Source: Thiolapillus brandeum (GTDB taxonomy: Bacteria > Pseudomonadota > Gammaproteobacteria > Chromatiales > Chromatiaceae). From it: DNA of 64,000 nucleotides. A program made the translations under genes and the position numbers. Every line of letters begins with the position of its first letter. Positions within the stretch are counted from its first letter, which is position 1. The stretch spans positions 2,418,001 to 2,482,000 of the forward strand of contig NZ_AP012273.1 in NCBI RefSeq assembly GCF_000828615.1, in the 5' to 3' direction. Shown here one piece after another: positions 1-64,000 of this stretch. The notes beneath the pieces were generated by a model. That model made no database searches, was not told the DNA's origin, and was given only the letters and a program-made list of their open reading frames with translations.

Positions 1-1652
1 GTCTGCATGCGCTTGCAACCCCAGTACTCCAGCAAACCATCACTGGCCTTGTTGGCGTAGATAACCACGCCGGGCTGATTGATGCGTAGTACCGGCAGGG
101 GGCTTTCCCCGGGGAAGGCCGCCAGGCTGGTGATCTCCTGGGCCTGGCGCTTGCGCTCGGAAATGTCGCGGATATAGGTGGTGAAAAACAGATGATTCTC
201 CAGCATCACCGGCTTGATCGCCACTTCCACGGGAAACAGCTTTCCATCCTTGCGGCATGCGGTAAGGGTCCGCAGCACGGGAGCGGCATCGCCTTCATGT
301 TCCTCCAGGCAATCAAAGAGCTGGGCATTGAAGGCCTGGCGGGATCCCTTGTCGAACACCAGCTCGTCCAGGGAGTGCCCAAGAGCCTCCTCCCGGCGGT
401 AACCGAAGGTATTCTCGGCGGTGGGATTGAAATCCACGATATGGCCCGCCTGATCTATAGTGACGATGGGATCCAGGGAAGCATCCAGCACGGCGGTCTT
501 CAGGGCTTCCCGCTCCTGGATCTCCGCAGTATAGCGGGCGCGCATTTCCTCCCGCGCTTTCATCACCGCCTGGGTAAAACTGCGGATCCAGTCTTCCATG
601 ATAAGCAACTGGTTGCCGCCCCTGGGGGTAGGATGCTCGATGTGCAGGGCACGGCTGGAGAAATTGGCCACACGCCGCAACAGGCGGTTGATGCGGCTGG
701 ACACCAGGATGAACAACAGCACGAAGATCAGACCCACGATGGCTGCGCCGGTGAGGCGGTGGCGGCGCTCCACGGCGATGATGCTCTGGCGGGTGGCTTC
801 CACGACATCCCGGGAAATCAGAGTGGCGAACAACAGATTGACCGGAGAGTTGCCATACTCGAAAAAAGACTGGGCGGTAATCACGTAATCAGATTTCAGC
901 TTTCCTATCATGGCCCCCACCAGGGCTTCACTGCTGTGGCTGGCCGCAAGTATGACCTGGCTCTCGCCATCCACCAGAGCCACAGTGGTCTCGGAAGTGC
1001 TGGCGCGCTGCTGGGAGGCATCCAGGAAAGCACCGTCGATGCGCACCAGCAATACCAGGGAACCCATCAGGTTGTAACTGGCATCCTCCACAGGTTCGGC
1101 AATGAGCATGTACAGTTTTCCATCCAGGCGGGTAATGTAGGCCGTCTGGCGCGTATCCGCCAGGGCATGCTGGAGCTCAGAGGCCGTTTCCCTGGGCAAG
1201 GCCTGATTTCCCAACTGATAGACCTCGCGGATTTGTCCATCGACGTCCGTGAGCAGGGCGTGGCTGGGCTTCACGGGCAATCCGTCGATCGCCGATGCAG
1301 GCAGCCATACAGGAGGGGTCTTCCGGTACAGGCGTGGTTCCTTGTCATCATCATTGGAGAACCAGAATACCGGTTCCAGATAATCCGCCATGCGCCGGTG
1401 GCTGGCCAGCAACCGGGTGGTGCTCACATAGGATTGGGTAAAGCTGTCAAAACGCGCCAGTGATTCGCTGGCACGGGTCTCCAGCTGCCCCTGCAATTCC
1501 TTGTCGAAGATGTTGCCAATAGCCCGGGTTTGAATGGGATCGATAACAATCCACATGGCCGCCGCCGTGAGCAGGCCAAACAGGGCCGCCAGCACCGGCA
1601 TGGGCACCCGGCGCAACAGGTTTCGCAGATAGGCACGGCGGGGTCTGTGCAT
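1..1652 (-). CDS. Membrane sensor protein with PAS domains (3' end outside window)
   Basis: Reads in from an ATG at 1650-1652 and stays open to the window edge, so about 550 residues are seen and the output domain is missing. A hydrophobic helix near residues 17-36 and a second near residues 295-315 flank a roughly 250-residue periplasmic sensing region. After the second helix come a short linker, a full PAS domain with PAC tail (starting at the AVLDASLDPIVTIDQAGHI stretch, ending in RDISERKR) and the start of a second PAS domain. This layout is that of a ligand-sensing histidine kinase or diguanylate cyclase/phosphodiesterase; the visible part cannot tell which. The ligand is unknown. It is divergent from the RDD gene, with about 310 bp between them. 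Confidence 0.8.
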   Translation of the reverse strand, partial: MHRPRRAYLRNLLRRVPMPVLAALFGLLTAAAMWIVIDPIQTRAIGNIFDKELQGQLETRASESLARFDSFTQSYVSTTRLLASHRRMADYLEPVFWFSNDDDKEPRLYRKTPPVWLPASAIDGLPVKPSHALLTDVDGQIREVYQLGNQALPRETASELQHALADTRQTAYITRLDGKLYMLIAEPVEDASYNLMGSLVLLVRIDGAFLDASQQRASTSETTVALVDGESQVILAASHSSEALVGAMIGKLKSDYVITAQSFFEYGNSPVNLLFATLISRDVVEATRQSIIAVERRHRLTGAAIVGLIFVLLFILVSSRINRLLRRVANFSSRALHIEHPTPRGGNQLLIMEDWIRSFTQAVMKAREEMRARYTAEIQEREALKTAVLDASLDPIVTIDQAGHIVDFNPTAENTFGYRREEALGHSLDELVFDKGSRQAFNAQLFDCLEEHEGDAAPVLRTLTACRKDGKLFPVEVAIKPVMLENHLFFTTYIRDISERKRQAQEITSLAAFPGESPLPVLRINQPGVVIYANKASDGLLEYWGCKRMQ

Positions 1653-1965
1653 GTTTCAATCTTAACCCGGATATTTCACCGGAATCCGGAATTTTCCCGG
1701 AGAGATTTTTGTCCGGGTCGTTCGAATCGGCAATAGTCGATGTCATTCATCGGCTTGCAGACGATTCGGGCGAGGCCGGGCGAAAAGATCCCGGGAAAAA
1801 CCGGATAGCGTGGTGGTAACAAACTGTAATCTGGCCAACATGCATATAACCATTTGTTTTCACCGACAAATCACGGAAATTTTCAGCGGTCTGGTGAAAC
1901 ATCCGGGTAAACCTATTGACCCGCATGACTACTATGAAACCGCCATAGCCGGTAAACTTGCACTC
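1653..1965. other. Intergenic region between the divergent sensor and RDD genes
   Basis: 313 bp that should hold the promoters for both divergent genes. An in-frame extension of the RDD reading frame begins at 1810 but its residues do not resemble the family, so I treat it as non-coding. No convincing promoter pair, hairpin or small RNA was recognised. Confidence 0.4.
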
Positions 1966-2436
1966 ATGAGTGAAAACAGTGCAGATCTCAGCAACGCAGC
2001 CGTTCCCGGTCTGTTCCGGCGGCTGGCAGCCATCATTTATGACGCCGTACTGGTGTTGGCCCTGATGGCGGCGGCCTTTACCATCGTTTACCTGCCCCTG
2101 GCCAAGGGACTGGGATGGACGGACATCAACCAATACCCCCTGTATAAGCACCTCCTGACCGCATGGATGCTGGCCGTGGGCATCGGATTTCACCTGTGGT
2201 TCTGGACCCACGGTGGCCAGACTCTGGGCATGCGTGCCTGGCGTATGCGCCTGTTCTCCGCAGATGGCGCCAAAGTCAGCCTGAAACAGGCCCTGATCCG
2301 TTACGCCGTGGCCATCGTCTCTCTTGCCGCTGCTGGCCTGGGATTCCTGTGGATACTCTGGGACAAGGACAAGCGCGCCTGGCATGACATGGCCTCCGGC
2401 ACCCGCCTGGTGCTGGTGGATCCCAACCGGAGCTGA
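1966..2436 (+). CDS. RDD family membrane protein
   Basis: 156 residues, the usual size for a single RDD domain. The N-terminal signature PGLFRRLAAIIYDAVLVLAL carries the Arg and the Asp inside the first membrane segment that name the family. Three or four hydrophobic segments follow, with the typical GGQTLGMRAWRMRL loop and the end motif DKDKRAWHDMASGTRLV. RDD proteins are inner-membrane proteins of largely unknown role; some have been linked to ion transport. The start chosen (MSENSADL) gives the normal family N-terminus. The stop is 2 bp before the start of the next gene, so the two are probably co-transcribed, although their products have no obvious shared task. Confidence 0.85.
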   Translation: MSENSADLSNAAVPGLFRRLAAIIYDAVLVLALMAAAFTIVYLPLAKGLGWTDINQYPLYKHLLTAWMLAVGIGFHLWFWTHGGQTLGMRAWRMRLFSADGAKVSLKQALIRYAVAIVSLAAAGLGFLWILWDKDKRAWHDMASGTRLVLVDPNRS

Positions 2437-2438
2437 AC

Positions 2439-4232
2439 ATGAGACCTCTGCATTTCCTGCTCGTACTGCTGGCCCTGCAGGCAGGAAATGCCCCGGCCAC
2501 GCCGGTACGCATCGACGACGATAGCTGGCGACATCCCGTGCATCGCCCCCTGCCCATTATCGATGGCCAGCGTTCCCTTACGCCGGTACTCAGAACACCA
2601 TCCCCCGGCATCAGCATCACTGAAGGCGACGACTGGAGCCTGCCTGCCTGGAGCCAGCCCCTCGACGATCGGCGTTTCTATTCCGAGGAGAGCACCAGCT
2701 CCGATCATGTCAACGTGCATGTCATCGACATCAGCTGGCGCCAGATCAATCCCTCCCCCGGCATATTTTCCATGACGGATACCGGCAGCGCGGCAGGCAT
2801 GAACTTCCCTTCCCTGCACGACCAGCTGGCTCAGGGCGGCCCCTACTGGCTGCGCATCTGGGTGACCGGGGAAGACTGGGCGCCGACCTGGGTGAAAAGC
2901 GATTGCGGCATCACCACCACCTGGCTGGATCATGACGGCCAGGCCCGGCACCTGCCCATCTGGAACGACTGTGTCTGGGGCCATGCAAAAGCCATGTTCC
3001 GTCAGGTCCTGCGCACCTGGAATCTTGCAGCCGACCCCGACATGCAATTCCTCCAGGTTCCCGGGGGGTTCTATTACACGGAATTCGATTTCGACATCCC
3101 CTTCCAGGCCGCCGCCAGCGGGGATCTGGACTTCGCCACCTTCGACAACTGGTTTCACCAGGCCATGGCGGACCTGGCAGCCATTGCCAACGGCGAAAAC
3201 AACGACCCGGCGGATGACTACGCCTGGAAGCTGGTGTACACGGGGGAAGACTATCCTTTCGACGACACCTGGAGCGGCGCCACCAACCTGTTCGCCCGGG
3301 ACGCCGTGCTGGCCGGCATGGGCATACGCAACGGCATCACCGAACTGTTCAACTTCCACCTCAACCACACCCCCGCTTATGGGGCGGCCATTGCCGAGGA
3401 TGGCCATATCGTTATCGATGAGGATTGGCCGCTACTGCGGGACAAGCGCATCATTGGCGCTGAAAACGAGTGTTACAACGCCTGTGGCTACCATGTATCC
3501 GATCTTTACTACAGCATCAGGATGTCCAATCTCAAGGCCCTGCAGATGCGCACCAAACGGTTGTACGTGGTACCCCAGGACAGCTATCTGTCCAGCTATC
3601 CGGAACACTGGACCTGGGTTCGGCACGAACTGGGCAAGCAGCGTGAGAATGCCCCTGACGCCTGGGTGGCCCTGCGCACCGCCCAGGACAAGTACTGGAT
3701 AGACGACACCAGCCATACCTGGAACGGCGCCCCCTGGATACACAACCTGGAGCGCTGGCTGGTGCAGAATGACGTGGGCAGCGACGGCATGACCCGAAAA
3801 GGCACGGACCACCGGGTGAACGAAGTGGATGCCGACAACGGCGAATCCTGGGAGGGCCGCCGGACGGATCATGCCTCGGGTCAGGACTACTTCTATTTCT
3901 TCGTGGACGATGTGTTCGCCAACGACCCCGGCCAGCAATGGCAACTCAAGGTCACTTATGTGGACACCGGCAACAGCAGCTGGCGGGTGGAATACACCAG
4001 CGGCAGCTCACTGATAGAAAGCGATCCCGTGCCCCGCACCAACAGCGGCCTGGTGAAAACCGCCACCATCGACCTCCCCGGCGCCCGCTTCGACAACGGG
4101 CTGCCCAACAGCGCAGACTTCCGCATCTACAACGGCGGCAGTGACGACCTGGAGATCCGTTTCGTGCGGCTCATCAGGCGGCATCCGCCGGCAGCACAGG
4201 TAGTGTTTGCCGACGGTTTCGAATCCCCTTGA
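2439..4232 (+). CDS. Secreted glycoside-hydrolase-like protein with C-terminal DGFE tail
   Basis: 597 residues with a clear signal peptide (hydrophobic LHFLLVLLALQAG, cleavage near residue 21). The middle resembles a TIM-barrel glycosidase of the GH42/beta-galactosidase kind: IDISWRQINPSPGIFSM, then WLRIWVTGEDWAPTWV, FYYTEFDFDIPF and KLVYTGEDYPFDD, with acidic residues at barrel-strand ends that could be catalytic. The last 150 residues look like a beta-rich carbohydrate-binding-type module. The protein ends in VVFADGFESP; a similar F-x-DGFE ending occurs, as far as I recall, on other secreted gammaproteobacterial proteins and might be a sorting or processing tag. The substrate is unknown. 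It follows the RDD gene by 2 bp and is followed by a group of hairpin repeats. Confidence 0.6.
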   Translation: MRPLHFLLVLLALQAGNAPATPVRIDDDSWRHPVHRPLPIIDGQRSLTPVLRTPSPGISITEGDDWSLPAWSQPLDDRRFYSEESTSSDHVNVHVIDISWRQINPSPGIFSMTDTGSAAGMNFPSLHDQLAQGGPYWLRIWVTGEDWAPTWVKSDCGITTTWLDHDGQARHLPIWNDCVWGHAKAMFRQVLRTWNLAADPDMQFLQVPGGFYYTEFDFDIPFQAAASGDLDFATFDNWFHQAMADLAAIANGENNDPADDYAWKLVYTGEDYPFDDTWSGATNLFARDAVLAGMGIRNGITELFNFHLNHTPAYGAAIAEDGHIVIDEDWPLLRDKRIIGAENECYNACGYHVSDLYYSIRMSNLKALQMRTKRLYVVPQDSYLSSYPEHWTWVRHELGKQRENAPDAWVALRTAQDKYWIDDTSHTWNGAPWIHNLERWLVQNDVGSDGMTRKGTDHRVNEVDADNGESWEGRRTDHASGQDYFYFFVDDVFANDPGQQWQLKVTYVDTGNSSWRVEYTSGSSLIESDPVPRTNSGLVKTATIDLPGARFDNGLPNSADFRIYNGGSDDLEIRFVRLIRRHPPAAQVVFADGFESP

Positions 4233-4234
4233 CG

Positions 4235-4261
4235 GGGTGCACTGAGCTTGAGAAACGTACC
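4235..4261. repeat. Dispersed repeat unit B, copy 1
   Basis: GGGTGCACTGAGCTTGAGAA followed by ACGTACC, imperfectly palindromic (GGGTGC... against ...GTACC). The same unit recurs at 40224-40250, with 20 of 27 positions identical by eye. It starts immediately after the stop codon of the upstream secreted protein. Confidence 0.65.
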
Positions 4262-4284
4262 AGGGTGGCCAGGACTCAACCCCT

Positions 4285-4315
4285 GGTGCAATTCGCGGGG
4301 CTCATGGCACCCTAC
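4285..4315. repeat. Dispersed repeat unit A, copy 1
   Basis: Inverted-repeat unit beginning GGTGCAATTCGCG and ending ATGGCACCCTAC. A near-identical copy lies at 40172-40202, where the ends GGTGCAAT and ATTGCACC pair perfectly. It resembles the short GGTGCAAT...GCACCCTAC repeats scattered through many gammaproteobacterial genomes between genes (recalled, not searched). Confidence 0.7.
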
Positions 4316-4337
4316 TCGCTACAGCCCCAAACATTCC

Positions 4338-4366
4338 GTAGGCTGGGTTAAGGAAGGAAACCCACC
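4338..4366. repeat. Related hairpin repeat (GTAGGCTGGGTT type)
   Basis: GTAGGCTGGGTTAAGG followed by a stretch ending AAACCCACC; TGGGTT pairs with AACCCA. It has the same general design as unit A and lies in the convergent gap between the secreted protein and rhlE. It may double as a terminator for either gene, although there is no T-run. Confidence 0.5.
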
Positions 4367-4405
4367 AAAGGCTGACGCATCCATGCCATTCACGATGCAG
4401 GTGAA

Positions 4406-5707
4406 TCAGGCCCGGGCAGAGCGTTGCCGATTGCCACGACCCCTGCCACCCGGTGCTGCGCCACGCTTCTGGCCACGAGGCCCCTTGCCTGCGCCACGTC
4501 CAGGCTTTGCAGAACGCCCGCCCCTGTTGCCACGGCCATTCTGTATGGGCTCGGCCTTGATGGACGGATCCGGCTCGTAACCTTCCAGCACCACGCTGGG
4601 TACCGGCTTTTTCAGCAGGCGCTCGATATCCTTGAGCAGCTTGTGCTCGTCCACGCAGACCAGGGAGACCGCCTCACCTTCGTTACCGGCCCGGCCGGTA
4701 CGGCCGATGCGGTGCACGTAGTCCTCGGGGACGTTGGGCAGCTCGAAGTTGACCACGTGGGGCAACTGGTCGATATCCAGGCCCCGGGCAGCGATATCCG
4801 TCGCCACCAGCACCCGCACATCACCATTCTTGAAACCGGCGAGAGCCCGGGTGCGGGCGCCCTGGCTCTTGTTGCCGTGAATGGCCGCGGCGGTCAGACC
4901 GTCCTTCTCCAGCTGCTGGGCCAGGCGGTTGGCGCCATGCTTGGTGCGGGTGAAGACCAGCACCTGACGCCAGTTGCGGGAGCCGATCAGGTGGCTCAGG
5001 AGTTCACGTTTGCGGCGCTTGTCCACGGGATGAACCACCTGTTCGATGCGTTCCGCCGTGGTATTGCGCTGGGCCACTTCGATGAGCTCGGGCTGGTTGA
5101 GCAGGCGGTGGGCCAGCTCCTTGATTTCCCGCGAGAAGGTGGCTGAGAACAGCAGGTTCTGCCGCTGGCTGTTGTCCGGCAGCAATGCGAGCACTTTACG
5201 GATATCATGAATGAAACCCATGTCCAACATGCGGTCGGCTTCATCCAGCACCAGGATTTCCACTCGGGACAGATCCACGGTCTTCTGACTGACATGATCC
5301 AGCAGGCGTCCCGGTGTCGCCACCAGTACATCCACGCCCCGGCGCAACTTGTCAATCTGGGGATTGATCTTCACCCCGCCGAATACGACGGCAGAGCGCA
5401 GATTCAGATGGCGGCCATAGATTTCCACGCTTTCCCCCACCTGGGCGGCCAGCTCACGGGTCGGAGCCAGTATCAAACAGCGTACCGGGCGTTTGCCCTT
5501 GGGCAGGGGCGTCTCACTCAGACGTTGCAACAGGGGTAGAGTAAAGCCCGCGGTCTTGCCGGTGCCCGTCTGGGCGCCAGCCATGACATCCTTTCCCTGG
5601 AGTATTGTGGGAATGGCTTTTTTCTGGATGGGAGTAGGTTGGGTATAGCCCTGATCGCTTACCGCGCGCAGGAGTTCGGCTCTCAGGCCGAGAGTATCGA
5701 ATGACAT
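4406..5707 (-). CDS. rhlE: DEAD-box ATP-dependent RNA helicase RhlE
   Basis: 433 residues with all helicase motifs in order: Q motif [11 protein letters not shown] (22-32), Walker A AQTGTGKT (45-52), PTRELA (82-87), DEAD (155-158), SAT (188-190), [12 protein letters not shown] (301-312) and HRIGRTGR (332-339). The short opening MSFDTLGL and the absence of a long RNA-binding domain fit RhlE rather than DbpA, SrmB or RhlB. The C-terminus is a low-complexity Arg/Gly-rich tail (about residues 395-433) that probably binds RNA. RhlE acts in ribosome assembly and RNA turnover in the cytoplasm. It stands alone and converges with the gene to its left across the hairpin repeats. Confidence 0.93.
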
Positions 5708-5984
5708 GGGATATAGGTTTCCAGTCTTGCCCTCTCTGCTATATGGCAGGAGCCGGTTCGGGCTGGATAAGGGTTTCTTTCAAAGCAGATTGCTCAAGAA
5801 GTTCCGCGCGAAAATCGCATGAACGCCAACCGGAAAGGCGCTCGAGAAGGCGGCAGTATAACAGAAACCCCTGATATGAGAACATCCGATTGCACCTGAA
5901 CCGGGCGGGCGCCATGGCATCGGGAGAAGCTTCGACCATTTCGTTATACTGACAGGACATCCAAACCCTGCCTGTGAGCCTTTC

Positions 5985-6446
5985 ATGCCCATTCATACCC
6001 TCTGGGTCGACGCCGATGCCTGCCCGGTCGTGATCAAGGAAATCCTCTACCGGGCCGCCAACCGGCTCAAGCTTCCCCTGGTGCTGGTGGCCAACCAGCC
6101 CCTGCAGACGCCACCCTCCCATTACATCCGCTCGGTACAGGTCTCTCAGGGATTTGATGTGGCAGACAACTATATCGTGCAACAGGTGCAAACGGGCGAC
6201 CTGGTGATCACGGCAGACATTCCCCTGGCTGATGAAGTAATCAGCAAGGGTTGTACAGCGCTCAGTCCCAGAGGAGATCTCTATACGAAAGAGAATATCC
6301 GCCAGCGACTGAATATGCGGGATTTCATGGATACCCTGCGCAGCAGCGGGGTGAACACAGGTGGTCCGCCACCACTCGACCAGGGAGACCGTCAGGCTTT
6401 TGCCAATCAGCTGGACAGGCTGTTGCAAAAAAATCAAAAGGAATAA
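5985..6446 (+). CDS. YaiI/YqxD family protein (DUF188)
   Basis: 153 residues, the full family length. It has the hallmark N-terminus [20 protein letters not shown], the [22 protein letters not shown] centre and the end region [20 protein letters not shown]. The acidic pairs VDAD and TADIPLA suggest a PIN/NYN-like nuclease fold, but no activity is established for the family. It is monocistronic, with 277 bp upstream separating it from divergent rhlE; it converges on pyk. Confidence 0.9.
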
Positions 6447-6577
6447 ACCGCCTGACTGTTTTCCGAAAGACCGGTTCCCGCCGCAAAAAATGCCGACCTG
6501 AGCATGTATCCGGCAGACAACCCGTTCACGGCAACAAGGGAAGCCCGGATCTATTTGGCAGCCTGGTCAAAGTCTTC

Positions 6578-7990
6578 TCAGTCCAGCGCCGCTATTTCCA
6601 TGCGATAGGTGGCATCGGGGTGTTCCGGCGAAGGCCCCTGGGTCAATACCGCCGCACCGGTGCGGTAGCCCTGCTCCCTCAGCCAGGCCCGGCAGAAAGG
6701 CGTCCAGTCTTCATATTCCTGATCGACCTTTACCGGATATACCCCCCGGGAAAACTGCAGGTTCTGGCAGCTGGCATGCTGGCTGCTGAAGGCGGTTATC
6801 CACACCGGCAGGCGGTAACGGGCGATAGTTCTCGCCGTAGCGCCCGAGCGGGTTGGCACTACCACTTGCGGCTGTCTCATGGCAAAAACCACCTGTTGTA
6901 CGCACTCGGCGATCAGGTCCACAGCGCTGGTCTCCTCGAACAGTCGTCTGCGTTCTTCCGGTGTTGGTGCGGGCATTTTGGCCTCGGTGTCTCTGGCGAT
7001 CCGGGCCAGCATTTCCACCGACTCCAGCGGATAGCGACCCACAGCAGATTCCGCCGACAGCATGACGGCGTCGGTACCATCGATGATGGCGTTGGCCACG
7101 TCCGTTGCTTCGGCCCGGGTGGGCAGACGGCTTTCCGTCATGGACTCCAGCATCTGGGTGGCAGTAATAACAGGCTTGCCCGATTCGATAGCCTTGCGCA
7201 TCAGTTCTTTTTGCACCATCGCAATGCCGGACAGGGGAATCTCCACGCCCAGATCACCCCGGGCAATCATGATCCCGTCCGACGCATCCAGTATCCCTTC
7301 AAGGTTGTCCAGCGCACTCTTGCGCTCGATCTTGGATATCACGAAGGCCTGCCGACCCATGTCGTCCATAGCGGCGCGCAATTCATGGATATCGGAAGCT
7401 GACGACACGAATGACTGGCTAACGGCATCCACGCCCTGGGAGAGTGCGTATTCCAGGCAATCCCGATCATGGGGGGTGAAGGCACTGAAGCCCAGATTGA
7501 TGCCTGGCAGATTCAGCCCCTTATGCGACGACAGTTCCCCACCAGCCTGCACCTGGCAAAGCACATCATTGCCATCCACCCTGATCACTTCCAGGGAGAT
7601 GAGACCATCGTTGAGATACAGATGCGCACCGGGTTTCACAATGGCAGGCAATTGAGGCAGACTCACCGATACACGGTGACGGTCACCCATTACCGTATCC
7701 GTGGTCAGGATGATTTCATCACCACGCACCAGCTGGACCGCATCCTGCATTTCCCCGACGCGAATCTTGGGCCCGGGAAGATCGGCCATAATGGCCAGGC
7801 GTCTGCCAGTGGTTTCGGCTGCCTGGCGCAACAAGCGGATGTTTCTGCCATGTGAATCGAAATCACCATGGGAAAAGTTCAGCCGCGCCACATTCATGCC
7901 GGCTTCCAGCAGGGCCTGCATCTTTTCCAGGGAATTGGAAGCCGGGCCAATGGTGGCGATGATTCGGGTCTTGTTACCGGGTGGATTCAC
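6578..7990 (-). CDS. pyk: Pyruvate kinase
   Basis: 470 residues, the usual bacterial length without an extra C-terminal domain. Visible motifs: KTRIIATIGPAS at the N-terminus, NVARLNFSHG, FVISKIER (catalytic Lys), IMIARGDLGVEI (metal and substrate binding) and VITATQMLESM followed by PTRAEATDVANAIIDGTDA. It converts phosphoenolpyruvate and ADP to pyruvate and ATP. The start is GTG, overlapping the TGA of the upstream TAXI gene in a GTGA junction, so translation is likely coupled. It is the last gene of a pabB / TAXI / pyk operon. Confidence 0.95.
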   Translation of the reverse strand: MNPPGNKTRIIATIGPASNSLEKMQALLEAGMNVARLNFSHGDFDSHGRNIRLLRQAAETTGRRLAIMADLPGPKIRVGEMQDAVQLVRGDEIILTTDTVMGDRHRVSVSLPQLPAIVKPGAHLYLNDGLISLEVIRVDGNDVLCQVQAGGELSSHKGLNLPGINLGFSAFTPHDRDCLEYALSQGVDAVSQSFVSSASDIHELRAAMDDMGRQAFVISKIERKSALDNLEGILDASDGIMIARGDLGVEIPLSGIAMVQKELMRKAIESGKPVITATQMLESMTESRLPTRAEATDVANAIIDGTDAVMLSAESAVGRYPLESVEMLARIARDTEAKMPAPTPEERRRLFEETSAVDLIAECVQQVVFAMRQPQVVVPTRSGATARTIARYRLPVWITAFSSQHASCQNLQFSRGVYPVKVDQEYEDWTPFCRAWLREQGYRTGAAVLTQGPSPEHPDATYRMEIAALD

Positions 7991-9279
7991 GATGAGGAAG
8001 GCTCCTGCAGCTTTTGCCGCACAAAATCGATATGCAGACGCAAGTGGTAGAGCTGGTAGGCAAATGACAGGGGAACCACTACATCACGCACCTCGCGTTC
8101 AAGCTCATCCAGCTTTCCCAGATAGGCCAGTTTTTCCCGGGGGGATGCTTTGAGGACATTCCGGTCCACCTCCTGCAGTTCTTCATACCAGCGGTAGATG
8201 CGCGCCCGCATGCGCCACCGGTACAGGGGCGGAACAACCTTGAACAAAGGCAGCAGCAAGCCCAGCAGGGGCAGGATCATGATCTTGGTCCGATCCAGCA
8301 GGGAAGCGGCCCAGAAAGGCAGAAACCGCTGCAGAAAAGGCGGGCCGTCGCGGAAGAATCGCTCCGCTTCCGTGCTCAGGGGAAAACTGGTGTGCCGGGG
8401 GCTGGGAAACTCCCCTTCACTGCTGAACCATCCCGCATCACGATGCACCTTGTCGATGACCTGCATCATCAGGGTGGCAATGGCCGGATGCAGATCTTCC
8501 TGGATGACGAGTTCAGAGGTTGCCGCCAGCAGGTGAATGTCCCGGGAGGGAATATTGGTGGCCAGATCCTCCGCCCCTTCGGGCAGGGTAAGCTCGACCA
8601 GGAAGGGATGCCGCCGCGCATAGGCTGTGGCTCTTTGAATATTCACCAGTTTCACCTGTGAATCATGCAGCAGCGAGGCCACACGCTCACTTTCGGGAGA
8701 GGCAACAAAAAATGCCACATCCACACTTCCGTCATGCAGACGCCTGGCCGCCTCTGCCGAATCTATGGAAAGCAGCTGCGCCTCATTGCCAGACAGCTGA
8801 TTCTCCTGCAACAACAACTCCACCAGAGCCCGGGTACCGGAGCCTTCGGGACCAATGGCCAGGCGCAAGCCTTTCATGCCGGTCAGTCGGTCGATATTCA
8901 TGTCTGAACGCTGAAACACCCACAGGGGTTCATAATACAGGCTGCCCAGGCTCTCCAAGTGCGTTCCAAGCTGCCCGGGCCTGGCCACACCGCCCTGTAC
9001 AAAAGCCATGTCCACCCGGCCTTCTGCCAACAGCCTCAGGTTGTCTACCGAACCATGGGTATCCACGATCTCCAGGGTGATCCCCTGCTTTGCCAGCAGC
9101 TTCTGATAGCGCCGCGCAAATTCATCGTATGCCCCCCCTTTTTCTCCACTTGCCATGAGAATATGGTCGGGAGGTGCAGGTTTTATGTACTGATAGGCCA
9201 GCATGAAACCCATCAACACCAGCAGCACCAAAGGCCCGTAAACAGCCAGCAGTTCCTTCCAACCCTGATTATCTTTCAT
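7987..9279 (-). CDS. Membrane-anchored TAXI-family substrate-binding receptor
   Basis: 430 residues. An N-terminal membrane helix (about 14-30) is followed by a TAXI-type binding domain with the HILMASGEKGGAYDEFARRY opening, GSVDNLRLLAEGRVDMAFVQGG and IGPEGSGTRALVELLL. A second membrane segment (about 335-355, KIMILPLLGLLLPLF) leads into a charged, mostly helical cytoplasmic tail of about 75 residues. Ordinary TAXI receptors are free periplasmic proteins working with a TRAP permease; no permease gene is next to this one. Its N- and C-terminal membrane segments suggest a receptor tied to the membrane, possibly signalling. Ligand unknown. It overlaps pabB by 11 bp upstream and pyk by 4 bp downstream. 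Confidence 0.8.
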   Translation of the reverse strand: MKDNQGWKELLAVYGPLVLLVLMGFMLAYQYIKPAPPDHILMASGEKGGAYDEFARRYQKLLAKQGITLEIVDTHGSVDNLRLLAEGRVDMAFVQGGVARPGQLGTHLESLGSLYYEPLWVFQRSDMNIDRLTGMKGLRLAIGPEGSGTRALVELLLQENQLSGNEAQLLSIDSAEAARRLHDGSVDVAFFVASPESERVASLLHDSQVKLVNIQRATAYARRHPFLVELTLPEGAEDLATNIPSRDIHLLAATSELVIQEDLHPAIATLMMQVIDKVHRDAGWFSSEGEFPSPRHTSFPLSTEAERFFRDGPPFLQRFLPFWAASLLDRTKIMILPLLGLLLPLFKVVPPLYRWRMRARIYRWYEELQEVDRNVLKASPREKLAYLGKLDELEREVRDVVVPLSFAYQLYHLRLHIDFVRQKLQEPSSS

Positions 9280-10642
9280 CGTTCAGCACCTGGGCCTCTT
9301 TGTTGAACAATTTGAAAAATGCAGCGGCCTTGTCGAGACTTTCCTGATATTCCTCTTCGAGGGTCGAATCCGCCACGATACCACCACCCGCGTGATAAGT
9401 GGCTTCGCCGTTATCGATCTGCAGGGTGCGAATGGCGATATTGCTGTCCATGTTGCCATCAAAGCCGATCCTGACAATACTGCCACAATAGATCTGTCGC
9501 GGATACGCCTCCAGTTCCTGAATGATCTCCATGGCACGATGCTTGGGCGCCCCGGTGATGGATCCGCCGGGAAAACAGGCCGCCAGCAGGCTCAGGGCAT
9601 CCTCTCCCGGGGCCAGCCTGCCGGTTACTGTACTCACCAGGTGATGCACCGTGGGATAGGATTCCACCTTGAACAGTTCCGGCACCGCGATACTGCCCGG
9701 CACGCAGACCCGCCCCAGATCATTGCGCAGCAGGTCCACGATCATGAGGTTCTCGGCACGATCCTTCTCACTGTTTTCCAGGGCTTTGAGCAAGCGTTGA
9801 TCCTGACGCATATCACCACTTCTGGGACGCGTGCCCTTGATCGGGCGGGTGACCACTTCCGCGTCTCTGAGGGCCAGAAATTGCTCTGGAGAGGAACTGA
9901 GAATATCCCCAAAAGGGAAGGAGAGATAAGCGCCGTAAGGTGAGGGATTGGCGGCCCGCATGGCCAGATACAAAGGCCAGGTGTCGCCCTGGAAGGGCGC
10001 ACTGAATCGTTGCGCGTAGTTGACCTGGTAGCAATCCCCTTCACGCAGATAGTGCTGAATCCGGTTGAAGGCATGAGCATACCGGCTTTTGCTGAGTCCA
10101 TGCCTGGCCCCCCCGGGAATTCCGGTACTTGCGGCTGCCCGGGTGGCATCCTGGGCTCTGTCCAGCAATGCCGGCAACGCCTTGGGAATACAGCCTTCCC
10201 TTCCCGCAATCCAGCGCTGGCCGGTCTGTTCATCCGCTATCACGGCCCAATCATAGATTCCCATGGCGACTTCGGGAAGGCTTCCTGTCTCCACAGTAAG
10301 CCCTTCCAGACGGCGTCCAAAATCATAGGACAAATACCCGATAGCGCCGCCACCAAACGGCGGTTTACCCAGGCAAGGGGATTCGACCTGCAGTGCCTGG
10401 CGGATCACATCCAGCACGGACTCGCGGGTTTCTTCCACCCGACCGTCACGGTGATACAACCGGGTCAGCCCATTGTCACTGAGGATGCGGATGCGCGGAT
10501 CGGCCACCAGGATATGATAGCGACCGCCATAGTCCAGATGCTCACCACTGCCGCTATCGAGCCAAAAAGCCCAGGAAAGTTGGCGTAGGCCCTGGTAGAG
10601 AAGGGACACGTCCGTGCGATCTGGCAATGTATGAATAGGCAT
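9269..10642 (-). CDS. pabB: Aminodeoxychorismate synthase component I
   Basis: 457 residues from the ATG at 10640-10642 (a TTG codon sits just before it). Chorismate-binding enzyme motifs are present: GDCYQVNYAQRF, SPEQFLAL, RPIKGTRPR, ENLMIVDLLRNDLGRVC, GSITGAPKHRAMEIIQELE and GGGIVADSTLEEEYQES. The length and the KGTRPR-type active site fit PabB, which aminates chorismate with ammonia from PabA for folate synthesis. TrpE would normally be longer and carry the tryptophan-binding LLES motif near its start. It is the first gene of the pabB / TAXI / pyk operon; pabA is not in this window. Confidence 0.88.
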   Translation of the reverse strand: MPIHTLPDRTDVSLLYQGLRQLSWAFWLDSGSGEHLDYGGRYHILVADPRIRILSDNGLTRLYHRDGRVEETRESVLDVIRQALQVESPCLGKPPFGGGAIGYLSYDFGRRLEGLTVETGSLPEVAMGIYDWAVIADEQTGQRWIAGREGCIPKALPALLDRAQDATRAAASTGIPGGARHGLSKSRYAHAFNRIQHYLREGDCYQVNYAQRFSAPFQGDTWPLYLAMRAANPSPYGAYLSFPFGDILSSSPEQFLALRDAEVVTRPIKGTRPRSGDMRQDQRLLKALENSEKDRAENLMIVDLLRNDLGRVCVPGSIAVPELFKVESYPTVHHLVSTVTGRLAPGEDALSLLAACFPGGSITGAPKHRAMEIIQELEAYPRQIYCGSIVRIGFDGNMDSNIAIRTLQIDNGEATYHAGGGIVADSTLEEEYQESLDKAAAFFKLFNKEAQVLNDER

Positions 10643-10714
10643 CAAGGAATTCTACAGCATGGAAAATCTCCTGCGGTAGTCATCCAACCATGAGTATCTG
10701 ATCAGACTGTCTTT

Positions 10715-11512
10715 TCACTGGATAGTGATTTTGACGTTTTTCCACCGGGTGCTGATATCCATGTCTCCCCAGATATGCGCGCCATAGAACATGGAGCGTA
10801 TTCTCCAGTTCTTGAGAGAATGATCCATTCCCGGCTTGTTCTTGATCAATTGTTTCAGGACGCGCGTCATGTTCAGTTCATAGGAAGTCCATTCTCCCAA
10901 TTCTGGCGCGGGTTGCCTGAATGTGGACAACTGATCCCGATACCCCCAGCTGGTCCAGCCATTGGGTTGCACCCTGGCATTTCGCCACCAGTACTTCAAA
11001 TCCGGATTCATCCGGATATTGCTGAAGCGCAGTTGATAGTACAACAACTGTTTCTTCGATTCGTTGAAGAGCACGATTCCAAGCAAATCACCCCCGCGGG
11101 TAATGGAACAGGCAAGATTGTTGATGAAATAATCTTCCCGATATATATCCACTCTCAGGCTGATCTGTTTGGAACGGCTGAGCGGTTCGGAATAGACCAT
11201 GGCTAGGGGCGATATGAAACCGTCCAGCTCATCTCCACAGGGTAAACTCGCGCCCTGCAAAGTCAGAGTAGTGGATTTGGTTCTTTTGTCCCAATCCACC
11301 CGCAAATGGTCATTTTCAGTGGCACCGTCCACGAATCCGGGAAGCTCTTCAGGAATGGACCATTGTGAAATCGTGTAGTTGGCATGAAACTCGGTATTCC
11401 CGTAGAGCGTCTTGGCGTCCCGGGAGACGATCCAGTACCCCCGGGGATCAGGTGTCGACCACGAGTGAGCCAGTGCCGGTAAAAGCAGTAACAGAAATAA
11501 CAGTTTCTTCAT
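10715..11512 (-). CDS. Secreted protein of unknown function
   Basis: 265 residues from the ATG at 11510-11512, chosen because it gives a textbook signal peptide (MKK then LLFLLLLLPALAHS, cleavage near residue 17). The mature part has no motif I recognise: many Trp/Tyr residues, alternating short strands and only two cysteines (in SLPCGDEL and NLACSITRG) that could form a disulfide. The pattern suggests a small beta-rich periplasmic or secreted domain, maybe carbohydrate-binding, but this is a guess. It lies 160 bp downstream of the DUF3501 gene on the same strand, so it may have its own promoter. Confidence 0.7.
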   Translation of the reverse strand: MKKLLFLLLLLPALAHSWSTPDPRGYWIVSRDAKTLYGNTEFHANYTISQWSIPEELPGFVDGATENDHLRVDWDKRTKSTTLTLQGASLPCGDELDGFISPLAMVYSEPLSRSKQISLRVDIYREDYFINNLACSITRGGDLLGIVLFNESKKQLLYYQLRFSNIRMNPDLKYWWRNARVQPNGWTSWGYRDQLSTFRQPAPELGEWTSYELNMTRVLKQLIKNKPGMDHSLKNWRIRSMFYGAHIWGDMDISTRWKNVKITIQ

Positions 11513-11672
11513 ATTCCGGACTACCAGGCGGCATTGCAATGCTGCCTGTATATGTGGTGACCATTCCATGCACCCAACAATACCAGAACAAGATCCTATT
11601 GAAAAAAGTAGATCCTGAGTAACCCCCCACCCTCATCATTGCTGGATCAATCGTTTGGGGAGAGACAGCAAC

Positions 11673-12257
11673 TCAGTGCAGGTCATTTCGCAAGGAAGCC
11701 GCCGTAACCGCGGGAATGGGAGATAGGGTGACATTGAATTCTGCATGATCGATACCCATGCTGATGTCTGCGCCCTGCTTTGCCGCCTCGACCATCTCAT
11801 CCGTCAGTTCAAAACGCATGAAATGTACGCTGGAAGTCTTTTCTTCTGTCGTACGTTCAAGGTCTTCATTGCTGATGGGATACACTTTTTCCAGATCGCC
11901 CACACGCACCCAGACCTTGTCCTCGATACCCTTGAGGCGGGCCAGCATTTCCTTGCGCTCTTCCACATCCGGGTATTCAATCATGAAGGTTGCCTTCCAG
12001 TTGCTGCCGTCAGGAATAAGGGGATTGTAGGTGTCCAGCTCTTCCTGGATGCCAGCTGCGTCAAAGATCTTTTCAATGCGCAGCATTTCCTGGATCTGGT
12101 ATTGCATGGTGAGGCGATCTTCGAAATACAGGGCCGCATGCTCATCCAGGCGTACCAGGCGGTTCTTCTTGTGCGCCATGACCTGCTCCCGGAACCCGGG
12201 ACGTGCCTGGTCATATTCTTCCAGGCTCATCAGGTCTTCACGTTTCAGCTTGCTCAT
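11673..12257 (-). CDS. DUF3501 family protein
   Basis: 194 residues, the whole family length. It opens KREDLMSLEEYDQARPGFR, carries HKKNRLVRLDEHAALYFEDR and LTMQYQIQEMLRIEKIF, and ends in a beta-rich FELTDEMV / MGIDHAEFN region. No enzymatic motif is visible. The family is known mainly from its gene order: it follows a rubrerythrin and a GlpC-like Fe-S protein, as here (21 bp after the Fe-S gene). A part in peroxide or redox handling is inferred from that context only. Confidence 0.9.
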   Translation of the reverse strand: MSKLKREDLMSLEEYDQARPGFREQVMAHKKNRLVRLDEHAALYFEDRLTMQYQIQEMLRIEKIFDAAGIQEELDTYNPLIPDGSNWKATFMIEYPDVEERKEMLARLKGIEDKVWVRVGDLEKVYPISNEDLERTTEEKTSSVHFMRFELTDEMVEAAKQGADISMGIDHAEFNVTLSPIPAVTAASLRNDLH

Positions 12258-12278
12258 GTTCTTCTCCAGCAGTGTTCG

Positions 12279-13607
12279 TCAGATGCCGTAGGCACGGCGC
12301 AGCAGTTTCATGGGATGTTCCGCCGCCAGACCATTGTCCAGGGCATGGGCAATATGATGCCCGGCCATCACACAGTCGCTGGTGAGGTGATCGGGCTCGA
12401 ACTGCTGCACCTTCCGGGCCACGGGGCGCACCAGTTTCATGGAAATGGCATGAAATTCCTTCTTCACCGCATAGGTGCCATCATGGCCCGAACAGCGCTC
12501 GATGGCCTGTACTTCCGTATCCGGCACCAGTTGCAGCAGTTCCCGGGTCTTGTTGCCGATGCGCTGCACCCGCTGATGGCAGGCGACGTGGTAAGACACC
12601 TTGCCCAGGGAATTCTTGAAATCCGTGTTCAGCTTGCCCGCCTTGTGCCGCAACATAAGGTACTCAAAGGGATCATAGATATGATCCCGCACCTTCAGCA
12701 CTTCCTCGTCATCGGGAAACATCAGGGGCAGTTCCTGTTTGAACATGAGTACGCAGGACGGAATGGGTGCAACAATATCCCAGCCGTTATCGATCATCTT
12801 CGCCAGTTGGGGAATGTTCACCTCCTTGGCTTTGGCAACTGCTTCCAGGTCGCCCAGCTCCAGCTTGGGCATGCCGCAGCAGCGCTCTTTCTCCGCGATA
12901 GTCACGGGAATCCCGTTGTGCTCGAACACTGCGGCCAGATCCTCGCCGATATCCGGCTGATTGTTGTTGCCGTAACAGGTGGCGAACAGGGCCACTTTTC
13001 CTGTGGTTGGACCCGCGGCTTCTCCCCGTGCATCGGGCTGGGGCTGGATGCGCTTGCGCAGGGGCTTGCTGGTGTATTTGGGAATCACGGCATCATGATC
13101 CACGCCCAGGGTGTTTTCCAGCAGCTTGCGGAATCCCGGGTTGGCGTTCATGGCATTGACCACACCGGCAACGATGGGAATACCCGCCAGTTTTGGCACG
13201 GTATCCGTCGCGGACAGGATCCTGTCACGGGTTTTGGCGCCATGATTCTTATAATGCACCGCCTTGGCCTGGAGCATCAGGTGCGGGAAATCGATATTCC
13301 ACTCGTGGGGCGGCACATAGGGGCATTTGGTCAGGAAGCACAGATCACAGAGATAGCAGTGATCCACGACCTTCCAGTAATCTTTCTTGTCCACACCATC
13401 CACTTCCATGGTGTCAGACTCATCAACCAGATCGAAAAGGGTGGGAAAGGCGTGGCAGAGGCTGACACAACGACGGCAGCCGTGACAGATGTCGAACACC
13501 CGTTCCATTTCCGTCAGCAGTTTTTCCTCGTCATAGAAATCCGGATTCTTCCAGTCCAGTGCATGCCGGGTAGGCGCTTCCAGACTGCCTTCACGTCTTT
13601 CACTCAT
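12279..13607 (-). CDS. GlpC/heterodisulfide-reductase-like Fe-S oxidoreductase
   Basis: 442 residues. The N-terminal third holds two ferredoxin-type cluster motifs, CHGCRRCVSLC and CYLCDLCFLTKC, for two [4Fe-4S] clusters. The C-terminal half has two cysteine-rich CCG-type modules: ATCYGNNN...ERCCGMP and VACHQRVQ...ERCSGHDG. The second lacks the double cysteine of the classical CCG motif. The family passes electrons between a flavin or quinone partner and a target; the partner here is likely the neighbouring rubrerythrin. It has a good ribosome site (GGAGGAGACAGAAG before ATG). A hairpin separates it from rubrerythrin and may lower its expression relative to that gene. Confidence 0.88.
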   Translation of the reverse strand: MSERREGSLEAPTRHALDWKNPDFYDEEKLLTEMERVFDICHGCRRCVSLCHAFPTLFDLVDESDTMEVDGVDKKDYWKVVDHCYLCDLCFLTKCPYVPPHEWNIDFPHLMLQAKAVHYKNHGAKTRDRILSATDTVPKLAGIPIVAGVVNAMNANPGFRKLLENTLGVDHDAVIPKYTSKPLRKRIQPQPDARGEAAGPTTGKVALFATCYGNNNQPDIGEDLAAVFEHNGIPVTIAEKERCCGMPKLELGDLEAVAKAKEVNIPQLAKMIDNGWDIVAPIPSCVLMFKQELPLMFPDDEEVLKVRDHIYDPFEYLMLRHKAGKLNTDFKNSLGKVSYHVACHQRVQRIGNKTRELLQLVPDTEVQAIERCSGHDGTYAVKKEFHAISMKLVRPVARKVQQFEPDHLTSDCVMAGHHIAHALDNGLAAEHPMKLLRRAYGI

Positions 13608-13627
13608 CTTCTGTCTCCTCCATCAAA

Positions 13628-13650
13628 CCGGGCCGGTAAAACCGGCCCGG
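13628..13650 (-). terminator. Hairpin after rubrerythrin, likely partial terminator
   Basis: Perfect 10-bp stem CCGGGCCGGT / ACCGGCCCGG around a 3-nt loop, in the 55-bp gap between rubrerythrin and the Fe-S gene. On the minus strand it is followed only by TTTG, so it may act as a leaky terminator or a 3'-end stabiliser within the operon. Confidence 0.6.
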
Positions 13651-13662
13651 GTACTGCTTCGA

Positions 13663-14082
13663 TCAGCTATCCAGGGCGTCCAGGGCCTTCTGGAAACGAT
13701 TGGCATGAGAGCGCTCAGCCTTGGCCAGGGTCTCGAACCAGTCGGCAATCTCGTCAAAGCCTTCGTCACGGGCATCCTTGGCCATGCCGGGGTACATATC
13801 GGTGTACTCGTGGGTTTCACCGGCAATGGCTGCTTTCAGATTGTCGGCAGTACCACCAATGGGCAGGCCAGTGGCAGGATCACCCACTTCTTCCAGGTAT
13901 TCCAGGTGGCCGTGAGCATGGCCGGTCTCGCCTTCTGCGGTAGAGCGGAACACGGCGGCCACATCGTTGTAGCCTTCCACGTCGGCTTTTGCCGCGAAGT
14001 ACAGATAACGGCGGTTAGCCTGGGATTCGCCGGCAAAGGCGTCTTTCAGATGTTGCTCGGTCTTTGAACCTTTGAGTGACAT
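13663..14082 (-). CDS. Rubrerythrin (ferritin-like diiron domain only)
   Basis: 139 residues from the ATG at 14080-14082, preceded by AGGAGA. It is a four-helix diiron protein with the expected ligands: Glu19, Glu52-x2-His55, Glu89, Glu92 and Glu123-x2-His126. There is no C-terminal rubredoxin domain, so the electron donor must be separate; the Fe-S oxidoreductase downstream is the natural candidate. Rubrerythrins reduce hydrogen peroxide to water in the cytoplasm. An OxyR-type operator and promoter lie upstream, and oxyR itself is the next gene, so peroxide induction is likely. The longer in-frame extension to 14229 runs over the promoter and is not used. Confidence 0.92.
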
Positions 14083-14185
14083 GTCAGTTCTCCTTTCTTG
14101 GTTTATTGGAAACAGAAAAAGCCGCCCGGAGATCTCCCGGCGGGTGTTTTCCCATTTCGGAATGGTCTCGCCATCCTCGAAAGGA

Positions 14186-14214
14186 ACTATAGTTGAGGGG
14201 GGAAATATAATTGA
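14186..14214 (-). promoter_or_regulatory. Putative rubrerythrin promoter
   Basis: On the minus strand, -10 TATAGT (14191-14186) with a 17-bp spacer to a weak -35 TCAATT (14214-14209). A good -10 with a poor -35 right beside an OxyR-type operator is the design of an activator-dependent promoter. The start codon is about 100 bp downstream. Confidence 0.55.
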
Positions 14215-14215
14215 A

Positions 14216-14252
14216 ATTGTTTGTTGCAATACCCTTGATAGGCATTGCCTAT
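14216..14252. promoter_or_regulatory. OxyR-type operator (four spaced tetranucleotides)
   Basis: Reads ATTG-N7-CAAT-N7-ATAG-N7-CTAT. The OxyR consensus is four elements ATAG-N7-CTAT-N7-ATAG-N7-CTAT; here the second pair matches perfectly and each element of the first pair matches 3 of 4, with exact 7-bp spacing throughout. It ends 1 bp short of the -35 hexamer, the position from which OxyR activates. Confidence 0.72.
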
Positions 14253-14348
14253 GACCGAATGATTCGGAACCGGCTTCAGGGCCCCTCTATTCATTCTGTT
14301 TGAGCAGATCTGTGTTTGAGGAGATCAAGAACAAGGCGAAGATCGCAG

Positions 14349-14366
14349 CAGATAGTAGACTATCTG
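14349..14366. repeat. 18-bp palindrome downstream of oxyR
   Basis: CAGATAGT-AG-ACTATCTG, a perfect 8-bp inverted repeat with a 2-bp centre. It is 70 bp past the oxyR stop codon. It could be a regulator site, part of a dispersed repeat, or a weak hairpin end; there is no T-run. Confidence 0.5.
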
Positions 14367-14437
14367 TAAGATGTTCAACGAAGTTATTGAGTTTCTCAAG
14401 CGCAGAGATGCCAGACATGAATTATTAGAGATGCCCT

Positions 14438-15367
14438 TCAGTCCAGATGCTTGATACAGCTGAGCTTGCTGGCATGCACTGCCTGGCGCAGTACATCGAT
14501 GGCCTGGGGGCGGGGAAAACTCTTGCGCCAGGCCAGGGCAACTACACGACTGGGATCGGCATCCTGGAAGCGCTTGATGCTCACCAGGCGCTGAGAGAAG
14601 CGATCGGCTCCGGCAGCGGAACAGGGCAGAATGGTGACTCCCATGCCACTGGCCACCATATAGCGGATGGTTTCCAGGGAGCTGCCTTCCAGATCGGCCA
14701 GCATATCCCCCTCTGCCAGGTTGCGCTTGCGCAGGCAGTCCGGACAGATTTCCAGCACCTGATCCCGAAAACAATGTCCGGTTCCCAAAAGCAGTACTTT
14801 TTCCTGGCTGATGTCTTCGATACTTAGCCTGTCGCGCTGGTTCAAAGGGTGGGAACCCGGCACCAGGGCGACGAAATGCTCCTCGTACAGAGGCACAGTG
14901 AGAATGCCATGTTCCTCGAAAGGCAGAGAGATGAGTATCGCATCCACCTCGCCCTGCTTGAGCTTTTCCGCCAGCACATGAGTGTAGTTTTCCTCGATCA
15001 CCAGGGGCATCTGCGGGGCGCGCTGGGCCAATTCGCTGATCAGGTGGGGAAACAGGTAGGGCCCAATGGTGTAAATGGCACCAATACGCAGGGGTGCCGC
15101 CAACTGATCCCGGCCATGCTCGACGATTTCCCTGATCACGCCTGCTTCTTCCAGTACCCGTTGAGCCTGGGTCACCACCTGCTCACCCACGGGAGTGACC
15201 GTGACCTCTCCCTGGCGCCGCTCGAACAGTTCCACCCCCAGTTCCCGCTCCAGCTTGCGCACCGCCACACTCAGAGTGGGCTGGCTGATGAAACAGGCTT
15301 CAGCCGCCCTGCCAAAATGCCTGGCCCGGGCTACTGCAACAATGTATTTCAGTTCGTTCAGGGTCAT
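14438..15367 (-). CDS. oxyR: Hydrogen-peroxide-sensing regulator OxyR
   Basis: 309 residues, LysR type. The N-terminal helix-turn-helix reads FGRAAEACFISQPTLSVAVR. The redox pair is in GTGHCFRDQVLEICPDC, and by my count the cysteines fall at 199 and 208, the same numbers as in E. coli OxyR; peroxide forms a disulfide between them and activates the protein. It starts 12 bp after dctM, so it probably shares the TRAP operon transcript, which is unusual. The next gene downstream on the strand, rubrerythrin, has a matching operator and is the likely local target. Confidence 0.92.
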   Translation of the reverse strand: MTLNELKYIVAVARARHFGRAAEACFISQPTLSVAVRKLERELGVELFERRQGEVTVTPVGEQVVTQAQRVLEEAGVIREIVEHGRDQLAAPLRIGAIYTIGPYLFPHLISELAQRAPQMPLVIEENYTHVLAEKLKQGEVDAILISLPFEEHGILTVPLYEEHFVALVPGSHPLNQRDRLSIEDISQEKVLLLGTGHCFRDQVLEICPDCLRKRNLAEGDMLADLEGSSLETIRYMVASGMGVTILPCSAAGADRFSQRLVSIKRFQDADPSRVVALAWRKSFPRPQAIDVLRQAVHASKLSCIKHLD

Positions 15368-15379
15368 GGGAAAAGTGTA

Positions 15380-16657
15380 TCAGAACAGATGGGACACCAG
15401 AACCAGGCTCAACCAGGGCACATAGGTGATCACCAGCAGGGCCAGAATCAATACCCCCATCCAGGGCAGGGCCGCCCGGGTCACTTGCCCCAGGCTCATG
15501 CCGGACAGACCAGCCGCCACATACAGATTGAGGCCCACCGGCGGCGTGATCATACCCACTTCCATATTGGTGGTCATGACGATACCCAGGTGGATGGGGT
15601 CGATGCCCAGAGAGGTGGCAATGGGATGGAACAGGGGCGCCAGAATCAGCAGGATGGCCGAAGGCTCCATGAAATCCCCGGCAAACCAGAGAATGACATT
15701 CACCATCAACAGAAACATCCAGGGCGAAGGATCCGAGGACAGAACAGACTGGGCCAGCTCCTGGGGAATCCGCTCTTCCGTGAGCACGTGGGCAAAAATC
15801 ATGGCACAGGCGATGATGAACAGCAGCATGGAAGTCATCTTGGCCGCTTCCAGCATGACCTCCGGCACCTTGCCAAAGCCCATATCCTTGTGCACGAACA
15901 GGGCAATGAAAGCCGAATACACTGCCGCCACTGCTGCCGCTTCCGTAGGCGTAAATATGCCGCCGTAGATGCCACCCACGACGATGACGATCAGCAACAG
16001 CCCCCAAAACGCCCGCAGAAAACACTGGAACAGATGTTTCCAGCCCAGCCAGGGTTCACTGGGTATGTTCATCTTTCGGGCAGCCACCCAGGTCGCCGTC
16101 ATGAGAAACACCCCCATGAGCACACCGGGCAGAATACCGGCGATGAACATCTTGCCCACCGATTCCTCCACGGCATCGGCATACACGATCATGGGAATGG
16201 AAGGCGGAATCAGGATGCCCATGCTGCCGGAAGTCGCCACTACGCCCACGGCAAAGCGTTTGTCATAACCGGCAGCAATCATGCCGGGAATCATGATGGA
16301 TCCGATGGCAACAACGGTGGCGGGCGATGAACCGGAAATGGCCGCAAAAAACATGCAGGCCACCACCGTAGCCATGGCCAGGCCACCAGGCAACCAGCCG
16401 ACCGCCGCCTTGGCAAAATCCACCAGGCGTCGGGATACGCCGCCAGTGGTCAGGAAATGCGCAGACAAAACAAAGAAAGGAATGGCCAGGAGCGTGGTGT
16501 GCTCCATGGTGTCGAACAGTTTCTGGGCGATGATGATGGGCGAGTCATCCGTGGCCAGCAGGGTGAACAACAGGCTGGACAGTCCCAGGCTGATGGCAAT
16601 GGGCACACCGATGAGCAGCAGGAACAACAGACCGACAAACAGTGCCAGGGCCGCCAT
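15380..16657 (-). CDS. dctM: TRAP transporter large permease (DctM type)
   Basis: 425 residues with about 12 hydrophobic segments, the normal DctM size. Family stretches: LFVGLLFLLLIGVPIAISLG at the start, SGSSPATVVAIGSIMIPGM, ATSGSMGILIPPSIPMIVY, PTEAAAVAAVYS and a C-terminal ITPPVGLNLYVAAGL. It is the sodium-driven transport subunit in the inner membrane. It overlaps the stop of the small permease gene (ATGA). Substrate cannot be read from the sequence; C4-dicarboxylates or another small organic acid are likely. Confidence 0.93.
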   Translation of the reverse strand: MAALALFVGLLFLLLIGVPIAISLGLSSLLFTLLATDDSPIIIAQKLFDTMEHTTLLAIPFFVLSAHFLTTGGVSRRLVDFAKAAVGWLPGGLAMATVVACMFFAAISGSSPATVVAIGSIMIPGMIAAGYDKRFAVGVVATSGSMGILIPPSIPMIVYADAVEESVGKMFIAGILPGVLMGVFLMTATWVAARKMNIPSEPWLGWKHLFQCFLRAFWGLLLIVIVVGGIYGGIFTPTEAAAVAAVYSAFIALFVHKDMGFGKVPEVMLEAAKMTSMLLFIIACAMIFAHVLTEERIPQELAQSVLSSDPSPWMFLLMVNVILWFAGDFMEPSAILLILAPLFHPIATSLGIDPIHLGIVMTTNMEVGMITPPVGLNLYVAAGLSGMSLGQVTRAALPWMGVLILALLVITYVPWLSLVLVSHLF

Positions 16658-17181
16658 CAGATGTCTTCCACCTGTTTCAGGGCATCCGCCGCCTCATTCG
16701 CATGGATACGCAGGGTGCGGCCCTGAATGATGTCCCAGCCCACCTGCAGCAGATGCAGAAACATCAGTCCCAATCCCACGGGGATCGCCAGGTAAGGAAT
16801 CCATTGGGGGATCTGCAGATCCAGGCTGAGATCCCCCCAGGCATGAATACGGATGGTATATTGAATGGAATACCAGAACACCAGCCCCACGAACAGCAGG
16901 CACAGAGCCACTGCCAGCAGGGCGATGCGCTTCTGCATAGCCGGGGAGAACTTCTCCACCAGAATATCTATGCCCAGATGGCTACCGGCACGAAACCCGT
17001 GAGCAGCACCCACCAGCACCACCCAGGCAAACAGATACTGTACGAGTTCCAGAACCCAGGTGAAACCACTGTGAAAAGCATAGCGGGCCACCACGTTGGC
17101 AAACAACAACAAGGTGGCGGCCCCCAGGCCCACGGTGATGATGGCCTTTTCCAGAACCTCCAGGCTCTTGTCCAGATTCAC
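16657..17181 (-). CDS. dctQ: TRAP transporter small permease (DctQ type)
   Basis: 174 residues from a GTG at 17179-17181, preceded by AGGGCAGG; no ATG exists in the right region and upstream in-frame codons run into dctP. There are four membrane segments with the family's LELVQYLFAWVVLVGAAHGFR and SHLGIDILVEK motifs. It bridges the substrate-binding protein and the large permease. It lies between dctP (19 bp gap) and dctM (ATGA overlap). Confidence 0.88.
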   Translation of the reverse strand: MNLDKSLEVLEKAIITVGLGAATLLLFANVVARYAFHSGFTWVLELVQYLFAWVVLVGAAHGFRAGSHLGIDILVEKFSPAMQKRIALLAVALCLLFVGLVFWYSIQYTIRIHAWGDLSLDLQIPQWIPYLAIPVGLGLMFLHLLQVGWDIIQGRTLRIHANEAADALKQVEDI

Positions 17182-17200
17182 CGGAACAACCTGCCCTGAA

Positions 17201-18208
17201 TCAGTGACCCAGGAGCTTGTGGATGTCCGCCAGCAGCGCCGTACCGATCTGCTTGCTGAACTGGCCTTCCACACCCGCTACGGCCTTGCGCCATTGGGCC
17301 AGCTCCTCAGGCGTCAACTCCACCACTTTGGCCTTGCCGGCAGCTTCGATCCTGGCCCGGTCACCGCTATCGGCTTCTGCAGCAAAACGGCGGTTGGCAG
17401 CAGTCGCTTCCGCCATAATGGCCGTCAGTTCCTTGCGGATGTCATCCGGAAGATTGTTCCAGAACTCGGCGCTGACCACCACCATATAACCCAGGTAGGA
17501 ATGGTTGGATACGGTGATGTAATCCTGCACTTCATAGAACTTCTTGGAGTAAACATTGGACCAGGCATTCTCCTGGCCATCGACAACGCCCTGGGACAGG
17601 GCCTGATAGACTTCCTTGAACGGCAGTTTCTGTGGAATACCACCCAGGGCCTTGATCATGGCCGCATGCACTTCAGAACTCTGAATGCGGAATTTCCTGC
17701 CCTTGAAATCATCCGGCACTTTCTTCAACGGTTTGTCACCGCGAATGGAAAACACTTTCATGCCGTTATCCCACAGAGAGATCGCCTTCAATCCCTTGCG
17801 CTCCAGGGGTTTGGTCATCTTGTCCATGATGGGCGAGTCCACCAGCTTGTGGACATCATCGATATCGTTGAACAGATAAGGAATATCGAAAGCCTGGATA
17901 GTGCGGGAGAATTTCACGAACTTGGACAGACTGGGAGCAGCCATGATGCCGGTTGTCTTGCTGTCGCTCAGACGCATCGCTTCCATGACCTTGTTGTCAT
18001 TGTACAGCTGGGAGTTCGGGAAGACTTCCACCTTGACCCGCCCTTTCATGCGCTCATTGACCATTTTTGCAAACAGATCCGCAGCCTTTCCCTTGGGTGT
18101 ACCCGGCGCCACCACGTGTGAGAACTTGATCACATATTCCTGGGCTATAGCCCCATTGGCCGCAAGTGAAACAACGGCAGCAAACAGTAATCCTGATATC
18201 TTTTTCAT
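17201..18208 (-). CDS. dctP: TRAP transporter periplasmic substrate-binding protein (DctP type)
   Basis: 335 residues from the ATG at 18206-18208, which gives a clean signal peptide (MKKISGLLFAAVVSLAANGAIAQ). Family signatures: IKFSHVVAPGTPKGKAADLFA, RVKVEVFPNSQLYNDNKVME, FDIPYLFNDIDDVHKLVDS, FRIQSSEVHAAMIKALGG (with the Arg that binds a carboxylate) and GVVDGQENAWSNVYSKKFYEVQDY. It delivers an organic acid to DctQM. It is the first gene of dctPQM-oxyR, with a 400-bp non-coding region upstream. Confidence 0.93.
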   Translation of the reverse strand: MKKISGLLFAAVVSLAANGAIAQEYVIKFSHVVAPGTPKGKAADLFAKMVNERMKGRVKVEVFPNSQLYNDNKVMEAMRLSDSKTTGIMAAPSLSKFVKFSRTIQAFDIPYLFNDIDDVHKLVDSPIMDKMTKPLERKGLKAISLWDNGMKVFSIRGDKPLKKVPDDFKGRKFRIQSSEVHAAMIKALGGIPQKLPFKEVYQALSQGVVDGQENAWSNVYSKKFYEVQDYITVSNHSYLGYMVVVSAEFWNNLPDDIRKELTAIMAEATAANRRFAAEADSGDRARIEAAGKAKVVELTPEELAQWRKAVAGVEGQFSKQIGTALLADIHKLLGH

Positions 18209-18608
18209 GGTCTCTAACCCCCTGGATATTGAACACATTATTGAATTGTTGCGGGGTGCCGAAAGGGAACTTCTGCCCCGCTTTGGCTAACCATAGCATG
18301 TTTCAGTAAAATTTCATCATTCCTGCAACCCCCCCAATCCGGCGCTTCCGTCATTGACTGTACCGGGTATAAAAGGCATAGTTCACAAGTAACAACAACA
18401 ATATCAGCGGTTTCTGTAGCAACCAAACCGGGTACTCTCCTGAAACTGTGCGCAGCCATTCAATGGCGGAGCGCCGGATATTTCCAGGTTCCACCAGCCC
18501 GCAGGCATTGCTCTCCCGAAACCGCCAGGCAAACACAAAATCAAACTGAAGTAGAGCCTTCCACAGCAACTGCCAGTATGCGGATATGAGAAGGCCGAGG
18601 AAAATAAT
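18209..18608. other. Intergenic region between divergent dctP and hemerythrin genes
   Basis: 400 bp expected to hold two divergent promoters. A hairpin GCGGGG...CCCCGC spans 18251-18281 and would lie in the dctP leader. A weak plus-strand promoter candidate is TTGACT (18354-18359) with 17-bp spacing to CATAGT (18377-18382). A 98-codon minus-strand frame at 18351-18647 has no recognisable features and was not accepted as a gene. Confidence 0.4.
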
Positions 18609-19055
18609 ATGCTGTCCTACGACGAACTCCACGCCCAGAACGACCACATCACTGAACTCACCAATACTCTTCGACTGCTGCTTACCGACCGCTTGCTATG
18701 CGATTCGCATATCACCGCAGAGCTGTTTTGCCGCTACGTGGATGCAGTCAAGGAACATCTGGAAATTACGGATAAAAAGCTTTATACACAAATGCTCACC
18801 AGCGCCGATCAACAGGTCACCACTGTAGCCAATCGCTTCATGGGCGGTTCCAAGGAGATCAAACGCATCTTCAACGACTTCGTAAAGAAGTGGTGCAACA
18901 TGAAAAAGCAACAGCTCATGGTAGCGGACTATGAGGAATTCGCCCGCATCACCGACGGTATGTTCGATATGGTTCTGGATCGCATACAGGACGAGGTGGA
19001 ACACCTCTATCCCATGCTACGCAAAGTTCGCGGCGACGACAAATACGCCGCCTGA
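18609..19055 (+). CDS. Hemerythrin-like protein
   Basis: 148 residues, four-helix bundle pattern, no signal peptide. The family has a helix with NDHITELTN, a VDAVKEHLEITDKKLYTQML helix and a C-terminal DRIQDEVEHLYPMLRKV helix, supplying His and Glu residues for an oxo-bridged di-iron site. I could not align all the canonical HxxxE and HxxxD ligands with certainty. Such proteins bind O2 or NO or hold iron. It is monocistronic and preceded by GAGGAAAAT. Its position near rubrerythrin and an oxygen-type regulator elsewhere in the window fits a role in oxygen or nitric-oxide handling. Confidence 0.75.
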   Translation: MLSYDELHAQNDHITELTNTLRLLLTDRLLCDSHITAELFCRYVDAVKEHLEITDKKLYTQMLTSADQQVTTVANRFMGGSKEIKRIFNDFVKKWCNMKKQQLMVADYEEFARITDGMFDMVLDRIQDEVEHLYPMLRKVRGDDKYAA

Positions 19056-19117
19056 CTCCTCTCACAGGCATCCGGCATTGCAGAAATCCCATGATTGCGG
19101 GGTTTCTGCAATGTGTT

Positions 19118-19750
19118 TCAGCCTCTTCTTGAGTTGTAGATCTCTCCTCCCATACTGCGATAGGTCTCGAGTACCGCCAATGCCTCATCCCGCAACACCC
19201 GGGTTTTGACCTCAATGCCCCGCCGGGCCAGTTCCGCCACCCAGTCAACGGGCTTGGGACCTTCATCAAAACCCATGGCACGGGCATCCTGATCCGCCGC
19301 AGCCGTCACTACCCGGGTGACACCGGACCAGCAGGTGGCGCCCAGACACATGGCACAGGGTTCGGTGGAGGTCACCAGTTCATGGGATGGCATTCCCGGC
19401 CCGCCAAGGTCATAGGTGCCAAGCCGATGCTGGGCCATGCTGAAAGCCACCATTTCCGCATGTAGCATGGAAAGTCCTTCCGGCACCACCAGGTTGACAC
19501 CCAGGGAGACGAGACGGCCACTGCCGGATTCAAATACAGCGGCGGCAAAGGGACCGCCACTGCCCTCCAGTACATTCCGCCTGGCGGCTTCCACAACCAG
19601 AGACATGCGCGCCTCATCAGTGGCTGCTGTCTTGCAGGAATCCAGATAGGCCTCCACCCAGTTTGGCAGGGAAAAACAGACGCTCATGGGCACAGGGTTC
19701 TTCATGGAGCCTGTTGGTTGCGCATCATTGTTGCCCGGTATTTTATTCAT
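19118..19750 (-). CDS. Nucleoside/base deaminase (cytidine-deaminase-like fold)
   Basis: 210 residues. The zinc and catalytic motifs are HAE (97-99, SMLHAEMVAF) and PCAMC (131-135), the pattern of guanine/cytosine/tRNA-adenosine deaminases. The length is somewhat greater than TadA, and the C-terminal GFDEGPKPVDWVAELARRGIEVK is typical of a free-base or nucleoside deaminase clade. It overlaps the end of the WYL regulator gene by 8 bp and is probably translated with it. The substrate (for example guanine or cytosine) is not certain. Confidence 0.82.
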   Translation of the reverse strand: MNKIPGNNDAQPTGSMKNPVPMSVCFSLPNWVEAYLDSCKTAATDEARMSLVVEAARRNVLEGSGGPFAAAVFESGSGRLVSLGVNLVVPEGLSMLHAEMVAFSMAQHRLGTYDLGGPGMPSHELVTSTEPCAMCLGATCWSGVTRVVTAAADQDARAMGFDEGPKPVDWVAELARRGIEVKTRVLRDEALAVLETYRSMGGEIYNSRRG

Positions 19751-20714
19751 AGCGATTCAGTGCCTGGCGCAGTTGCGCCTTTACCTTCTCTCTAAGCTCC
19801 GGGGGCTCGATCACTTCCACCTCCATCCCGTGACGCAGGATATCCATGATCAGCTCCGTATCCACCGAATAGGGAATCTCCAGTACATAGCACCCCTCTT
19901 CATCATAGTATCCGTTCTGTGCCCCATGCCAGGTCTCGCTGGACACCCAACGGGCTTTTCCGGGAGAAAAACGCAATATCGCCGTACGCACGTCCCTGCC
20001 TGAGAAAATGCCATAGCCGGCGCGATACACGGCATCCAGCTCAGCTTCAGGAAGGTTTTTCGCCGCCACATGCAGCCCTTCTACCCGACGGACAGCATCC
20101 ACAGCAAAGCTGCGCAGCTCCTTGCGCAAATGGCACCAGGCATCCAGATACCAGTTGTCACGGTAGTAAAGCAGGCGCTGGGGTGAAACCTCACGTTCCA
20201 CCACTTTATCTGAAGCCCGGTTGTAGTGATACAGACGCAAGCGTTGGCGCTGGAGCAAAGCCGTTGTAATAACCTCGAAAACCTGGGGTTCGATATCCCG
20301 CCGGGCCACGCGGGATATGCGGATGCGATTTTCCACCTCCTCCAGGCTGTGATCCCCCTGCTCCAGCAGGGCATGCACCCGGCGCCGCAGCGGGTCGATA
20401 TGCGGCCCCAGCAGACCGGGTTGCAGATTGGCCAGCAGATGATCCATGGTCAACAAGGCATGAACTTCTGAAGCATTGAACCACAATCCTGGAAGAGAAA
20501 AGCTGTCAGCCCCCGGCGCATTTTCATCATAGCGGTAACCACGCATGCTTCTGTCCCAGACAATAGGAGCACCCAGGCGATCACGCATGTACTCGATATC
20601 ACGCTTCACCGTGGCCCGTGACATACCCAACTCTTCCATCATGACCGCAAGAGGCGTAGCGCGGCGCTTGCGCAGGAGCTGGTCGATATTATGGAATCGT
20701 TCTGTTCTGTCCAT
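19743..20714 (-). CDS. WYL-domain transcriptional regulator
   Basis: 323 residues from the ATG at 20712-20714. The N-terminal winged helix-turn-helix reads TPLAVMMEELGMSRATVKRDIEYMRDRLGAPI, and a WYL sensor domain follows (RLYHYNRASDKVVEREVSPQRLLYYRDNWYLDAW) with a C-terminal extension domain. WYL regulators sense small ligands or nucleic-acid products. It heads a two-gene operon with the deaminase. Its target is unknown; autoregulation is plausible. Confidence 0.88.
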   Translation of the reverse strand: MDRTERFHNIDQLLRKRRATPLAVMMEELGMSRATVKRDIEYMRDRLGAPIVWDRSMRGYRYDENAPGADSFSLPGLWFNASEVHALLTMDHLLANLQPGLLGPHIDPLRRRVHALLEQGDHSLEEVENRIRISRVARRDIEPQVFEVITTALLQRQRLRLYHYNRASDKVVEREVSPQRLLYYRDNWYLDAWCHLRKELRSFAVDAVRRVEGLHVAAKNLPEAELDAVYRAGYGIFSGRDVRTAILRFSPGKARWVSSETWHGAQNGYYDEEGCYVLEIPYSVDTELIMDILRHGMEVEVIEPPELREKVKAQLRQALNRYE

Positions 20715-20828
20715 CGGGGAGATCCACTCTTGTGCTGACAGATAGAGTAGCAGAAATATGCCGGATTCACGCATGCCCTGGCCGGAGCGTGTTCCTCCAG
20801 GCAGGAACCACCCAATATTCCGGACATA

Positions 20829-20860
20829 AAAAAAACCCGGTCACAAGAACCGGGTTTTTT
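20829..20860 (-). terminator. Rho-independent terminator of tRNA-Lys
   Basis: AAAAAACCCGG-N9-CCGGGTTTTTT: a stem with A-run on one side and T-run on the other, so it can work in both directions. It lies 5 bp past the tRNA 3' end on the minus strand. Confidence 0.85.
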
Positions 20861-20865
20861 CTGTA

Positions 20866-20941
20866 TGGTGGGTCGTGGGCGATTCGAACGCCCGACCAAT
20901 TGATTAAAAGTCAACTGCTCTACCGACTGAGCTAACGACCC
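20866..20941 (-). tRNA. tRNA-Lys (anticodon UUU)
   Basis: 76-nt cloverleaf on the minus strand. It begins GGGTCGTTAGCTCAGT; the anticodon loop is CTTTTAA, so the anticodon is TTT; the T arm has GTTCGAATC; the acceptor GGGTCGT pairs with ACGACCC; the CCA end is encoded. A terminator follows at once. It is 59 bp past queC, and queC-queE make a precursor of queuosine, a modification not found on tRNA-Lys. Confidence 0.95.
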
Positions 20942-21000
20942 AGGGAGCGCGCATTATACAGTGAAGAAGCTTTCTCTCAAATACTTTTTTCGCGCTTTTT

Positions 21001-21684
21001 TCATGAATGGTAGCAGGTTGGGTCGGAGACGCCTGCTTGAGCGAATCCCTGAGCCCGTAACCGGCAGGAATCACACTGCCCACAGGCCCTTCCCTGGTTG
21101 TCGGCCTGGTAGCAGGACACGGTGAGCGCATAATCCAGCCCCAGGCTCATCCCTGTGCGGATGATTTCTGCTTTGCTCATCTGAATCAGGGGCGCCTGAA
21201 TATGGAAGCCTCCCTCCTCCACCCCGGCCTTTGTCGCCAGGTTGGCGAGGTTTTCAAAGGCGGCTATGAACTCGGGACGGCAATCCGGATAGCCGGAATA
21301 GTCCACGGCATTCACGCCAATAAATATATCCCCGGCACCCAGCACCTCTGCCCAACCCAAAGCCAAAGAGAGAAAAACTGTATTGCGCGCAGGCACATAA
21401 GTCACGGGAATACCTTCAGCACTTTCCTCTGGAACATCAATCGCCATGTCAGTGAGCGCTGAGCCGCCAATACTGCCCAAATCCAGTGACAACACCTTGT
21501 GCTCTACAGCCCCAAGGGTATGGGCGATACGCCTGGATGCCAGCAATTCGGCATTGTGCCGCTGTCCGTAATCGAAACTCAGGGCATGGCAGGCATATCC
21601 ACGATCCCGGGCAATAGCCAGTACGGTCGCTGAATCCAGACCACCAGAGAGCAGCACCACGGCCTTTTTCTGCTTGTCGATCAT
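21001..21684 (-). CDS. queC: 7-cyano-7-deazaguanine synthase
   Basis: 227 residues from the ATG at 21682-21684. The PP-loop ATP motif [14 protein letters not shown] is at the N-terminus, followed by [32 protein letters not shown] and a C-terminal zinc site [17 protein letters not shown]. It converts 7-carboxy-7-deazaguanine to preQ0 for queuosine synthesis. It overlaps queE by 4 bp, so the two steps are coupled. A longer in-frame start would extend into queE. Confidence 0.96.
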
Positions 21685-22322
21685 CTTCCCGGTTGGTCTC
21701 CCCAAAGTATCTTGTGCAACTGCAACTGAAAACGTACTGGCAGGCAATCCTGAAGAATCCAGTCCGCAAGATCCACAGGTGCCAGCTGCCCCTGAACCGG
21801 CGAGAACAGCACCTCAGTGATTTCCGCCAGCTGCCGATCCTGCAGCTGTTTCCTCGCCCATTCATAGTCTTCACGATGAGCAATGACCAGTTTTATCTGA
21901 TCCTTCTCCGACAGCAACGACAGATTTTCCCAGCGGTTTTTTTCCACCTCTCCGGAGCCTGGAGTCTTGATGTCCATGACAATCGAAACCCGGGGGTCAA
22001 TGGCGCTGATATCCAGGCTGCCAGAAGTCTCCACGGACGTCTCATACCCGGCATCACAAAGACTGACAAGCAGAGGCCATGCCTCTTTTTGCGCCAGGGG
22101 TTCACCTCCAGTGACGGTTACATGACGGCAGCCATATATGCCGATCTGCTGGTGGATCTCCTGCACATCCATCCATTCCCCGCCTTTGAAAGCATAGGCT
22201 GTGTCACAGTATTCACAGCGCAGGGGACAACCGGCAAGGCGCACGAACACCGTAGGCCAGCCGACACTGCGGCTCTCTCCCTGCAGAGAATGAAAGATTT
22301 CCGTAACGCGCAGGCGGGACAC
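21681..22322 (-). CDS. queE: 7-carboxy-7-deazaguanine synthase
   Basis: 213 residues, GTG start. The radical-SAM cluster motif is CPLRCEYC (CxxxCxxC), after [22 protein letters not shown], with VTGGEPL and SVETSGSLD further on. It rearranges 6-carboxytetrahydropterin to the deazaguanine ring, the step before QueC. The GTG overlaps the TAG of cpoB by one base, so it is linked to the Tol-Pal operon end. Confidence 0.95.
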
Positions 22323-23119
22323 TATTTTTTCATATGCTTGAGCCGCGCCTTGGCCATGCTGGCGGCAGAAGATCCCGGATAGCGGCGCTGCACTTCCTGC
22401 AACACCTTGCGAGCCTCCTTCCGTTTGCCCATGGCATCAAGAATATAGCCCTTCTTGAGCAGTGCGCCTGACGCCTTGTCGCTTTGCGGGTACTCGCTGA
22501 GGACGCGCTCAAATGCCTTAAGGGCATTCACGTTGTCCTGAGAAACATAATAGCTTTCGCCCAGCCAATACAGCGCATTGTCCGCCAGGTCGCTGCCGGG
22601 ATACTGTTTCAGAAACGCCTGGAATGCGGCAATCGCCTTCTTGTACTCCCGCCGGGACGGGTGCAGATAGGCATAGGCCTTGTCATAGTCTGCCTGGATC
22701 ACTGCGGGATCTGCGCCTGCCCCGTCACCACCGCCCGGTGATGAGACGGTTGAGGGTATGTTCTCAGGAGATGGAGCAGAACCTGCGGCTGAACTTTCAT
22801 CTACAGATGTATGGGTCACCGGGACAGGCGCGGGTGCTGCACCGCCCTGAACATGGTTCAAACGATCATCCAGATCCAGGTAGAGCTCACGCTGTTTTTT
22901 ACGCAGACGCGCCAGGGCATGCTGCTGTTCCTCTATCTGCCCCTGGAGTTCCCGGTTGCTGCGCTTGAGAGCCTGCACCTCCAACATCAGTTCAGTGATA
23001 TGTCCGACCCGGCGCTCCAGGCGTTGCAGACGTTGTTCGAGGGCATCATCACCTGCCTGCAGGGCAGTGGACGACACCAGCAACAAACCGGACAACAATG
23101 ACAGTGATCGCTTTTTCAT
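22322..23119 (-). CDS. cpoB: Cell division coordinator CpoB (YbgF)
   Basis: 265 residues from the ATG at 23117-23119 with a signal peptide ending near ALQA. An N-terminal coiled coil (about 30-95, ELMLEVQALKRSNRELQGQI) drives trimer formation. A low-complexity Pro/Ser/Gly linker follows, then three TPR repeats (AYLHPSRREYKKAIAAFQAF, ALYWLGESYYVSQDNVNAL, GYILDAMGKRKEARKVL). CpoB links Tol-Pal constriction to PBP1B peptidoglycan synthesis in the periplasm. It follows pal, but a strong terminator sits between the two. Confidence 0.93.
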   Translation of the reverse strand: MKKRSLSLLSGLLLVSSTALQAGDDALEQRLQRLERRVGHITELMLEVQALKRSNRELQGQIEEQQHALARLRKKQRELYLDLDDRLNHVQGGAAPAPVPVTHTSVDESSAAGSAPSPENIPSTVSSPGGGDGAGADPAVIQADYDKAYAYLHPSRREYKKAIAAFQAFLKQYPGSDLADNALYWLGESYYVSQDNVNALKAFERVLSEYPQSDKASGALLKKGYILDAMGKRKEARKVLQEVQRRYPGSSAASMAKARLKHMKK

Positions 23120-23135
23120 TCTCGTCTCCCATTCC

Positions 23136-23171
23136 AAAAAAGACCCCGAAAGCCCGGTGGGCTCCGGAGTC
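23136..23171 (-). terminator. Terminator between pal and cpoB
   Basis: On the minus strand a stem GACTCCGGAGCCC / GGGCTTTCGGGGTC with small internal mismatches is followed by TTTTTT. It would end or reduce transcription after pal; cpoB-queE-queC then depend on readthrough or on a separate promoter. Confidence 0.75.
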
Positions 23172-23200
23172 TTCCACCGCAATGCCAACCCGCTTTGCGC

Positions 23201-23731
23201 TTACTGATAGACCAGTTCTGCGCGGCGGTTCTTGGCCCAGGCCGCTTCATTGTGACCGGGATCGACCGGACGCTCTTCCCCATAGCTAACGGTGTCCAGT
23301 TGCACGGGACTCACACCCTCTGCTTCGAGGAAGCGTTTTACCGAATTGGCCCGGCGTTCACCCAGGGCAATATTGTATTCCCGGGAGCCACGCTCATCGC
23401 AATGCCCTTCGATAATCACCCTGGCGGAAGGCGTATTCACCAGGTATTCGGCATGGGCACGCAGGGTATCCACGTACTCAGGGCGAATCTCGGCAGTGTC
23501 GAAATCAAAATAGACCACTTTCTCGTACAGCAGGCTGTCAGGATTGTCCAACGGAGAGCCGGTCCAGCTGCCACCACCACCTGCAGCGGATGTACTGGTA
23601 CCACTACCCTCTCCAGCCATTCCTGAACCCGCGCCACCTTCCGCGCCATCCTTGGTTCCCGTGGAACTGCAGCCGGACAAAACCAACATGCCCAGCACCA
23701 GTGGCAACAACAGAATTCTCAGTGTTTTCAT
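23201..23731 (-). CDS. pal: Peptidoglycan-associated lipoprotein Pal
   Basis: 176 residues from the ATG at 23729-23731, with AGGAG ten bases upstream. The lipobox LVLSG-C places the lipid-modified cysteine at 21. A Gly/Ser-rich linker (about 25-60) is longer than in E. coli. The OmpA-like domain follows: VYFDFDTAEIRPEY, VIIEGHCDERGSREYNIALGERRA (peptidoglycan binding Asp and Arg) and AAWAKNRRAELVY. It anchors the outer membrane to peptidoglycan and binds TolB. Confidence 0.96.
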   Translation of the reverse strand: MKTLRILLLPLVLGMLVLSGCSSTGTKDGAEGGAGSGMAGEGSGTSTSAAGGGGSWTGSPLDNPDSLLYEKVVYFDFDTAEIRPEYVDTLRAHAEYLVNTPSARVIIEGHCDERGSREYNIALGERRANSVKRFLEAEGVSPVQLDTVSYGEERPVDPGHNEAAWAKNRRAELVYQ

Positions 23732-23743
23732 AAGCAATTTCTC

Positions 23744-25039
23744 CTACTTGTAATACGGGGACCACACCGGATCCCGCACATCCCCTGATTGTAGCGCCAG
23801 CCGCTGTTTGACCCGCCCATCCGTGGACACCGCCGCCAACACCCCTTTACCCCCGTGACGGGTGGCATAGATGATCATGCTGCCATTGGGCGCAAAACTG
23901 GGTGATTCGTCCAACTTGCCATCGGTCAACACCGTAATGGAACCGTTCTCAAGATCCAGAACCCCAATACGATACTGGCTGCCCACCCTGGTAATCAGGG
24001 TAATGGATTTCCCGTCCGGCGCATAGGAGGCGCGGGCATTATATTTGTTCTCGAAAGTGAGGCGTTGCACATTTCCACCGGTTACCGACACCTGGTAGAT
24101 CTGCGGTGAACCGCCCCGGTCGGAAGTGAACAGCAAATTGCGCCCATCCGGGGACCAGGAAGGTTCGGTCTCGATGGCCCAGTGGCGCACCAGGCGACGC
24201 AATTTTTTTCGTGCCAGATCCATGATATAGATATCCGGGTTGCCATCCTTGGACAAGGCCATGGCCAGGTAACGGCCATCCGGGGACCAGGCCGGGGCGC
24301 CATTGATCCCCTTGAAACTGGTGACCTTCTCACGCTTACCCGTGAACACTTCCTGGATCCATATGGACGGGCGGCCATTCTCGAAAGAAACATAGGCCAG
24401 CTTGCGGCCATCCGGAGACCAGGCTGGCGACATGAGAGGTTCGCCGGAGGAAACAATGGTCTGGGCATTGTATCCGTCAGAATCCGCGATCCGCAGGGAA
24501 ATCTTCGGTGCCTTCAAGTTGCCTTCAGAAACCACGTAGGCAATACGCGTGGCAAAAGCGCCTTTGGTGCCGGTGAGCGTCTCGTAAATCAAATCGGCAA
24601 TATGATGCGCGATGGCCCGCAGATCCTTTTCCGTAGTAGTGAAGTTGTAGCCAATGAGCTGGGATGCCTGGTACACATCGAACAACTGGAAACGCACCTT
24701 GTAACCACCCGGACCATTGGGTTCGATATTGCCGATGACCAGATTCTCCTGCTTCAGGGCGCGCCAGTCGCGGAAATCCACGTCTGCCATAGTGGCAGGC
24801 CGGGTCAGCATCTGGTTCTCCGGGAGAACCTGGAAGTAACCACTGCGCCGCAGATCCGCCGCCACGATACGGCCAATACTCTGGGAAGGCGGGTGAGCAG
24901 AATCCCCGGTCCATTTGAAGGGAACCACGGCAATGGGCAGTGCGCCTTCCACACCTTCAGTAATCTCTATAACCAGCCGCGCCTGGGTCTGAGAGGCAAT
25001 CAGCAGTAGCAATGCCAGCAATACAAACAGTTTTTTCAT
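23744..25039 (-). CDS. tolB: Tol-Pal system protein TolB
   Basis: 431 residues with a signal peptide ([20 protein letters not shown]). The N-terminal domain holds [11 protein letters not shown] and the C-terminal six-bladed propeller shows repeated SPDGRKLAY / SPDGRYLAM / SPDGRNLLF / APDGKSITL / APNGSMIIY blades. It is periplasmic and shuttles between Pal and TolA. Its start overlaps the tolA stop by 4 bp (ATGA), and pal follows after 12 bp. Confidence 0.96.
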
Positions 25040-25980
25040 TTCGTGGGCCTGAATATGAAAGTAAAGTCCCTGAATTCCGATATCAGCCGCGGAGACTTCG
25101 GCATGGGCAACGGATCCGCCTTGTTCACGGCGGTTACCACCGAACGATCAAAAGCAGCATTGCCGCTGGATTTTACCACCTGGACCAGCAGCACCGAGCC
25201 TTTTTCGTTGAGCCTTACGCGTACGGTAGCTTCCTGTCCCTTGTTCCCGGAAGAAGGCGGTCTGAGCCAGTTGTTCTGCACTTTCCGCTTGATAGCGGCA
25301 GTGACGCTGGCCCGTTCCCGCCCTTCCTTTTCGGCTTCCCACTGGGCCTGCATTTCCGCTTCCCTGGCTTTGCGTTCCGCTGCTTCCCGGGCCTTGCGCT
25401 TCTTCTCGGCCTCGGCTTTCCTGCGCGCGATCTCCTTTTTCTTGCGTTCTGCCTCGGCCTTCTTCTTTGCTTCGGCTTTCCTCTTTTCCTCAGCCTTCTT
25501 GCGCGCCTCTTCCCTGCGCTTCTTTTCTTTGAGCTTGCGTTGGCGCTCGAGTTCCGCTTTTTTCTTTTTTTCTGCTTCCTTTTTCTTTAGGGCCAGTTTG
25601 CGCTTCTTTTCAATTTCCGCTTTCTTGCGCAGTTCTTCCTTTCGCTGTTGCTCAGCCTTTTTCTTTTTTTCCTGTTGGCGCCTGGTTTCCTGCTCCTTGC
25701 GGCGTTTTTCCTCGGCCTGTTTGCGGGCCTGGGCTTTCCTTTGCTCCTCCAGTTTCTTCTGCTTTTCAGCGGCGAGGCGTTTTTGCGCCTGCTTTTTCTC
25801 TTTCCGGCGCTGCAGTTGGCTGGTATCCACGAGAGTCGCATGGACGATTGGCCCGGCCGGTTTTACTGGCCGGGGGGGATTGAGCCAGTCCAGACCAAAA
25901 ACCATCAGGGCCAGAATCGCCAGGTGCATGAGCAGTGCCAGAAAAAAGGCCAGGGGATGGCGACGGATAAGTTCGAGCAT
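25036..25980 (-). CDS. tolA: Tol-Pal system protein TolA
   Basis: 314 residues. One membrane helix (about 10-30, [18 protein letters not shown]) is followed by a very long Lys/Glu/Ala/Arg-rich helical rod (about 55-220) and a small C-terminal domain ([30 protein letters not shown]). TolA spans the periplasm and transmits the proton-motive force from TolQR to TolB-Pal. The rod is unusually rich in Lys and Arg, which gives the antisense strand long open frames that are not genes. It overlaps tolR by one base (TAATG). Confidence 0.95.
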
Positions 25981-26402
25981 TATTCAGGCGGATCGGTCAG
26001 CAGGCCAATATTGGGTGCGCCCGCATTTTGCAGCAGAACCATGGCATGCACCACGCGGCCATAGTCCACATCCTTGTCGCCTTTCACCAGCACCGGGATG
26101 CCGGGATTGTTGGCGATAATCGCTGATGCCTGGCGCTGCAGCTCATCATCGTCCAGCACCCTGGTGCGATCATCGTCATAGGTCAGATGAAAGACGCCTT
26201 CCTTGTCCACGCTAAGGACCAGGGGACGTTTGGCGTCGTCTTCCATGGGCTTGGCATCCGCCTCTGGAAGATCCACCTTTACCCCCTGGGTGAGCAACGG
26301 GGCAGTAATCATGAAGATCACCAGAAGCACCAGCATCACGTCGATGTAGGGCACCACGTTGATCTCGGCCATGGGACGGAGTTTACGGCCCCGGCGCGAC
26401 AT
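25980..26402 (-). CDS. tolR: Tol-Pal system protein TolR
   Basis: 140 residues of the ExbD/TolR family. The single membrane helix VPYIDVMLVLLVIFMITAPL carries the conserved Asp that senses protons. A periplasmic domain follows (VLVKGDKDVDYGRVVHAMVLLQNAGAPNIGLLT). It is a stator partner of TolQ. It overlaps the neighbouring tolQ and tolA by one base each. Confidence 0.96.
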   Translation of the reverse strand: MSRRGRKLRPMAEINVVPYIDVMLVLLVIFMITAPLLTQGVKVDLPEADAKPMEDDAKRPLVLSVDKEGVFHLTYDDDRTRVLDDDELQRQASAIIANNPGIPVLVKGDKDVDYGRVVHAMVLLQNAGAPNIGLLTDPPE

Positions 26403-27091
26403 TACTTGCTCCCGGCCAGCATATGCACCTGGCGCTGAAGGATATTGGCAAACTCCTCGGCAAAGTCCTCATAACGGCTTTCCAGGCGCTGCACGGCATC
26501 GGCATACTTGTTGTAGGCCACCACAGCGGGTATCGCGGCAAACAGGCCCATGGCCGTGGCGATAAGGGCCTCGGCAATACCGGGTGCCACCAGATTAAGG
26601 GTCGCCTGCTTGACATTGCCCAGGGCGTGAAAGGAATTCATGATGCCCCAGACTGTGCCAAACAGGCCCACATAGGGACTGGTGGAACCCACGGTAGCCA
26701 GGAAGGAAAGATGCCGCTCCAGGGCGTCCATTTCACGGCTCATGGCCACATGCATGGCGCGCCGGGCACCTTCGACCACCGCCATGGGATCCATGCCCGA
26801 GGCATCCTTGAGCCGGGCAAATTCCCGGAATCCCGCATGGAAGACCATGGCCATGCCCTGTATCTCATCCGGATAACGATCCAGGCCCCGGTACAGGTTG
26901 CCCAGGTCGCCCCCGGACCAGAACTTGTCCTCGAATTCGTCTGCCGCCTTGCGCGCCTTGCGCAGGGAACGGGAGCGGTCGAAGATGGCCGTCCAGGAAA
27001 GCAACGAGGCCAACAGCAGGCTGGCCATGACCAGCTGCACCAGAGGGCTGGCATCCAGCACCAGCTGGAGGAAGGAAAGCTCAGTCTGCAT
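26402..27091 (-). CDS. tolQ: Tol-Pal system protein TolQ
   Basis: 229 residues of the ExbB/TolQ family with three membrane helices. The second and third are in VGSTSPYVGLFGTVWGIMNSF and APGIAEALIATAMGLFAAIPAVVAYNKY, which hold the Thr residues of the proton path. It forms the inner-membrane motor with TolR. The ATG lies inside the 3' end of ybgC (11-bp overlap), so it is translated together with it. Confidence 0.96.
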   Translation of the reverse strand: MQTELSFLQLVLDASPLVQLVMASLLLASLLSWTAIFDRSRSLRKARKAADEFEDKFWSGGDLGNLYRGLDRYPDEIQGMAMVFHAGFREFARLKDASGMDPMAVVEGARRAMHVAMSREMDALERHLSFLATVGSTSPYVGLFGTVWGIMNSFHALGNVKQATLNLVAPGIAEALIATAMGLFAAIPAVVAYNKYADAVQRLESRYEDFAEEFANILQRQVHMLAGSK

Positions 27092-27488
27092 GTTTCAGTT
27101 TCTCCAGAATGATTCCGGGTATGGGGGCGGGACGGAAGGATTCAATATTCACGCTCACGATGCCGACTTCCCCCCGGCACAGCAACTCGTCATCGTCCTG
27201 GCGATAGACGTCCTGGGCAATGGTCATGGCGGTGCGGCTGTGTTTGCGTATCTCTCCCGTCACCCACAGCAGGTCGTTGAAACGGGCCGGCGCACGATAG
27301 TCGGCACTGGCGCTGCGCACCACGAAAACAATACCGTATTCTTCCCGCAGTACGTCCTGTTCAAAACCCAGATCCCGCAGCCATTCTGTTCGCGCCCGTT
27401 CCATGAAACGAAAATAGTTGGCGTAATAAACGATGCCCGCAGCATCCGTGTCTTCGTAATAGACCCGTACCGGAAAGCGATAGTTCAC
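27081..27488 (-). CDS. ybgC: Acyl-CoA thioesterase YbgC (Tol-Pal associated)
   Basis: 135 residues, hotdog fold. Signature [19 protein letters not shown] and the active-site segment [20 protein letters not shown] with its catalytic Asp. It hydrolyses short or medium acyl-CoA thioesters and is usually first in the tol-pal operon, as here. It starts with GTG in a GTGA overlap with the ruvB stop, which joins the ruv genes to tol genes on one transcript. Confidence 0.95.
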
Positions 27489-28522
27489 CCTTCCCCTCCG
27501 AAAAGATCATCCGCAGTATTCTCAGATCGCGGTTTGAAGCCGAAATATTCAAAGGCCCGGCGCGTAGCCACCCGGCCCCGGGGGGTGCGCTTGAGAAAAC
27601 CCTGCTGAATCAGAAAGGGTTCCAGCACGTCTTCGATGGTGCCACGCTCCTCGCCAATGGCTGCCGCCAGACTGTCCACGCCCACGGGACCACCATCAAA
27701 CTTTTCCAGCACGGTCATGAGCAGGTGCCGATCCATATGGTCGATGCCATTGGCATCCACCTTGAGCATGGACAGGGCCGCATCGGCGATCTCCACCGTG
27801 ATCCGGCCATCTCCCTTCACCTGGGCATAGTCGCGCACCCTGCGCAGCAGGCGGTTGGCGATACGCGGTGTGCCCCGGGAACGGCGCGCAATCTCCCCCG
27901 CCCCCTCGGCATCGATGGCCATGGCCAGAATGCCTGCAGAGCGTTTCACGATATGCGTCAGATCCGCCTGGTTGTAGAACTCCAGGCGCTGAACGATACC
28001 GAAACGGTCACGCAGGGGTGAAGTCAGCAGGCCGGCACGGGTGGTGGCGCCAACCAGAGTGAAAGGCGGCAAGTCCACCTTGATGGAGCGCGCCGCCGGG
28101 CCTTCACCGATCATGATGTCCAGTTGGTAGTCCTCCATGGCCGGATAGAGGATTTCCTCCACCACCGGGCTGAGGCGGTGGATCTCGTCCACGAACAGCA
28201 CGTCATGGGGCTGCAGGTTGGTGAGCAGCGCCGCCAGATCCCCGGCCCTTTCCAACACCGGACCGGAGGTCTGATGCAGCTGTACCTGCATCTCATTGGC
28301 GACGATATGCGCCAGAGTGGTCTTGCCCAGTCCCGGGGGGCCAAAGATGAGAACATGATCCAGCGCTTCACCACGCTGGCGGGCAGCGGGGATGAATATC
28401 TCCATCTGCTCCTTTACGGCGGGTTGGCCCACGTAGTCCGCCAGCAGGCGCGGACGGATGGCGCGATCCACCATGACGTCATCCATGGCGGCTGCGGGAT
28501 CGATGATTCTTTCCTCGTCCAT
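27485..28522 (-). CDS. ruvB: Holliday junction branch-migration ATPase RuvB
   Basis: 345 residues. Walker A is [18 protein letters not shown], Walker [12 protein letters not shown], sensor 1 LVGATTRAG and the arginine finger region PLRDRFGI. The C-terminal winged helix ends with [20 protein letters not shown]. It powers branch migration with RuvA. It is 6 bp downstream of ruvA and overlaps ybgC by 4 bp. Confidence 0.97.
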
Positions 28523-28528
28523 GGGCCG

Positions 28529-29137
28529 CTATCCCTGTGCTTTGCCCTGCAGGGCCAGGCGGATGACCGTTTCCGTATCCATGTCTTCACTGAATACGGC
28601 CGCCACCATGCGGGTGGCTTCTGGCCCCTTGTAGCCCAGAGCCAGCAGAGCGCTGACTGCATCACCATCTGCTGATGCCGGTGCAGACGCAGCACTCCCG
28701 GCGGCAGGCACACCTGCAACCATCCCGGTTTCGATCTTTTCCAGACGATCACGCATTTCAATAATGAGGCGCTCGGCGGTCTTCTTGCCCACCCCCGGCA
28801 GGCGGCACAGGGCTTTGACATCCCCGGACTGCACGTACAGGGAAAACTCATCCACCGTCATGCCGGACAGAATCGCCAGGGCCATCTTGCCGCCCACGCC
28901 ATTGACCTTGAGCAGAGAACGAAACAGGGCCCGGTCACTTTCCCGGATAAAACCAAACAGGCTGTGAGCGTCATCCCGCACCATCATGTGGGTGTAGAGC
29001 ACCACTTCCTGATCAGCCTCCGGCAGGTCATAGAAGGTGGACATGGGAGCTTCCACCTCATATCCCACGCCGTTGACTTCCAGGAGCAGAGAAGGGGGCT
29101 GTCTGGCCAGCACCCGGCCCCGCAGCAGGCCAATCAT
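28529..29137 (-). CDS. ruvA: Holliday junction DNA-binding protein RuvA
   Basis: 202 residues from the ATG at 29135-29137, the normal RuvA start ([13 protein letters not shown]). The N-terminal OB fold, two helix-hairpin-helix motifs (LLKVNGVGGKMALAILSG and LCRLPGVGKKTAERLIIEM), an Ala/Ser/Gly linker and the C-terminal RuvB-binding domain (AVSALLALGYKGPEATRMV) are all present. It overlaps ruvC by 4 bp. Confidence 0.96.
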   Translation of the reverse strand: MIGLLRGRVLARQPPSLLLEVNGVGYEVEAPMSTFYDLPEADQEVVLYTHMMVRDDAHSLFGFIRESDRALFRSLLKVNGVGGKMALAILSGMTVDEFSLYVQSGDVKALCRLPGVGKKTAERLIIEMRDRLEKIETGMVAGVPAAGSAASAPASADGDAVSALLALGYKGPEATRMVAAVFSEDMDTETVIRLALQGKAQG

Positions 29138-29625
29138 GACAACCCCCGCAGTTTTTGAGAATTCAGGTGGGTATGGGCATGGCACAGGGCCACGGCCAGG
29201 GCATCGGATTCGTCCAGGCCCATGGGTTGCAACTGTCCCAGGAGCAGGCGGATCATGTGCTGCACCTGTTCCTTCTGCGCCGCGCCTGTACCCACCAGGG
29301 CCAGCTTCACGGCCCGCGGAGTATATTCATAGACGGGCAGTTGCGCCACCACGGCAGCCGTAATGGCCGCACCCCGGGCATGCCCCAGTTTCAGAGCCGA
29401 AGAAGCATTCGCGGCCATGAACACCTGCTCCACAGCGACCTGCTGGGGGGCGTGTTCTTCCAGCACCTGCTGGATACCATTGAATATTTCACCAAGGCGT
29501 GCGCAAAAATCCTTGCTGCTGGTGCGAATGCAGCCGCTGAACACATGGCGGCTCTGGCGGCCATCAGAGTCGATGACGCCAAACCCGGTTACCCGGGAAC
29601 CCGGATCGATGCCCAGTATTCTCAA
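29134..29625 (-). CDS. ruvC: Holliday junction endonuclease RuvC
   Basis: 163 residues. Catalytic acids are in [13 protein letters not shown] (Asp7), VAVEQVFMA (Glu) and [15 protein letters not shown] (two Asp near the end). It cuts the junctions migrated by RuvAB. The start codon is TTG, in a TTGA overlap with the yebC stop; the family N-terminus MRILGIDPG fits it exactly, so this rare start is real and suggests dependence on translation of yebC. Confidence 0.94.
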
Positions 29626-30371
29626 GCGCCCAGTGACTCCATGATCTCATCCGAAATCTCGGCATTGGAGTAAACCTCCTGTACGTCATCCAGATCTTCC
29701 AGAGCATCGATAAGGCGCATCAGCTTTTCCGCGCCTTCCGCATCCATGTCCGCCTTGGTGGTGGCCTCGAAGCTCACTTCGCCGTGATCCGGAGTCAAAC
29801 CCGCATCCAAGATGCCCTGTTTTACATCGGAAAACTCTTCCGGTGTGGTATATACGTCGATACTGCCATCGTCATTGGTCACCACATCATCGGCGCCTGC
29901 CTCCAGAGCGGCTTCCATGATGGCATCCTCATCCGCACCGGGGGCAAAACTGATGATGCCTTTTTTTACGAACAGGTAAGCCACCGAACCGTCGGTTCCC
30001 AGATTGCCGCCATGCTTGGTAAAAGCGTGGCGCACTTCCGAAGCAGTGCGATTGCGGTTGTCGGTCATGCAATCCACCATGATGGCCGTGCCACCGGGAC
30101 CATAACCTTCATAACGGATTTCTTCGAAGTTTTCACCTTCCATGCCACCGGCACCGCGTTTGATAGCCCGGTCAATGGTGTCTGCGGGCATATTGGCCCC
30201 CTTGGCCTTGTCCACTGCCAGGCGCAGACGCGGATTCGACTCCAGGTCGCCGCCGCCCTCCTTTGCTGCAACGGTCACTTCCCGGATCAGTTTGGACCAG
30301 AGCTTGCCCCGCTTCTTGTCATTCGCCGCTTTCTTGTGCTTGATATTCGCCCATTTGCTATGACCTGCCAT
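29622..30371 (-). CDS. yebC: YebC/PmpR family translation/regulatory protein
   Basis: 249 residues. The start is [21 protein letters not shown], with [39 protein letters not shown] and a C-terminal domain with [12 protein letters not shown]. Members are described either as DNA-binding regulators or as ribosome-associated factors that help at proline runs. It is first in the yebC-ruvCAB-ybgC-tol operon. In many relatives aspS lies directly upstream; here aspS is about 6 kb away, with other genes in between. Confidence 0.95.
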
Positions 30372-30664
30372 GTCTTACCTCATAATAAGAACTGTTATAA
30401 ATACGGAAAGCCGTAAAAAAGTCTGTTGCATCCAGGATCCCTGCCCATCAGCATATGGCGGAATTCTACCATGAGCCGGGCGCATACTGGAGACAGGAGG
30501 ATACCCGGAATGAATCAGCATCTTCTCACGAACAGATCCCGCCATGCCGGATTTCCGCTATCCTTCTGTGCTTTTTTTCAGGTGTAAGGACAGAAAAAAG
30601 CCCCCTGTTTCGGGGACGGCATTTCCTGTTACACTCGCATTTTGTCAACCGGACGGCCGCCTAG

Positions 30665-31294
30665 ATGCTGGAAACAGCTGCCATTGCCTTCACCACCTTC
30701 TTCGCCACTGTGGCGCCGGTGGATTCGGCGCTCATGTTTGCCGCCTTGACCGCAGACAGCACCCCAAAGGAACGGCGGCACATGGCCTTTCGCGGCGTGG
30801 CCATCGCCACCATCCTGCTGTTGCTGTTTGCATTTTTTGGCAAAGTGTTACTGGCGCGCCTGGGTATTTCCCTGGCCGCCCTGACCACTGCCGGCGGCAT
30901 ACTGCTGCTGCTCATGGGCATCGATCTGGTATTCGCACGCAATTCCGGTGCCATGTCCACCACCCGGGCAGAATCCCGGGAAGCAGAAGACCGCAGTGAT
31001 ATCTCCGTATTCCCCCTGGCCACCCCCCTCCTCGCGGGTCCCGGCACTATGGGCGCCGTGATTCTCATCATGGCAAATGCCCATGGAAACTGGCAGAAAG
31101 GCGCCATCACCATCGCCATGCTGCTTCTGGTGATGCTGATATCCCTGGTTCTGCTGCTGATGGCTGGAAAACTGGAAAAACTGCTGGGAGTGACAGGAAT
31201 GCGGGTGATCAACCGCGTTTTCGGGGTGTTGCTGTGCTCACTGGCCGTACAGTTTATCTTCAACGGCATTCGGGGCAGCGGGCTGCTTGTCTGA
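30665..31294 (+). CDS. MarC family membrane protein
   Basis: 209 residues with six hydrophobic segments. Family motifs: TFFATVAPVDSALMFAALT, TTAGGILLLLMGIDLVF, FPLATPLLAGPGTMGAVILI and GMRVINRVFGVLLCSLAVQF. MarC/YchE/YhgN proteins are inner-membrane proteins of uncertain transport function. The last 57 bp overlap the 3' end of the CHASE2-GGDEF gene on the other strand, an unusually long tail-to-tail overlap. Confidence 0.88.
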   Translation: MLETAAIAFTTFFATVAPVDSALMFAALTADSTPKERRHMAFRGVAIATILLLLFAFFGKVLLARLGISLAALTTAGGILLLLMGIDLVFARNSGAMSTTRAESREAEDRSDISVFPLATPLLAGPGTMGAVILIMANAHGNWQKGAITIAMLLLVMLISLVLLLMAGKLEKLLGVTGMRVINRVFGVLLCSLAVQFIFNGIRGSGLLV

Positions 31295-32947
31295 TTCATA
31301 GCACCAAACCTGATTCCGCCCGGCTTTCTTGGCCTGATACAGAGCCTGATCTGCCGCATCGAACAGAGCATCCGGTGTACTCGACTCGCCGGGAACCATA
31401 CTCGCACAGCCGATACTGAGCGTCAGGCAATAGTCTTGCCCTGCATCTGAATAACTGATTCCAAGATCCCGAACATCATCCACGATCTGCTGGGCATAGC
31501 CATGCACCCGCTGCATATCGGGTTCATCCATATCCAGCAGGATGGCAAACTCCTCACCCCCGATGCGGCAGGCCCGGTCACCGGCACGACGGGTCTTGCT
31601 CTTTAGGTAAGCCCCCAGTTTGCGCAATACTTCATCACCATGCAGATGCCCCATGGCATCATTCAGGCGTTTGAAATGATCCACATCCAGAATCAGCAGA
31701 AACAACGGACGCTGGTGCCTTTCGTTGATCCGCCACATCCTTTGATAGTGTTCTTCAAAACTGCGCCTGTTGCACAGACCTGTGAGTGTATCCCGACCAG
31801 AGCTGTACTGAAGATAAAGAACCTGCCGGCGGTTGGCAAGAAACGCCATCACCGCCAGACTGACCCACATGGGAATAGTGGGTGTGATCACTCCGAAAAA
31901 CAGTAACAGGATCAAAGAAGCTCCGCCTGTCACCAACAGCCCCAGGATCAGCCCTTTGGTGACGCAGTTCCTCCGATACAGGGCGACTACCATACCCCCG
32001 AGGGCAGACAGCAGCGCCAGCACTATCCAGCGCGGCCAACCCCGCAGTTCCGTAAGCAGGGCATCCTGTTCAAGGGCACTCAATACATTGGCCTGAATCT
32101 CTACTCCTGACATGAGCCAGTTGCCTCCGCCTGGAATCAGAAAAAGACGTTGCAGGCCCTGGGCTGTCACACCAACGAATATGGTCTTGCCCGCCAACAG
32201 AGATTTGCGAACCTTCCCTTCAACCACATCAGCAAAGGAAAACGCCAAAACCGGGTTGCTTTCACTGGAGAAGGGAAACAGTATCCGGTGATTCCGAATC
32301 CATCTCCCCTGACCCTGATAGCCTCCACGCACAGATTCATGTCCCGGCAGGTGTGCGATCTTGCGGTTTGTATCCAGAAGCAGAGCCGCCAGGGCGAGTT
32401 GCGGCCAACGCGCAGCTCCAGACCCCGCCTGGAGATACACGCCCCGGAGAATACCATCCTGGTCAATAGGCAGATCTGTGTGGCCGATGGCAGCTGCAGG
32501 CCGGGCAAACAGGGGACGCGGGAGAATTTCGGAAACGGTGCCGCTGGAAATGTCCCGATCACTGGACATGGCCAACACCACCCGGCCATGGCGTTCAATA
32601 GCCTCGGCAAAAGCCTGGTCGCCTTCGGCATCATCCCGGCGCGGATCGGCAAACAGGATATCGAAAGCTACCGTGCCCGCCCCGGCATCCTGCAAATGAT
32701 CCAGCAAGCGGGCATACAGCTGGCGGCTCCAGGGCCAGGGACCATACTCCCTGAGACTCTTCTCATCGATAGCGACAATGGCGATATCTCCGGCTACGGG
32801 TGCACGAACCAGGCGCAGTTCCGTATCCACCACCATCTGTTCCATGCGCCAGGTGATGCCACTCCAGTCCACAAGCACCGCGAGCAACACCGCACCCAGC
32901 ACATAGGTGACGGGTTTCCCCCCGAGCTTGTCGAACAATTCTTTCAC
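31238..32947 (-). CDS. CHASE2 domain diguanylate cyclase
   Basis: 569 residues, GTG start. A first membrane helix (about 13-29) is followed by the extracytoplasmic CHASE2 sensor (about 40-295: IAIVAIDEKSLREYGPWPWSR, VAFDILFADPRR, GVEIQANVLSALEQDALL). Two or three more membrane helices (307-370) and a GGDEF domain (385-550) come next. The active site reads GGEEF (463-467), and the inhibitory site RAGD (454-457) lies five residues before it, so it should make c-di-GMP and be subject to feedback inhibition. CHASE2 proteins commonly sit beside FecR-like secreted proteins, as here (17 bp gap). The signal is unknown. Confidence 0.92.
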   Translation of the reverse strand: MKELFDKLGGKPVTYVLGAVLLAVLVDWSGITWRMEQMVVDTELRLVRAPVAGDIAIVAIDEKSLREYGPWPWSRQLYARLLDHLQDAGAGTVAFDILFADPRRDDAEGDQAFAEAIERHGRVVLAMSSDRDISSGTVSEILPRPLFARPAAAIGHTDLPIDQDGILRGVYLQAGSGAARWPQLALAALLLDTNRKIAHLPGHESVRGGYQGQGRWIRNHRILFPFSSESNPVLAFSFADVVEGKVRKSLLAGKTIFVGVTAQGLQRLFLIPGGGNWLMSGVEIQANVLSALEQDALLTELRGWPRWIVLALLSALGGMVVALYRRNCVTKGLILGLLVTGGASLILLLFFGVITPTIPMWVSLAVMAFLANRRQVLYLQYSSGRDTLTGLCNRRSFEEHYQRMWRINERHQRPLFLLILDVDHFKRLNDAMGHLHGDEVLRKLGAYLKSKTRRAGDRACRIGGEEFAILLDMDEPDMQRVHGYAQQIVDDVRDLGISYSDAGQDYCLTLSIGCASMVPGESSTPDALFDAADQALYQAKKAGRNQVWCYESDKQPAAPNAVEDKLYGQ

Positions 32948-32964
32948 ACGGTCATTCTATCCTG

Positions 32965-34602
32965 TTACAAAAGCAATAGTGCGGTGACTATGCCAAAAAT
33001 CGCCAGTGGCCAGTAACTCTCCGGCTTGACCTCGAAGCTCTGGGCAGCACCAAAATTTCCTTCGTAGCCTTCTGAATCAATGGAACGCAAGCGCATATAA
33101 TAGTGTCCGCTGGGTGGCCGGGGCAATGTCAGGGATCCTTGATCGACTGTCTTGTCCACAATCAGGTTCTGGAAATCCTTGTCTGTAGCCAGCTGAACGT
33201 TATAGGCAGCAACACCATCCACATTCTGCCAGGCCAGCACCAACTTGCCTTCTTCTGTAGCCGGCGGCTTGGGCTCTGGCACCTTTGGCACGGGAAGCAC
33301 CTCCATCTTCACAGGATGCCCCGGTGGACCTTTCTTCCCTTCAGGGGTAATCGAGGTCAGGCGGAAGTACCAGATACCCTGGGCAACGGGAAGTTTGAGT
33401 TCAGTATCTGTAGTCTCCCTGCTCACCTTTATCCGGGAGAAATCCTGGTCAGGCCCCAACTCAAACAAATATCGCTCTACCCCTTCCGCTTCTGCCCAGG
33501 AAAACAGCAGCTCACCCTCATGCAGTACTGCGCCAGGCAAAGGTGCGCGCACCAGGGGCGCTTCCGGGCGGGCCGCCAGCTGAAACCGGGTTTGTGCATT
33601 CTTTCCTTCCAGCCCCCGGCTGTCCACGGCACGCACCCGGACGTAGTAGTTGCCATCCGGCAAGCCCTGATCGATCATGAAGCGTTCTTTTACTTTCCGG
33701 TCCAGCAGGAGTTCCATGAAATCCGCATCTTTGGCCACCTGGACGTGGTACCCCACCGCCCCGGAAGGCGTATTCAACTTGATCACTTTAGGCAGATAGC
33801 GAACCTGCCCGGGAAAAACACCAAGATCGGGCGCATCCAGCAGCTTTATCGGCTTCACCGGAGGCTCGTCCTTTTTCACGACGGTTCCGAAATTTTTCGG
33901 CACATCGACCTGGCCCAGGGCATTTCCCACACTGACCAATCCTTCCAGCACCTCGGTGCGGGATGACTGCCCTTCGACTCCGATTCTGAAACCGGTACCC
34001 CGTACCGCAGAGTTTGCCGCCGCCGTCTGAATCTCGTAGCTGCTATCCGGGTAGTGAGAAGGATTGGCATCCATTTTCAGCCCCCCTTTGCCCACGAACA
34101 GCCCGGCATCCAGACTCTTTCTTCCCCCCAACTTGCGCAGGCGGGAAAACTCGAGTTCACTGCGTTCCTGCATCAGGATGGCACTGTGGTCTTCCAGAAT
34201 CAGCAACGCGGTACTGTTGCTGTCCGTGGCCACTTTGTCACCCACCGACAGGCTCATACCAGGTTTGAGGGGCAGGGACTCAGAAGCACCCCGCCAGGTA
34301 ACTCTTACGTCGCCATGAACTGCCTCTACCCGTGCCTGCGATGTTTCCTCACGAACCACATACAATGGGATGGCAATATGCATACCAGGCCGGATGGTGG
34401 TGGCATCCTTGATATTATTGTGCCGCAGGATCTCCTTCCAATAGCGCCAGTCCTTGAGCATGTTGTGGCTCAGATCCCATACGGTGTCTCCCGGTTTCAC
34501 GGTATATAGCCAGTCCTGGGCCACTGCCGACATCCCGGACAATAGCAAACAGACCCAAATCATTGATACTCGGACAACTTCAGCGAAAGACTTCATACGC
34601 AT
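32965..34602 (-). CDS. Secreted LysM-FecR domain protein
   Basis: 545 residues from the first ATG at 34600-34602; a GTG eight codons upstream and another ATG two codons later are possible. A signal peptide (VSMIWVCLLLSGMSAVAQ) is followed by a LysM peptidoglycan-binding domain (WLYTVKPGDTVWDLSHNMLK...IRPGMHIAIP, about 30-80), a FecR domain (about 85-240: GDKVATDSNSTALLILEDHS, TAAANSAVRGTGFRIG) and fibronectin-III-like repeats (VRAVDSRGLEGKN, RLTSITPEGKKGPPG, RLRSIDSEGYEGN). A final hydrophobic segment SYWPLAIFGIVTALLLL anchors it. It probably passes a cell-wall signal to the CHASE2 cyclase encoded next. Confidence 0.88.
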   Translation of the reverse strand: MRMKSFAEVVRVSMIWVCLLLSGMSAVAQDWLYTVKPGDTVWDLSHNMLKDWRYWKEILRHNNIKDATTIRPGMHIAIPLYVVREETSQARVEAVHGDVRVTWRGASESLPLKPGMSLSVGDKVATDSNSTALLILEDHSAILMQERSELEFSRLRKLGGRKSLDAGLFVGKGGLKMDANPSHYPDSSYEIQTAAANSAVRGTGFRIGVEGQSSRTEVLEGLVSVGNALGQVDVPKNFGTVVKKDEPPVKPIKLLDAPDLGVFPGQVRYLPKVIKLNTPSGAVGYHVQVAKDADFMELLLDRKVKERFMIDQGLPDGNYYVRVRAVDSRGLEGKNAQTRFQLAARPEAPLVRAPLPGAVLHEGELLFSWAEAEGVERYLFELGPDQDFSRIKVSRETTDTELKLPVAQGIWYFRLTSITPEGKKGPPGHPVKMEVLPVPKVPEPKPPATEEGKLVLAWQNVDGVAAYNVQLATDKDFQNLIVDKTVDQGSLTLPRPPSGHYYMRLRSIDSEGYEGNFGAAQSFEVKPESYWPLAIFGIVTALLLL

Positions 34603-34794
34603 CTTCAAGGATTCAATAGAGTGCACAAGTGAATCGTAGGATTTTAGCAGCCAAGAACAGGAAAACCTAGAATTATTCCAGACTCAATTGATCTTCCCCA
34701 GCCTTCCCATTGGACCATCGGCACCGGATATTTGCGCTGACAGCCGTATCATGCCAGCATTCGCATCCTGTCCCTATCAGACGACCTACCTGTG

Positions 34795-35454
34795 ATGAGC
34801 AATACAGAAACCCCTCAACCCACACAGATCCAGTTACATAAGAAATCCCGTCTGCTGGGCGTGGATTTTTCTGATGGATCAAGTTTTCGATTTCCCTGCG
34901 AATACCTGCGCGTTTTCTCCCCGGCTGCCGAGGTGGCTGGCAGCGGCCGCCCGGAAAGCGGCAAAAAAGACGTAAACATCGAAACCCTGGAACCCAAGGG
35001 CAGCTACGCCCTGCAGATCATTTTCGACGATGGCCATGACACCGGCATTTATTCCTGGGAACGCCTCTACGACCTGGGCATCAACCAACAGAAATACTGG
35101 CAGGAGTACCTGGACAGCCTGGAGGAACATGACCTGACCCGGGACAGTGATGATACAGAGCCAGACAAGCCGGAGAATATCAATCTGCATATCATGTATT
35201 TCAACTACCTGGTGAACAAGCTCGGTACCCAGGAAGAACGAATCACTCTCCCGGCCAAACGGGTAAAAACCGTGCAGGATCTGCTCAGTATTCTCAGGAC
35301 AAGAAAGCTTGAGCGGGGATATCTCCTGGCCGAGGATTCTGTACGAGTCACCGTAAACCGGCAGTTTGCCGAGCCTTTTACGCGCCTGGAAGATGGCGAT
35401 GAAATCGGTATCGTGCCCAATTCCCCCAATCCGCCTCCCCCTCCGGAAAAATAA
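34795..35454 (+). CDS. DUF971 / MoaD-like fusion protein without C-terminal Gly-Gly
   Basis: 219 residues from the ATG at 34795. Residues about 12-106 match DUF971 (SRLLGVDFSDGSSFRFPCEYLRVFSP, ETLEPKGSYALQIIFDDGHD, GIYSWERLYDLG). After an acidic linker, residues about 129-211 match the ubiquitin-like MoaD/ThiS fold (NINLHIMYFNYLVNKLG, EDSVRVTVNRQF, LEDGDEIGIVP). True sulfur carriers end in Gly-Gly for thiocarboxylation; this one ends PNSPNPPPPPEK. So the second domain cannot act as a standard carrier and may only bind a partner. DUF971 occurs alone or in iron-sulfur-related proteins. It precedes yheT by 8 bp. Confidence 0.8.
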   Translation: MSNTETPQPTQIQLHKKSRLLGVDFSDGSSFRFPCEYLRVFSPAAEVAGSGRPESGKKDVNIETLEPKGSYALQIIFDDGHDTGIYSWERLYDLGINQQKYWQEYLDSLEEHDLTRDSDDTEPDKPENINLHIMYFNYLVNKLGTQEERITLPAKRVKTVQDLLSILRTRKLERGYLLAEDSVRVTVNRQFAEPFTRLEDGDEIGIVPNSPNPPPPPEK

Positions 35455-35462
35455 CCCTGCCC

Positions 35463-36431
35463 ATGCCCGTCATGGAAAGCCTTTTCAGACCGGCATGGTG
35501 GCTGCCCGGCGCCCATCTGCCCACCTTGTGGCCCAGCCTTTTCCGGCACCGCCCCCCATTACCGCAACTGATGAAGGAACGACTGGAATTGCCGGATGGG
35601 GATTTTCTGGATTTGAGCTGGAACGGCAACCCAACCGCCCCCATCGTTCTGCTGTTGCATGGACTGGAAGGCAACCTGCATTCCCACTATGCGCGCCCTT
35701 TGCTGAAGAGGCTGGCAGAAGCCGGTTATCTGGCCTGCATGCTGCACTTTCGTGGCTGTAGTGGCGAACCCAATCGCCTGCCGCGCAGCTACCACAGTGG
35801 CGACACCGCCGACCTGCAAACCGTAATCAGGCATATCCGGGACAGCCGTGGCCGCCCGGTACATGCCATCATCGGCTTTTCCCTGGGGGGCAATGTGCTG
35901 CTTAAATGGTTGGGAGAACAGGGGGCAGATGCGGGCATCACACGCGCCATGGCCGTGTCTGTACCCTTTCTCCTGGATCAGGCGGCAGACCGTCTCAACC
36001 AGGGTTTTTCCCGCGTCTATCAGAAACACCTGCTCAACAGCATGAAGCGCAAGTACCGGGAAAAATTCAGCCGCATGCCGTCACCCCTGAACATAGACCT
36101 GAATCAGATCAACAGCTTCCGGGAGTACGATGAGCAGATAACAGCGCCCCTGCATGGCTTTGCCGGGGCCGACGACTACTACCAGCGCTGCAGCTGCCGG
36201 CAGTTCATTCCCGGCATCCGTATTCCCACCCTGATTCTGCATGACCGGCACGATCCGTTCATGTGGCCACAGACGGTGCCCGGGGATCAGGAACTGCCGG
36301 AAAATGTCGTACTGGAACTCACCCGGGGCGGTGGCCACGCCGGATTCGTCTGTAATACTACACTCCCCCACGGCGCTTACTGGACAGACCGGCGCCTGCT
36401 GGAGTGGCTCGAAGAGGAGAACCCATCATGA
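35463..36431 (+). CDS. yheT: YheT-family alpha/beta hydrolase
   Basis: 322 residues. The opening FRPAWWLPGAHLPTLWPSLFR is the YheT/EMB8 signature. The nucleophile elbow is GFSLGG (Ser140), with the oxyanion loop LLLHGLEG, and the acid and base in HDRHDPF and GGGHAGF. Probably a cytoplasmic esterase or acyltransferase-like hydrolase with unknown substrate. The stop overlaps the start of the next small gene by 4 bp. Confidence 0.9.
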   Translation: MPVMESLFRPAWWLPGAHLPTLWPSLFRHRPPLPQLMKERLELPDGDFLDLSWNGNPTAPIVLLLHGLEGNLHSHYARPLLKRLAEAGYLACMLHFRGCSGEPNRLPRSYHSGDTADLQTVIRHIRDSRGRPVHAIIGFSLGGNVLLKWLGEQGADAGITRAMAVSVPFLLDQAADRLNQGFSRVYQKHLLNSMKRKYREKFSRMPSPLNIDLNQINSFREYDEQITAPLHGFAGADDYYQRCSCRQFIPGIRIPTLILHDRHDPFMWPQTVPGDQELPENVVLELTRGGGHAGFVCNTTLPHGAYWTDRRLLEWLEEENPS

Positions 36432-36589
36432 ACAAACTACTTTTGGCCGGCAATCTTGTCCTGGTTGTCCTGGGGATCATCATGATCGGCCTGGGCGCCA
36501 AAGGAGGCATACTGCCCCCGGCTATCACTGGCGTGGGCTTCATGATCATCGCCCTGATGCAACAGCTGAACAGCAGGAAAAGCGGATAA
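36428..36589 (+). CDS. Small membrane protein (53 residues)
   Basis: Starts at ATG in an ATGA overlap with yheT, with GAGGAG in front, so it is very likely translated. Two hydrophobic helices, LLLAGNLVLVVLGIIMIGLG and LPPAITGVGFMIIALMQQL, are separated by a short Lys/Gly turn. No family was recognised. It may be a small partner of YheT or a stand-alone membrane peptide. Confidence 0.7.
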   Translation: MNKLLLAGNLVLVVLGIIMIGLGAKGGILPPAITGVGFMIIALMQQLNSRKSG

Positions 36590-36616
36590 ATCCAGCCTTT
36601 CCTGCTGCCCGCAGGA

Positions 36617-38404
36617 TCAGGAAGCTTCTTCCTTTTGCGGCAGACGCAAGCGGATGGACAGCTCACGCAGTTGTGCCGGGGACACCTCCGAAGGCGCCTC
36701 CGTGAGCGGACAGGCCGCCGTCTGGGTCTTGGGAAAAGCCATGACATCGCGGATGGAAGAAGCGCCTGCCATAAGCATCACCAGCCGATCCAGGCCAAAG
36801 GCCAGACCACCATGGGGCGGGCAGCCATATTCCAGGGCATTGAGCAAAAAGCCAAACTTGTCCTCGGCTTCCTGTTCACCGATACCCAGCAGTTCCAGCA
36901 CTTTGCTCTGCACCTGGGTGCGATGAATACGCATGGAACCACCACCCACCTCGGTGCCGTTCAGCACCATGTCGTAAGCTCGGGACAGGCATTTTCCGGG
37001 ATCACTGTCCAACAGTTCCAGATCTTCTTCCCGTGGCGCGGTGAAGGGGTGATGCAGGGAGGTCCAGCGCTTGTCCTTTCCGTCCCACTCGAACATGGGA
37101 AAATCCACCACCCACAGGGGGCGCCATTCGCCTTCCATTAGCCCCAGGTCTTCGCCCAGTTTGACGCGCAAAGCGCCCAGGGCCTCGTTCACCACCGTGG
37201 CCTTGTCGGCACCGAAGAAAACCAGGTCGCCATCCTCGGCCCCGGTGCGTTCCATGATGCCATTCACCGCTTCGTCGGGCAGGAACTTGAGAATGGGTGA
37301 TTGCAGACCTTCGCGGCCCTTTGCAGTCCACTCATTGACCTTGATATAGGCCAGGCCACGGGCACCGTAGATACCAACATATTTTGTGTAGTCATCGATT
37401 TCCTTGCGACTGAGCTTGCAGCCCTGAGGCACGCGCAGGGCCGCCACCCGGCCCGCAGGATCGGATGCGGGACCGGAGAATACCTTGAAATCCACATCAC
37501 GCATGAGATCCGCTACATCCTTGAGTTCCAGGGGGCAGCGCAGATCAGGACGATCCGAGCCAAAACGATCCATGGCTTCGGCCCAGGTCATGCGTGGAAA
37601 AGGATCCGGCAGATCGACATCCAGGGCTCCCTTGAACACGCCACGGATCATGTCTTCCATATGCTGCATGATCTGCTCTTCATTCATGAAGGACATTTCC
37701 ACGTCCAACTGGGTGAATTCCGGCTGACGATCGGCACGCAGATCCTCGTCACGGAAGCAACGCACGATCTGGTAGTAACGATCCATGCCGGACATCATCA
37801 GCAACTGTTTGAACAACTGGGGGGACTGGGGCAGCGCGAAGAACTTGCCCGCATGGGTGCGGCTGGGCACCAGATAATCCCGGGCGCCTTCCGGCGTGGC
37901 CTTGGTGAGCATGGGGGTTTCCATGTCCATGAAACCGTTGTTGTCCAGGTATTCACGCAACAGACGGGTGACATGGGAACGCAATTGCATGCGTTCGAGC
38001 ATTTCCGGGCGGCGCAGATCAATGTAACGGTAGCGCAGACGCAGTTCTTCGGAAACATCATCGTCATCCAGGACAAACGGCGGCGTCCTGGCGGCATTGA
38101 GAATTTCCAGCTCCTTGCCCAATACCTCGATTTCACCTGTGGAAATCTCCGGATTCACCGTGCCTTCGGGGCGGCGGCGTACCCGGCCCTTGACGCGCAA
38201 CACATACTCGGTGCGCACTTTTTCCGCCGTAGCGAACACGTCTTCCACATCCGGATCGTAAACCACCTGAACCAGTCCCGTACGGTCACGCAGATCGATG
38301 AAGATCACGCCCCCATGATCACGGCGGCGGTTTACCCAGCCACAAAGTTCCACTGTCTCATCGACCTGATCCAGGCCGGGTTCACCACAATAATGACTAC
38401 GCAT
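36617..38404 (-). CDS. aspS: Aspartyl-tRNA synthetase
   Basis: 595 residues from the ATG at 38402-38404 ([10 protein letters not shown]). The bacterial AspRS layout is seen: an N-terminal anticodon-binding OB fold ([20 protein letters not shown]), class II motif 2 ([24 protein letters not shown]), a GAD insertion domain and motif 3 ([13 protein letters not shown]). It charges tRNA-Asp. The His in the RRDHGG loop is the residue seen in nondiscriminating enzymes such as that of Pseudomonas, which also charge tRNA-Asn; this is inference. It is read after the FmdB gene across a hairpin. Confidence 0.97.
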
Positions 38405-38461
38405 CGAATTCAAATCCCAGAATGTATTGCAATTGGTTTCATTGTTCCGGCTCCCGAAAGA

Positions 38462-38486
38462 AACACCCCGGAAAACCGGGGTGTCT
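38462..38486. terminator. Hairpin between fmdB-like gene and aspS
   Basis: ACACCCCGG-AAAA-CCGGGGTGT, a perfect 9-bp stem. On the minus strand the tail reads TTCTTT, so it is a moderate terminator for the FmdB gene 15 bp upstream of it. Confidence 0.7.
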
Positions 38487-38500
38487 GTTCAGCCGGGTGT

Positions 38501-38770
38501 TCAGTGGCAACCGCAACTGCCACCGCCACATCCGCCGCCGCCCGAGGAGGACTTGTCCTTACCCGAATCAGCCACGTTTTTCTTCTTGCCGGACTTGAAG
38601 TCCGTCTCATACCAGCCTCCGCCCTTGAGGCGGAACCCGGATGCTGAAATGAGCTTTTGCAACTCGGGTTTGCCGCACTTGGGGCAATCCTTGAGTGGCT
38701 CATCACTCATTTTCTGCATGACTTCCAACTCGTGGTCGCAAGCCTTGCATCGATATTCATAGAAAGGCAT
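38501..38770 (-). CDS. FmdB-family zinc ribbon protein
   Basis: 89 residues from the ATG at 38768-38770. The zinc ribbon is MPFYEYRCKACDHELEVMQKM followed by CPKCGKPELQKLIS, i.e. two CxxC pairs. The C-terminus GGGGCGGGSCGCH is Gly/Cys/His-rich and could bind a second metal. FmdB-type proteins are small regulators of uncertain role and often precede aspS, as here. Confidence 0.9.
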   Translation of the reverse strand: MPFYEYRCKACDHELEVMQKMSDEPLKDCPKCGKPELQKLISASGFRLKGGGWYETDFKSGKKKNVADSGKDKSSSGGGGCGGGSCGCH

Positions 38771-38842
38771 ATGGCAACCTCCATACTTTTCGTTGAGAGT
38801 AAACCGGGTAATTTTACCACGAAGGAAGAAAAATGGGATGGC

Positions 38843-38871
38843 AAAAAAATCCACGCCATCAATTTGGCGTG
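38843..38871 (-). terminator. Terminator after the 92-residue protein gene
   Basis: On the minus strand CACGCC-N8-GGCGTG followed by GATTTTTTT. It lies 67 bp past the stop of the upstream gene and separates that gene from the FmdB-aspS unit. Confidence 0.75.
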
Positions 38872-38937
38872 AAGCCATATGCCTGAGCCTGGTACCAAAA
38901 ACATGCGGGAATGCCGGGCAAACTGCGCCCTTTTCAG

Positions 38938-39216
38938 TCACTCCCTTACAAAGAAGGAGGAATCATCCGCCTCATCCACATCCATGTCGTGGATTTTTTC
39001 CAGGGCCGAGCGCAGATTGCGCAGTTCCTGCTCCCCCATGCCAAAACGCACATAATATTCCGCCTTCTTGCGCAGGTCTTCGAGAATCTTGTTGCGTTCC
39101 TGCAGGTAGAGCAGCACATAGCCCAGCTTGTACTGATCCTTGCCTTTTTCCCTCAAGGCTTCGGCCAATTGCAATGCCTGCTCCATCTCCTCGCGGCTTG
39201 GTTTTCTCATGGACAT
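38938..39216 (-). CDS. Small conserved helical protein of unknown function
   Basis: 92 residues from the ATG at 39214-39216 (another ATG lies two codons later). It is nearly all helix and highly charged: REEMEQALQLAEALREKGKD, a heptad-like GYVLLYLQERNKILEDLRKK, then RFGMGEQELRNLRSALEKI and an acidic end. It looks like a cytoplasmic protein related to small proteins of other sulfur-oxidising gammaproteobacteria, by recollection only. It has its own terminator and stands alone. No function can be assigned. Confidence 0.75.
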   Translation of the reverse strand: MSMRKPSREEMEQALQLAEALREKGKDQYKLGYVLLYLQERNKILEDLRKKAEYYVRFGMGEQELRNLRSALEKIHDMDVDEADDSSFFVRE

Positions 39217-39304
39217 CTTCCACGCTCCCTGGCGCCTTTGGAGGCACACTACTGTTTCACTATGTAGAATATAGACCATTCCGCTTTTTGGTTACAGTTG
39301 CCCC

Positions 39305-40162
39305 ATGAGTAAACCATCCCCCCAGCGCTGTATTCTTGTTACCGGCTGCTCCAGCGGCATTGGCCATCACGCGGCCCATGGACTCAAGACCCGGGGCTAC
39401 CGGGTCTTCGCCAGCGCCCGCAGGGCCGCAGATGTACAACGCCTGGCAGAAGAGGGGCTGGAATCCCTGCAACTGGATCTCGATGATGAATCCAGCATCA
39501 GCGCCGCTGTGGAGCAGGTTCTGTCCGCCACGGGCGGCGAGCTTCATGCGCTTTTCAATAACGGCGCTTACGGGCAGCCCGGCGCCGTGGAAGACCTGGA
39601 CAGGGCCACCTTGCGCGCCCAACTGGAAACCAACCTGTTGGGATGGCATGACCTGACCCGCCGCATCATTCCGGTCATGCGCAAACAGGGCCATGGACGC
39701 ATCATCCAGAACAGCTCCGTGCTCGGCTTCGCCGCAATGCCGTATCGCGGTGCCTACAACTGCTCCAAGTTCGCTCTGGAAGGCCTCACGGACACTTTGC
39801 GGCTGGAGCTGGCGGGAACCGGCATCCATGTATCCCTCATTGAACCCGGCCCCATCCGCAGTCGTTTCCGGGAAAACGCCTTCACCCGCTTCCAGGCGAA
39901 CATCGACATGGAGCACAGTCCACACAGGGATCGCTACCAGGGCATGATAGAAAGATTGAAAAAGGAGGGAGATGCCGCCCCCTTTACCCTGGGACCGGAA
40001 GCGGTCATGGAAAAGCTGATTCATGCTCTGGAAAGCCGACACCCAAGGCCTCGCTACTACGTGACCTTTCCCACCTACCTGTTTGGTTATCTCAAGCGGG
40101 TATTGTCCAGCCGAATGCAGGACAGGCTGATGCGCTGGGCTTCTGGAGAAGGGAGGCATTGA
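39305..40162 (+). CDS. Short-chain dehydrogenase/reductase
   Basis: 285 residues. NAD(P) motif TGCSSGIGHHAA (13-24), NNGAYG (85-90), catalytic Ser near 138 and Tyr151-x3-Lys155 (YNCSKF). Arg39-Arg40 after the second strand (FASARR) suggests preference for NADP. The C-terminal extension ends in YLFGYLKRVLSSRMQDRLMRWA, typical of membrane-associated SDRs acting on lipid-like substrates. The substrate is not known. It converges with gshA across repeats. Confidence 0.88.
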   Translation: MSKPSPQRCILVTGCSSGIGHHAAHGLKTRGYRVFASARRAADVQRLAEEGLESLQLDLDDESSISAAVEQVLSATGGELHALFNNGAYGQPGAVEDLDRATLRAQLETNLLGWHDLTRRIIPVMRKQGHGRIIQNSSVLGFAAMPYRGAYNCSKFALEGLTDTLRLELAGTGIHVSLIEPGPIRSRFRENAFTRFQANIDMEHSPHRDRYQGMIERLKKEGDAAPFTLGPEAVMEKLIHALESRHPRPRYYVTFPTYLFGYLKRVLSSRMQDRLMRWASGEGRH

Positions 40163-40171
40163 GGCAGAAAT

Positions 40172-40202
40172 GGTGCAATTCGCGGTGCTCATTGCACCCT
40201 AC
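40172..40202. repeat. Dispersed repeat unit A, copy 2
   Basis: Starts GGTGCAATTCGCGGTG, ends ATTGCACCCTAC; the outer 8 bases pair perfectly. It is nearly identical to 4285-4315. It lies 10 bp past the SDR stop codon. Confidence 0.7.
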
Positions 40203-40223
40203 GCTCAATGAATGTATGCCGAA

Positions 40224-40250
40224 GGGTGTGTTGAGCCAGCGAAACGTACC
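40224..40250. repeat. Dispersed repeat unit B, copy 2
   Basis: GGGTGTGTTGAGCCAGCG then AAACGTACC, the counterpart of 4235-4261. Units A and B occur in opposite order at the two loci, so they are probably separate mobile or palindromic units rather than one long repeat. Confidence 0.6.
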
Positions 40251-40275
40251 ACGGGCGTCCATGAATTTGGCGGAT

Positions 40276-41862
40276 TCATATCTGCCCGGCGAAGTAGCGC
40301 TCCAGGTAGGCATCGAAGCTTCCACCCGAAGCCTGTTCCAGTTCGAGTTGCCTCGCCATGGATTGTTCCGCCAAATCCTGCAGCTGCTGCTCGAACACCG
40401 GATCGATCTGCCGGGATGCGAAATAGCGCCACTGCTCCCGGGACAGGCGCCGGGCAAACTGGTAGAAGCCTTCACCATTCTCCCGCATTTCATCCAGCAT
40501 CCGGCCGGAAGGGGTAAGGGCAGCATCGTCCAGTTTTTGCTGCTGCTCATTCAGGGAAGCTTCGTACTTGCCGTCACTGCCCTGCTCCCCCAGCAGCTCC
40601 GCCAGGGGTTCCATGGCTTGCAGCAATTCCCTGGCCCAGTCGCGAAACAGCACCGCCCGGCCGCCACGCTGTAGTTTCAACAGGGGATCCCTGCCCTGGT
40701 GAGCCACCCAGATAAGGTTGCGGTCGATCTCCTTGCGTTCGACACAGCTGATTGCCGGGCTTTCCCGCAGCAGACAGTACAGCATGAATACATGCAGAAA
40801 ACGCAATTGGGTTTCATCCACGCCCAGGGGATGATAGGCATTCACGTCCAAAGAACGCAGCTCCACATACTCGATACCCCGTTCCTGGAGGGCATGGGCA
40901 GGTGTCTCCATATCGGCACAAATCTGTTTGGGGCGCACAGAGCTGTAGTATTCGTTCTCGATCTGCAACTGATTGGCATTGAGCTGACGATACTCACCAT
41001 CGACTTTTACGCCGATAGCCTCCCACACCGGACAAGGCGTACACGTAGCCCGGGCCAGGCTGGAAACATAGCTGGACAGGTCATCATAGCTGGCCTTGAT
41101 GCCCATACCCTCTTCCTTACGGTTCTGATAACCGATATCGCCCATCCTCAGGGAAGTGGCATAGGGCTCATAATAGGTAGTGTCATCGAACACCAGCAGA
41201 TCCGGCTCCTTGTCAGTAAAGAAGGATTTGCATACCGCTGGTGAAGCACCAAAGAGATAGGGAATCAGCCAACCATAGCGTTGCAGGTTACGCACCATGC
41301 CCATGTAGTGGCGATCCCGGAACTGTCCCGGATCACCATTTTCTCCAAGCAGATTCTGGTACATGGGCCAGAAACTCTCATCCAGGGAAAAGTTATAGTG
41401 CACCCCGGCAATCACCTGCATGGTGCGCCCATAGCGGTTGCCCAGGCCCACCCTGTAGACATACTTCATCATCCCGGGATTGGAACTGCCATAAGTGGCG
41501 ATGGGGATGGCATCGCCTCCTGCAAGAATACAAGGCATACTGGTCGCCCAGAGAAACTCCTGCTCCAGTTTGCCATGCACATACAGGTGCAGCTCCTCGA
41601 GACAGTCCAGAGCCTGGGTAAAATCTTCGAAGGGCGGCGTCACCAGCTCCAACAAGGCTTCGGAGTAATCCGTGGTGATATGGGGATGGGTAAGAGCCGC
41701 CCCCAAGGCAGCCGGGTGGGGTGTGAGGGCAATGCCACCGCTTTCCGCCACGCGCAGGCTTTCCTTTTCCAGGCCGAACCGGCCACGCGCCAGCAGCCCC
41801 GGATCACCTTCCGTGCTCAAACGATGCAGCACTTCGGTCAACAGGGATGAACCTGTAGGCAT
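40276..41862 (-). CDS. gshA: Glutamate-cysteine ligase (type 1)
   Basis: 528 residues, the size of enterobacterial GshA. It contains GRFGLEKESLRV at the N-terminus, TTDYSEALLELVTPP, MQVIAGVHYNFSLDESFW and RYGWLIPYLFGASPAVCKSFF. It makes gamma-glutamylcysteine, the first step to glutathione. It lies 9 bp downstream of prc, at the end of the mazG-nudix-prc-gshA operon. gshB is not in this window. Confidence 0.96.
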   Translation of the reverse strand: MPTGSSLLTEVLHRLSTEGDPGLLARGRFGLEKESLRVAESGGIALTPHPAALGAALTHPHITTDYSEALLELVTPPFEDFTQALDCLEELHLYVHGKLEQEFLWATSMPCILAGGDAIPIATYGSSNPGMMKYVYRVGLGNRYGRTMQVIAGVHYNFSLDESFWPMYQNLLGENGDPGQFRDRHYMGMVRNLQRYGWLIPYLFGASPAVCKSFFTDKEPDLLVFDDTTYYEPYATSLRMGDIGYQNRKEEGMGIKASYDDLSSYVSSLARATCTPCPVWEAIGVKVDGEYRQLNANQLQIENEYYSSVRPKQICADMETPAHALQERGIEYVELRSLDVNAYHPLGVDETQLRFLHVFMLYCLLRESPAISCVERKEIDRNLIWVAHQGRDPLLKLQRGGRAVLFRDWARELLQAMEPLAELLGEQGSDGKYEASLNEQQQKLDDAALTPSGRMLDEMRENGEGFYQFARRLSREQWRYFASRQIDPVFEQQLQDLAEQSMARQLELEQASGGSFDAYLERYFAGQI

Positions 41863-41871
41863 GAGCGGCGG

Positions 41872-43959
41872 CTAGTCCGCCTGGGCCGTCACGGGTTGTT
41901 GCTGACGAATATAGTCGGCCAGAATGTGCGCGGCCTCTTCCTGCATGATGCGGTTGATGCCTTCCGGGTCATCTTCCTTTTCCGCGAATTCATCCTCATC
42001 ATCGTCGTCCAGCTTGGAGAGAGGCGGAAGTCCCCGCAGGGCACGCAGTTTGTTGTGGCGCTCCAAGGCACGCTGCTCCCTCTCATCCCATTCCTTCTTG
42101 CGCTCGGCTTCCACCAGGGAGACCTCCTTGCGGGCCTCCATCCTGTTGATCTCCTGATTCTGTTCCACGAGGAAATTGAAGCCGGGATCCTTGGCCACAC
42201 GAACCTCATGCTTGTGTTGCAACATGGCCAACTGCGGCGCCTTGCTCACGGGATGATACTCGGCTGGCTTGATGCTGGCCCAGGGCAGCGCATTGTCCAG
42301 GGAGCTTTCACCATGTTTGCCGGAACCTTCTGCGGTAGGAAACTGCACATCGGGTATCACACCCTTGTGTTGAGTGCTGCCCCCACGCACCCGGAAGAAC
42401 TGGGCAATGGTCAGGCGCAGACGTCCCAGATCCTGCTTGTGCCGGGAGAACTGCCCCAGGTCCACCAGACTTTGCACCGTACCCTTGCCGAAAGTGGGTT
42501 CGCCAATGATCAGGCCACGGCCATAATCCTGTATGGCTGCGGCGAATATCTCGGAAGCGGAAGCGCTGTTGCGGTTCACCAGCACAGCGAGAGGACCGGT
42601 ATAGGCTTCCTCGGGGTCGCTGTCGCGTTCCACATCAATATGGCCCTGGCTGTCTTTTACCTGCACCACGGGACCATGAGGAATGAACAGCCCGGTGAGT
42701 TCAGTAGCTTCAGTGAGGGAACCACCGCCATTGTTGCGCAGATCAACGATGATACCGTCCACATGGTCCTTCACCAGTTTATCGATAAGCTTGCGCACAT
42801 CCCGCGTAGTACTGCGAAAATCCTTTTCTCCGGCTGCCTGGCCGCGGAAATCCCGATAGAAGGCTGGCAGATCGATAACGCCAAAGCGCATGCCATCGGC
42901 CTCGATGATACTGGACTTTGCCGCCTGATCTTCCAACTTGATCTTGTCCCGCTGAATCACCACGGTCTTCACCGGCGCGCTCGCCCCAGCCGCCTTGGGC
43001 AATACGTTGAGGCGAACCAGAGTGTCTTTTTTTCCGCGGATCTTTTCCACCACATCCTGCAGGGGCCAGCCGATAATATCCTCGACTTCGCCCTTCTCTC
43101 CCTGGCCTACACCGACGATCTTGTCCCCGGCATGCAACTGCCCGCTCTTGTCTGCCGGACCACCAGGAACCACTTTCTGAATGACGGTGTATTCATCGTC
43201 GCTACGCAGCACGGCGCCTATGCCCTGCAGGGACAGGCGCATGGAGATATCGAAATTTTCCGAGCGCTCCGGCGACATGTAGCTGGTATGAGGCTCGATG
43301 CTCAGGGCATAGGCATTGACAAAGGTCTGGAATGCGCTGCCTGCGTCGAGCTGATGAACCCGCCTGCGCATGGTGGTGTAGCGTTTCTCAAGGGTTTCCC
43401 GGATCTTCTTGTCGTCTTTGCCCGCCAGACGCAGTCCAAGTATGTCGTTCTTGACCCGCTTGCGCCACTGGTCTTCGATCTGCGTCTCGTTTTTCGCCCA
43501 GGGAGCATCCTCCCGGTCGAACCGGTAGGTCTCTTTGCGGGTGAAATCGAACTTGTTTTCCTTGAGCAGTTTCAGGGCCAGATCCACCCGTTGATCCACC
43601 CGCTGGCGGAACCTGCGGAAGATCTCGAAAGCCGGCTCCAGGCGCCCGCTGGAAATGGCATCATCCAGTTCGTGGCGATAGTGGGAAAAACCATCGATAT
43701 CCGCCTGGGTGAAGAAACTCTTGTTGGGATCCAAAGCTTCCAGATATCGGTTCAGGATCTTTTCCGACAGCTTGTCATCAAGAGGCACCTTGCGGTAGTG
43801 GTAGCGTTCCAGCACCCGGTTGAGGATCAGGGCCGTCTGCCGCTGGGAATTGTCGGGAATCAGGGATTCCTGGGGTACCTCCTTGACCACGGCCAGGGCA
43901 GTGGCGCTGAAGACCAGCAGGTACAGGGCATTGATGCCAAGGATCAGTGTTTTCTTCAT
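41872..43959 (-). CDS. prc: Tail-specific periplasmic protease (Prc/Tsp)
   Basis: 695 residues with a signal peptide (ending near ATALA). A PDZ domain (about 240-325, LQGIGAVLRSDDEYTVIQKV) and a C-terminal peptidase domain follow. The Ser/Lys dyad is Ser467 in NRNSASASEIFAAA and Lys492 in GEPTFGKGTVQ, with the 25-residue spacing of E. coli Tsp. DUF3340 makes up the helical C-terminus, which is very rich in charged residues (LDDDDEDEFAEKED). It cuts proteins with hydrophobic C-termini and trims peptidoglycan enzymes. It directly follows the nudix gene (1 base between coding ends). Confidence 0.95.
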   Translation of the reverse strand: MKKTLILGINALYLLVFSATALAVVKEVPQESLIPDNSQRQTALILNRVLERYHYRKVPLDDKLSEKILNRYLEALDPNKSFFTQADIDGFSHYRHELDDAISSGRLEPAFEIFRRFRQRVDQRVDLALKLLKENKFDFTRKETYRFDREDAPWAKNETQIEDQWRKRVKNDILGLRLAGKDDKKIRETLEKRYTTMRRRVHQLDAGSAFQTFVNAYALSIEPHTSYMSPERSENFDISMRLSLQGIGAVLRSDDEYTVIQKVVPGGPADKSGQLHAGDKIVGVGQGEKGEVEDIIGWPLQDVVEKIRGKKDTLVRLNVLPKAAGASAPVKTVVIQRDKIKLEDQAAKSSIIEADGMRFGVIDLPAFYRDFRGQAAGEKDFRSTTRDVRKLIDKLVKDHVDGIIVDLRNNGGGSLTEATELTGLFIPHGPVVQVKDSQGHIDVERDSDPEEAYTGPLAVLVNRNSASASEIFAAAIQDYGRGLIIGEPTFGKGTVQSLVDLGQFSRHKQDLGRLRLTIAQFFRVRGGSTQHKGVIPDVQFPTAEGSGKHGESSLDNALPWASIKPAEYHPVSKAPQLAMLQHKHEVRVAKDPGFNFLVEQNQEINRMEARKEVSLVEAERKKEWDEREQRALERHNKLRALRGLPPLSKLDDDDEDEFAEKEDDPEGINRIMQEEAAHILADYIRQQQPVTAQAD

Positions 43960-44859
43960 CTATGTTTCCGTATATTGTTTCCGGACGCTGAGGCCGGCAT
44001 CCATGGGACGCCGCAACCCCGTTGCCAAATCCAGGTACTCTTCATGTTCCGGGGCCAGGTAACCATGGCGCAACAGGAAATCCATGATCACCAGATTGCA
44101 GTTCAGTTTGAACTCATCGGTATCTCTCACCAGACGGGCAACCTCTTCAAGGGGCAACAGGCTGAAAGACTCCACCTCGCCGTCGGTGTTTTGAGGCTCA
44201 AAGTCCGGAGAAAGTTCCATATCATAACAATACAGCACATCCGGGCGATAACCACGTTCTGCTATCCGATTATAGCTCACCAGGCCTACAGGTACGGCAC
44301 GGCGGGCCTGTTGCGGGGTCATCCCCGCTTCCTCGGCGCATTCCTTGACCAGGTTTTCCTCCGGACTTATACCCCAGGGAAGTCCACCTGCCACCATATT
44401 GTCCAGACAACCGGGAAAGATCAGCCGATCCCTGGCCCGGCGCCCCAACCACATATGAATGCCATCATCTTTTCGCACGTAGCCATTCAGATGCTGACCA
44501 AAGGCCCGCACGCCAAAATAAGCGGCTGCCGACCGGTCCATGACACACAAGGCAGCTTCCCGGCCCGCCGGGGTAACCGGGTAAGGTTCTCCCATGGGCG
44601 GAGTGATCCAATCCTTTTCCGCCAGCCAGGCAACCACATCTTCCAGAGCCTCGCTGCGCGCTGCAAAACTCTTCAAGTCTGTGCGCAGGCAGATGGCAGC
44701 ATGATCGATCTCGAATACATCGGGCCTGTGGGCCAGTTTTTCAACCAGCGCAGGACGCAGCCATCCTACCACCTGGTTTTCGACATACCAGGGAACAAAC
44801 CGCTCTTTGACAGGGGGATTGCAGGCCAGTACATGCCGCAGATAACCGGTTTCGTTCAT
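43960..44859 (-). CDS. DUF4743 NUDIX hydrolase
   Basis: 299 residues. The N-terminal DUF4743 (about 1-115) contains FVPWYVENQVVGWLRPALVEKL. The NUDIX domain follows (about 120-270) with ARRARDRLIFPG-type loop and the box GGLPWGISPEENLVKECAEEAGM (158-180); the first Glu of the classical box is replaced by Ile, but the catalytic KECAEEAG part is intact. The family resembles the thiamine-pyrophosphokinase-associated NUDIX proteins of fungi. Probably a pyrophosphohydrolase, substrate unknown. It overlaps mazG by 4 bp. Confidence 0.9.
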   Translation of the reverse strand: MNETGYLRHVLACNPPVKERFVPWYVENQVVGWLRPALVEKLAHRPDVFEIDHAAICLRTDLKSFAARSEALEDVVAWLAEKDWITPPMGEPYPVTPAGREAALCVMDRSAAAYFGVRAFGQHLNGYVRKDDGIHMWLGRRARDRLIFPGCLDNMVAGGLPWGISPEENLVKECAEEAGMTPQQARRAVPVGLVSYNRIAERGYRPDVLYCYDMELSPDFEPQNTDGEVESFSLLPLEEVARLVRDTDEFKLNCNLVIMDFLLRHGYLAPEHEEYLDLATGLRRPMDAGLSVRKQYTET

Positions 44860-45653
44860 GTTTCCATTTTCTCCATGGCCTTGGCACGTTCCCAGGCATT
44901 CTCCAGCTGCTTCAGGCTCAGACTGGCCGGATCCTCATGCCCTTCCGCCCGCAGCAGGTTTTCCATGCGGTGGAACCGGGACTCAAAGTTGCTGTTGCCC
45001 CGGCGCAGGGCTTGTTCCGCATCCACTCCCAGCAGGCGTGCGATATTCACCGCAGCGAACAAGAGATCCCCAAGCTCATCCTTCAGGGCTTCAGCATCAG
45101 CCTCTTCCACAGCCTGTTGTACTTCCTCAAGCTCTTCCAGCAGCTTGTCCATGGCACCCCCCGCATCCGGCCAGTCGAATCCCACCCGGGCCGCGCGTTT
45201 TTGCAGCTTGTCCGCCCTCACCAGGGCAGGCAGAGCCAGAGCCACCCCTTCCAGGGCGCTGGAGCCTTGATTCCTGTCCTGACGCTCGCGGGACTTTTCC
45301 GCATCCCAGGCGGCTTTCAGGGCAGTCTCATCTTCATACTCCGAATCGGCAAACACATGAGGATGGCGGCGGATCATTTTTTCGCAGATGGCATCCACGA
45401 TGCCATCAAAATCAAACCGTCCTTGCTCCTCTCCCAGGCGCGCATAGAACACCACCTGGAACAGCAGATCACCCAGTTCACTCCTGAGTTCGTCAAAATC
45501 CCCCTGCTCGATGGCATCCGCCACCTCGTAGGCCTCTTCTATGGTGTAGGGGGCAATGCTGTTCCAGTCCTGTTTCAGATCCCAGGGGCAACCCTTGCCG
45601 GGATCACGCAGGCGGGCCATGATATGTAGAAGTTCTTCAATCTTGTGCGCCAT
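44856..45653 (-). CDS. mazG: Nucleoside triphosphate pyrophosphohydrolase MazG
   Basis: 265 residues with two MazG domains. The first has LRDPGKGCPWDLKQDWNSIAP, EEAYEVADAIEQGDFDELRSELGDLLFQ; the second has LEELEEVQQAVEEADAEALKDELGDLLF. Both carry the ExxE...ExxD metal ligands. It hydrolyses non-canonical NTPs and lowers ppGpp/MazF-type stress. First gene of a four-gene operon. Its ATG overlaps the ATG of the divergent DUF123 gene in a CATG. Confidence 0.95.
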   Translation of the reverse strand: MAHKIEELLHIMARLRDPGKGCPWDLKQDWNSIAPYTIEEAYEVADAIEQGDFDELRSELGDLLFQVVFYARLGEEQGRFDFDGIVDAICEKMIRRHPHVFADSEYEDETALKAAWDAEKSRERQDRNQGSSALEGVALALPALVRADKLQKRAARVGFDWPDAGGAMDKLLEELEEVQQAVEEADAEALKDELGDLLFAAVNIARLLGVDAEQALRRGNSNFESRFHRMENLLRAEGHEDPASLSLKQLENAWERAKAMEKMET

Positions 45654-46020
45654 GAATCAGCCTGTCTTTCCCGAAGATCACATTTCCTATCAATTGCACA
45701 TCCGCGTGCACCAGCAACTGCGGATTGTGGCAGGTGCGATGGGAAGCTGCAATTTCTTCCCTGGTGACTACGTTTACACGGGCAGCGCCCGCCGCAATCT
45801 GAAAGCCCGGGTCGCCCGGCACTTGTCCCGCAACAAGACTCTGCGCTGGCATATCGACTACCTGCTGGCGCACCCACAGGTTGAAATAACCCGGGTGGAG
45901 ACCTCTGCACTGCCCGAGTGCCAATGGAATCAGCAATTGCGCGGCAGCATCCCCATACCGGGATTTGGCGCCAGCGATTGCCGTAGCCACTGCGGCTCCC
46001 ATCTGAAAAGGATTCGCTGA
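45652..46020 (+). CDS. DUF123 (GIY-YIG-like) protein
   Basis: 122 residues. The start MNQPVFPEDHISYQLHIRV and the core MGSCNFFPGDYVYTGSARRNLKARVARHLSRNKTLRWHIDYLL are typical of DUF123, a GIY-YIG-related nuclease-like domain. It ends with the metal-binding-like ASDCRSHCGSHL. The ATG at 45652 shares bases with the mazG start on the other strand, so it has no 5' untranslated leader of its own that does not overlap mazG. A later start is possible but would cut the domain. Confidence 0.82.
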   Translation: MNQPVFPEDHISYQLHIRVHQQLRIVAGAMGSCNFFPGDYVYTGSARRNLKARVARHLSRNKTLRWHIDYLLAHPQVEITRVETSALPECQWNQQLRGSIPIPGFGASDCRSHCGSHLKRIR

Positions 46021-46121
46021 AGTCGGGTACTGTCAACCGATCTGCATCGAATGCGTTTTTCCTGAGAACCCGGGAATTCAAATCGTAACCCACATTGACA
46101 GAGAAATTGGCAGGACGGATC

Positions 46122-46706
46122 ATGTCACAAGCCTTAAACACAACGTTCATGGAAACCAACCGTAATTCGCAGGCACGCACCCGGTCACCCGGCCTGGAGA
46201 GATTTCTCGCCGACGTGGAGCGCCGCGCTCTGATTATGGCGGAAATCGCCACCAGCAACCGGGAAGAAGCCCTGGATCTGGTACAGGACAGCATGATAGC
46301 TTTTGTCACCAGGTATGCCTGTAAAGCGGAAACAGAATGGCCGCCCTTGTTTTATCGCATTTTGCAGAACCGTATTCGTGACTGGTACCGACGCTCGGCA
46401 GTGCGCAATCGCTGGAAGGGATGGCTGGGTTTTGTTGACGATGAAAGCGACCCCATCCAAACAGCCCCTGATCCCCGCCAGGCCACACCTGAAACAGAGC
46501 TGCGGCGGGATGAATCCCGGGATGCCATCAGTACCGCCCTTGGCAAGCTGCCCCTGCGCCAGCAGCAGGCTTTCATGCTGCGCATCTGGGAGGGTCTGGA
46601 CGTCAGGGATACGGCAAAAGCCATGGGATGCAGCCAGGGCAGCGTCAAGACCCATCTGTTCCGCGCCATGCAAACCCTGCGAAAACAGTTGCAGGAGTAC
46701 CGATAA
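46122..46706 (+). CDS. ECF-type sigma factor
   Basis: 194 residues from the ATG at 46122, with AGGACGG in front. Region 2 (REEALDLVQDSMIAFVTRYA, PPLFYRILQNRIRDWYRR) and region 4 (LGKLPLRQQQAFMLRIWEGLDVRDTAKAMGCSQGSVKTHLFRA) are clear. It is the start of an operon with a membrane protein that probably is its anti-sigma factor. Its signal is unknown. The next gene starts on the last base of its stop codon (TAATG). Confidence 0.9.
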   Translation: MSQALNTTFMETNRNSQARTRSPGLERFLADVERRALIMAEIATSNREEALDLVQDSMIAFVTRYACKAETEWPPLFYRILQNRIRDWYRRSAVRNRWKGWLGFVDDESDPIQTAPDPRQATPETELRRDESRDAISTALGKLPLRQQQAFMLRIWEGLDVRDTAKAMGCSQGSVKTHLFRAMQTLRKQLQEYR

Positions 46707-47104
46707 TGGACAAATTTGAGAAAACCCTGAAAAAGGCCCTGGAGGACAAAGCCAGGGGAATGGATGCGGCCACGGTTTCACGACTGCGCCGCGCCCGGGA
46801 AACCGCGCTGGACACACCATTGCCCTGGTGGCGCAGCATACAAGCCCGTACAGGCGCCGCCATTGACCTGGGAGGCGTGCTCTCCCATAACCCGGGGCCA
46901 ACGGCTGCTGCCGCCCTGGGAATCCTGATCCTGATTACCATGCTGGCATTCACATACCTTTTCAGCAACGGTTCCACCAACCCGGGCCCGGATACCCTGG
47001 AACTCATGGAAATCATCAGCCTGGATGCAGACCTGGATCTGGTGGAGGATATGGACTTCTATCACTGGCTGGAAGTACAGGCATCGGGAGACTCGGAGCG
47101 TTGA
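46706..47104 (+). CDS. DUF3619-like membrane protein, putative anti-sigma factor
   Basis: 132 residues. A charged N-terminal cytoplasmic part (MDKFEKTLKKALEDKARGMDA, RLRRARETALD), one membrane helix (67-86, AAAALGILILITMLAFTYLF) and a short acidic tail (LDADLDLVEDMDFYHWLE). No zinc-binding anti-sigma motif is present. Position, overlap with the sigma factor gene and the architecture suggest it holds the sigma factor at the membrane; this is inference. Confidence 0.75.
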   Translation: MDKFEKTLKKALEDKARGMDAATVSRLRRARETALDTPLPWWRSIQARTGAAIDLGGVLSHNPGPTAAAALGILILITMLAFTYLFSNGSTNPGPDTLELMEIISLDADLDLVEDMDFYHWLEVQASGDSER

Positions 47105-47340
47105 TCACAGCCCTTGTGTTTCTCACCCTGGCACTTCCCCCGGGGGAATCAGAGGATACCACCCCAGCCGGGAACAGCCCTTCTCTGGAACTGCTGGAAT
47201 ACATTGGCGGCATGCCAGAAGATGAGAACGGCAGGCTGATCGACCCGATGGATCTGCCTGCTGCGGAATCGGCCCATCCCGGCTATTCCAGTGCCATACC
47301 TGATACCCCATCCGTGCAGGAAACGCCTTCAACGCCATGA
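47101..47340 (+). CDS. Small exported protein (79 residues)
   Basis: TTG start overlapping the previous stop by 4 bp and an ATGA overlap with the next gene, so it is embedded in the operon. It has a short hydrophobic leader ITALVFLTLALPPG followed by an acidic, Pro/Ser/Thr-rich tail without defined motifs. Likely exported and unstructured. It may be a periplasmic partner of the DUF3106 protein. No family was recognised. Confidence 0.6.
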   Translation: MITALVFLTLALPPGESEDTTPAGNSPSLELLEYIGGMPEDENGRLIDPMDLPAAESAHPGYSSAIPDTPSVQETPSTP

Positions 47341-47810
47341 AAAGACTCAACATCATTATCGGATTGATAGGGATCCTGGGGAGTTTCTGCCAGGCAGTCC
47401 TGGCGGAGGAATCAGTCGCCTGGGAAGCCCTCACGCCAGAGGAACAACACATTCTCAAACCCGCCCACAAGAACTGGGAAAAACTCTCTGCGGAAAAACA
47501 ACAACGGTTGCGCGCTGGCGCCCGGCGCTGGAAAAAAATGACCCCGGAACAGCGAACCCGGGCGAAAAAAAATCTCAAACGCTGGAAGGAGATGTCGCCC
47601 CAGGAGCGCAAGACATTTCGCAAGCGCCTGGAGCGCTTCCGCAAACTGCCGCCTGAAAAGCGCCGCAAACTGCGCCGCTATCGTGAATGGTTCAAAAATC
47701 TGCCGGAAGAACGCCGCAAAGAGCTGCGCAAGCGCTGGCAGAACATGACGCCCCAGCAAAGGCGCCAGCGGCTCAACAAGCTGCCCCGGCGTCCCCCACA
47801 CCGGCGCTGA
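47337..47810 (+). CDS. DUF3106 exported basic protein
   Basis: 157 residues with a signal peptide (IIIGLIGILGSFCQAVLA). The rest is tandem repeats of about 16 residues built on W-x2-[ML]-[ST]-P-[EQ]-[EQ]-R (WEALTPEEQ, WEKLSAEKQ, WKKMTPEQR, WKEMSPQER, FRKLPPEKR, FKNLPEERR, WQNMTPQQR). Highly basic. The repeated helix-and-Pro unit resembles Spy/CpxP-like periplasmic proteins but is not the same. Found with sigma/DUF3619 genes in proteobacteria; a target of the sigma factor is likely. Confidence 0.85.
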   Translation: MKRLNIIIGLIGILGSFCQAVLAEESVAWEALTPEEQHILKPAHKNWEKLSAEKQQRLRAGARRWKKMTPEQRTRAKKNLKRWKEMSPQERKTFRKRLERFRKLPPEKRRKLRRYREWFKNLPEERRKELRKRWQNMTPQQRRQRLNKLPRRPPHRR

Positions 47811-47956
47811 TCCTGTTGACCCGGACGGCCTGCCGACCATTTTGTCCAGGTTCCGGCATCTGTAGCAACATTTTCCCTGCCTGGTATCCGGCTGCTGTCA
47901 ACCAATCCCCTTCTAGGACGTTGTACTTCCCGCAACCAACGTAAAGGGGAATACAC

Positions 47957-49453
47957 ATGGACCTTCAACGACGCGCCCTTTTCGGAAAGGCCGCTGCCTT
48001 TGCCGCCAGCACTTCAACCGGCATCAGCGAGGCCGCCGAAACCCAACAACCCGACCAGTCTCTGCCGGCGCCATCTGCAGATATTCTGACTCTTGGCCGA
48101 TGCACATTCGGCATTACCGATGCCCTGATCCGGCAGATGGACAGATTGGGGCGCAGAAACTGGCTGGAACAACAGCTCGACTGGGAAGCCATCGATGATT
48201 CACTCCTGGAAGAGCAACTGCATGAGCAAACACCGACCATCTACATGTCCGAAAGCGAACTGGCAAACCTGGAAAACGGTTTTCAGGCCGCCAATCAGCT
48301 GAAACAGGCGACCCTGTTCAGAGCCATGTTCAGCCCCAGGCAATTGTATGAAGTCATGGTGGAATTCTGGAGCAATCATTTCAGCATCTATCACCGTGAC
48401 GGGCCCGTGGTGCGCCTCAAAACCATCGACGACCGGGAAGTGATACGTCCCCACGCCCTGGGCAGCTTCCGTGATCTGCTGCACGCTTCAAGCAAAAGCC
48501 CGGCCATGCTGCTGTATCTGGACAACCATACCAACGTCGCAGGCACGCCCAACGAAAACTATGCCAGGGAACTCATGGAGCTGCACACTCTGGGAGTGAA
48601 TGGCGGATACACGGAAACTGATGTGCAGGAAGTCGCCCGCTGTTTTACCGGCTGGGCGGTCGCCAGTCGGCGCAGCCTCAATGTCGGGCAATTCCACTTC
48701 TACCCAAACCGGCATGACCAGGGCAGCAAGACCGTGCTGGGCACCCATATTGCCGCCGGTGGTGGTATCCGGGATGGAGAGAAGGTCGTGGATATCCTTG
48801 CCGGGCACCCCTCCACTGCGCACTTCATATCCACCAAACTGGCCCGGCATTTCGTTTCCGACCAGCCTCCCGACAGCCTGGTTGACCGCATGACCAGGGT
48901 TTTCCTCGATACGGATGGCGACATTCCCTCCCTGTTGCGGGAAATGCTCGATTCGGAAGAATTCCTGTCCTCCGTGGACGAGAAACTGAAGCGCCCGGTG
49001 GAGTATATACTCAGTGCCCTGCGCAGCACCCGGACTTCATTGAAACGACCATCCTACGCCCGGCTCAGAGAGTATCTGCTGGCCCTTGGCCAAATACCTT
49101 TCGAATGGGTTCCCCCGGACGGTTATCCCGACAGCGCGGGCTACTGGACTTCCACCAACGGCATGCTGAACCGATGGAACTTCTCCAGCAGCCTGGCCGG
49201 GGGAGTCCTGCCTGGAATCAGTATCGACTACCTGCGCCTTTCAGGGGGCAGCAACAGGCCGGATGAAATTGTCGACCATCTTGCCCGGCAACTGCTTCAC
49301 CGCAGCCTCAACCCGGCCCATCGTGACAGCTTCATTGCCTTTCTGAATGGCGACCAGCCCTCCAGCGGACGCCTCGACGACGCAGCCATCCACAGCCGGG
49401 TGCCTGCCCTGATAGGGCTGATGCTTTCCTCTCCCTATTTCCAATACCGCTGA
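47957..49453 (+). CDS. DUF1800 domain protein
   Basis: 498 residues, preceded by AAAGGGGA. The N-terminus MDLQRRALFGKAAAFAAS has a Tat-like arginine pair without the full motif. Core motifs: LGRCTFGITDALIRQM, EFWSNHFSIYHRDG, MLLYLDNHTN, NENYARELMELHTLGVNGGYTETDVQEVARCFTGW and FISTKLARHFVSD. DUF1800 proteins are nearly always encoded beside a DUF1501 partner, as here 13 bp away. Function unknown; secretion is likely. Confidence 0.9.
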   Translation: MDLQRRALFGKAAAFAASTSTGISEAAETQQPDQSLPAPSADILTLGRCTFGITDALIRQMDRLGRRNWLEQQLDWEAIDDSLLEEQLHEQTPTIYMSESELANLENGFQAANQLKQATLFRAMFSPRQLYEVMVEFWSNHFSIYHRDGPVVRLKTIDDREVIRPHALGSFRDLLHASSKSPAMLLYLDNHTNVAGTPNENYARELMELHTLGVNGGYTETDVQEVARCFTGWAVASRRSLNVGQFHFYPNRHDQGSKTVLGTHIAAGGGIRDGEKVVDILAGHPSTAHFISTKLARHFVSDQPPDSLVDRMTRVFLDTDGDIPSLLREMLDSEEFLSSVDEKLKRPVEYILSALRSTRTSLKRPSYARLREYLLALGQIPFEWVPPDGYPDSAGYWTSTNGMLNRWNFSSSLAGGVLPGISIDYLRLSGGSNRPDEIVDHLARQLLHRSLNPAHRDSFIAFLNGDQPSSGRLDDAAIHSRVPALIGLMLSSPYFQYR

Positions 49454-49466
49454 CAGGAGATTTCAG

Positions 49467-50684
49467 ATGAAACTGTCCCGCAGACAATTCATGCAGCTCA
49501 GTGCCCTGGGTAGCGCCAGCCTTGCTGCACCCCGCCTGCTGTTCGCCAGCAGCAATGACAATGGAACCGATGACATAATCCTCAGCATCTTTCTGCGCGG
49601 AGCGGCCGATGGGCTGAACATCGTTCCTCCCTGGGGCGACCCGGATTACTACCGGCTGCGCCCTACCCTGGCCATACCGAAACCGGGCGCAGAAGGCGGC
49701 GCCCTGGCCCTTGACGACCTGTTTGGCTTTCACCCCGGCATGCACAGCCTGATGCCCATCTTCGATGCAGGAGATCTGGCGGTGATACATGCCTGTGGAT
49801 CACCATCACCCAGCCATTCCCATTTCGAGGCCCAGGATTTGATGGAACGCGGACTGGAAGAAACCATGGATGAATTCAATGGCTGGCTTGGACGCTATCT
49901 CGACTATCGTATGGACGAGAATTTTGGCGTATTTCATGCCGTGGCCATGGGCGTGGCCGCCCCCCGCACCCTGACTCACCAGGCGTCCACCATCACCATG
50001 CCTGACATCGAATCCTTCTCCCTTCTGCTCCCTTCCGATCAGGAAGACGCCATACGCCGGTTGTTGCAGGAGTTGTATCCGGGAGACAGCATCCTCGACA
50101 ATGCTTCCGTGGATACTCTGGCCGCTGTGGATGAGTTGGCGGCCGCCGATCCTCTCCAGTACCCGCCAGACAATGGCGCGGAGTATCCCGAATCCAGCTT
50201 TGGCCGCCAGTTGCAGGCCATGGGGCAGCTCATAAAATCGGATATTGGCCTGCGGGCAGGCGCCCTCAGCCTGGGGGGATGGGATACCCATGAAGGAGAA
50301 GCCGCCACCCTGGATGCTCTCACCCCGGATCTGGCTGACAGCCTGGCGGCCTTTCACACCGATATGGGTACACGCATGGGAAACATCACCCTCATCGTAA
50401 TGACGGAATTTGGCCGACGGGCCTATGAAAACGGGTCTGCCGGCACCGACCACGGTCATGCCAGCATCATGCTGGCCATGGGGAAGAATGTGAATGGCGG
50501 CAGGGTTTTCCACCAGTGGCCCGGGCTCCAGGATGCCAACCTCTATGGGGCCGGAGATCTGGCTGTCACCATCGACTACCGGCAGGTTCTGGCTGAACTG
50601 ATCGATCGGAGAACCGCCGGCATGCCCCTGGAGCTGCTTTTCCCCGGTTTCTCCGGCACTCAAGCCATGGGAATCTTTTCCTGA
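49467..50684 (+). CDS. DUF1501 sulfatase-like exported protein
   Basis: 405 residues. The signal has MKLSRRQFMQLSALGSASLAAP, a Tat-type SRRQFM. The fold resembles the alkaline phosphatase/sulfatase superfamily: IILSIFLRGAADGLNIVPP near the start, HACGSPSPSHSHFEAQDLME, LGGWDTHEGE and MTEFGRRAYENGSAGTDHGHAS, with His and Asp residues fit for metal binding. Pair of the DUF1800 protein; substrate unknown. Preceded by AGGAGA. Confidence 0.9.
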   Translation: MKLSRRQFMQLSALGSASLAAPRLLFASSNDNGTDDIILSIFLRGAADGLNIVPPWGDPDYYRLRPTLAIPKPGAEGGALALDDLFGFHPGMHSLMPIFDAGDLAVIHACGSPSPSHSHFEAQDLMERGLEETMDEFNGWLGRYLDYRMDENFGVFHAVAMGVAAPRTLTHQASTITMPDIESFSLLLPSDQEDAIRRLLQELYPGDSILDNASVDTLAAVDELAAADPLQYPPDNGAEYPESSFGRQLQAMGQLIKSDIGLRAGALSLGGWDTHEGEAATLDALTPDLADSLAAFHTDMGTRMGNITLIVMTEFGRRAYENGSAGTDHGHASIMLAMGKNVNGGRVFHQWPGLQDANLYGAGDLAVTIDYRQVLAELIDRRTAGMPLELLFPGFSGTQAMGIFS

Positions 50685-51104
50685 GTTTTCAATGTGTTAT
50701 TATCATCGTGAATGACAAAAGCCTCCTCTGCGGCCATCAGGCCGGGTCAGCAACAATACCTGGAGCGGCTGAAATGCGATCCAACCGGCATTTCAGCCAC
50801 TCCAGGCACTCAACCGGGAACTTCACCATATATCCCATGTCCCAGCACCTGCGTGGCAGGAAGGGACTGCAGATTTTTTCCTGTTCAATGACCGGAATCT
50901 GAGGATTCAGGTCACATAATGGAATACAGCCACAAAGTGGGTAGGCGTTTTGCCAATCCAGACACAACGCAGGCGGGCCTCTGTCACATAGACTGGCCAC
51001 TTGCAGCAACTCTGCTGCCGGGAACCGTTCCCAAAAGCAGAAGAAACTTCCTGGCCGGATGCGCTGATCGCACATCCATGCCTGAATACACGGTGAACAT
51101 CCAG
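50685..51104 (+). other. Intergenic region upstream of the SLH protein gene
   Basis: 420 bp with no gene that I can support. It contains a small hairpin CGGCC-ATCA-GGCCG (about 50731-50744), the 19-bp hairpin at 50759-50806 and a CCTGC-GTG-GCAGG hairpin at about 50848-50860 followed 14 bp later by TTTTTT (50875-50880), which may end the DUF1800/DUF1501 transcript. A 64-codon frame starting at 50708 lies across these hairpins and is not convincing. Confidence 0.4.
50759..50806. repeat. 19-bp inverted repeat (strong hairpin)
   Basis: Arms CCTGGAGCGGCTGAAATGC and GCATTTCAGCCACTCCAGG pair at 18 of 19 positions around a 10-nt loop. No T-run follows, so it is not a simple terminator. It could be an mRNA end, a regulatory RNA element or a remnant of mobile DNA. 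Confidence 0.7.
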
Positions 51105-52010
51105 ATGAATCACATGAAAACACTTGCCTCCGCCCTGCTTCTTTCAGGCAGCGGCATTCTCCATGCGAATACCCAAACCATAACCATCATTGATACGGAT
51201 CACAGCTTTGAAATCCAGGTCGAAAGCACGGAAATGATGGCTGATGGCAGCCTGCAGCTCAACGTAGCGCCCCACTACACAGAGATGATCAATCCCATTG
51301 CCCGCAATACTTCCAACCTGGTACTTGATGACAATACCCTGGGAGCAAGCATCAGCTGCAACTGGAGTTCATGGAGCATGGATTCCCAGGGCCATATCGC
51401 CCTGAACATCGATCCCAACGATCCTGACCCCTGCGGAAACCCTGCCTATGCCTGGCCGACCTACCAGGACGTGTACAGTTTTCACTGGGCTTACAATGAT
51501 GTTCAGGCACTGACCAGCGCCGGAATCAGCAGTGGTTGCGACGCGACCCACTTTTGCCCGGATGAACCCGTAACCCGCGCCCAGATGGCCATGTTTCTCG
51601 AAAAAAGCATCAATGGCAGCGACTTCATTCCCGAACCCGCCACCGGCATGTTCCCGGATGTGCCTGCGGATCACTGGGCGGCTGCCTGGATAGAACGGCT
51701 GGCCCTGGATGAAATTTCCACGGGCTGCGGCGCCGACGCCTTTTGCCCGGAAACGGAGGTTTCCCGGGCTCAAATGGCACCACTGATCCTGCGGGCGGTT
51801 CATCTGGGTGACAACACCCCCTACACGCCACCGGCAGCAACCGGCACCCTGTTCAACGATATCCCGGCAGACTACTGGGGCGCCGACTGGATCGAAGCCC
51901 TTTCCGCCGCAGAGATCACCCATGGCTGTGACGCCACCCACTATTGTCCGGATGGCAATGTCACCCGGGCACAAATGGCCGCCTTTCTGAATCGGTCCTT
52001 CCAACTCTAA
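51105..52010 (+). CDS. Secreted protein with three cysteine-bearing S-layer homology repeats
   Basis: 301 residues from the ATG at 51105 (GGTGA upstream; a second ATG at 51114 is possible). Signal peptide MKTLASALLLSGSGILHA. An N-terminal beta-rich domain (about 20-120) with IDTDHSFEIQVESTEMM is followed by three SLH repeats, each ending in [ST]-x-G-C-x5-C-P and a VTRAQMA or VSRAQMA motif; the cysteine pairs at about 145/151, 208/214 and 275/281 could form a disulfide in each repeat. SLH domains usually attach proteins to the cell wall. Role here unknown; it may bind peptidoglycan or secondary polymers. Confidence 0.85.
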   Translation: MNHMKTLASALLLSGSGILHANTQTITIIDTDHSFEIQVESTEMMADGSLQLNVAPHYTEMINPIARNTSNLVLDDNTLGASISCNWSSWSMDSQGHIALNIDPNDPDPCGNPAYAWPTYQDVYSFHWAYNDVQALTSAGISSGCDATHFCPDEPVTRAQMAMFLEKSINGSDFIPEPATGMFPDVPADHWAAAWIERLALDEISTGCGADAFCPETEVSRAQMAPLILRAVHLGDNTPYTPPAATGTLFNDIPADYWGADWIEALSAAEITHGCDATHYCPDGNVTRAQMAAFLNRSFQL

Positions 52011-52023
52011 ACTCTAGAAGATT

Positions 52024-52055
52024 GTTGCAAAAGTCCTTCCATGGGCTTTTGCAAC
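52024..52055. terminator. Bidirectional hairpin between SLH gene and uup
   Basis: GTTGCAAAAG-TCC-N6-GGG-CTTTTGCAAC: a 10-bp perfect outer stem between two convergent genes, 14 bp past the SLH stop and 26 bp past the uup stop. The U-rich arm CTTTTGC gives weak terminator character in both directions. Confidence 0.65.
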
Positions 52056-52080
52056 TCGTACCTTGCTGTGCGGCCGCCCG

Positions 52081-53976
52081 TCAGCCGCCTTGTATTTCCT
52101 CGAGTTCATCCCAGCGCAGGTACAAAGCCTCCAGTTGCGCCACCACTTCCTGCAGCTCCCCACTGAGACTTTGGGCCTTTTCAGGATCCGACTGGTAGAG
52201 CTCCGGATCCGACAAGGCCTGCTCCACATTCGCACGCCGTTCTTCCATGGCCTCGATATCACCCGGCAGGCGGGCCAGCTCCCGCTGTTCCTTATAGCCC
52301 AGTTTCCTGCCCGGAGCAGATTGCGGCTTGACTCTGGGGGCCTCTGTTCCGGCTTTTTGCCGGGGCTTGTCCTCCTCAGGAGCCGGCCGTTGCGCAAGCC
52401 AGTCACTGTATCCCCCCACATAGGCATTCACCTGCCCCTGGCCTTCGAACACCAGGCTGGAGGTCACCACGTTATCCAGGAATGCCCGGTCGTGGCTGAC
52501 CAGCAACAAGGTGCCTTCATAATTCAGCAGCAGTTCTTCCAACAGCTCCAGAGTTTCGACATCCAGGTCATTGGTGGGTTCATCCATTACCAGCAGGTTG
52601 GCGGGCTTCATGAACAGCTTTGCAAGAAGCAAACGGTTGCGCTCACCACCGGACAGGGCTTTCACGGGTTGGCGGGCACGGGCAGGCGGAAACAGAAAAT
52701 CCTGAAGGTAACTGATGATATGTTTGGAATGGCCGTTGATGGTCACGCTATCACTGCCGCCACTGACATTGTCGATGACCGTGGCTTCTTCATCGAGCTG
52801 GGCACGCAACTGATCGAAATAGGCCACTTCCACTTTGCTCCCCAGCCGGATGTCGCCGGCATCCGGTTTCAGCTTCCCCAGCAGGAGATTCAGCAGTGTG
52901 GATTTGCCGCATCCATTGGGGCCAATGATACCCAGCTTGTCACCCCGCAGAATCGTGGCACTGAAGTTCCTTACAACAGGATTTCCATCCCAGGCATAGC
53001 TGACATTCTCCGCCTCGCAAACCAGTTTGCCGGACAACTCTCCCTTGTTCATGGCCAGCTTTACCGAACCCTGTTTGCTGCGGCGCTCACGAGCCGCTTC
53101 ACGCATGGCCTGGAGCTGGCGTACCCGTCCCTCATTGCGCGTGCGCCTGGCCTTGATGCCCTGGCGTATCCAGACCTCCTCCTGGGCCAGCTTCTTGTCG
53201 AAACGGGCATTTTCCCGGGCCTCGGCATTTTCCCGTTCGGCCTTGCGCCTCAGGTAATTGTCATAGTCCCCCGGCCAATCCGTGATCATTCCCCGATCCA
53301 GTTCCACGATGCGTGTGGCCAGGCGCCGCAGAAAAGCCCTGTCGTGAGTGATGAACAACAGACTGCCGCGCCAACCCAGAAGAAATTCCTCCAGCCAGGC
53401 GATGGCCTCGATATCCAGATGGTTGGTCGGCTCATCGAGAAGCAGCAGATCCGGTTCCGCCGCCAGAGCCCGGGCCAGCAGCACCCGGCGTTTCATACCA
53501 CCGGAAAGGGCGGAAAATTCCTGGTCGGGATCCAGTTCCATGCGGGAAATCACTTCTTCCACCCGCTGCTCCAGGGCCCAGCCTCCCGCGGCTTCCATCT
53601 TTTGCTGTGCGACGGACAAATGGTTCATGGCCGCTTCGTCACCGGACTCCGCCAGGGACACACAGGCGGCATGGTAGTCCTTCACCAGCCCGGCCAGGTT
53701 TCCCAGTCCATCGGCCACCAGATCGAATATTCTTCCCGCCATGTCATCCGGCACCTCCTGGCGCAGAAAGGCGATTCGGGCACCGCCCTCAACCCGCACT
53801 TCCCCGTCGTCGAAAGGGATTTCTCCGGCGATCACTTTCATCAAAGTGGATTTCCCCTCACCGTTCCTGCCAATGAGGCAAATGCGCTCATTGGCCTCGA
53901 TATTCAGATCAACCTCATTCAATAGCGCAGGATGGCCAAAGGACAAGGATAATTTCTTTATTGAAAGCAATGACAT
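52081..53976 (-). CDS. uup: ABC-F ATPase Uup
   Basis: 631 residues from the ATG at 53974-53976. Two ATPase domains without membrane segments: Walker A GRNGEGKST and GPNGCGKST, signatures LSGGMKRRV and LSGGERNRL, Walker B LLLLDEPTNHLD and LLVMDEPTNDLD. The interdomain linker is Arg/Glu-rich (KARRTRNEGRVRQLQAMREAARERR) and the C-terminal coiled coil (about 560-631) is the feature that separates Uup from EttA and YbiT. Uup acts on ribosomes and, in E. coli, affects transposon excision. Divergent from the Crp/Fnr regulator. Confidence 0.93.
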   Translation of the reverse strand: MSLLSIKKLSLSFGHPALLNEVDLNIEANERICLIGRNGEGKSTLMKVIAGEIPFDDGEVRVEGGARIAFLRQEVPDDMAGRIFDLVADGLGNLAGLVKDYHAACVSLAESGDEAAMNHLSVAQQKMEAAGGWALEQRVEEVISRMELDPDQEFSALSGGMKRRVLLARALAAEPDLLLLDEPTNHLDIEAIAWLEEFLLGWRGSLLFITHDRAFLRRLATRIVELDRGMITDWPGDYDNYLRRKAERENAEARENARFDKKLAQEEVWIRQGIKARRTRNEGRVRQLQAMREAARERRSKQGSVKLAMNKGELSGKLVCEAENVSYAWDGNPVVRNFSATILRGDKLGIIGPNGCGKSTLLNLLLGKLKPDAGDIRLGSKVEVAYFDQLRAQLDEEATVIDNVSGGSDSVTINGHSKHIISYLQDFLFPPARARQPVKALSGGERNRLLLAKLFMKPANLLVMDEPTNDLDVETLELLEELLLNYEGTLLLVSHDRAFLDNVVTSSLVFEGQGQVNAYVGGYSDWLAQRPAPEEDKPRQKAGTEAPRVKPQSAPGRKLGYKEQRELARLPGDIEAMEERRANVEQALSDPELYQSDPEKAQSLSGELQEVVAQLEALYLRWDELEEIQGG

Positions 53977-54036
53977 ATAAAACAATTCCGGAATTTGCCA
54001 AAAAACTGAAAAAATAGTGCTATTAAGAGCAGATGC

Positions 54037-54050
54037 TTGATTGTTATCAT
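54037..54050. promoter_or_regulatory. FNR-type box upstream of the Crp/Fnr regulator
   Basis: TTGAT-N4-ATCAT, matching the FNR consensus TTGAT-N4-ATCAA at 9 of 10 fixed positions. It is 54 bp before the regulator start codon and 61 bp before the uup start on the other strand, so it could control either or both. Confidence 0.6.
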
Positions 54051-54103
54051 TGCGCTGCAAAGCATTTTTCGATTAACCGACCGGGAAGCCCACCCACTGC
54101 GCC

Positions 54104-54814
54104 ATGATCAAGTCAGTCTCACAAGAAGACGCCTGGAAAGGCGAAGCCAACTGTAAGATCTGCTCCATCCGGGACACGGTACTGTTTGCGGGTCTGGAGG
54201 AAAAGGACTTCGAACATATTCACAAGCCCATCGAGCAACTGCCCTTGCAGCCTGGCGACGCACTCTACCATGCAGGAAGCAAGGCTGACCGCCTGTTTAC
54301 CATCCGTAGTGGTCTGGTGAAACTGGTGCAGTATCTTCCCGACGGCACCCAACGCATCGTGCGCCTGCTGCGTGCCACGGATGTTACAGGAATGGAAGCC
54401 CTCCTGGGAGGGGAATATCAGCATGATGCCATCATCATGCAGACCACCGAAGTCTGTGTATTGCCCATCGATGTGGTGCAGCGCCTGAGCAAGGAGAATG
54501 TAAAACTCCACCACGAACTGATGAAACGCTGGCAGCGCGCTCTGTCCGATGCCGATCTTTGGATCACGCAGCTGTCCACCGGTTCGGCAAAACAACGGGT
54601 GGCGCGCTTGCTCATCAAGCTGGTTTGCGACGAAGACAACCACTGCGAACTGTTCAACCGGGAAGACATGGGCGCCATTCTGGGTATCACCACGGAAACC
54701 GCCAGCCGTACCGTGGCTGAGTTCAAACGCAAGGGGCTGTTGCGGGAAATGCGCCCCAACCAGTACGTGGCGGATACGGACAAACTGCAGGAAGTCGCCG
54801 AAGATCTGGTTTGA
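54104..54814 (+). CDS. Crp/Fnr family transcriptional regulator, Fnr-like
   Basis: 236 residues. N-terminal CKICSIRDTV (Cys17, Cys20), then a cyclic-nucleotide-type beta barrel (LQPGDALYHAGSKADRLFTIRSGLVKL), Cys118 in TTEVCVLP, a dimer helix and a C-terminal helix-turn-helix (DMGAILGITTETASRTVAEFKRKGLL). E. coli FNR uses four cysteines for its [4Fe-4S] cluster; three align here and the fourth (C29 in FNR) is Val26. The recognition helix has E-x2-SR (Glu198, Ser201, Arg202), the FNR pattern for TTGAT sites. It may sense oxygen or NO by a modified cluster, or have lost sensing. Confidence 0.85.
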   Translation: MIKSVSQEDAWKGEANCKICSIRDTVLFAGLEEKDFEHIHKPIEQLPLQPGDALYHAGSKADRLFTIRSGLVKLVQYLPDGTQRIVRLLRATDVTGMEALLGGEYQHDAIIMQTTEVCVLPIDVVQRLSKENVKLHHELMKRWQRALSDADLWITQLSTGSAKQRVARLLIKLVCDEDNHCELFNREDMGAILGITTETASRTVAEFKRKGLLREMRPNQYVADTDKLQEVAEDLV

Positions 54815-54899
54815 TCTGATCCGCATCAATTCTGCCCCCTGAAGCCCGGGGTTGTTATCTGTTATGCTGTACTCAGGAATTTCCAGCTGACGTATAGCG

Positions 54900-56558
54900 A
54901 TGACCAACAACTCTCTTCCCCCCCTGCCGGACCTCGCTCCCATCTGGCAATCCCTGCAGGAACATGCAGAGGAAATAAAAAAGCAGCATCTTCGGGACAT
55001 GTTCGCCGCAGATCCCCATCGGTTCGATGATTTTTCCCTGTCCCTGGGAGAAATACTTCTGGATTACTCCAAGAACCGCATTACCGGCAAGACCTTTGAA
55101 CTGCTGGAAGAGCTGGCCACCCGGGCCGGGCTGAAATCGTGGATCGAGCGCATGTTCAAGGGAGAGCGCATCAACAACACGGAAAACCGCGCCGTGTTGC
55201 ATACCGCCCTGCGCGCCCCCGCCGACGCCAGGGTCATTGTAGACGGCAGGAATGTGATTCCGGACGTACAGCGGGTGCTGGAAAGAATGGAAGCATTTTG
55301 CAGCAAAGTCCATGATGGAAGCTGGACCGGATACAGCAGCAGGGCCATTACCGATATCGTCAACATCGGCATTGGCGGTTCCGACCTGGGACCACATATG
55401 GTATCCACGGCCCTGCGCCCGTACTGGAAGAGCGGGTTGACGGCGCATTTCGTTTCCAACGTGGACGGTACGGATATCAATGAAACCCTGGTCAAACTCG
55501 ATCCTGAAACCACCCTGTTCATCATCGCCTCCAAGACCTTCACCACCCGTGAAACCATGACCAATGCCCACACCGCGCGGCAATGGTTTCTGGACAACAG
55601 CGACAACGATCACAATCATGTGCGCCGGCATTTCGTGGCGGTATCCACCAACAGTTCAGCCGTACAGGCTTTCGGCATCGACCAGGAGAACATGTTCGAA
55701 TTCTGGGACTGGGTTGGAGGCCGGTATTCCCTGTGGTCCGCCATCGGCCTGCCCATCGCCCTGATCGTGGGCATGGACAATTTCCGCAGGCTGCTGGCCG
55801 GCGCTCATGAAATGGATGAGCATTTCCGCAATGCGGATTTTCTTGGCAACATGCCGGTGATCCTTGGCTTGCTGGGCATCTGGTATCGCAACTTTCTCGG
55901 CGCCAGCAATCATGCCATCCTGCCTTACGATCATTCCCTGCGCCTGCTGCCCGCTTACCTGCAACAGGCGGACATGGAAAGCAACGGCAAAGGGGTGAAT
56001 CGCGAAGGCAAGCCCGTGGACTACGACACCGGCCCGATTATCTGGGGACAACCCGGCACCAATGGCCAGCACGCTTTCTTCCAGCTCATTCATCAGGGTA
56101 CGGAGCTGGTACCTGCGGATTTCATCCTGCCGGCCCGCACCCATCATCCCATCAGCGAGCACCACGAGATTCTCAGCGCCAACTGCATTGCCCAGACCGA
56201 AGCCCTGATGCGCGGCAAGACCGAAGCCGAGGTACGCCAGGAACTGGCCAGGGAAGGTATGCCGGAAGCACTCATCGAAACACTGGCGCCCCACAAGGTA
56301 TTTCCCGGCAACAAACCCACCAACACCATTGTCATACGCCAATTGACACCGTATAACCTGGGCAAGCTCATCGCCCTTTACGAACACAAGATTTTTGTAG
56401 AGAGCATCATCTGGAACATCAACGCCTTCGACCAGTGGGGCGTGGAACTGGGCAAACAGTTGGCGGACATCATCGAAGCCGAACTGGACAGCGCCCATGA
56501 ATGCAGCAGCCATGACAGTTCCACCAATGGACTGGTGAACCACTTGAAAAGCCAATGA
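54900..56558 (+). CDS. pgi: Glucose-6-phosphate isomerase
   Basis: 552 residues, the bacterial long form. Motifs: [45 protein letters not shown] and the signature [18 protein letters not shown]. It interconverts glucose-6-P and fructose-6-P. As first gene of the glycogen cluster it connects gluconeogenic or Calvin-cycle hexose phosphate to ADP-glucose; the next step, phosphoglucomutase, is not seen in this window. Confidence 0.96.
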
Positions 56559-56643
56559 AACTCATAATGACACCCGGACAGCTTTTTCACTGCGTAGCAC
56601 CGGGCCCAAGGCAAGCACATGCCGTACAGCAGCAGGTATCATC

Positions 56644-57957
56644 ATGAACGATATAAAGAAGAAGGAACAAGCCCAACTCTACCAGTACTATACGCAAACC
56701 AAGAACGCCACTGAGGTTACGCGTAATACTCTGGTGCTGATTCTTGCCGGTGGCCAGGGTTCGCGGCTGAAAGGCCTGACCAAGTGGCGGGCCAAACCTG
56801 CCGTCCCCTTCGGCGGCAAGTACCGCATCATCGACTTTGCCCTGTCCAACTGTATCAACTCCGGCCTGCGCCGTATCGGGGTGCTCACCCAGTACAAATC
56901 CCATTCCCTGATCCGCCACCTGCAACGCGCATGGAGTTTTCTGCGGGCAGAAATCGGGGAGTTCGTGGAAATCCTGCCTGCCCAACAGCGCATGTCGAAA
57001 GAATGGTACCAGGGCACCGCAGATGCCCTGTTCCAGAACATCGATATCATGCATCGCCACGCGCCGGAATTCGTCATGGTACTGGGCGGTGACCACATCT
57101 ACACCATGGACTATTCCAAGATGCTCATGGTGCATGCCCGCTCCGGAGCTGATCTGACCGTAGGTTGTATCGAAGTGCCCCTGGAAGAAGCCAGGGCCTT
57201 TGGCGTCATGTCCGTGGATACCGAGCTGCAGATCACCCGCTTCACGGAAAAACCGGAGAATCCGGAAAGCATTCCCGGACGCCCTGACATGGCTCTGGCA
57301 TCCATGGGCATTTATATTTTCTCCACCAGCTTCCTGTACAACGCCCTGATAGTTGATGCGGGAGACAAGGATTCCTCCCATGATTTCGGCAACGACATCA
57401 TTCCCAAGGCCATAGAAACCGCCAAGGCAATTGCCTATCCCTTCCGTGACGACCACGGCGACCAGGCCTACTGGCGGGACGTGGGCACCGTGGATTCCTA
57501 CTGGCAGGCCAACATGGAACTCTGCGCGGTCGAGCCGGAGCTGAACCTGTATGCGCGCAGCTGGCCTATCTGGACCTATCAGACCCAGCATCCGCCCGCC
57601 AAGTTCGTGTTTGACGACGAAGGCCGCCGTGGCGAGGCCATCGACTCCCTGGTATCCGGCGGCTGCATCATCGCCGGCGCCCGAGTCAAGCGTTCGGTGA
57701 TCTTCTTCGCCACACGCATCGAGAACCGCTCCATCGTGAAGGACAGCGTCATTCTGCCGAAAGTTACCATCGGCAAGAACTGCCGCATACAAAACACCAT
57801 AATCGACAAGGGTGCTTACATTGCCGATGGCACCATAATCGGTGAGAATCCCGAAGATGACGCCCGGCGTTTTCATGTGACCCCCAACGGCATCATACTG
57901 GTCACACCGGAAATGCTCGGGCAGGATCTGTTCATGGAAAACACCGAGGAAAAATGA
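56644..57957 (+). CDS. glgC: Glucose-1-phosphate adenylyltransferase
   Basis: 437 residues. The N-terminal nucleotidyltransferase opens VLILAGGQGSRLKGLTKWRAKPAVPFGGKYRIIDFALSN, with GTADALFQN and MVLGGDHIYTMDY. The regulatory substrate sites RAKPAV and later WRDVGTVDSYW, with a left-handed beta-helix (VKDSVILPKVTIGKNCRIQNTIID), are present. It makes ADP-glucose from glucose-1-P and ATP, the controlled step of glycogen synthesis. It overlaps the GH57 gene by 4 bp. Confidence 0.97.
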   Translation: MNDIKKKEQAQLYQYYTQTKNATEVTRNTLVLILAGGQGSRLKGLTKWRAKPAVPFGGKYRIIDFALSNCINSGLRRIGVLTQYKSHSLIRHLQRAWSFLRAEIGEFVEILPAQQRMSKEWYQGTADALFQNIDIMHRHAPEFVMVLGGDHIYTMDYSKMLMVHARSGADLTVGCIEVPLEEARAFGVMSVDTELQITRFTEKPENPESIPGRPDMALASMGIYIFSTSFLYNALIVDAGDKDSSHDFGNDIIPKAIETAKAIAYPFRDDHGDQAYWRDVGTVDSYWQANMELCAVEPELNLYARSWPIWTYQTQHPPAKFVFDDEGRRGEAIDSLVSGGCIIAGARVKRSVIFFATRIENRSIVKDSVILPKVTIGKNCRIQNTIIDKGAYIADGTIIGENPEDDARRFHVTPNGIILVTPEMLGQDLFMENTEEK

Positions 57958-59654
57958 GCACCCAATTGAACCTGGCCCTGTGCTGGCACATGCATCAGCC
58001 ATATTATCGAAAAGGACTCAACGGCAGCTATCAGCTGCCCTGGGTATATCTGCACGGAATCAAGGACTACGACGACATGGCCGCCCACCTGGAGCGCCAT
58101 CCGCGGATGAAAGCCGTAGTGAACTTCGCTCCCGTGCTGCTCGAACAACTGACAGACTATGCGGCGCAGATAAGGCAGTTTCTCGATACCGGGGACAGCA
58201 TGGACGACGACATGCTCAGCATGCTTGCCGGCGCCACGCCTATTCCCGATAACGCCAAGGGCCGCCGGGAACTGATCCAGTCATGCCGTCGTGCCCATGC
58301 CCCGCGCATGATCGAGCCCTATCCCCAATTCCAGGGTTTGCTGCAGATGTTTCCCCCGGAAGAGCAGCCCGGAGGCCAGGAAATACTGGTCTCCTACCTG
58401 GATGACCAGTATTTCGTGGATCTTCTGGTCTGGTATCACCTGGCCTGGTGCAGCCATCGCCTGAAACAAACACCTGCTGTACGCCGGCTCATGGAGCGCG
58501 CCAAGCGTTTCACCATGGAAGACCGCCATGAGCTGCTGGTGATCATCCAGGAAACCCTGGAAAACATCATCCCCCGCTATCGCAAGCTGGCGGAAAGCGG
58601 TCAGATAGAAATATCCATGACGCCTTGGGGCCACCCCATCGTGCCCCTGCTGAATGATTTTTCCAACATGAAGGAATCCCAGCCGGATGCCCCCATGCCG
58701 GAACACGCCGCCTATCCGGGCGGCGAGGAACGATCCCGTTGGCATTTGCAGCACGGCATGGAGCGTTTCGAAGCCTTCTTCGGGTTCCGTCCCAAGGGCG
58801 TGTGGCTGTCCGAAGGCGCTGTCAGTGACGATGCCATTGCCTTGCTGGATGAGATGAATATCGCATGGACGGCTTCCGGTGAGGCCGTCTGGCATCACAG
58901 CTGCCTGACTTCCGCCTGCAATCCGGACGAGATGGCCTGCCGCAAGGCTCTGTTCATCCCCTACCAGCTGGGGGAGAGCGAAACCCTGCTGTACTTCCGC
59001 GATGATGGCCTGTCCGACCTCATTGGCTTTGAGTACAGCAAATGGCACGCCGATGATGCCGTTGCCGATTTCATGGGTCATATGCATCGTATTGCTTCCT
59101 CCCTGGGTGACGAAGCCGATCAGCACGTGGTCTCCATCATTCTGGATGGGGAGAACGCCTGGGAGTATTACCCGGACAATGGCCATTACTTCCTCGATGC
59201 TCTGTACCGGGCCATCGAAAACAGCGACTTCGTCAACAGCACCACCTTCATGGAAGCCAATAGCCTTACACGCACGGACAAACTGTCTCATCTTGTGGCG
59301 GGAAGCTGGGTCTATGGCAGTTTTTCCACCTGGATAGGCTCCCCGGACAAGAACCGCGCCTGGGACCTGCTGGTAGATGTAAAAATCGTGTTCGACCGGA
59401 AGATAAGCGACTTGGAGGAAAAGGATGCCGAAGAAGCACGGCGCATGCTGGCCATCTGCGAAGGTTCCGACTGGTTCTGGTGGTTCGGGGACTACAACCC
59501 CTCGGATAGCGTGAACGATTTCGACCGCCTGTTCCGCACCCAGCTCAAGACCCTGTATTGCATGCTGGGTGAAACCCCACCTGCTTCCCTGGACACCCCC
59601 GTATCGAGTGGCGGCGGCATCATGGAAAACGCGGGCACCATGAGAAGGAACTGA
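57954..59654 (+). CDS. GH57 glycoside hydrolase (amylase-like)
   Basis: 566 residues without a signal peptide, so cytoplasmic. GH57 motifs: LALCWHMHQPYY (His), WGHPIVPLLNDF, the catalytic nucleophile Glu287 in VWLSEGAVSD and the acid Asp350 in LYFRDDGLSD; the helical C-terminus follows. It probably cuts or transfers alpha-1,4-glucan chains of glycogen or maltodextrin. Its place directly after glgC (ATGA overlap) and before malQ and glgB supports work on storage glucan. The exact activity (amylase or branching-type) is unclear. Confidence 0.9.
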   Translation: MSTQLNLALCWHMHQPYYRKGLNGSYQLPWVYLHGIKDYDDMAAHLERHPRMKAVVNFAPVLLEQLTDYAAQIRQFLDTGDSMDDDMLSMLAGATPIPDNAKGRRELIQSCRRAHAPRMIEPYPQFQGLLQMFPPEEQPGGQEILVSYLDDQYFVDLLVWYHLAWCSHRLKQTPAVRRLMERAKRFTMEDRHELLVIIQETLENIIPRYRKLAESGQIEISMTPWGHPIVPLLNDFSNMKESQPDAPMPEHAAYPGGEERSRWHLQHGMERFEAFFGFRPKGVWLSEGAVSDDAIALLDEMNIAWTASGEAVWHHSCLTSACNPDEMACRKALFIPYQLGESETLLYFRDDGLSDLIGFEYSKWHADDAVADFMGHMHRIASSLGDEADQHVVSIILDGENAWEYYPDNGHYFLDALYRAIENSDFVNSTTFMEANSLTRTDKLSHLVAGSWVYGSFSTWIGSPDKNRAWDLLVDVKIVFDRKISDLEEKDAEEARRMLAICEGSDWFWWFGDYNPSDSVNDFDRLFRTQLKTLYCMLGETPPASLDTPVSSGGGIMENAGTMRRN

Positions 59655-59665
59655 GACCCCAGCAC

Positions 59666-61027
59666 ATGCCGTATGAATTCAGCCAACGCAGGGCCGGGGT
59701 GCTGTTGCATCCCACCTCCCTGCCCTCAGGCACACTGGATGACGCCGATGCCTGGCTGGACTTCATGCAGGCCAGCGGCCTGAGCGTGTGGCAGGTACTC
59801 CCCCTGGGCGTACCTCAGGCAGACCTGTCGCCCTATCAGTGTCTGTCTGCCTTTGCCACCAATCCGGCCCTGCTCCGGGAGATTCCCGAGTACCGCGACG
59901 ACGATGCCGGCTTTGCCGAATTCTGCGCCGAAGAAGCCCACTGGCTGGACGACTACGCCCTGTTCGTGACCCTCAAGGAATATCATGATCACAAGGCTTG
60001 GTACGACTGGCCAACCCCCTACAAACAACGTAACCGGGATGCCCTGGCGCAATTCCAGCAACGCCATGGCAGATCCGTACAGGAGATCCGTTGGCAGCAA
60101 TACCAGCTGCATCGACGTTGGCGGGAACTGCAGCGCAAGGCCCAAGCCAGAAACATCCGCCTGTTTGGCGACATGCCCATTTTCGTCGCCCATGACAGCT
60201 CAGACGTGTGGGCCTGCCCCCGGCGTTTCCTCCTCGACAGGGACGGGCAGCCTACCTGGGTGACCGGCGTACCCCCGGACTATTTCTCCGAAACCGGCCA
60301 ACGCTGGGGCAATCCCCATTACGATTGGGATTACCATCAGCAGGAAGGCTTTCAATGGTGGCTGGCGCGATTGAGTCACCACTTCCGCTGGTTCGATCTG
60401 GTGCGCATCGACCACTTCCGCGGTCTGCAGGCGGTGTGGATGATTCCCGCCGATGAACCGACCGCTGAAAACGGCCACTGGCAGAAAGTGCCCGGAGATG
60501 CTCTCCTTGCCAGCCTTAAGAAAAGCATGCAGCACCTGCCCCTGGTGGCCGAGGATCTGGGCATCATCACTCCGGAAGTCAAGGCCCTGAAAAAGAAGTA
60601 TGACCTGCCCGGCATGGCGGTACTGCAATTCGCCTTCGACGCCTTTGAGGACAACCCCCACAAACCGGTCAATATCACCCCAAAATGCGCGGCTTATACC
60701 GGCACCCATGACAACGATACCACCCTGGGCTGGTATCAGTCCCTGGACCACAGCAGTCGCCAGCGGGTGCACGAGATGTTGCATATGCAGCCCGGCGATG
60801 ATCCCGTGGATGCCATGATAGACACCCTGTTTCATACCCGGGCCAACCTGGCCGTAGTGCCCATGCAGGATTTTCTCAAACTGGGCAGTGAAGCACGTAT
60901 GAACACCCCGGGAGTACCCAACGGCAACTGGCGCTGGCGCCTGCCACCTCAGTCCCTGTCCACCCCGGATCTTCCCGGGCATATCCTTGAACAGGTCATC
61001 AACAGCAAACGGAAAGTCACGCCATGA
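59666..61027 (+). CDS. malQ: 4-alpha-glucanotransferase (amylomaltase)
   Basis: 453 residues, shorter than the usual 500 or so because of a compact N-terminal region. GH77 motifs: [57 protein letters not shown] (nucleophile Asp249), VAEDLG (Glu296) and GTHDNDTT (Asp349). It transfers maltodextrin segments and works with phosphorylase and branching enzyme. ATG after GAGACCCCAGCAC. Overlaps glgB by 4 bp. Confidence 0.93.
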
Positions 61028-63195
61028 ATCACCTGGAACGACTGCAGCAAGGCCGTCATCATGACCCCTTCGACTACCTGGGCCGCCATCCCCTGAATCA
61101 GGGTTGGATTATCCGCGCCTTCATGCCCAGTGCGGAAGCCGTGGAACTGAAAGACGTGGGCGCCATGAACCGCGTAGAAGGCAGCGATCTGTTCGTTATC
61201 CGCCTGGACAAGGCCCAATACGAACAGCTCCCTGCCCACTATTGCCTACGCTGGCAGGAAAAGCATGACAGCAGCTGGCATGAAGCCATCTCACCCTACA
61301 GCTTCGACCCACAACTGCCCGACTGGGATCTGCACCTGTTCAACGAAGGTCGGCACCATCATGCCTGGCGCATACTCGGCGCACAGACCAGGGAAATCGA
61401 TGGCATACCCGGGTGCCTGTTCTCCGTGTGGGCGCCACATGTACAGCGGGTCAGTATCATTGGCGACTTCAATGGCTGGAACGGACTGCGCCACCCCATG
61501 CGCAACCGTGGACATTCGGGAGTCTGGGAGCTGTTCATTCCCGGCCTGCACCCCGGTGACGCCTACAAGTTCGAGATTCTCAGCCATCAGGGACAGCTCA
61601 TCACCAAGACCGATCCCTATGCAAGACACATGGCCAGGCGGCCGGACACCACATCCCTGATTACCGGCCCCACGGAACACCAGTGGCAGGACAGCGACTG
61701 GCTGGAGCAGCGCCGGAACTGGGACTGGCAGCACCAGCCTGTATCCATCTACGAAATCCACCCCGGTTCCTGGCGCCAGCATGAAGACGGCAGTTTCTAC
61801 ACCTGGCGGGAACTTGCTGAAGAACTGGTGCCCTGGGTGCGCGACATGGGCTATACCCATATCGAGCTGCTGCCTGTAATGGAACACCCCCTGGACGAAT
61901 CCTGGGGCTATCAGGTATCCGGCTATTATGCCCCCACATCCCGTTTTGGAAGCCCTGACGACCTGCGCCATTTCATCGACAACTGCCACCTCAACGGCAT
62001 TGGGGTACTCCTGGACTGGGTGCCGGCGCATTTTCCCAGGGACGAATTCGCCCTGGCCCGTTTCACTGGCGAGCCGCTCTACGAACATGCCGATCCACGC
62101 AAGGGCGAGCACCGGGACTGGGGCACCCTGATCTTCGACTTCGGTCGTAACGAGGTGCGCAACTTCCTGGTGGCCAATGCCTTGTACTGGATCGAGGAAT
62201 TCCACATCGACGGACTGCGCGTGGATGCCGTGGCATCCATGCTCTACCTGGATTACTCCCGGGAGGACGGTGACTGGACCCCCAACCGCTACGGCGGCCG
62301 GGAACACCTGGAAGCCATAGATTTCCTGCGCGAGATGAACGAAGCCGTACATACCCGCTTCCCCGGGGTGATCACCGTGGCCGAAGAGTCCACCGCCTGG
62401 CCCCTAGTCTCACGCCCACCCTACATGGGTGGTCTGGGCTTCTCCATGAAATGGAACATGGGCTGGATGCACGACACCCTGTCCTACATGGAAACCGACC
62501 CCATCTATCGCAAGTACCACCACGACAAGCTCACTTTCAGCCAGCTCTACCTGTGGAGCGAAAATTTCGTGCTGCCTTTTTCCCACGATGAAGTCGTGCA
62601 TCTGAAAAAAAGCATGCTGGACAAGATGCCCGGCGATGTCTGGCAGCGTTTTGCCAACCTGCGCCTGCTGTACGCCTACCAGTACGCCCATCCCGGAAAG
62701 AAGCTGTTGTTCATGGGCAGCGAATTTGCACAATGGACGGAATGGAACGCCAAGACCGCCCTGGACTGGCCCCTGATGGATGTGCCCGATCACCAGGGCA
62801 TCCACAAGCTGGTGACAGACCTGAACCATTTGTATTCCGCCGAAGCCGCCCTGCATGAAACCGATTTCGATCATGAAGGCTTCCAGTGGATCGACTGCCA
62901 TGACAGCGAACAGTCCATTCTCAGCTTTGTGCGTCGCAGCAAGAGCAACCCGGCCGACGTGCTGCTGTGCCTGTTCAATTTCACCCCGGTCCCCCGCCTG
63001 GGTTACCGCATTGGCGTCCCCTCACCGGGGAATTACCACGAATGCCTGAACAGCGATTCCAGCTGGTATGGCGGCAGCAATATGGGCAATGCCGGAAGCA
63101 TCTCCTCGGAGGCCGTTCCCTGGATGGGATTCGAGCACTCCCTGGAGCTGACCCTGCCGCCCCTGGGCGCCCTGTTCCTCAAACCCCAAGCCTGA
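61024..63195 (+). CDS. glgB: 1,4-alpha-glucan branching enzyme
   Basis: 723 residues. An N-terminal domain (about 1-105), a CBM48 domain (about 115-225, [21 protein letters not shown]), the GH13 barrel and a C-terminal all-beta domain. Active-site Asp401 ([20 protein letters not shown]), Glu454 ([13 protein letters not shown]) and the conserved [12 protein letters not shown]. It adds alpha-1,6 branches to the chains made by GlgA. Start ATG overlaps the malQ stop. Confidence 0.97.
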
Positions 63196-63204
63196 TTTCA
63201 AGCC

Positions 63205-64000
63205 ATGAAGATTCTTTTTGCCGCAAGCGAAGCCTATCCCCTGGTCAAGACCGGTGGTCTGGGAGACGTGATCCATGCCCTGCCCCGAGCCCTGCAGCAA
63301 CAGGGCCAGGACGTCCGGGTCATACTGCCCGCCTACCGTCTGGTACTGGAACAAATCAGTGACATGCGCATCGCCGGCTGGCTACGGGTACAAGGTGCCA
63401 GCCGCATTCACGATGTGCGCATCCTGGAAACCCGGGATCACCACCTGGGAGTGCCTCTGCTGCTGGTGGATGCTCCGGATCTGTTCGACCGCCCGGGCAG
63501 TCCCTATGTCCATCCGGATGGTTACAACTGGCACGACAATGCCGACCGCTTCTCGGTATTTTCCCGAGCCGTGGCACAACTCGCCTCCAGCAGCGACATC
63601 CTGGACTGGAAGCCGGACGTGGTACACGCCCATGACTGGCAGACAGGCCTGCTGCCCGCATTGCTGAAGCTGGTGCCGGATGCCCCCGCCAGTGTGTACA
63701 CCATTCACAACCTTTCCTACAGTGGCGTCTTTTCCCACGAGGAATTCAGCCATCTGCATCTGCCTTCGGAATGGTGGTCCGCGGAAGCCCTGGAATTCTT
63801 TGGCAACTTCTCCATGCTTAAAGGAGGCATCGTATTCGCCGACCGGGTCACCACCGTCAGCCCAACTTATGCCCAGGAGATCCAGACACCTGGCTTCGGC
63901 TACGGCTTTGACGGAGTGCTGCGCGCCCATGCTCACAAGCTCAGCGGCATCCTCAACGGCATCGATCAGGACATCTGGAACCCGGCCACGGATCACTACC
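63205..64000 (+). CDS. glgA: Glycogen synthase (3' end outside window)
   Basis: 265 residues seen. The N-terminus MKILFAASEAYPLVKTGGLGDV has the KTGGLGDV loop that binds ADP-glucose (Lys15). It goes on with PDVVHAHDWQTGLLPALL, YTIHNLSYSGVFS and the DRVTTVSPTYAQEIQTPGFGYGFDGVL stretch of GT5 synthases. It adds glucose from ADP-glucose to glycogen. Nine bp after glgB. The C-terminal GT domain lies beyond the window. Confidence 0.96.
   Translation, partial: MKILFAASEAYPLVKTGGLGDVIHALPRALQQQGQDVRVILPAYRLVLEQISDMRIAGWLRVQGASRIHDVRILETRDHHLGVPLLLVDAPDLFDRPGSPYVHPDGYNWHDNADRFSVFSRAVAQLASSSDILDWKPDVVHAHDWQTGLLPALLKLVPDAPASVYTIHNLSYSGVFSHEEFSHLHLPSEWWSAEALEFFGNFSMLKGGIVFADRVTTVSPTYAQEIQTPGFGYGFDGVLRAHAHKLSGILNGIDQDIWNPATDHY

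Follow-up and report, generated by a model that had tools for sequence, protein, structure and literature searches.

A predicted OxyR operator in front of an aerobic-type rubrerythrin operon in Thiolapillus brandeum

Known OxyR operators and rubrerythrin clusters

The OxyR operators described in E. coli and P. aeruginosa have the arrangement ATAG-N7-CTAT-N7-ATAG-N7-CTAT, and oxidised OxyR is described, in the available text of PMC5002191, as binding four ATAGnt repeats in four contiguous major grooves. The site considered here lies in a 64,000-nucleotide stretch of Thiolapillus brandeum DNA (the window, by which we mean that whole stretch), and it has the same spacing and element sequence as those operators. 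It differs from them in that its promoter-proximal half reads ATTG/CAAT, in that its target is a rubrerythrin operon, and in that it lies downstream of oxyR and is not autoregulatory. In agreement with the model operator it matches 14 of 16 letters, versus 9–13 of 16 for the P. aeruginosa candidate sites whose testing is reported in the available part of PMC5720770.

Several described systems come close on the side of the target. The aerobic-type cluster rbr–RFO–DUF3501, as set out in passages of PMC5114695, consists of the same three genes, likewise with the rubredoxin domain absent; the main text of that paper contains none of the terms OxyR, PerR, LysR or regulat*. In Sideroxydans lithotrophicus, oxyR stands beside rbr–RFO–DUF3501–dps, the same neighbourhood link as here, although the accessible part of that report (PMC7852563) gives no operator, promoter or regulon. 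The perR–rbr operons of delta-proteobacteria similarly place rubrerythrin under a predicted peroxide sensor, but there, according to the excerpted text of PMC545781, the sensor is PerR, of the Fur family, and these bacteria are said to have no E. coli-type OxyR. Bacteroides counts two rubrerythrins among its scavengers of H2O2 and has an OxyR that responds to aeration, with OxyR control of these rubrerythrins not stated in the passages available (PMC5210497). In Burkholderia pseudomallei, a rubrerythrin gene and its neighbours depend on sigma-E under oxidative stress, as excerpts of PMC4175613 report.

Our literature search, which covered open-licence papers by title, start of abstract and passages, recognised no paper on an OxyR operator before an aerobic rbr operon, and the main text of PMC4136832, on T. 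brandeum, contains no mention of catalase, rubrerythrin, peroxidase or oxidative stress. Already known, then, are OxyR operators of such form, the aerobic-type rbr, and, from the part of PMC7852563 at hand, oxyR–rbr clustering in Sideroxydans. New here are the operator, a predicted regulon, and a TTAGA-N5-TCTAA palindrome.

The predicted operator, its promoter and its neighbours

The operator is placed between oxyR and rbr, both on the minus strand, with RFO and DUF3501 next after rbr (Table 1); it looks as if it precedes a three-gene operon, rbr–RFO–DUF3501, that would be transcribed as a unit. Residues 1–298 of the regulator match chain 4x6g (molecule name OxyR; E = 2.9e-104), the best solved match and a nearly full-length one, which we take to be OxyR from P. 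aeruginosa. Against the NCBIfam equivalog for the E. coli-type protein (NF008361) the score is 232.8 bits, short of the 329-bit cut-off and still the best NCBIfam match of this protein. The redox cysteine pair is present, and on this neighbouring gene the preliminary description was correct. Its remark that rubrerythrin is usually seen as an enzyme of anaerobes does not suit this locus. The protein has a rubrerythrin domain without a rubredoxin domain and is accompanied by RFO and DUF3501, the combination by which the available text of PMC5114695 defines the aerobic-type lineage, and it reaches only 137.7 of the 200 bits that the classical NCBIfam model NF045767 requires (profile positions 3–145 of 194).

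Table 1. Features of the oxyR–rbr region, in window coordinates.
Feature	Position	Strand	Remarks
DUF3501 protein	11673..12257	-	E = 5.1e-73; same operon by arrangement
RFO, GlpC-like Fe-S oxidoreductase (CCG domain)	12279..13607	-	Same operon by arrangement
rbr, aerobic-type rubrerythrin	13663..14082	-	139 aa; rubredoxin domain not found in Pfam scan
Stem-loop	14159..14177	-	Near predicted 5' end of rbr transcript; folds; covariation weak
-10 hexamer TATAGT	14186..14191	-	24 bp past operator, 17 bp past -35
Weak -35 hexamer TCAATT	14209..14214	-	14214-14209 in rbr direction; 1 bp downstream of operator
Predicted OxyR operator	14216..14252	-	ATAG 14252-14249, CTAT 14241-14238, ATTG 14230-14227, CAAT 14219-14216; gaps 7 bp
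Dispersed repeat copy	14262..14432		Between oxyR and operator
oxyR, OxyR-type LysR regulator	14438..15367	-	Cys199 and Cys208; closest solved sequence chain 4x6g

Counting its own position and partial copies, the repeat between oxyR and the operator matches at 17 places in the genome; L009 and L012, which are near relatives, have almost no room for it, as about 14 bp separate the end of their oxyR from the operator. Elsewhere in the genome a second rubrerythrin-like gene, 47% identical, is found at G000:C1:401828-402250, and the window also encodes a small hemerythrin-domain protein (18609-19055).

On the plus strand, positions 14216-14252 read ATTG (14216-14219), CAAT (14227-14230), ATAG (14238-14241) and CTAT (14249-14252), with N7 between neighbours. 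Four ATAG-like elements with exact 7-bp gaps are thus present, with 14 of 16 letters equal to ATAG-CTAT-ATAG-CTAT, and read toward rbr they run ATAG-CTAT-ATTG-CAAT, followed by 1 bp, TCAATT, 17 bp and TATAGT. The preliminary description had placed the elements and gaps, the weak TCAATT and the good TATAGT exactly so, and all of them stand. The oxyR stop codon precedes the site, which is why we rejected a role for it in OxyR autoregulation.

How far could so short a pattern arise by accident? The pattern as written has a single exact match in the 3.15-Mb genome, which is the operator, and the runner-up has two mismatches; when the elements are widened to ATWG/CWAT the operator is again the best match, with a runner-up at one mismatch. 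Control patterns gave 1 and 4 matches versus 8 and 8 for the operator patterns in the first scan, and 17 and 11 versus 14 and 15 in the second. Since the controls are as common as the lower-scoring matches, only the top of these lists carries weight. A chance resemblance in an AT-rich promoter could appeal to this and to the shortness of the four-letter elements. But when the 300-bp upstream region is dinucleotide-shuffled 200 times, the operator score is never equalled (row L010), and the spacing controls, profile search, -10 spacing and recurrence before scavenger genes described below contradict it as well. We have therefore rejected chance, to which we give next to no credence.

The promoter itself fits activation. 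An automatic sigma-70 scan did not list the claimed rbr promoter, its sole match being on the other strand, because the -35 is too poor. A poor -35 is compatible with an activator-dependent promoter, yet it is no evidence for one. The -10 reads TATAGT or TATATT in 12 loci of the genus (L009–L020). Among 34 promoters (the non-palindrome loci scoring at least 13, as defined below), a best -10 hexamer (4 or more of 6 letters) falls 23–24 bp past the site in 25, whereas shuffles average 3.3 and 0 of 2000 equal that count; the -10 played no part in choosing these loci, although the loci are related and 12 of the 34 come from one genus. The predicted operator abuts the weak -35 of a presumably activatable sigma-70 promoter, 1 bp away, at a near-constant distance from the -10.

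This placement bears on the possibility that OxyR does bind here and in its reduced form acts chiefly to repress rbr, or that peroxide control is minor relative to another signal. The four-element arrangement alone does not separate activator from repressor, and OxyR of Shewanella, in the text available from PMC6416212, regulates scavengers in both redox states. However, the operator is just upstream of a poor -35, and its spacing to the -10 is nearly constant across the promoters of rbr, catalase and peroxiredoxin genes; this is where an activator would sit, and it is not over the start site. We consider predominant repression, or a minor role for peroxide, unlikely, and favor activation by oxidised OxyR.

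Downstream of the promoter, most leaders of the 22 OxyR-type loci contain a stem-loop when folded and judged by eye, with differing sequences; covariation is weak in the one alignment tried. The rbr leader also has a long palindrome followed by T residues (14116-14149) that resembles an intrinsic terminator. At this place L009 and L012 have a hairpin and lack the T run.

Conservation of the site and an alternative palindrome in relatives

Rubrerythrin matches at 1e-50 occur in 158 of 369 genomes of the class. We examined 138 rbr loci, a few genomes giving two: 58 from similarity searches and 80 fetched by place. This is a ranked and not a random sample, leaving out lower-ranking matches and some listed ones that were near contig ends or nearly identical to others.

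Under a strict criterion (ATAG/CTAT letters plus shuffles), oxyR stands directly upstream with a site in 17 loci and without one in 5; 9 loci have a site without adjacent oxyR, 85 only the TTAGA-N5-TCTAA palindrome, 1 both site and palindrome, and 21 neither. Four of the five linked misses (L046, L047, L053 and L097) match 11 of 16 strict letters with shuffle fractions of 0.06–0.23, and their elements are ATTG/CAAT, as in the second half of the site in the window. We widened the letters to ATWG/CWAT post hoc, after noticing these elements. Rescored in this way, 14 of the 22 linked loci match 16 of 16 letters, 4 match 15, 3 match 14, and 1 (L118) matches 12. Thus, 21 of 22 score at least 14 with 7-7-7 spacing, spread over five family labels (f1, f16, f44, f49 and f58). 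In locus L037 the site is far upstream (-292). With the same letters, 24 other spacings reach 14 in only 5 of 528 tests on linked loci. The preliminary description had staked its reading on conservation of the tetranucleotide spacing in orthologous promoters, which these counts bear out. Loci with neither adjacent oxyR nor palindrome reach 14 in 6 of 30 cases; for palindrome loci, 0 of 86 reach 13 and 8 of 86 reach 12. In an alignment of 21 sites, conservation reaches 90% or more in 13 of 16 element columns versus 1 of 21 spacer columns, a figure that is partly circular because distant sites were picked by those letters.

Starting from the regulator gives a similar picture. Among 41 named OxyR records, the fetched stretch lacks rbr in 24. 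In 15 others rbr comes immediately after oxyR and has a site scoring 14–16, and in the remaining 2 it is elsewhere nearby, with sites scoring 14 and 12; 11 of these 15 share their contigs with loci counted above. All 39 OxyR rows associated with rbr retain the two redox cysteines; 11 named rows among them repeat contigs of others. In a separate observation, 16 OxyR relatives (L221–L225, L227–L233, L235, L240, L243 and L244) keep Cys199 and have another residue or a gap at Cys208. They mostly carry Thiomicrorhabdus, Thiomicrospira or Hydrogenovibrio labels, with no rbr in the fetched stretch.

The palindrome, TTAGA-N5-TCTAA (TTTAGAnnnnnTCTAAA), precedes rbr with 9 or 10 of 10 letters in 86 of the 138 loci (e.g. 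L028, L033, L049 and L066), mostly 50–130 bp ahead of the start codon; 24 of 2760 shuffles reach that score. It never accompanies an OxyR site scoring at least 13 on ATWG/CWAT letters, the one overlap arising under the looser rule of strict letters plus shuffles. In its exact form with one letter added on each side, it has a single occurrence apiece in 6 of 8 single-contig genomes searched, as compared with one in each of 2 for a control pattern. Five of these occurrences are at rbr and one is before a di-haem cytochrome c peroxidase gene (L203). This second target suggests that the palindrome is read by a peroxide-type regulator.

Which protein might do so was approached in two ways. First, no Fur-type (PerR-like) gene was found beside rbr among 1123 open frames of the 138 loci, judged by sequence signatures. 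Second, FUR-family matches were counted in 24 genomes, not all of them palindrome-type: one match in 3 genomes, two in 14, and three or four in 7. The window's genome has two, as do several palindrome genomes. Because many genomes have only one or two, a third Fur-type protein cannot read the palindrome in all of them, and we discarded it as a general reader. In 41 of the 86 palindrome loci an upstream open frame belongs to one family, presumably ispA from its sequence, and is divergent in the 8 members shown.

We lean toward the view that, in this class of bacteria, OxyR (with its operator and often an adjacent oxyR) and the palindrome, the latter close to the start codon and with a probably repressor-type regulator, are two alternative and nearly mutually exclusive peroxide switches of the aerobic rubrerythrin operon that were exchanged in the lineage of the window while the operon was kept.

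A predicted OxyR regulon and its place in peroxide defence

If the rbr site is an OxyR operator, similar sites should mark other peroxide genes. As our strongest test, we built a sequence-only profile (R1) from 21 rbr operators alone and ran it with an E cut-off of 5 on 15 genomes from the genus, scoring the best 150 first-look candidates in 10 of the 15, a search that is not exhaustive. It gave at least 30 matches, 12 of them rbr operators and 18 not. Among the matches listed, 14 of the 18 non-rbr ones, representing 13 promoters, precede scavenger genes: 3 catalase, 2 1-Cys peroxiredoxin, and 9 peroxiredoxin–glutaredoxin (8 promoters, two matches being identical and perhaps from duplicate contigs). 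Sites of this kind thus also mark other peroxide-defence genes of the genus. The E-values of these 14 range from 1.7e-4 to 4.6 and most are weak singly; it is the placement before scavenger genes, and not any single E-value, that counts. Five gene identities were confirmed with Pfam, those of the catalases by a catalase-family search, and the rest by evident sequence likeness.

Of the other four listed matches, one falls within an EAL/GGDEF gene, another precedes a gene for a sulfur globule protein, and two have no scavenger nearby. The first two are in the window's own genome and do not look like targets; the one at the sulfur globule protein gene (L278, G000:C1:2087271-2087296; E = 1.96) is weak and possibly due to chance.

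In the same genome, sites precede a 1-Cys peroxiredoxin gene (E = 0.063, genome position 218174-218210) and a peroxiredoxin–glutaredoxin hybrid gene (E = 3.4, genome position 97981-98017). Catalase occurs in 6 of the 15 genomes, and all six genes have an upstream site matching 12–15 of 16 letters, three of them at 12, a score also reached by 8 of 86 palindrome-type loci. In 15 of 16 of these scavenger promoters a best -10 starts exactly 23 bp past the site, tied with another place in 4. Judged from these sites, the same OxyR very probably drives the 1-Cys peroxiredoxin and the hybrid here and, in the sister species with a catalase, that gene too. The rbr site is then very probably one member of an OxyR regulon, to which binding and induction are ascribed by inference.

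Use of the site by another LysR-type regulator has in its favor that LysR-type sites have a common T-N11-A form and that six other genes in the genome match OxyR weakly. Yet no other protein of the genome exceeds 29% identity to OxyR, and the site goes with oxyR linkage (21 of 22) and marks peroxide genes. We regard a different LysR-type reader as very unlikely.

Taken together, the operator and promoter geometry, the redox cysteines, the conservation in relatives, and the recurrence before catalase and peroxiredoxin genes agree in supporting OxyR. We put the probability at roughly 0.88 that 14216-14252 is an OxyR operator from which OxyR would activate the rbr operon upon peroxide. The preliminary proposal of direct peroxide control of rubrerythrin as probable is supported, on the DNA-level grounds of geometry, the OxyR neighbour, conservation and recurrence; its scope has to be amended, in that the OxyR site before rbr stands but appears to serve an operon of three genes and belongs to a set of several such sites predicted in the genus.

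In the mechanism we propose, H2O2 would oxidise OxyR, forming the Cys199–Cys208 disulfide, a step that is established for OxyR and extrapolated to this protein. The oxidised tetramer would contact the four ATAG-like elements beside the poor -35 and help RNA polymerase initiate at the TATAGT -10, so that rbr–RFO–DUF3501 would be transcribed more strongly. RFO would probably feed electrons to the rubredoxin-less rubrerythrin, which in turn would reduce H2O2.

The host is probably a sulfur-oxidising vent bacterium. Family searches of its genome gave no match to KatG and none to catalase and, judged among rubrerythrin, peroxiredoxins, catalase and KatG, rubrerythrin and the peroxiredoxins are probably its main H2O2 scavengers. 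A close rbr is missing from 3 of the 15 genomes of the genus: G001, with the only KatG of the genus; G005, with a catalase; and G011 (89% complete), with neither. The pattern is suggestive, coming from incomplete assemblies, one with 8% contamination.

Control of the aerobic rubrerythrin cluster is not described in the literature searched, and the palindrome points to a peroxide-type regulator that we did not find named there. The predicted operator supplies a concrete, testable peroxide circuit for this cluster, in a genome without detected catalase or KatG, and the contrast between OxyR here and the palindrome in the majority of the relatives makes the replacement of a regulator at one operon testable.
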